Below are positions 1 through 34,943 of a stretch of 34,943 nucleotides of DNA, piece after piece (positions within the stretch are counted from its first letter, which is position 1; each line of letters starts with the position of its first letter). Origin of the DNA: an uncultured Bacillota bacterium (GTDB lineage: Bacteria > Bacillota > Clostridia > Christensenellales > Borkfalkiaceae). The notes under the pieces were generated by a model, which saw only the letters and a program-made list of their open reading frames with translations, ran no database searches and had not been told where the DNA came from. A program made the translations under genes and the position numbers. The DNA lies in contig CASDPM010000062.1 of the NCBI GenBank assembly GCA_949282465.1, positions 1 through 34,943 of the forward strand. The letters run 5' to 3'.

Positions 1-356
1 GGCTTTATCGGCTTAGCACCGGGTGAGAGCACGAGCTTGTCATAACTCTCGGTAAGGATTTTACCATTTTCAAGATTTTTTACAGTAACGGTTTTGCTGT
101 CAGGATGAATTGCCGTAGCTTCATGATGAACATTCATCTTAACTCTAAAACGCCTCCAAAAGCTTTCAGGCGTCTGCAAGGTTAGATCATTTTCTTCTTC
201 AATGGTTCCGCCGATATAGTACGGCAAACCACAGTTAGCATATGAAATAAATCCTGAACGCTCAAAAACAACGATTTCCGCTTGTTCGTCAAGCCTGCGT
301 ATTCTCGCCGCCGCAGTAGCGCCACCTGCAACACCGCCTATAATTACAACTTTCAT
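1..356 (-). CDS. CoA-disulfide reductase-like FAD/NAD(P) oxidoreductase (partial, N-terminal part)
   Basis: Only the first ~118 residues are present; the gene leaves the window on the left. The start at 356 directly abuts the stop of the rhodanese gene, so the two are coupled. The N-terminus carries a Rossmann FAD-binding motif (VIIGGVAGGATAAARIRR). It is followed by YANCGLPYYIGG, the position of the redox-active single cysteine in the CoA-disulfide reductase / NADH oxidase / persulfide reductase family. Family members reduce CoA disulfides or CoA persulfides, or use oxygen, with NAD(P)H in the cytoplasm. The rhodanese and thioredoxin genes upstream in the same operon favour a persulfide or low-molecular-weight thiol role; several known family members are fused to a rhodanese domain. 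Exact substrate cannot be decided. Family assignment is confident, specificity is inference. Confidence 0.85.
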   Translation of the reverse strand, partial: MKVVIIGGVAGGATAAARIRRLDEQAEIVVFERSGFISYANCGLPYYIGGTIEEENDLTLQTPESFWRRFRVKMNVHHEATAIHPDSKTVTVKNLENGKILTESYDKLVLSPGAKPIK

Positions 357-680
357 TTATTTTACCACCTTTCCACGATAACTGCTGATGCCACCGATAT
401 TTTTTGCATTTGTGTAACCCATTTGCTTCAAATAGGATACAGCTTGTCCGCTTCTACCACCGCTTAAACAATACACATAAAGCGGTGTGCTTTTGTCCTT
501 GACGGTATTCTCAACGGAAGAAATTCTATCAAGAGGTATGTTGACGCTTCCGTCAATGTGCCCGTCACGATATTCCTCTGCCGTCCTAACGTCAAGCAAT
601 ACAGCGCCGTCGTTTGTTTCGTATTCCGCAACACCGGTGTTAATGTCGGCGATGCTATGGAAGAAATTAAACAGTCTCAT
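357..680 (-). CDS. Rhodanese-like sulfurtransferase, single domain
   Basis: This 107-aa protein is the size of one rhodanese domain. The CH2A-like LLDVRTAEEYRDGHIDGSVNIPL segment spans residues 28-50. The active-site loop is YCLSGGRSG with the catalytic Cys at about residue 71, in the CxxGxR arrangement of active sulfurtransferases. It has no signal peptide and is cytoplasmic. It sits between trxA (11 nt upstream) and the CoA-disulfide-reductase-like gene (no gap), so the three are one transcription unit. The expected role is carrying persulfide sulfur that thioredoxin or the flavoprotein then reduces; that partnership is inferred from the operon. The last residues (GKVVK) match the usual domain end, so it is complete. 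Confidence 0.88.
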   Translation of the reverse strand: MRLFNFFHSIADINTGVAEYETNDGAVLLDVRTAEEYRDGHIDGSVNIPLDRISSVENTVKDKSTPLYVYCLSGGRSGQAVSYLKQMGYTNAKNIGGISSYRGKVVK

Positions 681-691
681 CTTTTTTCTCC

Positions 692-997
692 TTACAGCAT
701 TGCTTCAATTTGCTCTTTCGATCTGTAACCAACAACCTGATTTTCTAGTTTCCCGTTTTTGATTACAGCAAGCATCGGGATGCTCATTACCTGAAACTGT
801 GCCGCAAGCTCCGGCTGTTCGTCCACATTTATTTTACCGACCTTAATATCGCTTCGCTCATTTGCGATTTCCGATACGATCGGACCTACCATACGGCAGG
901 GACCGCACCAATCGGCATAGAAATCGAGAAGTACAGGTTTATTGGAATTCAAAACTTCGCTTGCAAAAGTTTCTTTATTAATTTTAATGACAGACAT
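692..997 (-). CDS. trxA: Thioredoxin
   Basis: A 101-aa protein of normal thioredoxin length. The active site WCGPC is at residues 30-34, preceded by the buried Asp of LLDFYADW. The cis-proline loop (MSIPM) lies near residue 75, and the C-terminal helix is present (RSKEQIEAML). It reduces protein disulfides in the cytoplasm using thioredoxin reductase, which is not in this window. The start at 997 is backed by an AAAGGAGG-type ribosome site a few bases upstream. It is the first gene of the trxA - rhodanese - flavoprotein operon. A TATAAT box lies at 1030-1035 and a 13-bp palindrome just beyond it. Confidence 0.95.
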   Translation of the reverse strand: MSVIKINKETFASEVLNSNKPVLLDFYADWCGPCRMVGPIVSEIANERSDIKVGKINVDEQPELAAQFQVMSIPMLAVIKNGKLENQVVGYRSKEQIEAML

Positions 998-1029
998 CTT
1001 CGTGTCCTCCTTTGCTTTATTGTTTTTTT

Positions 1030-1058
1030 ATTATATCAGATTTGAAATCAGGATTCTG
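1030..1058 (-). promoter_or_regulatory. Probable promoter of the trxA operon
   Basis: Read on the minus strand, a perfect -10 TATAAT (1030-1035) lies about 33 bases before the trxA start. At 17-bp spacing the -35 position reads CAGAAT (1053-1058), a poor match to TTGACA. A weak -35 next to a palindrome suggests activator dependence, but this is inference. Confidence 0.5.
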
Positions 1059-1070
1059 TGATATTATCAC
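1058..1070. promoter_or_regulatory. 13-bp perfect palindrome, candidate operator
   Basis: GTGATATTATCAC is a perfect inverted repeat overlapping the outer edge of the predicted -35 of the trxA operon. Its arms resemble the GTGA/TCAC half-sites of CRP/FNR-type and Rex-type regulators, but the spacer is 5 bp rather than 6. The regulator is unknown. Confidence 0.35.
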
Positions 1071-1138
1071 TTAATGTTAAAAAAATCTCAGATTGATTAC
1101 TACTATGGCATGTACGACGGTGAAATCTTAATGCAAAG

Positions 1139-1169
1139 AAAAAAGGTTCAATACGTTTGTATCAAACCT
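1139..1169 (-). terminator. Rho-independent terminator after tRNA-Pro
   Basis: On the minus strand an 11-bp stem (AGGTTTGATAC pairing GTATTGAACCT, two G-U pairs) with a 4-nt loop is followed by six T. It begins 12 bases after the CCA end of tRNA-Pro. Confidence 0.8.
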
Positions 1170-1181
1170 CTGCTTTTCTTA

Positions 1182-1257
1182 TGGTCGGAGTGACGGGATT
1201 TGAACCCACGACCTCTTGGTCCCGAACCAAGCGCGCTACCAACTGCGCTACACCCCG
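1182..1257 (-). tRNA. tRNA-Pro (anticodon CGG)
   Basis: This 76-nt cloverleaf includes an encoded CCA. The acceptor stem CGGGGTG pairs with CACTCCG (one G-U). The C1 start is typical of bacterial tRNA-Pro. The anticodon stem CTTGG/CCAAG encloses the loop TTCGGGA, giving anticodon CGG, which reads CCG. The T-arm carries GGTTCAAATCC. A terminator follows at 1139-1169. A 7-bp hairpin at 1261-1281 lies right upstream and has no T-run, so it may be a processing signal rather than a terminator. Transcription may start locally or read through from the alkyltransferase-family gene. Confidence 0.95.
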
Positions 1258-1324
1258 ATTATATCGGCAAAACACCGATATTTCACTATTTATACTTATA
1301 TGATCAAATTTTCAACTTCTAGTA

Positions 1325-1633
1325 TTATATATTCTTTTTAACAAAAAAGCAAGGTTTTACACAACCTTTTTCGTCAAAAGTTATTCCTTCGGCAAGTAGA
1401 AGTTGCTTTTGCACGTTCTCTCCACCGAACGCAAACGCTTTACTTACTCTACCGTCTTTATTTACTACACGATAGCAAGGTATTGCGTCGGGTTCAGGGT
1501 TTACGTGGAGTGCCCAACCTACTTGCCGAGCCATACGGGGATTGCCTAAAATTGTTGCAATTTGACCGTAACTCATAACTCTTCCGTACGGAATTTTCTT
1601 AACGACTTGATAAACGGCGTCAAAAAAACCCAT
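1325..1633 (-). CDS. MGMT-family (O6-alkylguanine alkyltransferase-like) protein with PCYR active site
   Basis: This 102-aa protein corresponds to the C-terminal DNA-binding and active-site domain of Ogt/AGT proteins and lacks the N-terminal ribonuclease-like domain. The winged-helix segment GRVMSYGQIATILGNPRMAR holds the expected arginine-finger region. The active-site motif is IPCYRVV (Cys53). Canonical alkyltransferases have PCHR, and the non-enzymatic Atl proteins have PWHR. Here the cysteine is kept but the histidine that activates it is Tyr54. It may be a weak alkyltransferase or a lesion-flagging protein; which one cannot be told. The start codon overlaps the malic enzyme stop (TAATG), so translation is probably coupled. 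Confidence 0.85.
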   Translation of the reverse strand: MGFFDAVYQVVKKIPYGRVMSYGQIATILGNPRMARQVGWALHVNPEPDAIPCYRVVNKDGRVSKAFAFGGENVQKQLLLAEGITFDEKGCVKPCFFVKKNI

Positions 1634-2814
1634 TATATTCTATTAATGCCCGTTTTAACGGCGGCATCTTTAACTGCTTTTGCAACCGTAGAACCAACCC
1701 TTGGATCAAACGGAGCGGGAATTATGTATTCAGCGCAAAGTTCTTCGTCTGAAACAAGCGAAGCAATAGCCGTTGCCGCAGCAATTTTCATTTCTTCGTT
1801 TATGTCCGAAGCCCTACAATCGAGTGCGCCACGGAAAATCCCGGGGAACGCCAACACGTTATTGATTTGGTTGGGGAAATCGCTTCTTCCCGTTCCTACC
1901 GTAGCCGCGCCTGCCTTAATAGCAAGGTCGGGCATAATTTCAGGTTCGGGATTAGCCATAGGCATAACGATAGCGCCTTTTGCCATAGACGCAACCATTT
2001 CTTCGGTAACTAGTTTCGGCGAACTTACACCTACGAAAAGGTCAGCGCCCTTCATAGCGTCAGCAAGCGAGCCCTTCTTCATCAATTTATTAGAGAACTC
2101 GGCAATTTCTTCCTTAGAAGCATTCATACCTTCGGTTCTTCCCTTATAAATTATGCCGTGTCTATCACACATTACGACGTCCTTAGCGCCCATCTTAATC
2201 ATAAGTTTAGCAATAGCGACACCCGCAGCACCTGCGCCACTAAACACTATACTAATATCTTCCCACTTTTTGCCGACAAGGCGCAACGCGTTAATGCACG
2301 CGGCAACGCAAACTACTGCAGTACCGTGTTGATCGTCGTGGAAAACGGGAATATCAACTTCGGGATCTTCTTTTAATCTTCTTTCTATCTCGAAACATCT
2401 CGGCGCGGAAATATCTTCCAAATTTATTCCGCCGAAACTACCAGCGAGTAGTTTTATCGTTTGAACGATTTCATCTACGCTTTTACTTCTTACGCAAAGC
2501 GGAATAGCGTCTACCCCACCGAACGTTTTGAAAAGTACGCATTTGCCTTCCATAACGGGCATACCTGCTTCGGGACCGATATCACCGAGCCCTAAAACTG
2601 CCGTGCCGTCGGTAATAACTGCAACGGTGTTGCCCCTTGCGGTAAGTTCAAACGACTTATTGTAATCTTTTTGAATTTCGATACACGGTTGCGCAACACC
2701 CGGGGTGTATGCAAGTGATAAGTCTTCTCTGTTCTTTACGGGAACTTTTGAAACCACTTCAATTTTGCCCTTCCATAACCCGTGTAATCTTAATGATTCT
2801 TTTGAATAATCCAT
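1633..2814 (-). CDS. Malic enzyme (oxaloacetate-decarboxylating malate dehydrogenase)
   Basis: A 393-aa short-form bacterial malic enzyme that converts malate to pyruvate and CO2 with reduction of NAD(P). Diagnostic segments are [12 protein letters not shown] near the N-terminus, the [31 protein letters not shown] block, [12 protein letters not shown] with metal-ligand acids, and the Rossmann segment [17 protein letters not shown]. The length suits the single-domain NAD-type enzyme without a phosphotransacetylase extension. The start is preceded by AAGGGAGATT. An 81-nt gap separates it from aspartate kinase upstream, and its stop overlaps the next start by one base. It links C4 acids to pyruvate; cofactor preference is not certain. 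Confidence 0.93.
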
Positions 2815-2895
2815 AATAAATAATCTCCCTTCAGCAATAATATCTATAAATGACCGTCATTAAATGGCGGAGATTTTATTAAATAATTTCCTAAA

Positions 2896-4206
2896 TTAAT
2901 TAAAAGCCCTGTAAATAGTACGAATACAATCTTCGTAATCGGAATTAGCCACGCCTATTATTATATTAAGTTCGCTTGACCCTTGGTCAATCATCTTAAT
3001 ATTGATACCTTTTTCGGCAAGAGAACTGAATATTTTAGCCGCCGTTCCCGAACGCTTTGCCATACCGTGACCAACAGTTGCAATAAGCGAAACGTTTTCA
3101 ATAACGTGGACGTAATCGGGATTGACGTTTTCTCTAATTTCACTAACCAAATCGGATAAAATGCCTTCCAACTGATCGGATGCAAGAATAATAGAAACCG
3201 TGTCTATTCCACTAGGCACGTGTTCAACACAAATGCCGTAATGTTCAACTACCGATAAAACCTTTCTAATAAAGCCGACTTCTGCGTTCATCATAGATTT
3301 TTCGATATAGATAACGGTAAAGTCTTTCTTGCCTGCAATACCCGTAATAATCGTTTCGTTATCTTCCTTATGCATTTCGTTAGGAACAATCATTGTGCCT
3401 GCATCTTCGGGCTTAAAAGTATTCTTTATGTTAATGGGAATTTTCCCTTTCATTACGGGGAAAATTGCTTCCGAGTGAAGTACCGACGCGCCCATATACG
3501 AAAGTTCGCGAAGTTCCTTATAAGTAAGTTGCTTGATGGTCTTTGCTTCGGGAACGATTCTAGGATCACAAACCAAGAAACCGCTAACGTCCGTCCAGTT
3601 TTCGTAAAGGTCTGCCTTTACGCCACGGGCGATAATAGAACCCGTAATATCGCTACCGCCACGGCTAAACGTCTTGATTTTGCCGAAACTGTCTTTTCCA
3701 AAAAATCCAGGAATAACTGCAAATTCAACGCCATCCAAAATGGTTTTTACCTTGTCGTCGGTGTATTCTTCGTTTAGTTTACCTTTGCTATCGAACCTAA
3801 TTAAATCGGCGGCATCAACAAACTTTGCGCCCAAATAATTAGCCGTTACGTATGCGCTTAAATATTCACCACGTGATGCGGCAAAGTCTGCGCTTTTATT
3901 TTCAATAATTTCCTTTTCCGTTCTATCAAGGACTGCCGTAATATCACAGTCGAGTTCAAGGTCGGAAACGATTTCTTCAAACCTAGATCTAATAACCGCA
4001 AAACTTTCACATTTGCCGGTAGCGACTACTTCGCCGTAGCATTTATAAAGCATATCGGTTATTTTAATATCGTTTTTGTTACGTTTACCTGGCGCGGAAA
4101 CAACCACGAATTTTCTAGATTTATCAGCGTCTATAATCGCTTTTACTTGTCTTATTGCATTAGCGTCCGCCATAGACGTTCCGCCGAACTTACATACTTT
4201 AATCAT
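2896..4206 (-). CDS. Aspartate kinase, monofunctional
   Basis: This 436-aa enzyme makes aspartyl phosphate, the first step to lysine, threonine, methionine and diaminopimelate. The kinase domain begins with the signature VCKFGGTSMADANAIRQV. It includes SRGEYLSAYVTANYLGA and the TFSRGGSDITGSIIARG substrate-binding block around residues 180-195. Two ACT-type regulatory segments follow, including IATVGHGMAKRSGTAAKIF and INIKMIDQGSSELNIIIGV. Feedback control by an end-product amino acid is therefore expected, though which one cannot be read. The start overlaps the DUF1015 gene by 8 nt, so the two are co-transcribed. No other genes of the pathway are nearby. Confidence 0.93.
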   Translation of the reverse strand: MIKVCKFGGTSMADANAIRQVKAIIDADKSRKFVVVSAPGKRNKNDIKITDMLYKCYGEVVATGKCESFAVIRSRFEEIVSDLELDCDITAVLDRTEKEIIENKSADFAASRGEYLSAYVTANYLGAKFVDAADLIRFDSKGKLNEEYTDDKVKTILDGVEFAVIPGFFGKDSFGKIKTFSRGGSDITGSIIARGVKADLYENWTDVSGFLVCDPRIVPEAKTIKQLTYKELRELSYMGASVLHSEAIFPVMKGKIPINIKNTFKPEDAGTMIVPNEMHKEDNETIITGIAGKKDFTVIYIEKSMMNAEVGFIRKVLSVVEHYGICVEHVPSGIDTVSIILASDQLEGILSDLVSEIRENVNPDYVHVIENVSLIATVGHGMAKRSGTAAKIFSSLAEKGINIKMIDQGSSELNIIIGVANSDYEDCIRTIYRAFN

Positions 4207-5431
4207 TTTTTATTCTTCTTCCTTCCAAATAATATCTTTTTTCAACGCCTTCGCCCATCGAGAACGTCTTTCTTGGGAAAGCGCCCTTTTCGGAAACGTA
4301 TCTAAATAAGTCTGCTTTGTTAAGTTTTTCAAACAACACGCCCACGGTATCGTCACCGTCGTCAACCAACTTTTTAAGGTTACTTTCGCCGTGAACGTAA
4401 TCAACGACTCCGCCGTTTTGTTCTATGTAACCTTTCACGTATTCGTCAACTGCGGTAATGCCTTGGGGTAAAGAATTTTTCCCATTATACAAAGTGGTGG
4501 TTTTGCCGTCGTAAACGTGCATTATTCCGCCGTCCACTTTTCTTAATCCATCAATAAACTTTTCCCTGTCAACTCCGCTTATAAACCTATAAATAGGTTC
4601 AAAATAAATACCTTCGTCGTAAATATTCACTATTTCACAAAGGGCGTATCTTGCAGGATGATTTTGTTTTTCTTCTTCTGAAAGATTTACCTTAACGTTG
4701 TTCCAGTGGGCTTTGGCAGTTGCAAGAGAGTGATTTCCGTCACCAACCGCAAAAGCAAATTTATCCGCCTTGCCGTATTTTGCAATAAGTCTTTCGTCGT
4801 CCAAAAGTGTAGCGAACTTTTCTAAAACGGCTTGAAAATCGTCAACGAAATAGCCTTCTATATGACCGCCACCCATATTAAGGTCAAAGTCATAAAGTTT
4901 TTCTAACTTTTCTCTATTTGCGTATAAGCCTTCGATAATTTCCATTTTTTCGTCGTCGCAGAGTACCATAACGTGCGGAAACTCTACGGCAGCGTCTTTA
5001 CGGATTTTAAGTCTTGGCGGAATACGTTCTTCGATAGTGCCTTCGGTAGAACGAATAAGCGCATCACTCTTTTTAGAATATTCGTATTTTTCCAAGTCGA
5101 TAGCGCCTACAAGCCCTATTCTTCTTTTAACGTACGGGGTGGAACGAACGGTAAGCACGAACCCTTTTGAAAGCGCCTTAAAATATCCGTTATTGTAATA
5201 GTAATCAATGTTTTTGTTTATAGTTTTAATACGCTCGTCAATATCACCCGTAAGATAAATTTCCGGCAACACCATATCGAGAGTGGTTTTCTTGCCTTCG
5301 ACCTGTTTTTTAAGAGTGTCCCAGTATTCCGTTTCGCTAGTAAACTGATCGCAAGCGATAGTCGCCCACGCAGTATAGTCGTCGGTTTGTGGAAGTAAAA
5401 TTTCCGTAGCGTTAAGCCCTGTGTCTTTCAT
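4199..5431 (-). CDS. DUF1015 family protein
   Basis: A 410-aa cytoplasmic protein of the DUF1015 family. It opens with the typical ILLPQTDDYTAWATIACDQFTSE region. It also carries the conserved AFAVGDGNHSLATAKAHW motif, resembling the DG(H/N)H motif of SerK/ParB-like folds. It has no signal peptide or membrane segment. DUF1015 genes are often found beside serine biosynthesis genes; here the direct partner is aspartate kinase, whose start it overlaps by 8 nt. That supports a role near amino-acid phosphorylation, but no activity can be assigned. The start at 5431 is backed by AAAGGGAC upstream. Confidence 0.85.
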   Translation of the reverse strand: MKDTGLNATEILLPQTDDYTAWATIACDQFTSETEYWDTLKKQVEGKKTTLDMVLPEIYLTGDIDERIKTINKNIDYYYNNGYFKALSKGFVLTVRSTPYVKRRIGLVGAIDLEKYEYSKKSDALIRSTEGTIEERIPPRLKIRKDAAVEFPHVMVLCDDEKMEIIEGLYANREKLEKLYDFDLNMGGGHIEGYFVDDFQAVLEKFATLLDDERLIAKYGKADKFAFAVGDGNHSLATAKAHWNNVKVNLSEEEKQNHPARYALCEIVNIYDEGIYFEPIYRFISGVDREKFIDGLRKVDGGIMHVYDGKTTTLYNGKNSLPQGITAVDEYVKGYIEQNGGVVDYVHGESNLKKLVDDGDDTVGVLFEKLNKADLFRYVSEKGAFPRKTFSMGEGVEKRYYLEGRRIKND

Positions 5432-5454
5432 TAGTCAAGTCCCTTTTATACTTA

Positions 5455-5589
5455 TTATAGATTTATTACGACAACCGTAAGCACGGCAAGAACTATGGCA
5501 AGCGCAATCGTGCCGATAGTTTTCCAAGTCTTTTTGTCAGAATTATTTTCATAGTTATCAGTTTGGTAACGCAAATTCTTATCGTCCAT
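5455..5589 (-). CDS. 44-aa single-pass membrane microprotein downstream of cdaA
   Basis: The short frame runs from ATG at 5589 to TAA at 5455. It has a good ribosome site (AAAGGAGTGAGTT then ATG) and fits tightly between cdaA (11-nt gap) and the DUF1015 gene (23-nt gap). The first ~25 residues are polar (MDDKNLRYQTDNYENNSDKK). The rest is a continuous hydrophobic stretch (TIGTIALAIVLAVLTVVVIN), so an N-in or N-out tail-anchored topology is expected. I do not recognise a family. In many Firmicutes the gene after cdaA is the regulator cdaR (YbbR); here this microprotein takes that place. A role with CdaA is inferred from position only. Confidence 0.72.
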   Translation of the reverse strand: MDDKNLRYQTDNYENNSDKKTWKTIGTIALAIVLAVLTVVVINL

Positions 5590-5600
5590 AACTCACTCCT

Positions 5601-6422
5601 TTAACGGTCAATTTCTTGCCAGTAATATCTACCGAGCGTGCGCTTTAACGCATCTAAATCGGCGTATCTAGAAATTTTGCCTGCCCTTGCAATCGAGATG
5701 ATACCCGTTTCTTCCGAAACGATTATCGAAACGACGTCTAACGTTTCGGTTACGCCAACGCCTGCACGGTGACGAGTTCCAAGGTCTTTCGGAATATTTT
5801 CTATTTGTTGGGAAAGTGGCAAAAAGCAACCTGCCGCAACTATCTTTGTTCCACTAATTATCATAGCGCCGTCGTGAAGAGGTGTTTTGGGGAAGAACAC
5901 ACTTTCAATAATTTCACTACTTATATCGCTATCGAGCATTATGCCACTATCTAAGATTTGAGCGGGAACGTTAGAGTTTGCAAGAACTATTATTGCGCCG
6001 ATATCGTTTTTAGCCATGTTTTGAAGGGCTTTAATAATTTCGGCAATACATTTTTGAACTTTCTTTTCGTCGTAAATTCTACTTTCAACGTGGCGCGCTT
6101 CCAAGTGCCTTTGATTGCGCCTTATCCAAATTATATGTTTGATTTCAACCGAATAAAGGGCAACGACCATAACTAAAAATATCGCAACGACTACTAGCAA
6201 GAAGGTATTGCTAACCCCTTCGCTTAAAAGAACGATACACGTTGAGATAATCATTACGAATATAAATAGCGCAACGACGGCGCCTGCATTATTCGCAAAC
6301 AAAAACTTTATTAAGTAGTAATAAAGTACGGCAAGCGCAATCACGCTTACTACAAGCGTAACGACGAAATCCGCATTATTGAATTTTTCGAAAAAAACTG
6401 CAAATTTTTCCGCAAGATTCAT
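5601..6422 (-). CDS. cdaA: Diadenylate cyclase CdaA (c-di-AMP synthase)
   Basis: This 273-aa membrane protein makes cyclic di-AMP from two ATP. Three hydrophobic helices lie at about residues 19-43, 48-68 and 72-92. The cytoplasmic DAC domain has both hallmark motifs: LHDGAMII (Asp184-Gly-Ala) and LGTRHRAGVGV (Arg217-His-Arg). Length and layout match CdaA/DacA rather than DisA. It controls potassium and osmolyte homeostasis and cell-wall stress in Firmicutes. It lies 11 nt after holA and 11 nt before the 44-aa microprotein. No cdaR or glmM gene, the usual neighbours, is in the window. Confidence 0.95.
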   Translation of the reverse strand: MNLAEKFAVFFEKFNNADFVVTLVVSVIALAVLYYYLIKFLFANNAGAVVALFIFVMIISTCIVLLSEGVSNTFLLVVVAIFLVMVVALYSVEIKHIIWIRRNQRHLEARHVESRIYDEKKVQKCIAEIIKALQNMAKNDIGAIIVLANSNVPAQILDSGIMLDSDISSEIIESVFFPKTPLHDGAMIISGTKIVAAGCFLPLSQQIENIPKDLGTRHRAGVGVTETLDVVSIIVSEETGIISIARAGKISRYADLDALKRTLGRYYWQEIDR

Positions 6423-6433
6423 TTTTATTCTCC

Positions 6434-7405
6434 TTATTCACTCATTATAGAAAAAATCGACAACCAAAGCGCTTCCGTCATATCGACAAGTCCGCTTTTT
6501 ATCTTGTAATCGAAATCAGTCAGTTTATCTACCGCCGTCTTTAACGAACGCACCTTAAACAGTTTAGCCTGTTCCTTTGCTTTTTTTACGGCAAACTCCT
6601 TTATATCGAGCATCTTTGCAATCTCGGTATCGTTTGCAGAAGAAATCGCAACGTGCAACAATCTTCTAAAATAATTGTAAACACTCAAAAGTAACCTTTG
6701 TGGCGTTTCACCTTTGGAAAGCATTTCTTTTACTACCGAAAGCGCTAAATCGTGCTTCTTCTTACCTATATGGTCGGTCATCTCGTATATCTTATACTCG
6801 GTATCTCTCGAAACGAGCGCGTCGACGTCGGCAACCTTAATCACTCCGCCACTACCCACGTAGCAGGCGAGTTTGTTAGTTTCGTTTTCAATCCTTGTCA
6901 TATCGGAAAGGCAATATTCGGCAACCTTTTGCGCCGCCTCGCCTTCAATTACAACGTTATATCTCGCGCATTCCCCTCTCATCCATCTAACGAGTAAAGA
7001 AACGTCGGCTTTTTTACAGTCCACCACACAAACGTTATCGAACTTTTTAAGCGCTTCACACGGCTTTTCGTTAAGTATGACGAACAAACTGTCGCTTGGC
7101 GGATTGTTAAGATAGTCTTTTAAGTCGCCGTTTAGGGCGTTTTTATCGGGATAAAATTCACGAACGGCAGTAAGCCTTTTTTTACTCATAAACGGGTAAG
7201 CAGTTAAAGACGAATAAAGTTCTTTTACGTTTAGCCCCGCGCCGTCAAAACAAGTATAATTGAGCGTAAGTTCGCTAATAAACTTACTTTTAAGTAAGTT
7301 AAGCCCCTTTTCACGAAAGTATGCGTCTTCGCCTTCCATTAAAAAAACCGAATATTTAAGACCTTGTTCAAGTCCGTTTTTAAAATCAAGAAATTTCAAA
7401 ACCAT
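6434..7405 (-). CDS. holA: DNA polymerase III subunit delta
   Basis: The delta clamp-loader subunit, which opens the sliding clamp. The frame is open upstream to a GTG at 7429 (331 aa). I prefer ATG at 7405 (323 aa) because a promoter -10 box (7420-7425) covers the GTG, and AGAGGGAG precedes the ATG. Typical delta features are YSVFLMEGEDAYFREKGLNLLK near the N-terminus, RLTAVREFYPDKN in the AAA+-like domain, and a C-terminal helical collar with TPQRLLLSVYNYFRRLLHVA. As in other delta proteins there is no Walker A motif. comEC lies upstream on the same strand, which matches the comEC - holA neighbourhood common in Firmicutes. Confidence 0.92.
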   Translation of the reverse strand: MVLKFLDFKNGLEQGLKYSVFLMEGEDAYFREKGLNLLKSKFISELTLNYTCFDGAGLNVKELYSSLTAYPFMSKKRLTAVREFYPDKNALNGDLKDYLNNPPSDSLFVILNEKPCEALKKFDNVCVVDCKKADVSLLVRWMRGECARYNVVIEGEAAQKVAEYCLSDMTRIENETNKLACYVGSGGVIKVADVDALVSRDTEYKIYEMTDHIGKKKHDLALSVVKEMLSKGETPQRLLLSVYNYFRRLLHVAISSANDTEIAKMLDIKEFAVKKAKEQAKLFKVRSLKTAVDKLTDFDYKIKSGLVDMTEALWLSIFSIMSE

Positions 7406-7419
7406 ACTCCCTCTTATAC

Positions 7420-7448
7420 ATTGTAGCACTTTTTTTTGGGTTTTGCAA
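7420..7448 (-). promoter_or_regulatory. Sigma-A-type promoter for holA-cdaA train
   Basis: On the minus strand TTGCAA (7443-7448) and TACAAT (7420-7425) are separated by 17 bp. The site lies between comEC and holA. It gives the clamp-loader/cdaA train a start independent of comEC and places the transcript start within about ten bases of the holA ribosome site. Confidence 0.65.
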
Positions 7449-7466
7449 TAAGAATTTCAATCAATT

Positions 7467-9614
7467 TTAGGCAAGTTGAAAGTAAAAATCCCCGTTAGTT
7501 TGACCGTTATCAAAGGTGGCGTATTTTCGGTAACTTATAAAGCGTTCGGATTTATATAAAGAAAAGATATTTTCCACGTAATCACAAGCGACCATAAACC
7601 GTGCCAAAAGTCCACCTAGACTGCCGTAAATAGCGTTATCACTTCCAAACTCTGAAAAGAATACGGCGCTTGTAGACGGCGTAGAAAGTTTTACCGCGTA
7701 ACCGTCTAAAATAAAACTTATATTAAACCCGTCTTCGTCAATAGTATTCTCTTCCTTGCACGGATAAAAGTCCACTTGTGGAAAACTTACCGAAAGGGCG
7801 TGCCTTTCAAGTTCGTCGTTACCATAATAATACACTCGTGAAATATCCGCCATCGAATTTATCGCCGTGCAAACGTTTTGTACGTCGGCACTACCGTCGT
7901 GTAAGGGCAAGATTAACAAATCTATTTCGTCAACGTTTAACTTGCCAAGCGTTTTACGAATTCTAAACGCCGAAAATCCTACGCTTGCGCTGTTTACTAT
8001 AATCGCCGTCTTTCCATAACAGTTTATTACGCTCGCGCAAACGGATTTATCACCTACCACGTAAACGCCTATTTGTTTATAAGTTGTTACGTTATGGTAT
8101 ATCTCCGAAGATATACCCACCACCGAAAATGTGCAACAAAGAATAATCGCTAACGTCTTCTTAATATTTATCTTTCCACTCAATATTAACAAAACGGCGT
8201 AATAACACAAGATAAATAGCGTGCAAGCCAAACCGCTTGCCAGAAATATTTTATAGTCAAACAATAAAATCAAGTAATTTACGGCTTTAAGAAAATAGTT
8301 GGGCAAAAATAGAGTTATGGGCGCAATTGAGAAAATTCCACCCACTAAACACGTGGCAAAAAGCATTATAAAAAGAACTGACGCCACGGGAATAAACAAG
8401 ACGTTGATAAATACCGATATTAAAGAAAAGTTGCCAAAATGCAAAAGGCTTATAGGAATGCTTGCAATTTGCGCCGAGATAGCCGTTGCGAAAGCGCTAG
8501 AAATTTTATCGGGCAAGAAGAAAAATAATCTTTTGAATATTTTGTTTAATAAAAGTATTCCCGCAACGACGACAAACGAAAGTTGAAAGCCTGCGCAAAA
8601 CAGTTGTGCGGGCGAAATTAAAAGCACGATAATACAAGCAACCGATATAGAAGATAGCCCGTCGTATTTCTTGCCCGTAAGTATAGACAAATGCAAAACG
8701 GCAAACATTATACTCGCACGTAATGACGACGCCGTGAACCCACACACACCCGAATAAATAAAAAGAACTGCCACCATAATAACGGCGCTTATTATTTTGT
8801 TCAGTTTAAGTTTTTTAAAGATAAAGGCAAGAATACCCGCCATAAATCCTATATGAAGTCCCGATACTGCGAAAACGTGCGCTACACCCGCATCTCTATA
8901 AGAAGTTATAAGTTCGCCTTTTACGTATTCGGTATTACCGCACATCATACCGTAAGCAATGGAAAATTCGTTTTTGTCAAGCCCCGTTTTTAAGGTATCC
9001 CTAATAAAAATATTTACCTTTTCAAATATCGTACGAGAAAAACCTGTTTTCTCTACTTGTGAAAATTCTACGGTTGCGGTATACTTTATTCCGTTAACTA
9101 AATCGTAAGACGACAATTTGTCTTCGTAAATTAAACTTCTATCGTTTAGCACACAAGTAAACTTGATTATATCACCCACGTCAAGATTACTATTGCCGTT
9201 TACGTAAAGCAAAATCTTAAACCTACTTTTGCCGTCTTTAACGCCGTCTAAAACCACGTCGTCAATAACGAAAGCGCCGTTATAATCGGAACTGCTTTCA
9301 ACCGATACGACCTTTCCACTTACGGTATAGGTCATATCTTTTAAATCAGCATTAGAAAAATTTTTGGCGGTAAAATGCATAATAATCCCGCCAAGAAAGT
9401 AAAATAATATGAAAACAACTGTAAAAATCAACTTAATCTTTACAGTCGGTCCTATACTAAATAAAAATATTACGAATAATAAAATTGCCGTGCAGATAAA
9501 AACTATCAAGCCGACTTCGTTACGACCTAAAATATATTGTTCAACCGAGACCACTCCGAGTATCAAAAATAGCGCAATAAATAGGAAGGGACGAAAATTT
9601 ATTATTTTCTTCAT
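7467..9614 (-). CDS. comEC: ComEC/Rec2 family DNA-uptake channel protein with degenerate C-terminal domain
   Basis: A 715-aa polytopic membrane protein. N-terminal helices and an extracellular OB-like region (about 80-200) are followed by the ComEC core with GVAHVFAVSGLHIGFMAGIL, the family signature, and multiple membrane helices to ~490. The C-terminal region aligns in position with the metallo-beta-lactamase domain of ComEC. Where the HxHxDH metal motif is expected it reads LLILPLHDGSADVQ, so the nuclease site looks lost. The start at 9614 is ATG, with a promoter at 9646-9672. No other com genes are nearby. It may import DNA without strand degradation or serve another transport role; that is inference. 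Confidence 0.88.
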   Translation of the reverse strand: MKKIINFRPFLFIALFLILGVVSVEQYILGRNEVGLIVFICTAILLFVIFLFSIGPTVKIKLIFTVVFILFYFLGGIIMHFTAKNFSNADLKDMTYTVSGKVVSVESSSDYNGAFVIDDVVLDGVKDGKSRFKILLYVNGNSNLDVGDIIKFTCVLNDRSLIYEDKLSSYDLVNGIKYTATVEFSQVEKTGFSRTIFEKVNIFIRDTLKTGLDKNEFSIAYGMMCGNTEYVKGELITSYRDAGVAHVFAVSGLHIGFMAGILAFIFKKLKLNKIISAVIMVAVLFIYSGVCGFTASSLRASIMFAVLHLSILTGKKYDGLSSISVACIIVLLISPAQLFCAGFQLSFVVVAGILLLNKIFKRLFFFLPDKISSAFATAISAQIASIPISLLHFGNFSLISVFINVLFIPVASVLFIMLFATCLVGGIFSIAPITLFLPNYFLKAVNYLILLFDYKIFLASGLACTLFILCYYAVLLILSGKINIKKTLAIILCCTFSVVGISSEIYHNVTTYKQIGVYVVGDKSVCASVINCYGKTAIIVNSASVGFSAFRIRKTLGKLNVDEIDLLILPLHDGSADVQNVCTAINSMADISRVYYYGNDELERHALSVSFPQVDFYPCKEENTIDEDGFNISFILDGYAVKLSTPSTSAVFFSEFGSDNAIYGSLGGLLARFMVACDYVENIFSLYKSERFISYRKYATFDNGQTNGDFYFQLA

Positions 9615-9645
9615 TCGTAAACCCTAAAACCAGTTTTGAATAAAT

Positions 9646-9672
9646 ATTATAGAATACGGCAAAAATTGTCAA
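9646..9672 (-). promoter_or_regulatory. Probable comEC promoter
   Basis: Minus-strand TTGACA (9667-9672) is followed by TATAAT (9646-9651) at 15 bp, or by an overlapping TAATAT at 17 bp. It lies 32 nt upstream of the comEC ATG, back to back with the 6S RNA promoter. Confidence 0.55.
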
Positions 9673-9681
9673 CTGTAATCC

Positions 9682-9710
9682 TTGCGTATGCTCGATTATT
9701 TTGCTAAAAT
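9682..9710 (+). promoter_or_regulatory. Promoter of 6S RNA
   Basis: TTGCGT (9682-9687), 17-bp spacer, TAAAAT (9705-9710). The predicted start falls at about 9714-9718, the beginning of the 6S closing stem. Confidence 0.65.
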
Positions 9711-9713
9711 AAT

Positions 9714-9895
9714 AATGCCTGCTGTGTTCGATAGGAAAAGTTAAAAAAATCCACAGATAATATAAAAGAAAGCCGATTCCATTACCGAAGAGTGGCGCTC
9801 TTGGTCGGAGTTATGCTCGACCTTTATCAAAAGAGATACAGACGCGGTAAGATAGGCATTCACCTGTTAACGAAACGGGTTATTATTTTGCTTTT
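9714..9895 (+). ncRNA. ssrS: 6S RNA
   Basis: 6S RNA mimics an open promoter and binds the sigma-A/70 RNA polymerase holoenzyme. The segment AAGCCGATTCCATTACC at 9770-9786, then AGAGTGGCGCTC at 9789-9800, closely resembles the E. coli 6S core (GCCGATATTTCATACC, then GTGGCGCTC). It is followed, as in E. coli, by a GG-rich segment and a GAGTTATGCTCG hairpin (E. coli GAGCATGCTCG). The ends pair as a closing stem: AATGCCT (9714-9720) with AGGCATT (9854-9860). A 7-bp hairpin (9862-9880) followed by a T-rich run ends the transcript, for ~180 nt, the normal 6S size. A short open frame crossing this region is not a gene. The similarity is recalled from the known E. coli sequence, not computed. Confidence 0.78.
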
Positions 9896-9941
9896 CCGTC
9901 GGCACGAGTGGGTATTTTTTTGTTTTTTACTTTTTAAACGG

Positions 9942-9970
9942 TTGCAAAACCATAATAGTTGTGCTAAAAT
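9942..9970 (+). promoter_or_regulatory. Promoter of tRNA-Glu
   Basis: TTGCAA (9942-9947), exactly 17 bp, TAAAAT (9965-9970). The tRNA begins 17 nt after the -10 box. Confidence 0.7.
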
Positions 9971-9986
9971 AAGTATGATTTAATAA

Positions 9987-10061
9987 GCCATCATGGTCAA
10001 GCGGTTAAGACGCCGCCCTCTCACGGCGGAAACCGGGGTTCGATTCCCCGTGGTGGTGCCA
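9987..10061 (+). tRNA. tRNA-Glu (anticodon CTC)
   Basis: A 75-nt cloverleaf with encoded CCA. The anticodon stem CCGCC/GGCGG encloses CTCTCAC, giving anticodon CTC (codon GAG). The D-arm GGTCAAGCGGTTAAGAC is typical of tRNA-Glu. The T-arm is CCGGGGTTCGATTCCCCG. The acceptor GCCATCA pairs with TGGTGGT, with G-U at the first pair. Its 3' part is repeated twice downstream (10204-10223 and 10427-10469), which marks this gene as an insertion target. Confidence 0.95.
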
Positions 10062-10083
10062 AAAAGACGAAACACAGGAATTA
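10041..10083 (+). repeat. Direct repeat copy 1: tRNA-Glu 3' end plus flank (43 nt)
   Basis: This 43-nt stretch, from the T-loop of tRNA-Glu through CCA to the loop of its terminator, recurs without mismatch at 10427-10469, 386 nt away. The first 20 nt of the acceptor/CCA part recur again at 10204-10223. It behaves like an attachment site or the target of a duplicative insertion at the tRNA 3' end. Confidence 0.9.
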
Positions 10084-10100
10084 ACCTGTGTTTTTCTTTT
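10071..10100 (+). terminator. Rho-independent terminator of tRNA-Glu
   Basis: AACACAGG / CCTGTGTT forms an 8-bp stem around a 6-nt loop, followed by TTTCTTTT. The left half of this hairpin is included in the downstream 43-nt repeat. Confidence 0.85.
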
Positions 10101-10103
10101 TGC

Positions 10104-10200
10104 TATCTCTACGAGATAGAACGAACCCCAAGGGGTTCTGATTCACTAGCGTGAGACCGCAACCCTTTTGTCGCAAGCGACATTTCCCCTATTAGGGGAA
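10104..10200. repeat. Hairpin array 1: five tandem short palindromes
   Basis: Five consecutive perfect hairpins fill 97 nt: TATCTC/GAGATA (10104-10118), GAACCCC/GGGGTTC (10123-10138), TCAC/GTGA (10143-10154), TGTCGC/GCGACA (10169-10182) and TTCCCC/GGGGAA (10184-10200). The array lies between copy 1 and copy 2 of the tRNA 3' end and has no reading frame. The TCGC-AA-GCGA plus CCCC...GGGG pairing resembles REP/MITE-like intergenic repeats known from gut Clostridia; that resemblance is from memory. Confidence 0.75.
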
Positions 10201-10203
10201 TTA

Positions 10204-10223
10204 CCCCGTGGTGGTGCCAAAAA
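10204..10223 (+). repeat. Direct repeat copy 2: partial tRNA-Glu 3' end (20 nt)
   Basis: CCCCGTGGTGGTGCCAAAAA is identical to 10046-10065, the T-stem, acceptor and CCA end of tRNA-Glu. It lacks the rest of the tRNA. It is followed, like the real tRNA, by a terminator hairpin, but one of unrelated sequence. Confidence 0.88.
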
Positions 10224-10256
10224 TGCCTAATCCTATTTTCAGGGTTAGGCATTTTT
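10221..10256 (+). terminator. Strong terminator-like hairpin after tRNA-end copy 2
   Basis: A 14-bp stem (AAATGCCTAATCCT with AGGGTTAGGCATTT, one G-U) around a 6-nt loop, followed by a T-run. No gene lies directly upstream except read-through from tRNA-Glu. Confidence 0.75.
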
Positions 10257-10298
10257 CGTTATCGCTAAACTTTATCGGCGGAATCGAACGGGTGGGTA

Positions 10299-10418
10299 TC
10301 GCCGACCTATAAGGTACATTGTAATTTGTAATGGTCGGCGACAAACAGTAGTCACCTACTGTTTGCCACACAGGCGTGATAGCAACCACGGAGTGGCGTT
10401 AGTCTTGCTTTTGCAAGA
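10299..10418. repeat. Hairpin array 2: four inverted repeats before tRNA-end copy 3
   Basis: Inverted repeats in order are: TCGCCGACC (10299-10307) with GGTCGGCGA (10333-10341) around a 25-nt loop; CAAACAGTAG/CTACTGTTTG (10342-10365), a perfect 10-bp hairpin; AACCAC/GTGG-GTT around GGA (10384-10400); and TCTTGC/GCAAGA around TTTT (10403-10418). No convincing coding frame. The array leads into the third copy of the tRNA-Glu 3' end at 10427. Confidence 0.7.
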
Positions 10419-10426
10419 TTGCGGAG

Positions 10427-10469
10427 CGATTCCCCGTGGTGGTGCCAAAAAGACGAAACACAGGAATTA
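10427..10469 (+). repeat. Direct repeat copy 3: tRNA-Glu 3' end plus flank (43 nt)
   Basis: Identical over 43 nt to 10041-10083. It includes the left arm of the tRNA terminator (AACACAGG), but the right arm is missing: the identity stops inside the hairpin loop and the IS-end-like sequence begins at the next base. Confidence 0.9.
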
Positions 10470-10513
10470 TGAAATGCACCCCAAAAGTTAGACACTTTAG
10501 GAGGTGCATTTCA
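10470..10513. mobile_element. 44-bp IS-end-like inverted-repeat remnant
   Basis: TGAAATGCACC (10470-10480) and GGTGCATTTCA (10503-10513) are a perfect 11-bp inverted repeat with 22 nt between. The left part, continuing CCAAAAGTTAGAC, resembles terminal inverted repeats of IS3-family elements (CCCCAAAAGTTAGACA type). It looks like an insertion sequence reduced to its two ends. It sits in the loop of the duplicated tRNA terminator. Family assignment is from memory and uncertain. Confidence 0.5.
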
Positions 10514-10531
10514 AAATCGTGGAGTTTTTGT

Positions 10532-11245
10532 TTAATCTTCCTTAAACTTTCTTCTATAAATATCGTTTACCGCATCCTTAAACTTATCGGCAATTTGTTC
10601 TCGGTTTAGCCCTTGCTTTACTAAATCCTGCACGTACATAGGTTTTCCGACGACGATTTTTTTCTTTTTCCTGCCCCAGTACATAGGAAACACGGGTAAG
10701 TCTTCGCCCGTCTTTTTATAGTACTGTTCGGAAAGCATAACAAAGCCCGGCAAGAATTTAGTCATTTCGTCAAAATAGCCTTCGGACGAATCTTCGGGAT
10801 ATATTGACACGGCGTAACCTTTGTCTAACGCATCTAAACTATACTGCAAAGTTCTTCTGAACCTTGCGTCGGGATAAGATGGAAGGATTTTCATACCCCT
10901 ATAAATATAGATGGAAAAAATCGCTTCAAACCATGCTTTCGACGTGGCTTTTGCCTTTGACAAACCGTTCTTTTGTATATAAAAAACGTCACGCAAATAA
11001 CGGAATCTATCTTTATACGTGCCAAGCATAGGGTATGCGCCCCACGTTACGTGGTATATAGGCAAACTAATTTCGTAAACCATAGGCCCTTTTTTATTGT
11101 TATGGTTTGATACGATAATACATTTGTCTGGAAATCTTTCCCCCTCAAACTCAACGTTTTTAACTTTAAAAAAAGGCACTAAAAACTTTTTGACAACTCT
11201 CCAAACCGGCTGTTTGCGTTTAGGAAGTTTCCATTCTTTTTTCAT
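10532..11245 (-). CDS. LPLAT-superfamily (PlsC-like) acyltransferase, variant active site
   Basis: A 237-aa protein with the length and layout of lysophospholipid acyltransferases. Motif I would be NHxxxxD; here it reads SNHNNKKGP (His48 followed at +5 by Gly53), so the histidine remains but the usual aspartate is absent. The later block YPEDSSEGY corresponds to the FPEG region, and LPVFPMYWGRKKKKIVVGKP to the family's C-terminal part. It would acylate glycerolipid or another lipid at the membrane inner face. The gene starts 14 nt after the stop of a ruined degV-like gene on the same strand, so they once formed a pair. The start is preceded by AGGAG at long (~11 nt) spacing. Confidence 0.7.
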   Translation of the reverse strand: MKKEWKLPKRKQPVWRVVKKFLVPFFKVKNVEFEGERFPDKCIIVSNHNNKKGPMVYEISLPIYHVTWGAYPMLGTYKDRFRYLRDVFYIQKNGLSKAKATSKAWFEAIFSIYIYRGMKILPSYPDARFRRTLQYSLDALDKGYAVSIYPEDSSEGYFDEMTKFLPGFVMLSEQYYKKTGEDLPVFPMYWGRKKKKIVVGKPMYVQDLVKQGLNREQIADKFKDAVNDIYRRKFKED

Positions 11246-11259
11246 TTATCTTTTTGCTC

Positions 11260-11678
11260 CTATTTTTTCTGTGCCAAAGAATCTTCGGTTACTTCTTTAC
11301 CGTAGAAGTAAACGCCAACCATTCCCGGACCAACTGACGCACCCATCGACGCGCCGATATTACATATCGTTACTTCGTCTTCTTTTACGCCAACCTTTTC
11401 TACAACTTGATCTTTAAGCCATTCGGCTTCTTCTAGGCAGTCTGCATGTCCGATAAAAATACCGAATTCGTTGGGAACGTATCTTTCGGCAGTACGTTCA
11501 GCAAGGCGCTTAAAGGATGCTTTTCTACCTTTAACCTTTTCAACTGCTACGTTATATCCGTGAACGTCAGATATAATTATGGGCTTAACGCCGATTATAT
11601 CGCCGAAGAACGCGCTAAAAATGATACTCTGTCTGCCTTTTTAAGCCATTCGAGTTTTTCTACCGAGCCTTCTTGGCG
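11260..11678 (-). pseudogene. DegV family (fatty-acid-binding) pseudogene, C-terminal remnant with frameshift
   Basis: Minus-strand translation gives VEKLEWLKKADRVS, then after a one-base loss near 11614-11622 continues in another frame as AFFGDIIGVKPIIISDVHG. It runs on through VEKVKGRKASFKRLAERT, FIGHADCLEEAEWLKDQ and IGASMGASVGPGMVGVYFYG to a stop at 11260-11262. This is the C-terminal half of DegV/FakB proteins (usually ~280 aa). The N-terminal half is gone; an in-frame TAA sits at 11679-11681 and AT-rich promoter DNA of the GNAT gene follows. DegV proteins carry fatty acids for acyl-phosphate formation, which fits the acyltransferase gene directly downstream. The product is surely not a working FakB. 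Confidence 0.85.
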
Positions 11679-11703
11679 TTATACAATATTTTTATTTATA
11701 TTA

Positions 11704-11732
11704 TTAACAATTTTCATTTTTTATGATATAAT
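11704..11732 (+). promoter_or_regulatory. Promoter of the GNAT gene
   Basis: TTAACA (11704-11709), 17 bp, TATAAT (11727-11732), 28 nt before the ATG. Confidence 0.75.
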
Positions 11733-11760
11733 CTTTGTATTAAACATTAAGGACTTAAAC

Positions 11761-12225
11761 ATGATACGTTTTGCTAAAACCAAAGATATCTCTCGCATAG
11801 GCGAACTTCTTGAACAAGTAAATCTAATTCACTATAACGGACGCCCCGATATTTTCAAGAAAGGCAAAAAATACACCGACCAACAAGTGCTTGAACTAAT
11901 AAACAACCCGTCCACACCTATTTTGGTTTATACCGACGATAACGATTTTCTTTTAGGTTACGCTTTTTTAGAGTTGATTCAACACAAAGACAGCAATCTT
12001 TTAACTGATATTTTAACCTTGTATATCGACGACCTTTGTGTTGACCAAAAGGTTCGTGGTCAAGGCGTCGGCAAAGCGCTTTATAATGAAGTCTTAAAAT
12101 TCGCCAAGGAAAAAGGTTGCTACAACGTTACGTTAAACGTTTGGTCGTGTAATCAAAGTGCTTACAATTTTTATATTAAGCAAGGCTTAGTTACTCAAAA
12201 AATCGTGCTTGAAAAAATTCTTTGA
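11761..12225 (+). CDS. GNAT family N-acetyltransferase
   Basis: A 154-aa single-domain acetyl-CoA-dependent transferase. The acetyl-CoA pyrophosphate loop is VRGQGVGKALYNEV, preceded by the beta-strand IDDLCVDQK. The C-terminal SAYNFYIKQGL segment is standard for the fold. The frame is open upstream to 11446, but that stretch is antisense to the degV remnant. I start at ATG 11761, after AAGGAC and behind a consensus promoter. RimI-like or small-molecule substrates are both possible; nothing in the neighbourhood narrows it. Confidence 0.88.
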   Translation: MIRFAKTKDISRIGELLEQVNLIHYNGRPDIFKKGKKYTDQQVLELINNPSTPILVYTDDNDFLLGYAFLELIQHKDSNLLTDILTLYIDDLCVDQKVRGQGVGKALYNEVLKFAKEKGCYNVTLNVWSCNQSAYNFYIKQGLVTQKIVLEKIL

Positions 12226-12293
12226 TTTTTGTTCTTATATGACACCCGTTTGTCACTAACTCATTGTAAACTACTATCGTAAGGAGATTTATT

Positions 12294-12365
12294 ATGTTAG
12301 TTGTTTTCGCAGTTTTAGGTTTTGTTTACGGGTTTATCGACCTTATTATAAGGGCAAATCAATAA
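12294..12365 (+). CDS. 23-aa hydrophobic microprotein
   Basis: ATG at 12294 is preceded by TAAGGAGATTTATT, one of the best ribosome sites in the window. The frame ends with TAA at 12363-12365. The peptide, MLVVFAVLGFVYGFIDLIIR followed by ANQ, is one membrane-spanning helix with a positive residue near the C-terminal end. It resembles the size and make-up of small membrane regulators or type I toxin peptides, but I recognise no family. It lies 68 nt after the GNAT gene, and its end overlaps the convergent maf gene by 7 nt. TTGTCA and TACTAT 16 bp apart upstream could be its own promoter. Confidence 0.6.
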   Translation: MLVVFAVLGFVYGFIDLIIRANQ

Positions 12366-12913
12366 TTAAGATTTTTTAGTAGTTTGTCGATTTCTTCAAT
12401 CGGCAAGCCTATAACGTTTGATAAACTGCCGTCGTATTCTTTTACAAGTCCAAAACCGTCTTGTATTCCGTACCCACCGGCTTTATCGGCGTATAGTCCA
12501 CTATCTAAATATTCTAAAATATCTTTTTCGGTAAGCATATTAAAAGTAACGCGCGTTTTAACGTGCCCTTTTATCTTGCCGCGAGTTGATATTATAGCGT
12601 AACCAGTAACGACGTAGTGGCTTTTTCCCGAAAGGGTTTTAAGCATACGTTCAGCGTCCTTTCTATCCTTGGGTTTTCCAAGAAGTTGGTCGTTATAATA
12701 AACCACTGTGTCCGCGCCCAAAACCACGGCGTTGTCGTCACCAAGCCGTTCATAAACCCAAAGCGCTTTTCCGTACGCGTTATCTTCCGCCGTTTTTATC
12801 GGGTCGGTAGAGCCGATTTCGTCAAACTCGCTTACGATAACGTTAAATTTATAACCCGCCTCTGAAAGTAATTGTTTTCGGCGTGGGGAATTACTTGCAA
12901 GAATTAAATTCAT
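12359..12913 (-). CDS. maf: Maf family nucleotide pyrophosphatase
   Basis: A 184-aa house-cleaning enzyme that hydrolyses dTTP/UTP and modified pyrimidine nucleotides. The N-terminal signature LILASNSPRRKQLL is intact. The catalytic-base region AVVLGADTVV and the LGKPKDRKDAERML loop follow. The C-terminus has YADKAGGYGIQDGFG, matching the family. Length is normal. It is monocistronic between convergent and divergent plus-strand genes. The seven-base overlap with the 23-aa gene means the two transcripts converge. Confidence 0.93.
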   Translation of the reverse strand: MNLILASNSPRRKQLLSEAGYKFNVIVSEFDEIGSTDPIKTAEDNAYGKALWVYERLGDDNAVVLGADTVVYYNDQLLGKPKDRKDAERMLKTLSGKSHYVVTGYAIISTRGKIKGHVKTRVTFNMLTEKDILEYLDSGLYADKAGGYGIQDGFGLVKEYDGSLSNVIGLPIEEIDKLLKNLNY

Positions 12914-13001
12914 TTTATAGTCTTAGTTCGATTTTCTTAATTTTACCACAACGTAGCGACCTTTTGCAAGTGTTTACTTGTTTTTATAGGAATGAACTTT
13001 T

Positions 13002-13676
13002 ATGATTAAATACGTTTTAATAGATATTGACAATACACTTTTAGATTTTGACAAGTGCGCCCAAACTGCAATAAAAAACGCTTGTAATCTTCATGGAATT
13101 ACTTACGAACGCCGTATTTACGACGCTTTTTCGGTTATCAACGAAAATTTTTGGAAACAAATCGAACGGGGTGAACTTACGAAAGACGAACTTCACCGCA
13201 TACGTTGGCAAACCATTTTTAATCACGTAGGTGTTAATTGCGACGGGCAAGAATTTGAAAAAACTTTTCGCAAACAAGTTACAGAAACCGCCGAAACGGT
13301 TGACGGGGCCAAAGATTTACTTGTTTACTTGTCGCAAAAATACACCGTTGGAATAGCGAGCAACGCAGCCCATTCTCAACAAGTCCACCGTCTAGAAATG
13401 GCGGGACTTAAAGATTATATCGACAAGTTTTTCGTATCGTGGGACATAGGGTTTGATAAACCTAGCAAAAAGTTTTACGACGCGTGCGTTAATGGGTTTG
13501 GAAATCCGCCACGGGAAAGTATAATCATGATAGGCGACTCGATTACCGCCGATATTGAAGGCGGAATAAACAGCGGACTTAAAACGTGTTGGTTTAATAA
13601 AACGGGTGCGCCTGTACCTAACCTTAAAATTGATTACGTTGTAAACGAATTGTCTGAAATTAAGAGTTTTTTATGA
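13002..13676 (+). CDS. HAD-superfamily hydrolase, YjjG-like
   Basis: A 224-aa HAD phosphatase. Motif I is LIDIDNTLLDF, giving the nucleophile and acid/base aspartates. Motif II is VGIASNAA, motif III the lysine in FDKPSKKFYD, and motif IV IMIGDSITADIEGG with the metal-binding Asp. The cap is the helical C1 type. Closest known relatives by motif are YjjG noncanonical pyrimidine nucleotidases, which fits next to maf and near dut as nucleotide-pool cleaning, though substrate is inferred. The ATG at 13002 lacks a strong ribosome site. Confidence 0.87.
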   Translation: MIKYVLIDIDNTLLDFDKCAQTAIKNACNLHGITYERRIYDAFSVINENFWKQIERGELTKDELHRIRWQTIFNHVGVNCDGQEFEKTFRKQVTETAETVDGAKDLLVYLSQKYTVGIASNAAHSQQVHRLEMAGLKDYIDKFFVSWDIGFDKPSKKFYDACVNGFGNPPRESIIMIGDSITADIEGGINSGLKTCWFNKTGAPVPNLKIDYVVNELSEIKSFL

Positions 13677-13735
13677 CAAATTTTTAAATGAATTAGTAGT
13701 TTTTTTACTTTAATTAAACGATTGCTATTTTAAAA

Positions 13736-13764
13736 TTGACTACTTGCAAAATTTATGATAGAAT
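13736..13764 (+). promoter_or_regulatory. Promoter of rhaA
   Basis: TTGACT (13736-13741), 17 bp, TAGAAT (13759-13764). Confidence 0.7.
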
Positions 13765-13772
13765 AATTAAAA

Positions 13773-13788
13773 TTTACCTTTTGGTAAA
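13773..13788 (+). promoter_or_regulatory. Hairpin at the 5' end of the rhaA transcript
   Basis: TTTACC TTTT GGTAAA is a perfect 6-bp hairpin starting about 8 bases after the -10 box and 22 bases before the start codon. It could be an operator dyad or an mRNA-stabilising 5' hairpin. Confidence 0.4.
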
Positions 13789-13810
13789 ACGGTTTTTAAG
13801 GAGAAATATA

Positions 13811-15061
13811 ATGAACAGATACGAATCGGCAAAAGAGATTTACGCTAAACTCGGTATAGACACCGAAGAAGTATTAAATACGATTAAAAATGTACCCGTT
13901 TCTCTCCATTGTTGGCAGGGTGACGACGTTAAAGGTTTCGACCAAGACGGTCCTTTGACGGGCGGTATTCAAACGACGGGTAACTACCCCGGTAGAGCAA
14001 GAACACCCGACGAGCTTATGGCTGATATGGAAAAGGTTATGTCCCTTTGCCCCGGCGCTAAAAAGTTGAACGTTCACGCTTGCTACGCTATTTTTGAAGA
14101 CGGGCAATTCGTAGATAGAGATAAACTCGAACCCAAGCACTTTGCCAAATGGGTTGCGCTTGCAAAAAAATACAATATGGGTTTGGACTTTAACCCCACC
14201 TTCTTTTCACACCCCAAGGTAAAAGACGGTCTTACCCTTTCTAGCCCCGACAAGGCTACCCGCGATTTTTGGATTGAACACGGCAAGGCTTGTATTCGTA
14301 TCTCCGAATACTTTGCAAATGAAACAGGTATTCCCTGTGTTATGAACATTTGGACGGGCGACGGCTATAAAGATATTCCTTCGGATAGAATGGGTCCGAG
14401 AATTCGTTATAAAGAAAGCATTGAAGAAATCCTTTCCGAACCTTTCGATAAATCCAAGGTTAAACCTTGCGTTGAAAGTAAAGTATTCGGTATCGGCGTT
14501 GAAGCATACACGGTAGGTAGCGCGGAATTCTCTCTTTCGTTCGCCGCTATGCACGACGGTTGCTTACCGCTTATGGACAACGGTCACTACCACCCCACCG
14601 AAGTTGTTTCGGATAAAATCCCTGCACTCCTTGCGTTCTTCCCTGAAATTGCACTACACATTACTCGTCCTATCCGTTGGGACAGCGACCACGCAGTTTT
14701 GTTTGACGACGAAACCAAGGAAATGGCAAAAGAAATCGTTCGTTGCGACGGGCTTAACAGAGTTTACATGGCTCTTGATTACTTTGATGCAAGCATCAAC
14801 CGTATCTCGTCTTGGTCGGTTGGGTTTAGAAGTTGGCAAAAAGCACTTCTTATGGCAATGCTTACCCCCAACGCTAAACTTAAACAGTTGCAAGACGAAA
14901 ACAGACTCACCGAACTTATGGTTGCGCAAGAAGCCACAAAAGTTCTTCCGTTCGGCGACGTTTGGAACGAATATTGCGAAAGGGCTAACGTTCCCACCGA
15001 TTGTGCGCTTTACGCTGAAATCGAAAAGTACGAAAAAGAAGTTCTTTCAAAACGCGTATAA
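13811..15061 (+). CDS. rhaA: L-rhamnose isomerase
   Basis: This 416-aa enzyme interconverts L-rhamnose and L-rhamnulose. It has the full-length RhaA pattern: VPVSLHCWQGDDVKGF and GIQTTGNYPGRARTPDEL near the N-terminus, LNVHACYA, LDFNPTFFSHPKVKDGLTLS, and the metal-site region LMDNGHYHPTE followed by RPIRWDSDHAV. The frame is open from 13736, but ATG 13811 follows AAGGAG and the upstream codons overlap the promoter, so the later start is chosen. No rhamnulokinase, aldolase or transporter gene is present nearby; the gene has its own promoter and terminator. It may act on another aldose, as some RhaA enzymes do. Confidence 0.93.
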   Translation: MNRYESAKEIYAKLGIDTEEVLNTIKNVPVSLHCWQGDDVKGFDQDGPLTGGIQTTGNYPGRARTPDELMADMEKVMSLCPGAKKLNVHACYAIFEDGQFVDRDKLEPKHFAKWVALAKKYNMGLDFNPTFFSHPKVKDGLTLSSPDKATRDFWIEHGKACIRISEYFANETGIPCVMNIWTGDGYKDIPSDRMGPRIRYKESIEEILSEPFDKSKVKPCVESKVFGIGVEAYTVGSAEFSLSFAAMHDGCLPLMDNGHYHPTEVVSDKIPALLAFFPEIALHITRPIRWDSDHAVLFDDETKEMAKEIVRCDGLNRVYMALDYFDASINRISSWSVGFRSWQKALLMAMLTPNAKLKQLQDENRLTELMVAQEATKVLPFGDVWNEYCERANVPTDCALYAEIEKYEKEVLSKRV

Positions 15062-15070
15062 ACTAAATTT

Positions 15071-15098
15071 AGCCCTTGCCGTTTGGCAGGGGCTTTTA
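15071..15098 (+). terminator. Terminator of rhaA
   Basis: A 10-bp stem AGCCCTTGCC/GGCAGGGGCT with a GTTT loop and a T-rich tail, 9 nt after the rhaA stop. Confidence 0.85.
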
Positions 15099-15117
15099 TA
15101 TTTATTGAATATCTTGC

Positions 15118-15146
15118 TTGAAAGATTTAAGTTTTTGTAGTACAAT
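15118..15146 (+). promoter_or_regulatory. Promoter of dut
   Basis: TTGAAA (15118-15123), 17 bp, TACAAT (15141-15146), 29 nt before the ATG. Confidence 0.7.
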
Positions 15147-15174
15147 ATATATAAATTAAGTAAGGAATAAATTC

Positions 15175-15651
15175 ATGAAAAAGGTCGCTTTGTTTGAAAA
15201 GGTAAGTAAAGTAGAATTTCTAAAATCAGGCACGATAGAAGAATACGACGATATAATTCTTCCCCGTCGAGCAACCAAAGGTAGCGCAGGCTACGATTTT
15301 TTTGCGCCCAAATCATTTACGCTTAAAGCGGGCGAAACGGTAAAAATCGCCACGGGAATAAGGGTAAAAATCGACGATGGTTGGGTTTTGAAACTCTACC
15401 CTAGAAGTAGCCTTGGCTTTAAGTATAGACTTCGCTTAGACAACACCGTTGGCATTATCGATAGCGATTATTATTACGCCGATAACGAAGGGCATATCTT
15501 TATTAAACTAACCAACTGCGGTGATGCCGAAATGAGCGTTGAGAAAGGCAAAGGCTTTGCGCAAGGGATTTTCGTCGAGTACGGAATTACCTACGACGAC
15601 GTTTGTGATAACGAGCGCACAGGGGGTTTCGGTAGTACCGATAAAAAGTAA
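15175..15651 (+). CDS. dut: dUTP diphosphatase (dUTPase)
   Basis: A 158-aa trimeric-type dUTPase converting dUTP to dUMP. All five motifs are visible: AGYDFFAP (38-45), PRSSLG (76-81), VGIIDSDYY (about 92-100), GFAQGIF (motif 4) and the flexible C-terminal arm RTGGFGSTD (motif 5). An insert YADNEGHI after motif 3 makes it slightly longer than the minimal enzyme. Translation starts after TAAGGA. It is transcribed alone between its promoter at 15118 and the terminator at 15673. Together with maf and the HAD enzyme it suits nucleotide-pool quality control. Confidence 0.95.
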   Translation: MKKVALFEKVSKVEFLKSGTIEEYDDIILPRRATKGSAGYDFFAPKSFTLKAGETVKIATGIRVKIDDGWVLKLYPRSSLGFKYRLRLDNTVGIIDSDYYYADNEGHIFIKLTNCGDAEMSVEKGKGFAQGIFVEYGITYDDVCDNERTGGFGSTDKK

Positions 15652-15672
15652 ATCTAATCATTAAACGAAAAT

Positions 15673-15704
15673 AAAGAAGTCGCTTATACAAGCGACCTTT
15701 CTTT
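15673..15704. terminator. Bidirectional terminator between dut and the GH2 gene
   Basis: GTCGCTT ATAC AAGCGAC (15679-15696) is flanked by an A-rich run on the left and a T-rich run on the right. It can end the convergent transcripts of dut (plus) and the glycosidase (minus). Confidence 0.8.
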
Positions 15705-15705
15705 T

Positions 15706-17412
15706 TTAGTCTTCGTAATTTGATTTTTCTTTCATTGCCTTGCCAAGTTTTGCCATAACGCTAGGCTTAAACTTGGGCGTTCTATTAAAGTAATACAAAC
15801 CGTTTTGTTCTTGCTCTACGTCGTATAACTGCGTGTAACATATTCCGCTTATACGTTCGTTTTTAAGAAGAACGTTTAACAAACCTATATACCTATCGCA
15901 GAACTCTTCTACCGACTTAGGCGTATCGCCGTAACCGACTGCCGTTTCGTCGTACGTCCACTTAATACCGCCGTATTCACTAACCATAAACGGTTGACCG
16001 CAATAACACTTTTGATACTTTTCTTCCATAGAATCGTAAATCTTACCTTTTTCTAGTTTGCCTAGTTTTTGGTCGAATTCTTCTACGTTAGAAGTATAAT
16101 CGTGTATATCGTAAACGTCGGTTTTAACGTGATAGTTCCAACTTACGTCAATGCAAGGTCTAGTTTTATCAAGCGCCTTTGTTTTGTCGTAAAGTTCGGC
16201 AACGAAGTTATCGTTTTGATGTTTACCGTTAAAATCCCAGTTTTCGTTAAGCGGACACCAACAAATTATAGACGGGTGATTGTAATCTCTTAAAACTGCT
16301 TCTTTCCACTCGGGGTAATAATAGTCGATAGCGTCGTCCATAGAGTGATCGAAACCCCAACTTGGATATTCGCCCCATACTATATAACCCATTTTGTCGG
16401 CATAATATAAAAACCTGCGTTCGAAAACCTTTTGGTGAAGTCTTGCACCGTTAAACCCTACACTCTTTGCAAGAATAATATCCTTTTTGAGTTCGGCGTC
16501 GTTTTTAGGCGTATAAAGTCCGTCTACGTAATAGCCTTGATCGAGAACTAATCGTTGAAGAACTTTCTTGCCGTTAATCAAAAATTCGCCGTATTTAACT
16601 TCGGTTGTACGAATACCAAAATAGCCCTTTACGTTATCTACTTGGTCGCCCTTTTTAACGGTGTACTTTACCGTGTAAAGGTTAGGCTTTCCAACGTTCC
16701 AAAGTTTAGGATTTTTGATATTAACGGTTAAAGTCGCTTGCTTTCCGCTTGCCGTACAGTTAGTGTCGATAATTTTCTTTATACCGTCGAAAATGCGAAC
16801 GTTAACACTATCAAACTCTTCGGTGCAGTTTATCTTAAAGTCCACTTTACCCGAAAGATCGGTGTCTATCATAACGCGTTCTAATCGACATTTAGGAACA
16901 CTTTCCATCCACACCGTTTGCCAAATTCCCGAACATCTCGTATAGAACACGAACGCGCGATCGAGCGTAGCGTTTTGCTTGCCCGATGGTTGTTTGGTGT
17001 TAGAAACGTCCGATTCGCAATAAACTGCCAAAGTGTTAGTTCCGTCTACCACGTAATCGGTAACGTCAAACGAAAAGGGCGTATGCCCACCGTTGTGTAC
17101 GCCAACCTTAACGCCGTTTACGTAAACGTGCGCAGTATAAAACACCGCTTCGAAGTTAAGAATTTTTCTTTCGCCGTTTTTTGAAACGTCAAAAGTTCTC
17201 TTATAAAAGCAATTTTTAATTATCTTATCTCTGATTTCATGACCAGAAAGTTTACATTCAGGGCAATAGGGAACTTGGATTTTCTCCGTAAGGTCCTTAC
17301 CCAAAAACTCTTCCACCTTAGACGCATCAAAGTTGTATTCAAACGCCCATTCTCCGTTAAGGTTGAGCCACTTTTTCCTTTCTATTTCTGGTCTTGGATA
17401 TTCTTTTCTCAT
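15706..17412 (-). CDS. Glycoside hydrolase family 2 enzyme (beta-galactosidase/glucuronidase type)
   Basis: A 568-aa GH2 enzyme without signal peptide, so probably cytoplasmic. Order: sugar-binding jelly-roll domain (about 1-170, with FYKRTFDV and YVNGVKVGVHNGGHTPFSFDVT), Ig-like domain (about 175-265), and TIM barrel from ~270. The acid/base is Glu390 in CWCPLNENW and the nucleophile Glu479 in MVSEYGGIKW. The usual GNE is LNE here. It is shorter than LacZ and lacks the C-terminal domains, like the compact GH2 enzymes of gut bacteria. The substrate is unknown. It is the last gene of the carbohydrate locus, separated from it by a hairpin at 17441-17471, so it may have partly independent expression. 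Confidence 0.9.
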   Translation of the reverse strand: MRKEYPRPEIERKKWLNLNGEWAFEYNFDASKVEEFLGKDLTEKIQVPYCPECKLSGHEIRDKIIKNCFYKRTFDVSKNGERKILNFEAVFYTAHVYVNGVKVGVHNGGHTPFSFDVTDYVVDGTNTLAVYCESDVSNTKQPSGKQNATLDRAFVFYTRCSGIWQTVWMESVPKCRLERVMIDTDLSGKVDFKINCTEEFDSVNVRIFDGIKKIIDTNCTASGKQATLTVNIKNPKLWNVGKPNLYTVKYTVKKGDQVDNVKGYFGIRTTEVKYGEFLINGKKVLQRLVLDQGYYVDGLYTPKNDAELKKDIILAKSVGFNGARLHQKVFERRFLYYADKMGYIVWGEYPSWGFDHSMDDAIDYYYPEWKEAVLRDYNHPSIICWCPLNENWDFNGKHQNDNFVAELYDKTKALDKTRPCIDVSWNYHVKTDVYDIHDYTSNVEEFDQKLGKLEKGKIYDSMEEKYQKCYCGQPFMVSEYGGIKWTYDETAVGYGDTPKSVEEFCDRYIGLLNVLLKNERISGICYTQLYDVEQEQNGLYYFNRTPKFKPSVMAKLGKAMKEKSNYED

Positions 17413-17440
17413 GTCTAATAATATAAGTCCTTTTGAATTT

Positions 17441-17471
17441 AAAATTGTGTCGGCACGGCTTGTGCCGACAC
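17441..17471 (-). terminator. Hairpin/terminator between the 39-aa gene and GH2
   Basis: A perfect 10-bp stem GTGTCGGCAC/GTGCCGACAC with a 5-nt loop. On the minus strand a short T-run (AATTTT) follows, so termination may be partial and set GH2 expression below that of upstream genes. Confidence 0.65.
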
Positions 17472-17487
17472 TTTTATAATTTACCTA

Positions 17488-17607
17488 TTAAAACCACTCG
17501 GGGCTTTCTCCCAAATCGTCGTTTTCAACGAGTACGGGCGACGTGCTCATTACGTCGTCTTTAACAAGCACCAAAATTAATTCGGGTGATAAATAATTCT
17601 TTTTCAT
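17488..17607 (-). CDS. 39-aa small peptide gene in the carbohydrate locus
   Basis: The ATG at 17607 is preceded by a perfect AGGAGGG ribosome site 7 nt upstream, only 12 nt after the stop of the large secreted repeat protein. The peptide begins MKKNYLSPELILVLVKDDVM and continues with an acidic tail ending in GESPEWF. It has no cysteines, no membrane helix and no cleavable signal. Short MKKxYxxPE-type peptides beside surface or glycan genes occur in many Clostridia in my recollection, with no known function. It could be a precursor of a modified peptide, but no maturase is present. Confidence 0.7.
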   Translation of the reverse strand: MKKNYLSPELILVLVKDDVMSTSPVLVENDDLGESPEWF

Positions 17608-17619
17608 TTTTTTACCCTC

Positions 17620-19929
17620 CTATGCATTGATTCCCGCAAACTTGTTGAGAATTTCAATATGTTTATCGGTATAAGTTGCATCTTGGTCGTTAAGCGCTTT
17701 GATAGCAACTCCTTTTACGCTACGGAGATTATCGCCTTGGCAAGCGTATATACGCATAACTTTCGCATCGCTATAACTGATTTCTACCCAGCCTGTACCG
17801 ATAAATTCTGTTTCGTAATATTTTTCTTGAATACCAGTCATTGCAGCATTGAAACTGTGTGATACAAACTTTTCGTCATTGTCAGTTTTGGAAAGCCAAC
17901 TTGTTTCTCTACGAATTTCAAGTTCAACCATACTTCCGCTAGTCTTAATAGTCGTACCGAAAGTTAAAGTTGCATTGTTCGTAAGCATTTCATAACTTGC
18001 ATTGTCAATTGTCGTCGTGAAACGAAGACCTGCGGGCGCGCCTAATCTAATAGATGCGCCGTCTTCCATATAGAATTTAGCGTATACGGGAGTAGCCGTT
18101 TCGATTTCAGAAGAATTTTCGTCCGTAACTGCCCAACTTGACGACGGAGCGAGAAGTTTGTCGCCAACCTGCCAACCAACTAGAACTTCTTTACTATCTT
18201 TCTTGTCGGGAAGTGCAGGCAATATAATAGTTTCGTTTTTAGCCTTAGAAACGTTAGTGTTTGCTTCAACTAAGACTTTAGCATCAAACACGTGGATTGC
18301 AGGGAATTTAGTTAATTGAACGCCGTCGTTTCTGCTTGTATCATAATGATAAAGAATAATACCGCTTACCATTCCGTATTTATCTGCAAAATCAGCAAGG
18401 TTTATAATAAGTTCGGTTGTGTTTGCATGTAAAACGTTATAACTTGCAACTGCGTTTGCGTGATGAATTTTGGTAGCGTCAACCTTAAATAAATCGATAT
18501 AGTGTGAATAGGAAGTTGTTCCCGTACTCCAACCATTTACCTTTATAGGTAAGTTAAGTTGTGCGTAATCTTTTACGTCGATAGGCGTAGCAAAATTCAA
18601 CTTAAAGCCTGCATGTTCTTGAACAGAGTTTGCGTAGATTCCTTTAACGTTACTAGAATATCCACCCGATACCGAACCAAGCAAACCTTCGGTAGAGTTG
18701 ATTGCTGCAAAACTAATATCACTACTTGCCGTGCTTAAAACGTGATCAGCAGCAGGAATTAAGGGATTAAGTATAAGGTTTACGATACCCGCTTCAAAAC
18801 TTTCGAAATCGCCTTCTGCTCTCGCGTCAGTGGTATGAACAATAATTATACTGCTTACTTTTCCGTCCTTTGCAAAGGGTTCTAAATCAAAAGTAAACTT
18901 TTGCATAGGTCTATTCGATCCGCCACTGTATGTGCCACTTGTTACAACTGCGGTAAATGCACTTGCAGTTTCGCCGATAACGGTAGATGCGTCGTCCTTA
19001 TAGAAATCAAACGTAGCACTTGCACCTATATTCTTATAAAGCGATAAAGTAAGTGATTCGTAAACTGAAACGTCGATTGCATTAGTAAATTTAATTACAG
19101 TTGCGCAACCCCTAGTAAAGTTTTTCAAGAAATATTTGCTTTCATAACTTCCACCAGAAGGCGTTCCCGTAAAGTAACTCGAACCTGCGCCACCTGCCGA
19201 AATAGTAGCGTTGGGATATGCACTTGTAACCGAACTACCAAGCGTTGCAGAAGTTGTTGCCGTTACCGTCCAGTCCCTTGAAACGGTCAAATCAAGCGGA
19301 TTAAGCGTTATCTTTGCTAATTGTGCTTGAATAATAAGATAGTCACCGTTAACACCGTCATTTTCAGTCGGATTTGCGGGTGCCGGTCTTGCATCAGTCG
19401 TGTGAACGAATATAAAACTACTTACTTTGCCGTCCTTTGCAAATGGTGATAAGCCCATAGTAAACGATTGAAATACGTTCGTTGCCGCCGTAACGACTGC
19501 GGTATAGCCACTTGCCGTTTCACCGATAACCGTAGATGCATCGTCTTTATAGAAATCAAACGTAGTGCTTGCGCTTATACCCTTTGCGATTTCAAACGTA
19601 ACCGAAGAATACTGCGTCAAATCAATAGGTGTTGTGAATGTGATAACCGTAGCAACACCCCTTGAAAAGTTATTGAGAACGGTTTTATTCTTGTCTGCCG
19701 CACTGTAATGACCACCAGAAACAAAGCCTGCCGCCGTATAAACGGACGAAACGGAATCGCTTATAGTCGCTTCGGTCGTTGTTCCCGTCGTCCAGTCGGT
19801 GCCAACGGTAAGCAAACTGCTTTCTGCCACGGCTACTTTGTTTTTAGGCAAAGCAAAAAGGCACGACAAAGCAAGACACAAACAAGCCATGACAGTTAAA
19901 ATGTGTATAACTGTTTTCCTTTTTAACAT
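17620..19929 (-). CDS. Large secreted repeat protein
   Basis: 769 aa from ATG 19929, chosen because AAAGGAGGAAGACTC precedes it and a classic signal peptide follows (KRKTVIHILTVMACLCLALSCLFAL, cleavage near AVA-ES). The longer open frame to 20082 overlaps the preceding gene and is not needed. The mature part has two clear ~170-aa repeats, each with the identical segment TFDFYKDDASTVIGETAS and the shared phrases SPFAKDGKVSS / EPFAKDGKVSS and HTTDAR. A third, more divergent copy follows. Then comes an InlB/Flg_new-like region (EVLVGWQVGDKLLAP ... TPVYAKF) and a C-terminal domain beginning GASIRLGAPAGLRFTTTID, seen in clostridial surface proteins. No sortase motif or anchor. Likely a glycan-binding partner of the esterase; function inferred. 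Confidence 0.82.
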   Translation of the reverse strand: MLKRKTVIHILTVMACLCLALSCLFALPKNKVAVAESSLLTVGTDWTTGTTTEATISDSVSSVYTAAGFVSGGHYSAADKNKTVLNNFSRGVATVITFTTPIDLTQYSSVTFEIAKGISASTTFDFYKDDASTVIGETASGYTAVVTAATNVFQSFTMGLSPFAKDGKVSSFIFVHTTDARPAPANPTENDGVNGDYLIIQAQLAKITLNPLDLTVSRDWTVTATTSATLGSSVTSAYPNATISAGGAGSSYFTGTPSGGSYESKYFLKNFTRGCATVIKFTNAIDVSVYESLTLSLYKNIGASATFDFYKDDASTVIGETASAFTAVVTSGTYSGGSNRPMQKFTFDLEPFAKDGKVSSIIIVHTTDARAEGDFESFEAGIVNLILNPLIPAADHVLSTASSDISFAAINSTEGLLGSVSGGYSSNVKGIYANSVQEHAGFKLNFATPIDVKDYAQLNLPIKVNGWSTGTTSYSHYIDLFKVDATKIHHANAVASYNVLHANTTELIINLADFADKYGMVSGIILYHYDTSRNDGVQLTKFPAIHVFDAKVLVEANTNVSKAKNETIILPALPDKKDSKEVLVGWQVGDKLLAPSSSWAVTDENSSEIETATPVYAKFYMEDGASIRLGAPAGLRFTTTIDNASYEMLTNNATLTFGTTIKTSGSMVELEIRRETSWLSKTDNDEKFVSHSFNAAMTGIQEKYYETEFIGTGWVEISYSDAKVMRIYACQGDNLRSVKGVAIKALNDQDATYTDKHIEILNKFAGINA

Positions 19930-19966
19930 GAGTCTTCCTCCTTTAACTTTTACGTTGGTTTTAATT

Positions 19967-21262
19967 TTATTCCTTAAAATTCGGCAAATGCGCGCCGAGT
20001 TTAATAAGTCGTCTTTGAACTTCTTTATAATCCACGCTGTGCGAAGAAGTTTCTTTGTCAATACAAACGGTTGTAGCCACACCTGCCGCCTGCCCCGTTA
20101 TAAAGCAACACGGCATAACGCGCATAGATGCTTGCAATTCCCTTTCCGAACAAATACATTTACCCGCAACGAAAAGGTTATCAACTTTCTTGACGATTAG
20201 GCATTTGAGCGATATTCCGTAAGATTCGCCCCTTTCGTATCTAGTAGACGTATATTTGTCGAACTCTTTAAGCGATTCTTCGTCAGGCGCTTTGGGGTGA
20301 ATATCTACGGGGTAGTTATAGCGCCCTATCTCGTCTTCAAACACCGCGCGTTTTAAGTAGTCGGTCGCTTTCATTTTGTAGTCGCACTCTATTCTTCTAC
20401 CTTCTCTAACCCCTAAAATATTAGCGGTAAAGCAAAGGTTAGCATCTTCACACCCTGGAACGTATTCCCTATAATAACGCTCGTATTCTTTTACAACCTT
20501 TCTCGATAAAATCATGGCGTCGGTAAGGCATTGTTCGGAAGTGTCGTCTACGTTATACGCATGCCCGATATTTCCACCGCCTACGCCCGAAGTTCTATCA
20601 ACTTCTTTTATGCCGGGCAAAAACAAATCAAACTGTGTGAAAAATCCACGTTGATAAGCGTCGCCTATCTTATATCCGTCGGGCTTGGTCTTTTTCTCAA
20701 AATCTATTCCCGACCAAAAACTGCATAACGTTGCAGGCATTGCAAGTCCGTTTTCGTCGCCATACTCAAAGTCGGCGCCTGCTTTTACGCTTAAATCACC
20801 GTCGCCCGTACAGTCAATAAAGAACTTGGCCTTAACTGCGTAAATTTCCTTTTTAGATGATACGATAGCGTACTCGATTTTGCCGTCCTTTACCACAACG
20901 TCAACTATCTTGGAAAAGAACAAGAACTTTGCCCCGCTCTCTATTACCATTTTATCGTACAAGGCTTTAAGGTCTTCTACACGGATGTTGTAGCACTTAA
21001 AATCTAATTCATCGCCGAAAAGCGCGCTTTTAATTTCGCCACCTATACCGCTACTTAAAAGATTAACGCCGTCGTCAAAACACATAAATTCAGGGACCAT
21101 GCCTACGGTTGCCATTCCACCGAAAGTGCCGTGTTGTTCCAAGATAAGAACGCTTTTACCCTGCCTTGCAGCCGATATACCAGCGGCAACACCCGCAGGC
21201 CCACCACCTGCAACTAAAACGTCAACGTCGTATAATACCTTTAACTCTTTACTATATATCAT
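19967..21262 (-). CDS. FAD-dependent oxidoreductase (FAD_oxidored type)
   Basis: 431 aa. The dinucleotide-binding motif VLVAGGGPAGVAAGISAARQ (about 16-35) is followed by ILEQHGTFGGMATVGMVPEF and the FIDCTGDGDLSVKAGADF block typical of this family, which is common in glycan and sugar-acid loci of gut bacteria. The C-terminus has LFVAGKCICSERELQASMRV and a final FAD-contact segment (CFITGQAAGVATTVCI). It has no signal peptide, so it works in the cytoplasm while its neighbours are exported. It begins 9 nt after the esterase stop, so they are co-transcribed. Substrate unknown; oxidation of a sugar or related alcohol is a guess from context. Confidence 0.85.
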   Translation of the reverse strand: MIYSKELKVLYDVDVLVAGGGPAGVAAGISAARQGKSVLILEQHGTFGGMATVGMVPEFMCFDDGVNLLSSGIGGEIKSALFGDELDFKCYNIRVEDLKALYDKMVIESGAKFLFFSKIVDVVVKDGKIEYAIVSSKKEIYAVKAKFFIDCTGDGDLSVKAGADFEYGDENGLAMPATLCSFWSGIDFEKKTKPDGYKIGDAYQRGFFTQFDLFLPGIKEVDRTSGVGGGNIGHAYNVDDTSEQCLTDAMILSRKVVKEYERYYREYVPGCEDANLCFTANILGVREGRRIECDYKMKATDYLKRAVFEDEIGRYNYPVDIHPKAPDEESLKEFDKYTSTRYERGESYGISLKCLIVKKVDNLFVAGKCICSERELQASMRVMPCCFITGQAAGVATTVCIDKETSSHSVDYKEVQRRLIKLGAHLPNFKE

Positions 21263-21271
21263 AACTTCTCC

Positions 21272-23737
21272 TTATAAAACGGTGAAATTATCTCCCAACA
21301 TAACTTTAAGTACCGTTTGCGCGTAAATTCTATGCAAGAAATCGTTGGGGTGATTTATGTTATTTGAGTTGATATCAATAAACTTCTTGCCTAAATCGTA
21401 AACGGCTTTGCTCATAGTGGTCATAGGCGCTAATACAGCGTCCGTACGACCGTTAACTATTTCAACAAGTTGATCTTCAAAATTCGGAACGTTGCCCGTC
21501 CAACCTCTTACGTTGGGGTTGGGTATCATGGGCGAAACGAGAACGAATTCACAGTCGGGGTTAACTGCCTTTAACGAAGATATTATCGTGTTAATAGACG
21601 TGCTATAACTATCAAGCGTAGTAACGGCGTCGTTCATACCGAAAGCGATAATCGCAAGGTCGCATTCGGAAAGTCTGCCTATATTGTTAACACCCCAGTT
21701 TGCGTTAGTTCCACCAACCGCTTTATTTTCTATGGTAACGGTTGCCGACGGATAACGCGCCGAAAGGTATTCGCCAACAAGATCTACGTAAGCGCCCTGC
21801 ATAGGATCGCTCCTTAAACTCTTACTTGAACCTGCGCCAACCGTAATACTATCGCCGATAACGCCTATTCTCAAACTTTCACCGTTATTGAGTTTGTCAA
21901 GTGTTAGTGGCAACTTATCGCTTTGACCTACGGGGATTGCTCCACCGAAATTGTCGCTATGCGTATAGGTAACGCAAATTTGATGACGGTTAGGTTCGGT
22001 TTCCGAATGGAAGAACCATCTACCAAGATACTCACCGCCTAAAACGGGAAGATTAGTAGTCGGTTGTGTAGTTACGTATAACTTGTCTATATTCCAGTAA
22101 TTTATACGGGTGTTTGCCGTAAGGGTAATCTTGTTGCCCGTAATCGTGTAATCTCTGCCTTCTTTATACTGAATACGTCCGTAATAATCAGTAACGGCAA
22201 CGATAGTATCGGGTGTGTGCATTAAGTACGCCGAAGAAGACGCACCTTCAAATGCAACCGTTTCGTTTACTATCAAACTGCTTTCCCAAACGGGCGCCAT
22301 TAAAGTTTTCAAACCGTTTCTCCTTTCGTAAGAAATCCCTAAATCTTTGGGCGCAAACCCGTCGTCGCTCTTTTGCGCAGTACCGCCTGCAACAAAGTTA
22401 CTCTTAACCGTGTAAATCGGTGTAGTAAACCTGCAATACTGACTTATATCGTTGTGATAAGTTTCAAACAAATACGCCTTGACGTCCTTTGGCAACGTGT
22501 AAGAATAATTGCCTTGACCATCGGGTTCTACTGTAACGGTAGTAAATTTCCACGAATGACTATCGTCTTGATTATCGGTAGTGTAAACGAACTTAACGGT
22601 GTCAAATTTTTTAACCGAATAATCTAGCGTAACAACGTCAGCCGTCTGTGTAACACCGTTTATAATAGTCATTTCGTCGCCGTAAATAACGTGTTCAAAG
22701 AATTCGTAAATTTCAGGGGTTTTATTCCAAACGTGGCCGTGCCCTAAATCGCTATGTTGGGCATAGAAGGTTTTGCCTTTTGCAAGCAACGCCGATTTTC
22801 TTCTCGCTTCTACCGAGAAACAATTGTCGTCTATACCCGAAACGAAAAGGGTGGGTTTGGTGTTATACGCTATATACGAAGACGGATCAAACTTGTCAAT
22901 CCACTCTTCCTTATCTTCACCACCGAAGTTGGAAAGATTTGCCCAGTTAGAATCTTCATACAAATAGCCTGCGCCGTATACGGGGGCGAAACAAGCAAAT
23001 CTCTTATCTACGCCAGACGCAAGGTTAGTTGCTACACCACCCCACGAAATACCCGTAATCGCTACAAAGTTAGCGTTTACGTCTGCACGGTTACGCAAAA
23101 TATTGTTAGATAAAATAATATTAGAAACAACGTGGTAAGCCCAAGAATTTTCAGTATCGTTTACCTGGTCGGCAAGCGGACCGTTAGTTTCGGGTGCGCC
23201 ACCTTCGGGGTTAACTACCTTTTGTAAGTTAGCGTCAAGCTGGTTTGAATAAGTATCGAACGCCAAAGCAACGTAACCTTTTTGATTCCACCACTCAACC
23301 CATTCGGTAAATACCTGTCCGCCACCGCCGTGAACTAACACGACTGCGGGATAACCACCTTGTGGCATGGGGAAAACCGAACTGTCAGGCACGCCAACGC
23401 AAGCAAAAACCCAAGTACTATCTAAATTCTTCGGTGCATAACCTACCGATTCAAACTTGAAAAAAGAAAGATTGTCGTTACCGCTTTCAATATCAACCGA
23501 AACCGTTTGCGGATTTGTAGCAAAAAGTTCAGCAGTATTCCACATAAGGTTGGGTTTAACAACGTCTTGCACGGTATAAGGGTTTGCAACTTCTAAATTA
23601 GTGGAAACAGAACTATAAGTTTGCCAACCGTTGTTGTTTGCTAAATCATTAGTGGTATTTGCATTACTACTTGTCTTACAACCGACCGCACCTAGACACA
23701 AAACGGCACTTAATATAACCGACAAAAACTTTTTCAT
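21272..23737 (-). CDS. Two-domain esterase lipoprotein: alpha/beta hydrolase plus SGNH hydrolase
   Basis: 821 aa from ATG 23737, backed by AAGGAGAAAACA. The frame extends to 23944, but that stretch is the regulatory region. A lipoprotein signal peptide MKKFLSVILSAVLCLGAVGC places the lipid on Cys20. Residues ~110-355 are an alpha/beta hydrolase: oxyanion loop VLVHGGGG, nucleophile elbow GISWGG (Ser231), acid near GIDD (303-304), histidine in LGHGHVW (333-335). This resembles acetyl-xylan and related esterases. A beta-rich linker follows. Residues ~622-815 are an SGNH/GDSL hydrolase: GVIGDSITVG (Ser630), VGGTN, FGMND (Asn702), and HPNDFLH with Asp799-x-x-His802. Both active sites look complete. 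It would act outside the membrane, removing acyl groups from glycans. Confidence 0.9.
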   Translation of the reverse strand: MKKFLSVILSAVLCLGAVGCKTSSNANTTNDLANNNGWQTYSSVSTNLEVANPYTVQDVVKPNLMWNTAELFATNPQTVSVDIESGNDNLSFFKFESVGYAPKNLDSTWVFACVGVPDSSVFPMPQGGYPAVVLVHGGGGQVFTEWVEWWNQKGYVALAFDTYSNQLDANLQKVVNPEGGAPETNGPLADQVNDTENSWAYHVVSNIILSNNILRNRADVNANFVAITGISWGGVATNLASGVDKRFACFAPVYGAGYLYEDSNWANLSNFGGEDKEEWIDKFDPSSYIAYNTKPTLFVSGIDDNCFSVEARRKSALLAKGKTFYAQHSDLGHGHVWNKTPEIYEFFEHVIYGDEMTIINGVTQTADVVTLDYSVKKFDTVKFVYTTDNQDDSHSWKFTTVTVEPDGQGNYSYTLPKDVKAYLFETYHNDISQYCRFTTPIYTVKSNFVAGGTAQKSDDGFAPKDLGISYERRNGLKTLMAPVWESSLIVNETVAFEGASSSAYLMHTPDTIVAVTDYYGRIQYKEGRDYTITGNKITLTANTRINYWNIDKLYVTTQPTTNLPVLGGEYLGRWFFHSETEPNRHQICVTYTHSDNFGGAIPVGQSDKLPLTLDKLNNGESLRIGVIGDSITVGAGSSKSLRSDPMQGAYVDLVGEYLSARYPSATVTIENKAVGGTNANWGVNNIGRLSECDLAIIAFGMNDAVTTLDSYSTSINTIISSLKAVNPDCEFVLVSPMIPNPNVRGWTGNVPNFEDQLVEIVNGRTDAVLAPMTTMSKAVYDLGKKFIDINSNNINHPNDFLHRIYAQTVLKVMLGDNFTVL

Positions 23738-23871
23738 TGTTTTCTCCTTAATTTTACTAGAAAAATTCGATATAAAACCCCTTTGTTTTTTACAAAAAAT
23801 ATACAAAATAGTGATAATATACCTATTTTCACCTACAAGCATACAACATTTAAAATGCAATGTCTTCGTAA

Positions 23872-23900
23872 AATCGTAACAATAATTCATACAATCGTAA
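23872..23900 (-). promoter_or_regulatory. Direct repeats, candidate operator of the carbohydrate locus
   Basis: TTACGATT (minus strand) occurs at 23893-23900 and 23872-23879. The copies are exactly 21 bp apart, two helical turns, 135-160 bp upstream of the esterase start. Such spacing is typical of AraC-family sites, but no regulator gene is in the window. The -10 element is not clear. Confidence 0.4.
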
Positions 23901-23936
23901 ACCTCAAAAGGATTATTTATACTTATTTTTTGCAAA

Positions 23937-23972
23937 AAAGACAAAAAGAAACCCCGCTTAAAAAAGTGGGGT
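23937..23972 (-). terminator. Terminator of the rsmI operon
   Basis: A 9-bp stem ACCCCACTT/AAGCGGGGT on the minus strand (one G-U) with a 4-nt loop, followed by a T-rich tract. It lies 17 nt after the rsmI stop and insulates the carbohydrate locus. Confidence 0.85.
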
Positions 23973-23988
23973 GATTTTAATTATTCAG

Positions 23989-24789
23989 TTAGTTTTCGAT
24001 AGTGTATTTATATAAAGAAGACTTAGAAACGCCACGCTCTTTGGCGACCGTTTTTAACGCTTCCTTTTTATCCATGCCCTTTATTATATAATGTTTAATA
24101 TGTTCTTCTTCGGAAAGGGCTAGCAACGGGTTTTCCATACTGCCTTTTTCCACCAAGATTACGTATTCGCCTTTCGGCTCGGATGTTAAGCCCTCTTCCA
24201 AGTTAAAATGCTCTACCCGTTCATGCAGTTTGGTTATCTCTTTTACAGCGCACGCCTTTCTATTCCCTAATCCCTTAAACAAACTTTCAACGTCCTTTTT
24301 AACGTCGTGCGGGGCGGAATAAAAAATAAGCGTGCTATCTAGGTTTTTATATCGTTCTAAAAGTTCTTGACGTTCGGAATTCTTTTCGGGCAAGAACCCT
24401 AAAAAAGTGAACTTGCTACTATCAAACCCCGACAAAATAAGTGCGTTTATAAGCGCGCAAGCACCTGGTACTACCGTATACTCTAAACCTTCCTTGTTTA
24501 ATAGGTCTGCAAGAACGTTACCAGGGTCGGAAATGCACGGCGAGCCTGCATCAGATATAACGGCAATATTTTTGCCGTCCTTTAATTTTTCTATAATCTT
24601 TTCCGCCGTCTTTACTTCGTTAAACTTATGGTAAGCAAAAAGCGGTTTTTTTATATCGTAATGGTTAAGAAGACCAAGCGAGTGCCTTGTATCTTCGCAA
24701 GCAATCTCGTCAACCGACTTTAACACTTCAAGCGCCCTTAAACTTATATCTTTAAGATTGCCTATGGGCGTAGCAACAAAATATAACAT
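23989..24789 (-). CDS. rsmI: 16S rRNA (cytidine-1402-2'-O)-methyltransferase
   Basis: 266 aa with the full RsmI pattern. TPIGNLKDISLRALEVL at the N-terminus is followed by IACEDTRHS and LFAYHKFNE. The SAM-pocket loops VISDAGSPCISDPG and VVPGACALINALILSGF follow. A C-terminal helix-turn segment (LKTVAKERGVSKSSLYKY) is also typical. It methylates the ribose of C1402 in the ribosomal P site. It follows trmN6 with a 9-nt gap, the same order as yabB-yabC in B. subtilis. Confidence 0.95.
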   Translation of the reverse strand: MLYFVATPIGNLKDISLRALEVLKSVDEIACEDTRHSLGLLNHYDIKKPLFAYHKFNEVKTAEKIIEKLKDGKNIAVISDAGSPCISDPGNVLADLLNKEGLEYTVVPGACALINALILSGFDSSKFTFLGFLPEKNSERQELLERYKNLDSTLIFYSAPHDVKKDVESLFKGLGNRKACAVKEITKLHERVEHFNLEEGLTSEPKGEYVILVEKGSMENPLLALSEEEHIKHYIIKGMDKKEALKTVAKERGVSKSSLYKYTIEN

Positions 24790-24798
24790 CTTTAACTC

Positions 24799-25461
24799 CT
24801 AATTAGTAATGGTGTTAAGCACCTTAATCCCTGGCTTTCCGCCTTTTACCCCTTCTATGAGTAAAAGATACGGCTCTTTCCCGCCACCCGAAACCATTTG
24901 TAAGCGTTTAGGTTCGATATTCCTTTTTTTCATTTCGTATATAATTTCCGCAAGTCTATCGGCACGGTGTACTAGGTTAAGTCTTCCACCGAATTTAAGC
25001 GCTTTGGCACAAGCGGAAAGAAGTTCATCAAGGCTTAAACAAACTTCGGATTTACAAACCCTTATGCACTCTTTTTCAGAACCTTCACCACTTTCTTTGG
25101 GCATATAAGGGGGATTGCACACTATAAGCGAAAACCGTTCGTTATACTTACTATCTATATCTTGAAGTTTAACGTTTACTGCGCTGAACTTGTCTGTCAA
25201 ACGGTTATACTCGATACTTTTAAGCGATAATTCATACAACGGCTTTTGCATTTCAAACAAGGTTACGCTATCAATAACGGGGTTTAAGCCGTAAAGATGA
25301 ATACCAACTATTCCGCTACCCGAACAAAAATCGGCAACGACGTCGCCCTTTTTTACCCTTGCGAATTTCGTCAACAAAACGGCGTCCGACGTAAAGTGAT
25401 AAAGTTCGTCGTCTTGATATATTTTAAGACCATTTAAGTTTAAATCTTCAAGTCTTTCCAT
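24799..25461 (-). CDS. trmN6: TrmN6-like SAM-dependent methyltransferase (YfiC/YabB)
   Basis: 220 aa. SAM motif I is VVADFCSGSGIVGIHL, and the adenine-N6 methyltransferase motif is IVCNPPYMP. The N-terminal LNGLKIYQDDELYHFTSDAVLL is characteristic of the YfiC/YabB family, whose E. coli member methylates A37 of tRNA-Val. The ribosome site is AAAGGAATTTT. A strong terminator ends only 10 nt upstream (25471-25508), so expression depends on read-through or a promoter I cannot identify. Confidence 0.88.
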   Translation of the reverse strand: MERLEDLNLNGLKIYQDDELYHFTSDAVLLTKFARVKKGDVVADFCSGSGIVGIHLYGLNPVIDSVTLFEMQKPLYELSLKSIEYNRLTDKFSAVNVKLQDIDSKYNERFSLIVCNPPYMPKESGEGSEKECIRVCKSEVCLSLDELLSACAKALKFGGRLNLVHRADRLAEIIYEMKKRNIEPKRLQMVSGGGKEPYLLLIEGVKGGKPGIKVLNTITN

Positions 25462-25470
25462 AAAATTCCT

Positions 25471-25508
25471 TTAAAAAACCAAGGTGCGACGAACGTCGCA
25501 CCTTGGTT
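25471..25508 (-). terminator. Very strong terminator after the ferredoxin gene
   Basis: A perfect 15-bp stem (AACCAAGGTGCGACG with its complement, 2-nt apparent loop) is followed on the minus strand by six T. The stem spans 25477-25508. Confidence 0.9.
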
Positions 25509-25521
25509 TCAATAGCTTTTC

Positions 25522-25692
25522 TTATTCTTCGGAAATAGCCTCTACGGGGCAACCTTCAGCGCAAGCGCCACAACTCATACATACTTCTGCATCGATAACG
25601 TATTGAGTTTCACCTTCGCTAATAGCACCGCAAGGGCAAGTATCTGCACATGCACCGCAAGAAATGCAAGCGTCACTAATTTTATATGCCAT
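25522..25692 (-). CDS. 2[4Fe-4S] ferredoxin
   Basis: 56 aa from ATG 25692 behind an AGGAGGTAGGATAT ribosome site. Two cluster motifs, CISCGACADTCP and CMSCGACAEGCP, give eight ligand cysteines. An extra cysteine follows the first motif (CPCGAI). This is the classic small clostridial electron carrier for ferredoxin-dependent anaerobic metabolism. It sits between ricT and trmN6, where B. subtilis has yabA, and is followed at once by a strong terminator, which suits a highly expressed single gene. Confidence 0.93.
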   Translation of the reverse strand: MAYKISDACISCGACADTCPCGAISEGETQYVIDAEVCMSCGACAEGCPVEAISEE

Positions 25693-25755
25693 GATATCCT
25701 ACCTCCTGATTTCTTCTTTAATTATTCTATCACAAATATTTTCATTTGTAAACAT

Positions 25756-26652
25756 TTAATCTAAAATTTTCTTAATATCTTCGTCGTCCGTTTCGTCGTC
25801 ATCCGCCGTGGGTTTTCCCTTGCCGTTTTTATCGCCTTTCTTAAACTGCAACTTATCTACGGGGAAATCTTTATACACTTCGCTTCCGTCGGGCTTGCTT
25901 ATTTTTACCTTACTGATAAGTTTAAGCATATCGTTGTTTATAACTACGCCGTCGCCTTCGGGCGTTTTAACCGTTCCGCCGACTTTGGGCATTTTTTTAT
26001 ACACTTCGCTATAATACTCGTTCTCGTATTCCAAGCAACACATAAGCCTGCCACAAAGCCCGCTTATCTTGGACGGGTTAAGGTGAAGCCCTTGCGTCTT
26101 TGCCATCTTGATAGTAACTTTGCCAAATTCCGACATGCAACTACTACAACAACACGGTCTTCCACAAGGCGCGATACCGCCGAGTATCTTGGTTTCGTCC
26201 CTTATACCCACTTGGCGAAGTTCTATGCGCACGTGGAAACGCGACGCCAAGTCCTTTACGAGTTCTCTAAAATCTACCCTACCGTCAGACGTAAAGAAGA
26301 ATACGAGTTTTTTTCCGTCGAAAGAATATTCGCAACCGATAAGTTTCATATCGAGATTATGCTCGGTAATCTTTTCTTGCGCAATCTCCATTGCCTCGGG
26401 AATTTTCTTTTCGTGTTCTTTTATGTTTTTCTCGTCCTTTTCAGTAGCCTTTCTTATAACCTTTTTCAAGGGGTGAACAATATCTTTGTCGTCCACTTCC
26501 TTTACGCCGAAAACGACCGTACCGTATTCAAGCCCCTTTGCCGTTTCGACTATTACACCCGTTTTTTCTTGATACTCTTCGTTATCGAAAGCGGGCGCAA
26601 AATAATATACCTTAGCGGTGTTATTAAATTTTACACCTATGACTTTTGCCAT
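25756..26652 (-). CDS. ricT: RicT (YaaT), PSP1-domain protein
   Basis: 298 aa. The PSP1 domain includes GVIVETAKGLEYGTVVFG and the cysteine-rich region CGRPCCCSSCMSEFGKVTIK, then LSKISGLCGR-like PSKISGLCGRLMCCLEYE. In B. subtilis RicT joins RicA and RicF in an iron-sulfur complex that tunes RNase Y cleavage and phosphorelay signalling. The C-terminus is lysine/aspartate rich. Its start overlaps the holB stop by 16 nt, so they are coupled, matching holB-yaaT in Bacillus. Confidence 0.93.
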   Translation of the reverse strand: MAKVIGVKFNNTAKVYYFAPAFDNEEYQEKTGVIVETAKGLEYGTVVFGVKEVDDKDIVHPLKKVIRKATEKDEKNIKEHEKKIPEAMEIAQEKITEHNLDMKLIGCEYSFDGKKLVFFFTSDGRVDFRELVKDLASRFHVRIELRQVGIRDETKILGGIAPCGRPCCCSSCMSEFGKVTIKMAKTQGLHLNPSKISGLCGRLMCCLEYENEYYSEVYKKMPKVGGTVKTPEGDGVVINNDMLKLISKVKISKPDGSEVYKDFPVDKLQFKKGDKNGKGKPTADDDETDDEDIKKILD

Positions 26653-27620
26653 TTAAATTTTCCCTCCAAAATTTGGAACAGTAACCACTCTAAAAGCATC
26701 CCGTCCCCTGCGTTAAACTTTTTACGTTTATACGCTTCCGTAATTTTATCAAGCGCGTAAATTATAGCGCCTACGCTATATCCCTGCGCCGTTTTGAGTT
26801 TCTCGTACGACGAAAGGTTTTTAATCAAGTCTGCCTTTCCCGAAAACCCTGCAAGCATATCGCGAAGCAATAGTTCGGTTATTGATAAAAACTCGTTCAA
26901 ATCCACCTTTGCGGACGTTATTTTATTTGAATATTTCAAAACTTCACGACTGCTTTTCATATTCACAAGCATATCGACTGCAAGATCGGTTATAAGCGAT
27001 AATTTAGCGTCGCCGTAAAGTGCAATAGCCATGCCAACCGTCCCGTCACCACATGCAATCGCGCCACGAAGTTTGTCCCCGTCGGGGTATTCTTTAATCA
27101 AAGTTTCATAAAGGACTTGGTCGGAATATCCACCGATTTCTATTCTCTTTACCCTAGATTTTACCGTTTGAAGTATAGGAAATTCGCTAGTAGAACCGAT
27201 TAAAATATGAACGTTAGCAGGCGGTTCTTCCAAAGTTTTAAGCAGTTTGTTTTGCACGACTGCACTCATGGTTTGAGCGTTTGTTATCACGAATAACTTT
27301 TTGTCACTTTCAATAGGTTTAATGTAACTTTCTTCTATAAGAAAATTAACGTCGTCGACGGTGACGGTTTCGCCGTTTTTCGGCAAAAATATCACGTCGG
27401 AATAACCGCCTTTCTCAATAAGCCTACAACTGCGACAAATCTTGCAAGCATCTATTTCCTTACACGTGATAAGTTTAGCAAACGCTTTAAGATAATCGGT
27501 AAGATATTCGCCGTCGTGGGCGAGAAGAAAATATGCGTGTGATAATCTGCCGTTTTCTTTGTCGCCTTTAACGATTTTGTAAGCGCCCGTTGTCTTTACG
27601 AGCCCACTTATGTTTGCCAC
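26637..27620 (-). CDS. holB: DNA polymerase III subunit delta'
   Basis: 327 aa clamp-loader subunit. The zinc module has Cys53, 59, 62 and 65 (CKEIDACKICRSC). The sensor region QNKLLKTLEEPPANVHILIGST contains the conserved LLKxLEEPP of delta', and the SRV motif follows (TVKSRVKR). The Walker A region is degenerate, as in other delta' proteins. It lies 2 nt after tmk. With holA at 6434 both non-tau clamp-loader subunits are in this window. Confidence 0.93.
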   Translation of the reverse strand: MANISGLVKTTGAYKIVKGDKENGRLSHAYFLLAHDGEYLTDYLKAFAKLITCKEIDACKICRSCRLIEKGGYSDVIFLPKNGETVTVDDVNFLIEESYIKPIESDKKLFVITNAQTMSAVVQNKLLKTLEEPPANVHILIGSTSEFPILQTVKSRVKRIEIGGYSDQVLYETLIKEYPDGDKLRGAIACGDGTVGMAIALYGDAKLSLITDLAVDMLVNMKSSREVLKYSNKITSAKVDLNEFLSITELLLRDMLAGFSGKADLIKNLSSYEKLKTAQGYSVGAIIYALDKITEAYKRKKFNAGDGMLLEWLLFQILEGKFKWQKS

Positions 27621-27622
27621 CG

Positions 27623-28246
27623 TTAAATTATTCCCCTTTCAATCAAAGCGTTCTTTATCTTTTCATGAGTTTGTTCTTTTGTTCCGCTTGCGTCTATAAC
27701 TATAAATCTATCTTTATACCTTTCGGCAAGTTCTAAATAACCTTGGTAAACCTTACGGTGAAAATCTATACCCGAAAGTTCAAGCCTGTCCGTTTTATCC
27801 ACACCGCCTTTGCGCAAAAACGCTTGTTCGGGCGGTAAGTTCAAAAATACCGTATAGTCGGGCATGAAATTCTTTAAGGCGTAATCGTTAATCTTTTCTA
27901 CAAACTGATAGCCAAGTCCACGAGCCTTACCTTGATAAGCAAGCGAAGAATCAACGAACCTATCGCAAAAAATAAGTTCGCCGTTATCGAGTTTAGGCTT
28001 AATAATTTCGTCGAGAAGTTGCACCCTTGCCGCAGCGTATAAAAGCGCTTCGCACTCGTCGGTCATGGAAACGTTTTTCCCGTCCAAAATAACCTTTCTT
28101 ATTTGCTCGGAAACTTGCGAGCCACCCGGCTCTCTCGTCAAATAGTATTTAATATTGTTTTTGTCAAGATAGTCTTGAAGCATTTTAAGTTGACGGGACT
28201 TGCCAACACCTTCGCAACCCTCAAACGTAATAAATTTACCTTTCAT
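27623..28246 (-). CDS. tmk: Thymidylate kinase
   Basis: 207 aa; phosphorylates dTMP to dTDP. P-loop FEGCEGVGKS (about 8-17), TREPGG near residue 38, the FCDRFVDSSLAYQG block, and the lid region with the DKTDRLE segment. The second residue of the P-loop glycine run is Cys (GCEG rather than GxDG/GIDG), a common variant. It overlaps the upstream decarboxylase-family gene by 11 nt, so translation is coupled. Confidence 0.95.
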   Translation of the reverse strand: MKGKFITFEGCEGVGKSRQLKMLQDYLDKNNIKYYLTREPGGSQVSEQIRKVILDGKNVSMTDECEALLYAAARVQLLDEIIKPKLDNGELIFCDRFVDSSLAYQGKARGLGYQFVEKINDYALKNFMPDYTVFLNLPPEQAFLRKGGVDKTDRLELSGIDFHRKVYQGYLELAERYKDRFIVIDASGTKEQTHEKIKNALIERGII

Positions 28247-29561
28247 TTTCTTCTTTAATAACTTTTATTTTTCCGTCGTTAACACCGAAAACGCCTGCGC
28301 TTTCCGTTAGCAGTTTCACCGTTTCTTTTGTTATTCTCTCTCCTGCGACGACTAATGGATAGCAGGGTGGAAATAACCCTGCGTTTACCGCACTTACTCT
28401 TCCGATAGCATTATCTATCTCTACGTACTCAAACGGACAAGAAAGAGCCTTTAAATAATTTTCCACCTTTTCGCCACGTCTATAAACGGCTGTTTCATAC
28501 TCTTCGTTTGATAGGTTTAACCGCTCAAACGCCCTTTTAAGTTTTCTTAAATCATTTTCACCGTTCGATAGCGAAAACATAAAAAGCAATCTTTTTCCGT
28601 CGTTCATTTCGGCAAAAATGCCATTTTCTTCAAAAAAACGCTCGGCCATATTCACGTTTTTGCCAAATTCAACAACCAACTTAAAGCAGTCGGTATTAGG
28701 CATAACGCTATACCCTAACGACGTTAACTCACGCTTAAAAAGTTCAATCTTTTTGCAAAATTCGGCATATTCTTTTCGTTCGCTATCCGCCTTTTTTACG
28801 CCGTATTCCACCGACGCCAAAATACCGTAGGACGGGCTTGACGTTGAAAAAATGCTTGCGCCTTCAAAAACGCCGTCTATTAACGACCTATCGTTTACCG
28901 AAAGAATTGCGCCTTGGTTTAGCGTGCTTAAAACTTTGTGCACACTATCCACCCAAACGTCGGCAAACCTACCTGCATAAGTATATCCGTCTATAAATGC
29001 GTAATGCCCACCGTGGGCATTGTCAATTAGAAGTTTTTTGTTCCTTTTGTTTAGTAGTTTAGAAACGCCGTCTATATCGAAAGTTCTGCCATAATAATCG
29101 GGGTAGGTAAGTAGCGCACCGATAACGTCAGGATTTTCGTCTATCGCTTTTTCAATCTCGTTTACCGAAACTGTTTCATGTAGACCGTTCTCGTTAATAT
29201 CACCCAAAATTATTGGCTCTATTCCAAAATTTATTAGCGCGTTGTACACGCTTTTATGAGCAGTACGCTCAATGATTATTTTACTGCCTAAATGCTTAAC
29301 GGCGTAAACCATGGCGAAGATTGCCATACTTGCGCCGTCGGAAAGCAGTTTGGATTTTTTTGCGCCCAAAATTAAAGCAACGTCTTTTTCGGCATCTAAT
29401 ACCGCTTGTTCGTTATTAGCGCTTTTAAGTTCGGTTATATCAAGTCTAGCGTCAGAAAAAAGTTTGCAAAATTCTTCGTTTGCCTTATGCCCTGGCATGT
29501 GAAGTCTTACGGGCGTTTTTTTCACATAATCGCCGATTGATTTTAAGATTTTGAATTCCAT
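28236..29561 (-). CDS. Orn/Lys/Arg decarboxylase-family PLP enzyme (YaaO-like)
   Basis: 441 aa fold-type I PLP enzyme. It begins with the family hallmark PVRLHMPGHKANEEF and LDITELKSANN. PLP-site segments are LLIDNAHGGHYAF and the Schiff-base lysine in VDSVHKVLSTLNQGA. The C-terminal domain is the small Orn/Lys/Arg decarboxylase type with ALSCPFEYVEID. It lies next to tmk as yaaO does in Bacillus. Arginine or lysine decarboxylation to polyamines is the family activity; the substrate cannot be read here. No wing domain, so this is the short form. Confidence 0.88.
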   Translation of the reverse strand: MEFKILKSIGDYVKKTPVRLHMPGHKANEEFCKLFSDARLDITELKSANNEQAVLDAEKDVALILGAKKSKLLSDGASMAIFAMVYAVKHLGSKIIIERTAHKSVYNALINFGIEPIILGDINENGLHETVSVNEIEKAIDENPDVIGALLTYPDYYGRTFDIDGVSKLLNKRNKKLLIDNAHGGHYAFIDGYTYAGRFADVWVDSVHKVLSTLNQGAILSVNDRSLIDGVFEGASIFSTSSPSYGILASVEYGVKKADSERKEYAEFCKKIELFKRELTSLGYSVMPNTDCFKLVVEFGKNVNMAERFFEENGIFAEMNDGKRLLFMFSLSNGENDLRKLKRAFERLNLSNEEYETAVYRRGEKVENYLKALSCPFEYVEIDNAIGRVSAVNAGLFPPCYPLVVAGERITKETVKLLTESAGVFGVNDGKIKVIKEENER

Positions 29562-29562
29562 A

Positions 29563-30468
29563 TTATACGGGTATAAAGTCCGTAAAGTTTCTTATGCACA
29601 TATTCATGAAAGAAACCGTTTCAAATTGAAGATCGGGTTGATATTCAAGAAAATCAAACGCCATTATAACCACGCCTTTTGACGAGCCGTCTACCCTATT
29701 TCTAAAATAGGTATCCGCATTAAGCGCGCCGTTCTTTAAGGCGTCGGCTTTCAAACCATATCTCTTTTCACCAAGTTCTTCGGTTATGGTATGTTTATAA
29801 AACATATCGCTTGACGCATTTTGCAAGAAGTTCTTAAAGAACGAAACTTCTTCACACAAAGTCTTTATTCTTCCTTTTTCAAGTTCAATACCGTTTGCAG
29901 TTTTTTCTTCGCCACGGAAACGGTTATCTTTTCTCATTCTTTCCTTGAACTTGTTTGCTATTTTGTTTTGATCAAGATTTTCATACTTAAACGCATCGGT
30001 TTGACCGTCTTTTAAGAAAGATTTAAGATAGTTTTCTGCGTCTTCACAAAGCGAATCTAAATCGTATATACTAAAATTATTAAGTATATATTCAGCACGA
30101 GATTGCGCGCCTTCTTCTTCGCCTTTTGCCGTATCGGTAATGATAATGTCGCCTTCGTAAGTAGAAAGTCTTAACGAAAGAACGTTATATTCGCTCGTAA
30201 GCCCTTCGCTATTTACTTCGATAACGTCGTAACTGAAAATACTGTCGTCCGTCTTGAATTTATATAGGTCGTAAAAGGCTTGATCGTTAGAAGACAACAC
30301 CGTTTGGTCGTAATAAACCTTAAAGGTTTGCCCAACCGTAAGCCTTACGCCCGTCATGGTATATATAAGTTCCCAGCCGACCATAGCGACAACGGCAACA
30401 AGTATTATCAAAATCCATTCGTAAGCGAGAAAGTTAGATAATCTTGATTTAGTGATTTTATTATCCAT
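29563..30468 (-). CDS. Membrane-anchored protein of unknown function
   Basis: 301 aa. A single hydrophobic helix (about residues 17-40, WILIILVAVVAMVGWELIY) follows a short positively charged N-terminus, so the ~260-residue remainder is probably outside the membrane. The extracellular part is charged and mixed alpha/beta, without cysteine pairs or a motif I know. A region near 195-215 (REEKTANGIELEKGRIK-like) may be coiled. It lies 1 nt before the decarboxylase-family gene and 47 nt after lysS, so it is in the housekeeping transcript. I do not recognise a family; it has no counterpart in the Bacillus gene order. Confidence 0.75.
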   Translation of the reverse strand: MDNKITKSRLSNFLAYEWILIILVAVVAMVGWELIYTMTGVRLTVGQTFKVYYDQTVLSSNDQAFYDLYKFKTDDSIFSYDVIEVNSEGLTSEYNVLSLRLSTYEGDIIITDTAKGEEEGAQSRAEYILNNFSIYDLDSLCEDAENYLKSFLKDGQTDAFKYENLDQNKIANKFKERMRKDNRFRGEEKTANGIELEKGRIKTLCEEVSFFKNFLQNASSDMFYKHTITEELGEKRYGLKADALKNGALNADTYFRNRVDGSSKGVVIMAFDFLEYQPDLQFETVSFMNMCIRNFTDFIPV

Positions 30469-30515
30469 AAAAATTCCTTAGGTTAGTTTTTTACCATCAA
30501 TAAACTTTTCTATCC

Positions 30516-32015
30516 TTATTTTTTAGGTTTCATGGTCGGGAAAAGTATAACGTCCCTAATAGACGCGCTGTCGGTTAAAAGCATTACCAACCTGTCAACG
30601 CCGAACCCAAGACCACCCGTCGGGGGTAAACCGTATTCGAGCGCGGTTACGAAATCTTCGTCCACCTTAGCGTCGTTTCCACCTTTTGCACGCTTTTCTT
30701 CAACCTGCTTAACAAATCTTTCTTTTTGGTCGATAGGATCGTTAAGTTCTGAAAAAGCGTTACCCATTTCTCTGCAATAGATAAAGTATTCAAATCTTTC
30801 GGTAAACGCAGGATTAGAAGGCTTACGTTTTGCAAGCGGAGAATTTTCTACGGGGTAATCGTAAATAATGGTCGGTTGAACGAGTTTATCTTCAACAAAC
30901 GCATCAAAGAAGGCAATAAGAACGTGGCCTTTGGTCGCTTCGTCACCTTCTTCAACTTCAACACCCTTTTCCTTTGCAACCTTTCTTGCATCTTCGTCGG
31001 TTGCCCAGTCGTTATAGTCTACGCCTGCGTACTTTTTAACTGCTTCGACCATGGTAAGTCTTTCCCAAGGCTTGCCCATGTCTATATCAACGCCTTGATA
31101 GGTAATCTTGTCCGTGCCACAAACTTGTTTGGTTATGGTACGATACATGTCTTCTATCAAGTTCATCATATCAAAGTAATCGCTATACGCTTGATACATT
31201 TCAACGGTGGTAAATTCGGGGTTGTGCGATTTGTCCATACCTTCGTTACGGAAAATTCTACCTACTTCGTAAACCTTATCAAAGCCACCGACAATCAAAC
31301 GCTTTAAATAAAGTTCGGTTTCGATACGAAGATACATATCGATACCCAAAGCGTTATGGAAAGTCTTGAACGGACGAGCCGCAGCGCCGATTTCCAAGGG
31401 TTGCAATACGGGAGTATCAACTTCCAAATAGCCTACGCCGTCTAAATAACTTCTTATTGCCGACATAATCTTGGAACGAGCGATAAACGTCTTCTTAACG
31501 TCGGGATTAGCAATCAAATCCACTTCACGTTGACGGTAACGCATATCTTCGTCTTTTAAGCCGTGATACTTTTCAGGTAAAGGAAGAAGCGACTTGCAAA
31601 GAAGTTCAACCGAACGCGCATGAATTGATATTTCGCCCGTACGGGTAGTGAACACTTCCCCCGTAATGCCGATAATATCGCCGATATCATATTCCTTGAA
31701 CGAAAGATAATCGTCGCCCAAATCGTTTATCGACAAATAACTTTGAATAGTGCCTTTACCATCTAAAATTACTGCGAAAGATGCTTTGCCCATAATACGC
31801 TTGCTTATAAGCCTACCTGCAACGCCAACCGTTTTGCCTTCGTAATTAACGTAATCGTCTTTAATATCTTGACTGTACGCCGTTCTATCGTATCTTACCT
31901 TTTCAAAAGGGTTCTTGCCCTGTGCTTGAAGCGACGCAAGTTTTTCCCTTCTGATCCTTAAAATCTCATTTAAATCCTGTTCTTCCTGTAAAGGCGTTTT
32001 AATTTGTTCGTCCAT
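30516..32015 (-). CDS. lysS: Lysyl-tRNA synthetase, class II
   Basis: 499 aa, full length. The N-terminal OB-fold anticodon domain contains [19 protein letters not shown] and the [20 protein letters not shown] block. The catalytic domain has motif 2 [20 protein letters not shown] and motif 3 [20 protein letters not shown]. It charges tRNA-Lys. It lies 17 nt after greA, a pairing common in Firmicutes. Confidence 0.96.
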
Positions 32016-32032
32016 TTTCGTATCCTTAATTT

Positions 32033-32497
32033 TTAGTAAACTTTTTTAACGGTTAAAGTTATAACACCCGACGGCGTAACTACGTTTACGCTTTCGTTAG
32101 CCTTTTTACCCAAAAGTGCGTTGCCGATAGGCGATTCGTTAGAAATTCTGCCCTGTTCAACGTCCGATTCGGTAGTACCCACGATTTCGTAACTGTATTC
32201 TTCGCCCTTTTCATCAACAAAATCAACCTTGCTACCGAGCGAAACCGTGCCTTTTTTTGCCGTGTCTTTAATAATGACGGCGTGCTTTAACTTTTCTTCT
32301 ATTTCAAGAATTTCGCCTTCAATCATTGCTTGTTCGTTTTTAGCAGCGTCGTATTCGGCGTTTTCAGAAAGGTCACCAAATTCACGTGCGGTTTTAATTC
32401 TTTCGGTGATTTCCGCGCGCTTTGTAACCTTTAAGTATTCAAGGCGTTTTTCAAGTTCTTCTTTGCCTTCTTTAGTAAGTATTACTTCTTCTGCCAT
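32033..32497 (-). CDS. greA: Transcription elongation factor GreA
   Basis: 154 aa. The N-terminal coiled coil ([41 protein letters not shown]) carries the conserved acidic tip DLSENAEYD that restarts backtracked RNA polymerase. The C-terminal FKBP-like domain ends in [18 protein letters not shown]. The start follows GGAGGG with 8-nt spacing. It is first in the greA-lysS train and driven by a perfect consensus promoter. Confidence 0.96.
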
Positions 32498-32558
32498 AAT
32501 GTTGGCCCTCCGTTATTTAATAGTAGGCATACTCCTACTTATATTACCTAGTTTATAT

Positions 32559-32587
32559 ATTATAATATAAGGGTTGGGGTTTGTCAA
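32559..32587 (-). promoter_or_regulatory. Consensus promoter of greA
   Basis: TTGACA (32582-32587), exactly 17 bp, TATAAT (32559-32564). The leader contains a 6-bp hairpin AGTAGG/CCTACT before the ribosome site. Confidence 0.85.
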
Positions 32588-32606
32588 CTTTAATTAAAAA
32601 CAAATA

Positions 32607-32630
32607 ACGCCTATTTAAGGGCGTGTTTTT
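32607..32630 (+). terminator. Orphan plus-strand terminator-like hairpin
   Basis: ACGCC/GGCGT stem with an 8-nt loop and a run of six T. No plus-strand gene lies upstream for many kilobases, so it may end an antisense transcript from the greA region or block entry into the small-RNA promoter just downstream. Confidence 0.45.
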
Positions 32631-32673
32631 TGTAAAAAATTCAAAAAAATTGAAAAAATTTTTCAAAACCCCC

Positions 32674-32701
32674 TTGACAAACTCTATTTTTGTGGTAAAA
32701 T
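32674..32701 (+). promoter_or_regulatory. Promoter of a probable small RNA
   Basis: Perfect TTGACA (32674-32679), 16 bp, TAAAAT (32696-32701). It points away from greA into a gene-free stretch. Confidence 0.75.
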
Positions 32702-32707
32702 ATCTTT

Positions 32708-32802
32708 GAACTGAGAAAGATTTTAATGTTTAGGGTTATTTTTTCTGAATAATATATGGAGAAGGCTACAAGTCAAACTTGTAGCCTTCTTGCTTTTTGT
32801 TT
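32708..32802 (+). ncRNA. Candidate small RNA (~95 nt) with own promoter and terminator
   Basis: A strong promoter ends at 32701. A perfect 12-bp terminator hairpin, GAAGGCTACAAG with CTTGTAGCCTTC (32761-32789), is followed by TTGCTTTTTG. The hairpin has a proper T-tract only on the plus strand, so it is not the terminator of the opposite DUF1540 gene. Between them is a 5' hairpin (TCTTT/AAAGA near 32704-32721) and an AU-rich unpaired stretch. The only short frame here has no ribosome site. I do not recognise the RNA. Confidence 0.55.
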
Positions 32803-32810
32803 CGCTGTTT

Positions 32811-32957
32811 TTAGCAGTCGCCTTCGCAATAATCACCACAACAAGTGCATTGATCACCACACCCACAGGTAACTTTAATGCTATCTAATTGACAGTTACT
32901 ACCTTCGACGTTATGTTTACACTTTGTAACGTCGCATTTAATTGAATAATTTTTCAT
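32811..32957 (-). CDS. DUF1540 cysteine-rich small protein
   Basis: 48 aa from ATG 32957, behind AAGGAGATAAATAT. The sequence begins MKNYSIKCDVTKCKHNVEG and continues with CQLDSIKVTCGCGDQCTCC. It has ten cysteines, and the C(x4)C...C-LDSIKV pattern is the DUF1540 domain of clostridial small proteins, probably metal binding. Its end lies 22 nt from the small-RNA terminator on the other strand. Function unknown. Confidence 0.85.
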   Translation of the reverse strand: MKNYSIKCDVTKCKHNVEGSNCQLDSIKVTCGCGDQCTCCGDYCEGDC

Positions 32958-32995
32958 ATATTTATCTCCTTCTTTGATTATTATTGCTAAGATAG

Positions 32996-33047
32996 ATTAA
33001 AAATATACCACTTTTTATTGACAATTTATTGCTTTTAGGGTTAAAAT
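32996..33047. promoter_or_regulatory. Divergent promoters of DUF1540 and rplI sharing a -35 region
   Basis: Plus strand: TTGACA (33018-33023), 18 bp, TAAAAT (33042-33047), for rplI. Minus strand: TTGTCA (33019-33024), 17 bp, TTTAAT (32996-33001), for the DUF1540 gene. The two -35 boxes overlap in the palindrome ATTGACAAT. The rplI side is the better one. Confidence 0.5.
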
Positions 33048-33077
33048 AATAACGAAAAAAACGTAAGGAGCGATAAA

Positions 33078-33518
33078 ATGAAAGTCGTATTGATTAAGGA
33101 CGTAAAAGGCTCGGGCAAAGCGGGCGATATTATCGAAGCAAAAGACGGGTTTGCAAGAAACTTTTTAATAAAAAACGGCTTGGCGAAAGAAGCCGACGCG
33201 CAGGCTATTAACGACAACAAAAACCAAAAAGCGGCGCAAGAATTCCATAGGCAAGAAACCTTAAAGGCAAACAAAGCGTTAAAGGAAAAATTGCAAGGCA
33301 CGGAAGTGGTTATTCAAGCAAAAAGTGGTGAAAACGGCAAGTTCTTCGGCAGTATTACGAATAAAGAAATCGCCGATAGACTTTACGAACTTGGGTTTGA
33401 CATTGACAAAAAGAAAATAGTACTTGAATCCAACATTAAAACCACCGGAAACTATACGGTAAACGTAAGAATTTCCGCAGAAGAAACGGCAAAGATAACC
33501 GTTATCGTAAAAAACTAA
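33078..33518 (+). CDS. rplI: 50S ribosomal protein L9
   Basis: 146 aa. The N-terminal rRNA-binding domain has the L9 signature [28 protein letters not shown]. The long connecting helix and the C-terminal domain ([30 protein letters not shown]) follow. AAGGAG precedes the ATG. It is often next to rpsR/dnaB or a DHH phosphodiesterase gene in Firmicutes; here it stands alone with its own terminator. Confidence 0.97.
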
Positions 33519-33521
33519 ACT

Positions 33522-33547
33522 AAAAGCACCCGTTTGGGTGCTTTTTT
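33522..33547 (+). terminator. Terminator of rplI
   Basis: A 10-bp stem AAAAGCACCC/GGGTGCTTTT with a GTTT loop and a T-run, starting 4 nt after the stop. Confidence 0.9.
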
Positions 33548-33554
33548 ATAGTGC

Positions 33555-33586
33555 TAACAAAAAAGGCTCTCGAACGAGAGCCTTTT
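33555..33586 (-). terminator. Terminator of the 188-aa gene
   Basis: A 12-bp stem AAAAGGCTCTCG/CGAGAGCCTTTT with two loop bases, followed on the minus strand by TTTTTTG. It lies 13 nt after the stop of the 188-aa gene. Confidence 0.85.
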
Positions 33587-33598
33587 CTTGATTTTTAA

Positions 33599-34165
33599 TT
33601 ATCTAGACATTTTTCTTTGAATATTGCCTATAACTTGCTTTATGTAGTTATATCCCTTGCAATTTTCGCTGTTATCTCCGTCAATAGCGAACAAGCACGC
33701 TACGATACGAGCAATTTGCTTAATAACCTTGTCGAGAATATCAACGTTGGTTACGCTTGCGTCAACAAGTGCAAATGCATTTTCGAATTCAGCAGCAATA
33801 ACGTCGATAAATTTCTTGTTTCTATCAACCCAACTCTTAACTGTGTCGTAGCCAGCGCCTGCGATTGCTTCCCACGAAACGTCGGTGGTGTATTTAGAGT
33901 TGATGAAAGAAACTAAATCAGCATAATCGGTCATTTCCTTAATAAATGCAACTTCTTCACCCGTTGCGTCGCCGTCCAAAAGTGCATATTCCAAAAGTGA
34001 ATATTGCAAAATGCAATCGAACTGTCTCAAAAGGATTTCACAACTGAACTTTTGCCCCTTGCTCTTGTAGAATTCTTCCAAGGTAGTACCTATCATAGCA
34101 ACTTCCTTTATGGTTTCTTTGTAAGCCTGATATGCTTCGCCGAAAATTTGCTTTACATCTGCCAT
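33599..34165 (-). CDS. Conserved-looking helical protein of unknown function (possible TerB-like fold)
   Basis: 188 aa, soluble, mostly helical, no signal peptide or membrane helix. The segment LLEYALLDGDATGEEVAFIKEM recalls the A-x-x-DG-x-x-x-x-E pattern of TerB-like domains, but the match is loose. A second acidic stretch, CLFAIDGDNSENCKG, near the C-terminus has a similar DGD core. It has a perfect consensus promoter, a good ribosome site (AGGAGATATAAAA) and a strong terminator, so it is a highly expressed single gene. Function not assigned. Confidence 0.75.
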   Translation of the reverse strand: MADVKQIFGEAYQAYKETIKEVAMIGTTLEEFYKSKGQKFSCEILLRQFDCILQYSLLEYALLDGDATGEEVAFIKEMTDYADLVSFINSKYTTDVSWEAIAGAGYDTVKSWVDRNKKFIDVIAAEFENAFALVDASVTNVDILDKVIKQIARIVACLFAIDGDNSENCKGYNYIKQVIGNIQRKMSR

Positions 34166-34193
34166 TTTTATATCTCCTAAAACTTTTTCCTAA

Positions 34194-34222
34194 ATTATAT
34201 ACCCTAATATATTATTTGTCAA
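34194..34222 (-). promoter_or_regulatory. Perfect consensus promoter of the 188-aa gene
   Basis: TTGACA (34217-34222), exactly 17 bp, TATAAT (34194-34199). The predicted leader is about 22 nt. Confidence 0.88.
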
Positions 34223-34229
34223 TCGAAAA

Positions 34230-34943
34230 CTAAATTATTGCCTTGTGGAAAACTTTTTTGCCTTTCTTAATCTTAACGCCGTCGGTAAAAGCCTGTTTAT
34301 CAAGCATGAGCATAAAGTCGGTAACCTTTTCGCCGTTAAGAGTTACGCCACCTTGCTGAATAAGTCTTTTTGCTTCGCCCTTGCTTTGCGTAAGTTTACA
34401 AATAACCATAAGGTCGGCAATATTGATTTTTCCGTCGATAAACTGTTCGTCGGTAAGTGTAGTGGTGGGCATATTTGCGTCGTCGCCTTCACCCGAGAAA
34501 AGCGCCCTAGCAGACGCCTGCGCCTTGTCGGCTTCTTCCTTTCCGTGAACGAGAGAAGTGAGTTCGTAGGCGAGAATTTCTTTCTTTTCGTTTATACGAC
34601 AGTCTTCCCACTTTTCCATTTCCTTAATCTCATCAAGCGACAAGAAAGTGAGCATTTTAATACACTTCATAACGTCGGCATCGTCAACGTTACGCCAGTA
34701 TTGATAGAATTCGAAAGGCGACGTTCTGTTGGGATCTAGCCATACTGCGCCCCTTGCCGTCTTACCCATCTTTTTACCTTCGCTATTAAGCAAAAGCGTT
34801 ATGGTCATTGCGTAAGCGTCGTCACCCGTCTTCTTACGAATAAGTTCAGTACCGCCGAGCATATTACTCCATTGATCGTCCCCACCGAACTGCATATTGC
34901 AGCCGTAGTGCGTGTTGAGGTACCAGAAGTCGTAGGCCTGCAT
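34230..34943 (-). CDS. tyrS: Tyrosyl-tRNA synthetase (partial, C-terminal part)
   Basis: The 237 residues visible are the C-terminal part; the gene's start lies beyond the right edge. The tyrosine-site block MQAYDFWYLNTHYGCNMQFGGDDQW corresponds to the LQAYD...GGxDQW region of TyrRS. The class I signature loop is GKKMGKT, the TyrRS form of KMSKS. After the helical anticodon domain comes an S4 RNA-binding domain (SKGEAKRLIQQGGVTLNGEKV). It charges tRNA-Tyr. No T-box can be judged because the 5' end is missing. Confidence 0.95.
   Translation of the reverse strand: MQAYDFWYLNTHYGCNMQFGGDDQWSNMLGGTELIRKKTGDDAYAMTITLLLNSEGKKMGKTARGAVWLDPNRTSPFEFYQYWRNVDDADVMKCIKMLTFLSLDEIKEMEKWEDCRINEKKEILAYELTSLVHGKEEADKAQASARALFSGEGDDANMPTTTLTDEQFIDGKINIADLMVICKLTQSKGEAKRLIQQGGVTLNGEKVTDFMLMLDKQAFTDGVKIKKGKKVFHKAII

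Follow-up and report, generated by a model that had tools for sequence, protein, structure and literature searches.

Small non-coding structured repeats that appear to dock in tRNA loops and accumulate as arrays behind tRNA-Glu(CTC) and other tRNA genes

We analyzed a 34,943-nt stretch of DNA from a gut bacterial genus (hereafter the window) in which the 3' end of a tRNA-Glu(CTC) gene is repeated downstream. Our preferred explanation, to which we assign a probability of roughly 0.6, is that two members of one family of small integrative repeats, non-coding and non-autonomous, lie at this locus, and that such repeats dock in tRNA loops, mostly the T-loop. Each docked unit would bring together a duplicate of the 3' end of the tRNA, running from the T-loop or the T-stem as far as CCA, with a terminator, an inverted copy of the T-arm, and a multi-hairpin module that is conserved. 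Insertion in the T-loop would regenerate a complete tRNA gene with a terminator and shift the old tail and the native terminator downstream, so that units would accumulate as arrays. Site-specific recombination supplied in trans may drive the process, with the folded inverted-T-arm hairpin as its putative substrate, and the units are probably selfish.

A preliminary description of the window had pointed to an exact duplication of the tRNA tail, and this was confirmed: the 43-nt sequence CGATTCCCCGTGGTGGTGCCAAAAAGACGAAACACAGGAATTA lies at 10041-10083 and, with zero mismatches, at 10427-10469, 386 nt away. A third, partial copy, the 20-nt CCCCGTGGTGGTGCCAAAAA, lies in between at 10204-10223, so that the copies are spaced 158 and 228 nt apart. 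Both intervals are hairpin-rich and gene-free, as had been described, with many short perfect hairpins and no ORF of at least 80 aa in either. The features of the locus are as follows.

9987-10061, plus strand: tRNA-Glu(CTC) with encoded CCA, the host (dock) gene (ARAGORN; Rfam RF00005, 61.9 bits)
10041-10083, plus strand: direct repeat copy 1, from the T-loop to 22 nt beyond CCA, 100% identical to 10427-10469
10062-10099, plus strand: tRNA terminator within the first unit, with its stem-loop at 10069-10094
10118-10208, plus strand: unit E1, an A-type hairpin module (covariance model R1, 89.5 bits, E = 2.3e-24, the window copy itself being among the 22 model sequences)
10204-10223, plus strand: tRNA-Glu tail copy 2, 20 nt (T-stem 3' strand, acceptor strand, CCA, AAAA)
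10219-10258, plus strand: terminator-like hairpin and T run of the second unit (inverted repeat 10219-10234/10241-10256)
10278-10429, plus strand: unit E2, the second hairpin module, with inverted T-arm GGAATCGAAC at 10280-10289
10427-10469, plus strand: direct repeat copy 3, the displaced tRNA tail and the first half of the terminator
10466-10517, plus strand: separate palindrome of ~47 nt that interrupts the displaced terminator, multi-copy in this genome

Unit E1 consists of an inverted T-arm (CGAACCCC, 10122-10129), a TAGC-loop hairpin, a TGTCGC/GCGACA hairpin, and a TTCCCCT/AGGGGAA hairpin, and its A-type module is backed by covariation. The central hairpin of E2 (10342-10365) is common to C-type modules. 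By BLAST, the closest relative of E2 is the second unit at tRNA-Val(CAC) of genome G015, and a comparison by eye also revealed a resemblance to the tandem units at tRNA-Glu of G033. In G033, which belongs to another family of the order, three tandem units of ~170 nt follow tRNA-Glu(CTC) (L326), and its tRNA-Glu(TTC) is also trailed by modules related to these units.

The outer 43-nt copy ends half-way into the terminator, at the unrelated 47-nt palindrome. This palindrome, TGAAATGCACCCCAAAAGTTAGACACTTTAGGAGGTGCATTTCA, has many genomic copies, and its interior resembles what we take to be IS150-type ends; it may represent a miniature element or a solo end that interrupted the displaced terminator. 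The presence of the 43-nt repeat on both sides of E1 and E2 suggests that the pair came as one block or that recombination rebuilt it. The next gene after the arrays lies at 10532-11245 on the minus strand, and a 6S RNA gene (9713-9918) is located directly 5' of tRNA-Glu(CTC).

At the gathering score, Rfam recovered only tRNA and 6S RNA from the window, leaving E1 and E2 unmatched, and only tRNA and the ZTP riboswitch from ten other loci of the same genome; a known RNA family was therefore ruled out for the units. A one-off slipped duplication was likewise ruled out, as both window arrays have relatives elsewhere, and because many separate assemblies show the same layout, an assembly artefact is unlikely.

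The expectation that further copies would lie beside other tRNA genes held, and E1 and E2 proved to be members of repeat families and not unique sequence. The window's genome contains two further matches to the first array, one located behind tRNA-Arg(CCT) and the other in the T-loop of a lone tRNA-Arg 3' half; many places within the genus match it as well. The 22 aligned copies of the A module have in common the TAGC-loop hairpin, GACNGCAACCC, a TGTC/GACA hairpin, and TTCCCCTNNNAGGGGAA. Within the genus, the covariance model detected this module in 28 of 44 genomes; across the order, 4 of 297 genomes carry it, 3 of them from the same genus. The C module is present in 30 of the 44 genomes, at most 12 times in any one, and a class-wide search of 391 genomes did not detect it beyond the genus. 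A third module, E, gives strong matches within the genus and weak ones in a handful of the order's other genera. The analysis used tRNA-centred stretches in place of the whole genome; all genomes are metagenome assemblies, and several loci were identified through searches for the feature itself.

A restriction of the A core to the genus was ruled out, as its inner motif is present in at least 116 stretches of Clostridia MAGs, mostly not near tRNAs. Among the matches listed (L151-L267), this motif, ACCCYTTTGTY..RACATTTCCCCTNNNAGGGGAAT, is an interspersed palindromic repeat of many ruminant and gut Clostridia MAGs, often enclosed by varied outer stems such as GTAGGG..CCCTAC; a single match there is to a viral contig with tail-phage-like genes and no tRNA (L267).

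The repeated tails lie behind their own tRNA genes more often than expected by chance. A copy of the gene's own tail (at least 15 of 18 nt, that is, up to 3 mismatches) was present within 450 nt downstream of 14 of the 95 tRNA genes in three genomes of the genus, compared with 11 of 8358 control pairings between tails and the downstream stretches of different isotypes. In a larger set, which is search-biased and includes a few genomes from other families of the order, 35 of 172 tRNA genes carry 42 downstream copies of their own 3' tail. The start of these copies is narrowly placed: 26 begin in the T-loop, 17-21 nt from CCA, and 14 exactly 16 nt from CCA, where the 3' strand of the T-stem begins; the remaining two begin 13 nt from CCA, inside the T-stem, and in the anticodon loop. 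C modules were found behind 18 different tRNA species, and 44 of the 56 with an upstream tRNA begin 41-65 nt past it. As in tRNA-integrated islands, direct repeats of the 3' end bracket the units and the tRNA gene is intact.

Similar modules lie 5' of a few tRNA genes, with breaks in the D-loop, and in G020 and G041 a pseudo-tRNA-Glu with a module in its T-loop precedes an intact tRNA-Glu. The target would therefore be tRNA hairpin loops more generally. At two loci, L056 and L129, the module in the pseudo-tRNA-Glu T-loop is of type B or A, and the intact tRNA-Glu follows within ~170 nt or less. Upstream of the intact tRNA-Arg(CCT) of G000 (contig C108, L009 955-1230), tandem repeats of the 5' half of the gene are each followed by hairpins and an inverted 5'-half copy, the mirror image of the 3' units.

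Read outward from the tRNA, the parts follow one another as terminator, inverted T-arm, hairpin module, tail copy reaching CCA, and second terminator, with a typical unit size of ~160 nt (range about 112-330 nt). The inverted T-arm matches the host gene: exact matches of at least 10 nt to the own tRNA were found in 23 of 49 units, compared with 73 of 1968 pairings with other tRNAs. In the C modules, the inverted T-arm and the tail copy form a closing stem of at least 8 nt in 17 of 26 cases, as against 29 of 622 mismatched pairings, and 22 different closing stems are represented. The module itself is conserved as a fold. In the A module, 98.3% of cells are paired, 7 of 16 pairs have changed on both sides, and the covariation score is 0.275 compared with 0.097 after shuffling and no more than 0.077 when slid. 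For the main C hairpin, the paired fraction is 98.4% and 6 of 10 pairs show such two-sided change; the first C helix is poorly placed in the C alignment. This covariation indicates that the folded form is under selection, as RNA or as single-stranded DNA. Set beside integron cassettes, which end in a folded inverted-repeat site with a variable centre, the units have complementary ends and hairpins, but a multi-branched fold and ends specific to the host tRNA.

The preliminary description had read the window as serial, non-autonomous insertion in which a tRNA-like end is restored, and had proposed a comparison with empty sites in relatives. Sister loci support this reading through an empty site, a newer unit, and the many isotypes involved, and the window units fit it in containing no ORF; for the exact window locus, no empty site was found among the compared genomes. 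The empty site is that of tRNA-Glu(TTC), which lacks a unit in G002 (L316). Its flank there matches the flank beyond the displaced tail of two other genomes, G003 (84% over 167 nt) and G023 (87% over 68 nt), and the terminators adjoining tRNA-Glu(TTC) in G003 and G023 are unrelated to the native terminator of G002. Because the native terminator and flank are found beyond the displaced tail and the tRNA-adjacent terminators are unrelated to them, the unit came with a terminator of its own and restored the 3' end of the tRNA. The same picture was obtained, weakly, for tRNA-Leu(TAA) (87.5% over 32 nt); few empty sites are comparable, because terminators diverge fast.

Accretion can be followed at tRNA-Met, which is trailed by terminator F and unit F in G003 and by terminator E, unit E, a tail, terminator F, and unit F' in G044, an arrangement in which the newer unit sits nearer the tRNA and the older one further out. 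Sequence comparison thus far shows where the units insert, that the tail is regenerated, that the native terminator is displaced, and that arrays grow beside the tRNA. Two observations count against the docking reading. In the freshest cases, the direct repeat continues past CCA into the native terminator and flank: at tRNA-Lys(CTT) of G008 it measures 20 + 61 nt, with the 61 nt in native flank, at tRNA-Glu of G009 it reaches 55 nt beyond CCA (one mismatch), and in the window 22 nt; such repeats look like a long target-site duplication, not simple att exchange, and so keep a template-switch or long-stagger origin in consideration. In addition, at tRNA-Ser(GCT) and tRNA-Glu(TTC), two species have a common first terminator and last flank with different modules in between, which needs replacement of the module in place.

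A third difficulty is that no recombinase can be assigned to the units. The window units lack an integrase, as first described, and contain no ORF of at least 80 aa. Genome G011 (96% complete, with several units) has only one tyrosine recombinase match, a XerS-like protein. This protein is common to G003, G011, G041, and G049, lying beside a lexA-like gene in three of them, and was not found in G015 (98% complete, with units), where the only match is a divergent integrase. No conserved dedicated recombinase was found across the genomes searched, nor an integron integrase, the conserved recombinase scoring best as XerS-like and far under the integron-integrase cut-offs. Reverse transcriptase (PF00078) was absent from all nine genomes examined, eight of which are at least 90% complete, and Y1 transposase (PF01797) was present in one of six genomes with units. 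On these counts, a reverse-transcriptase helper and a Y1-transposase helper (REP-type movement) were both ruled out in the genomes examined.

Template switching would dispense with a dedicated enzyme altogether. A polymerase stalled at the hairpins of a tRNA gene would copy a hairpin repeat from elsewhere, snap back, and resume upstream; the snap-back would yield the inverted T-arm and the upstream resumption the long direct repeat, and the survivors would be only those outcomes that keep a working tRNA. The extension of direct repeats 22 to 61 nt into the native flank, the position of the short inverted T-arm next to the module, the 5'-side units with D-loop breaks and the modules in pseudo-tRNA T-loops, and the enzyme searches, which returned neither a reverse transcriptase nor a conserved dedicated recombinase, are all consistent with such events. 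We nevertheless consider this origin unlikely, because almost every boundary lies at one of the same few positions, 16 or 19-21 nt from CCA, the distance from tRNA end to C module is confined as described above, the terminators of the tRNA-Glu(TTC) units are unrelated to the native one, and the module fold is under selection.

The docking reading also concerns how modules spread. In a tree of 71 C modules built without the tRNA-derived ends, which has few columns and many unresolved forks, genome labels required 44 changes (shuffled mean 56.7, minimum 53 of 100) and tRNA labels 36 (shuffled mean 40.8, minimum 37 of 100). The module trees track the genome more than the tRNA, and modules move among the tRNA genes of one genome with ends that fit each host tRNA.

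This behavior bears on whether the units are instead functional structured RNA genes, with a read-through transcript that folds into a multi-branched structure, a T-arm strand in its closing stem, and the tRNA tail with CCA as its 3' end, the copies being retained for a role such as binding or sensing the cognate tRNA. The fold is conserved with compensatory changes, unpaired stretches such as GGAGAAAAT are conserved as well, each end has a terminator, the inverted T-arm runs antisense to its cognate tRNA, and tail copies are often identical over 18-21 nt despite two unrelated terminators. Set against this are the patchy presence between species at the same tRNA, the swapping of modules at one tRNA and their spread among tRNAs within a genome, the degenerate tails of several copies, the genes of unrelated function between units, and the failure of Rfam to match the window units, and we regard such a role as quite improbable.

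Several arrays have genes between or beside the units. At tRNA-Ser(GCT) of G049 (L335 12328-19693), four tail copies are spread across 7.4 kb and delimit three segments: the first with an HNH_4 endonuclease, a methyltransferase, and a MauJ-like gene; the second with a small helix-turn-helix gene; and the third with a CAP12/Pycsar-type TIR gene and a type II DNA methyltransferase accompanied by a 179-aa gene, possibly the matching endonuclease. The genes between units include defence genes. At tRNA-Leu(CAA) of G051, a 415-aa gene is followed by an A unit. In the window's genome, a tRNA-Arg 3' half beginning at the anticodon is separated from tRNA-Arg(CCT) by 19 kb of carbohydrate-related genes. 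A ZTP riboswitch (RF01750, L010 1487-1568) lies directly after the A-bearing tRNA-Arg 3' half, ahead of an open reading frame.

At tRNA-Arg(ACG) of G043, an inovirus prophage with an integrase is followed by a displaced tail and then by E and A units. The prophage (L334 1827-11317, about 9.4 kb) encodes the integrase, a G2P-type Rep, and a Zot-like ATPase; it is integrated ahead of the older E and A units, and a Fic gene lies further out. That the units are ends of this inovirus was ruled out, since its right end lacks a module. The arrangement there, with a tyrosine integrase and the right att copy directly before the E and A units, together with the tRNA-bounded gene-bearing segments in G000, G049, and G051, could be taken to mean that the units are immobile scars of phages or islands once integrated in tRNA T-loops, but this is very unlikely, given that the right end of the prophage has neither inverted T-arm nor module, that the same structured modules occur at many tRNA genes even in genomes with one or no recognisable integrase, and that the tRNA-Glu(TTC) case leans toward a precise empty site with no larger element in its history.

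Sequence comparison also shows a structure-constrained fold, the spread of one module across the tRNA genes of a genome, and genes between units. A tentative extension, which we hold to be possible though rather doubtful, is a gene-capture platform with tRNA genes as docks and folded, host-tRNA-specific hairpins as sites, in which T-loop insertion regenerates the tRNA and cassette arrays gather defence and other genes through an activity distinct from both integron integrases and reverse transcriptases.

As a working analogy, we use tandem islands at an RNA gene. Islands at tRNA and tmRNA genes are defined by regenerated targets with displaced fragments (the Islander definition, PMC4383910), and the units resemble them in that the target is split in a loop, its 3' end is regenerated, and a displaced fragment marks the far end; they differ in being about 112-330 nt long, gene-free, folded repeats with an inverted T-arm and no assigned integrase. 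The ssrA islands of Dehalococcoides include tandem members without an integration module, and these cis-mobilizable elements share tandem accretion behind one RNA gene and a ~20-bp direct repeat (PMC3146451). There, one dedicated recombinase serves one target gene (PMC3146451), whereas the present units occur at many tRNA genes, have no dedicated enzyme assigned to them, and are hairpin-only with a conserved structure. Size, absence of genes, structural constraint, an inverted target-specific arm, and many tRNA targets are foreign to both island types.

Integron cassettes with attC appear similar in that a folded inverted-repeat element ends gene-bearing or gene-less cassettes and the array grows beside a fixed gene; the present units are instead multi-branched, with ends that match the host tRNA and a tRNA gene as the dock, and no integron integrase was found. 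REP/BIME sequences, MITEs, and other palindromic bacterial repeats are also short, non-coding, structured, and multi-copy, and the A-module core is similarly interspersed in many Clostridia MAGs, but those repeats are not tied to tRNA loops, regenerate no gene end, and have a Y1 transposase counterpart here in only the one genome of six. Hairpin-forming elements of sponge mitochondria are mobile-looking palindromes with stems kept by selection, in organelle DNA and without docking at tRNA T-loops or a regenerated tail (PMC2800124). A literature search, covering largely journals outside subscription, returned no description of such repeats at tRNA genes, and a repeat family of this kind does not seem to have been described before.

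tRNA genes are classic integration sites, and the integrators of tRNA genes known to us are kilobases long and bring or borrow an integrase. The present units, down to ~112 nt and gene-free, rebuild the 3' end of the tRNA and come with a terminator; both of their arms match the host tRNA, and they are spread over many tRNA types of one genus. If insertion depends on the fold, they would represent a very small natural substrate for tRNA-directed DNA insertion. The units would also account for part of the tRNA gene fragments mislabelled by annotation pipelines, and the arrays are a place to look for captured defence genes.
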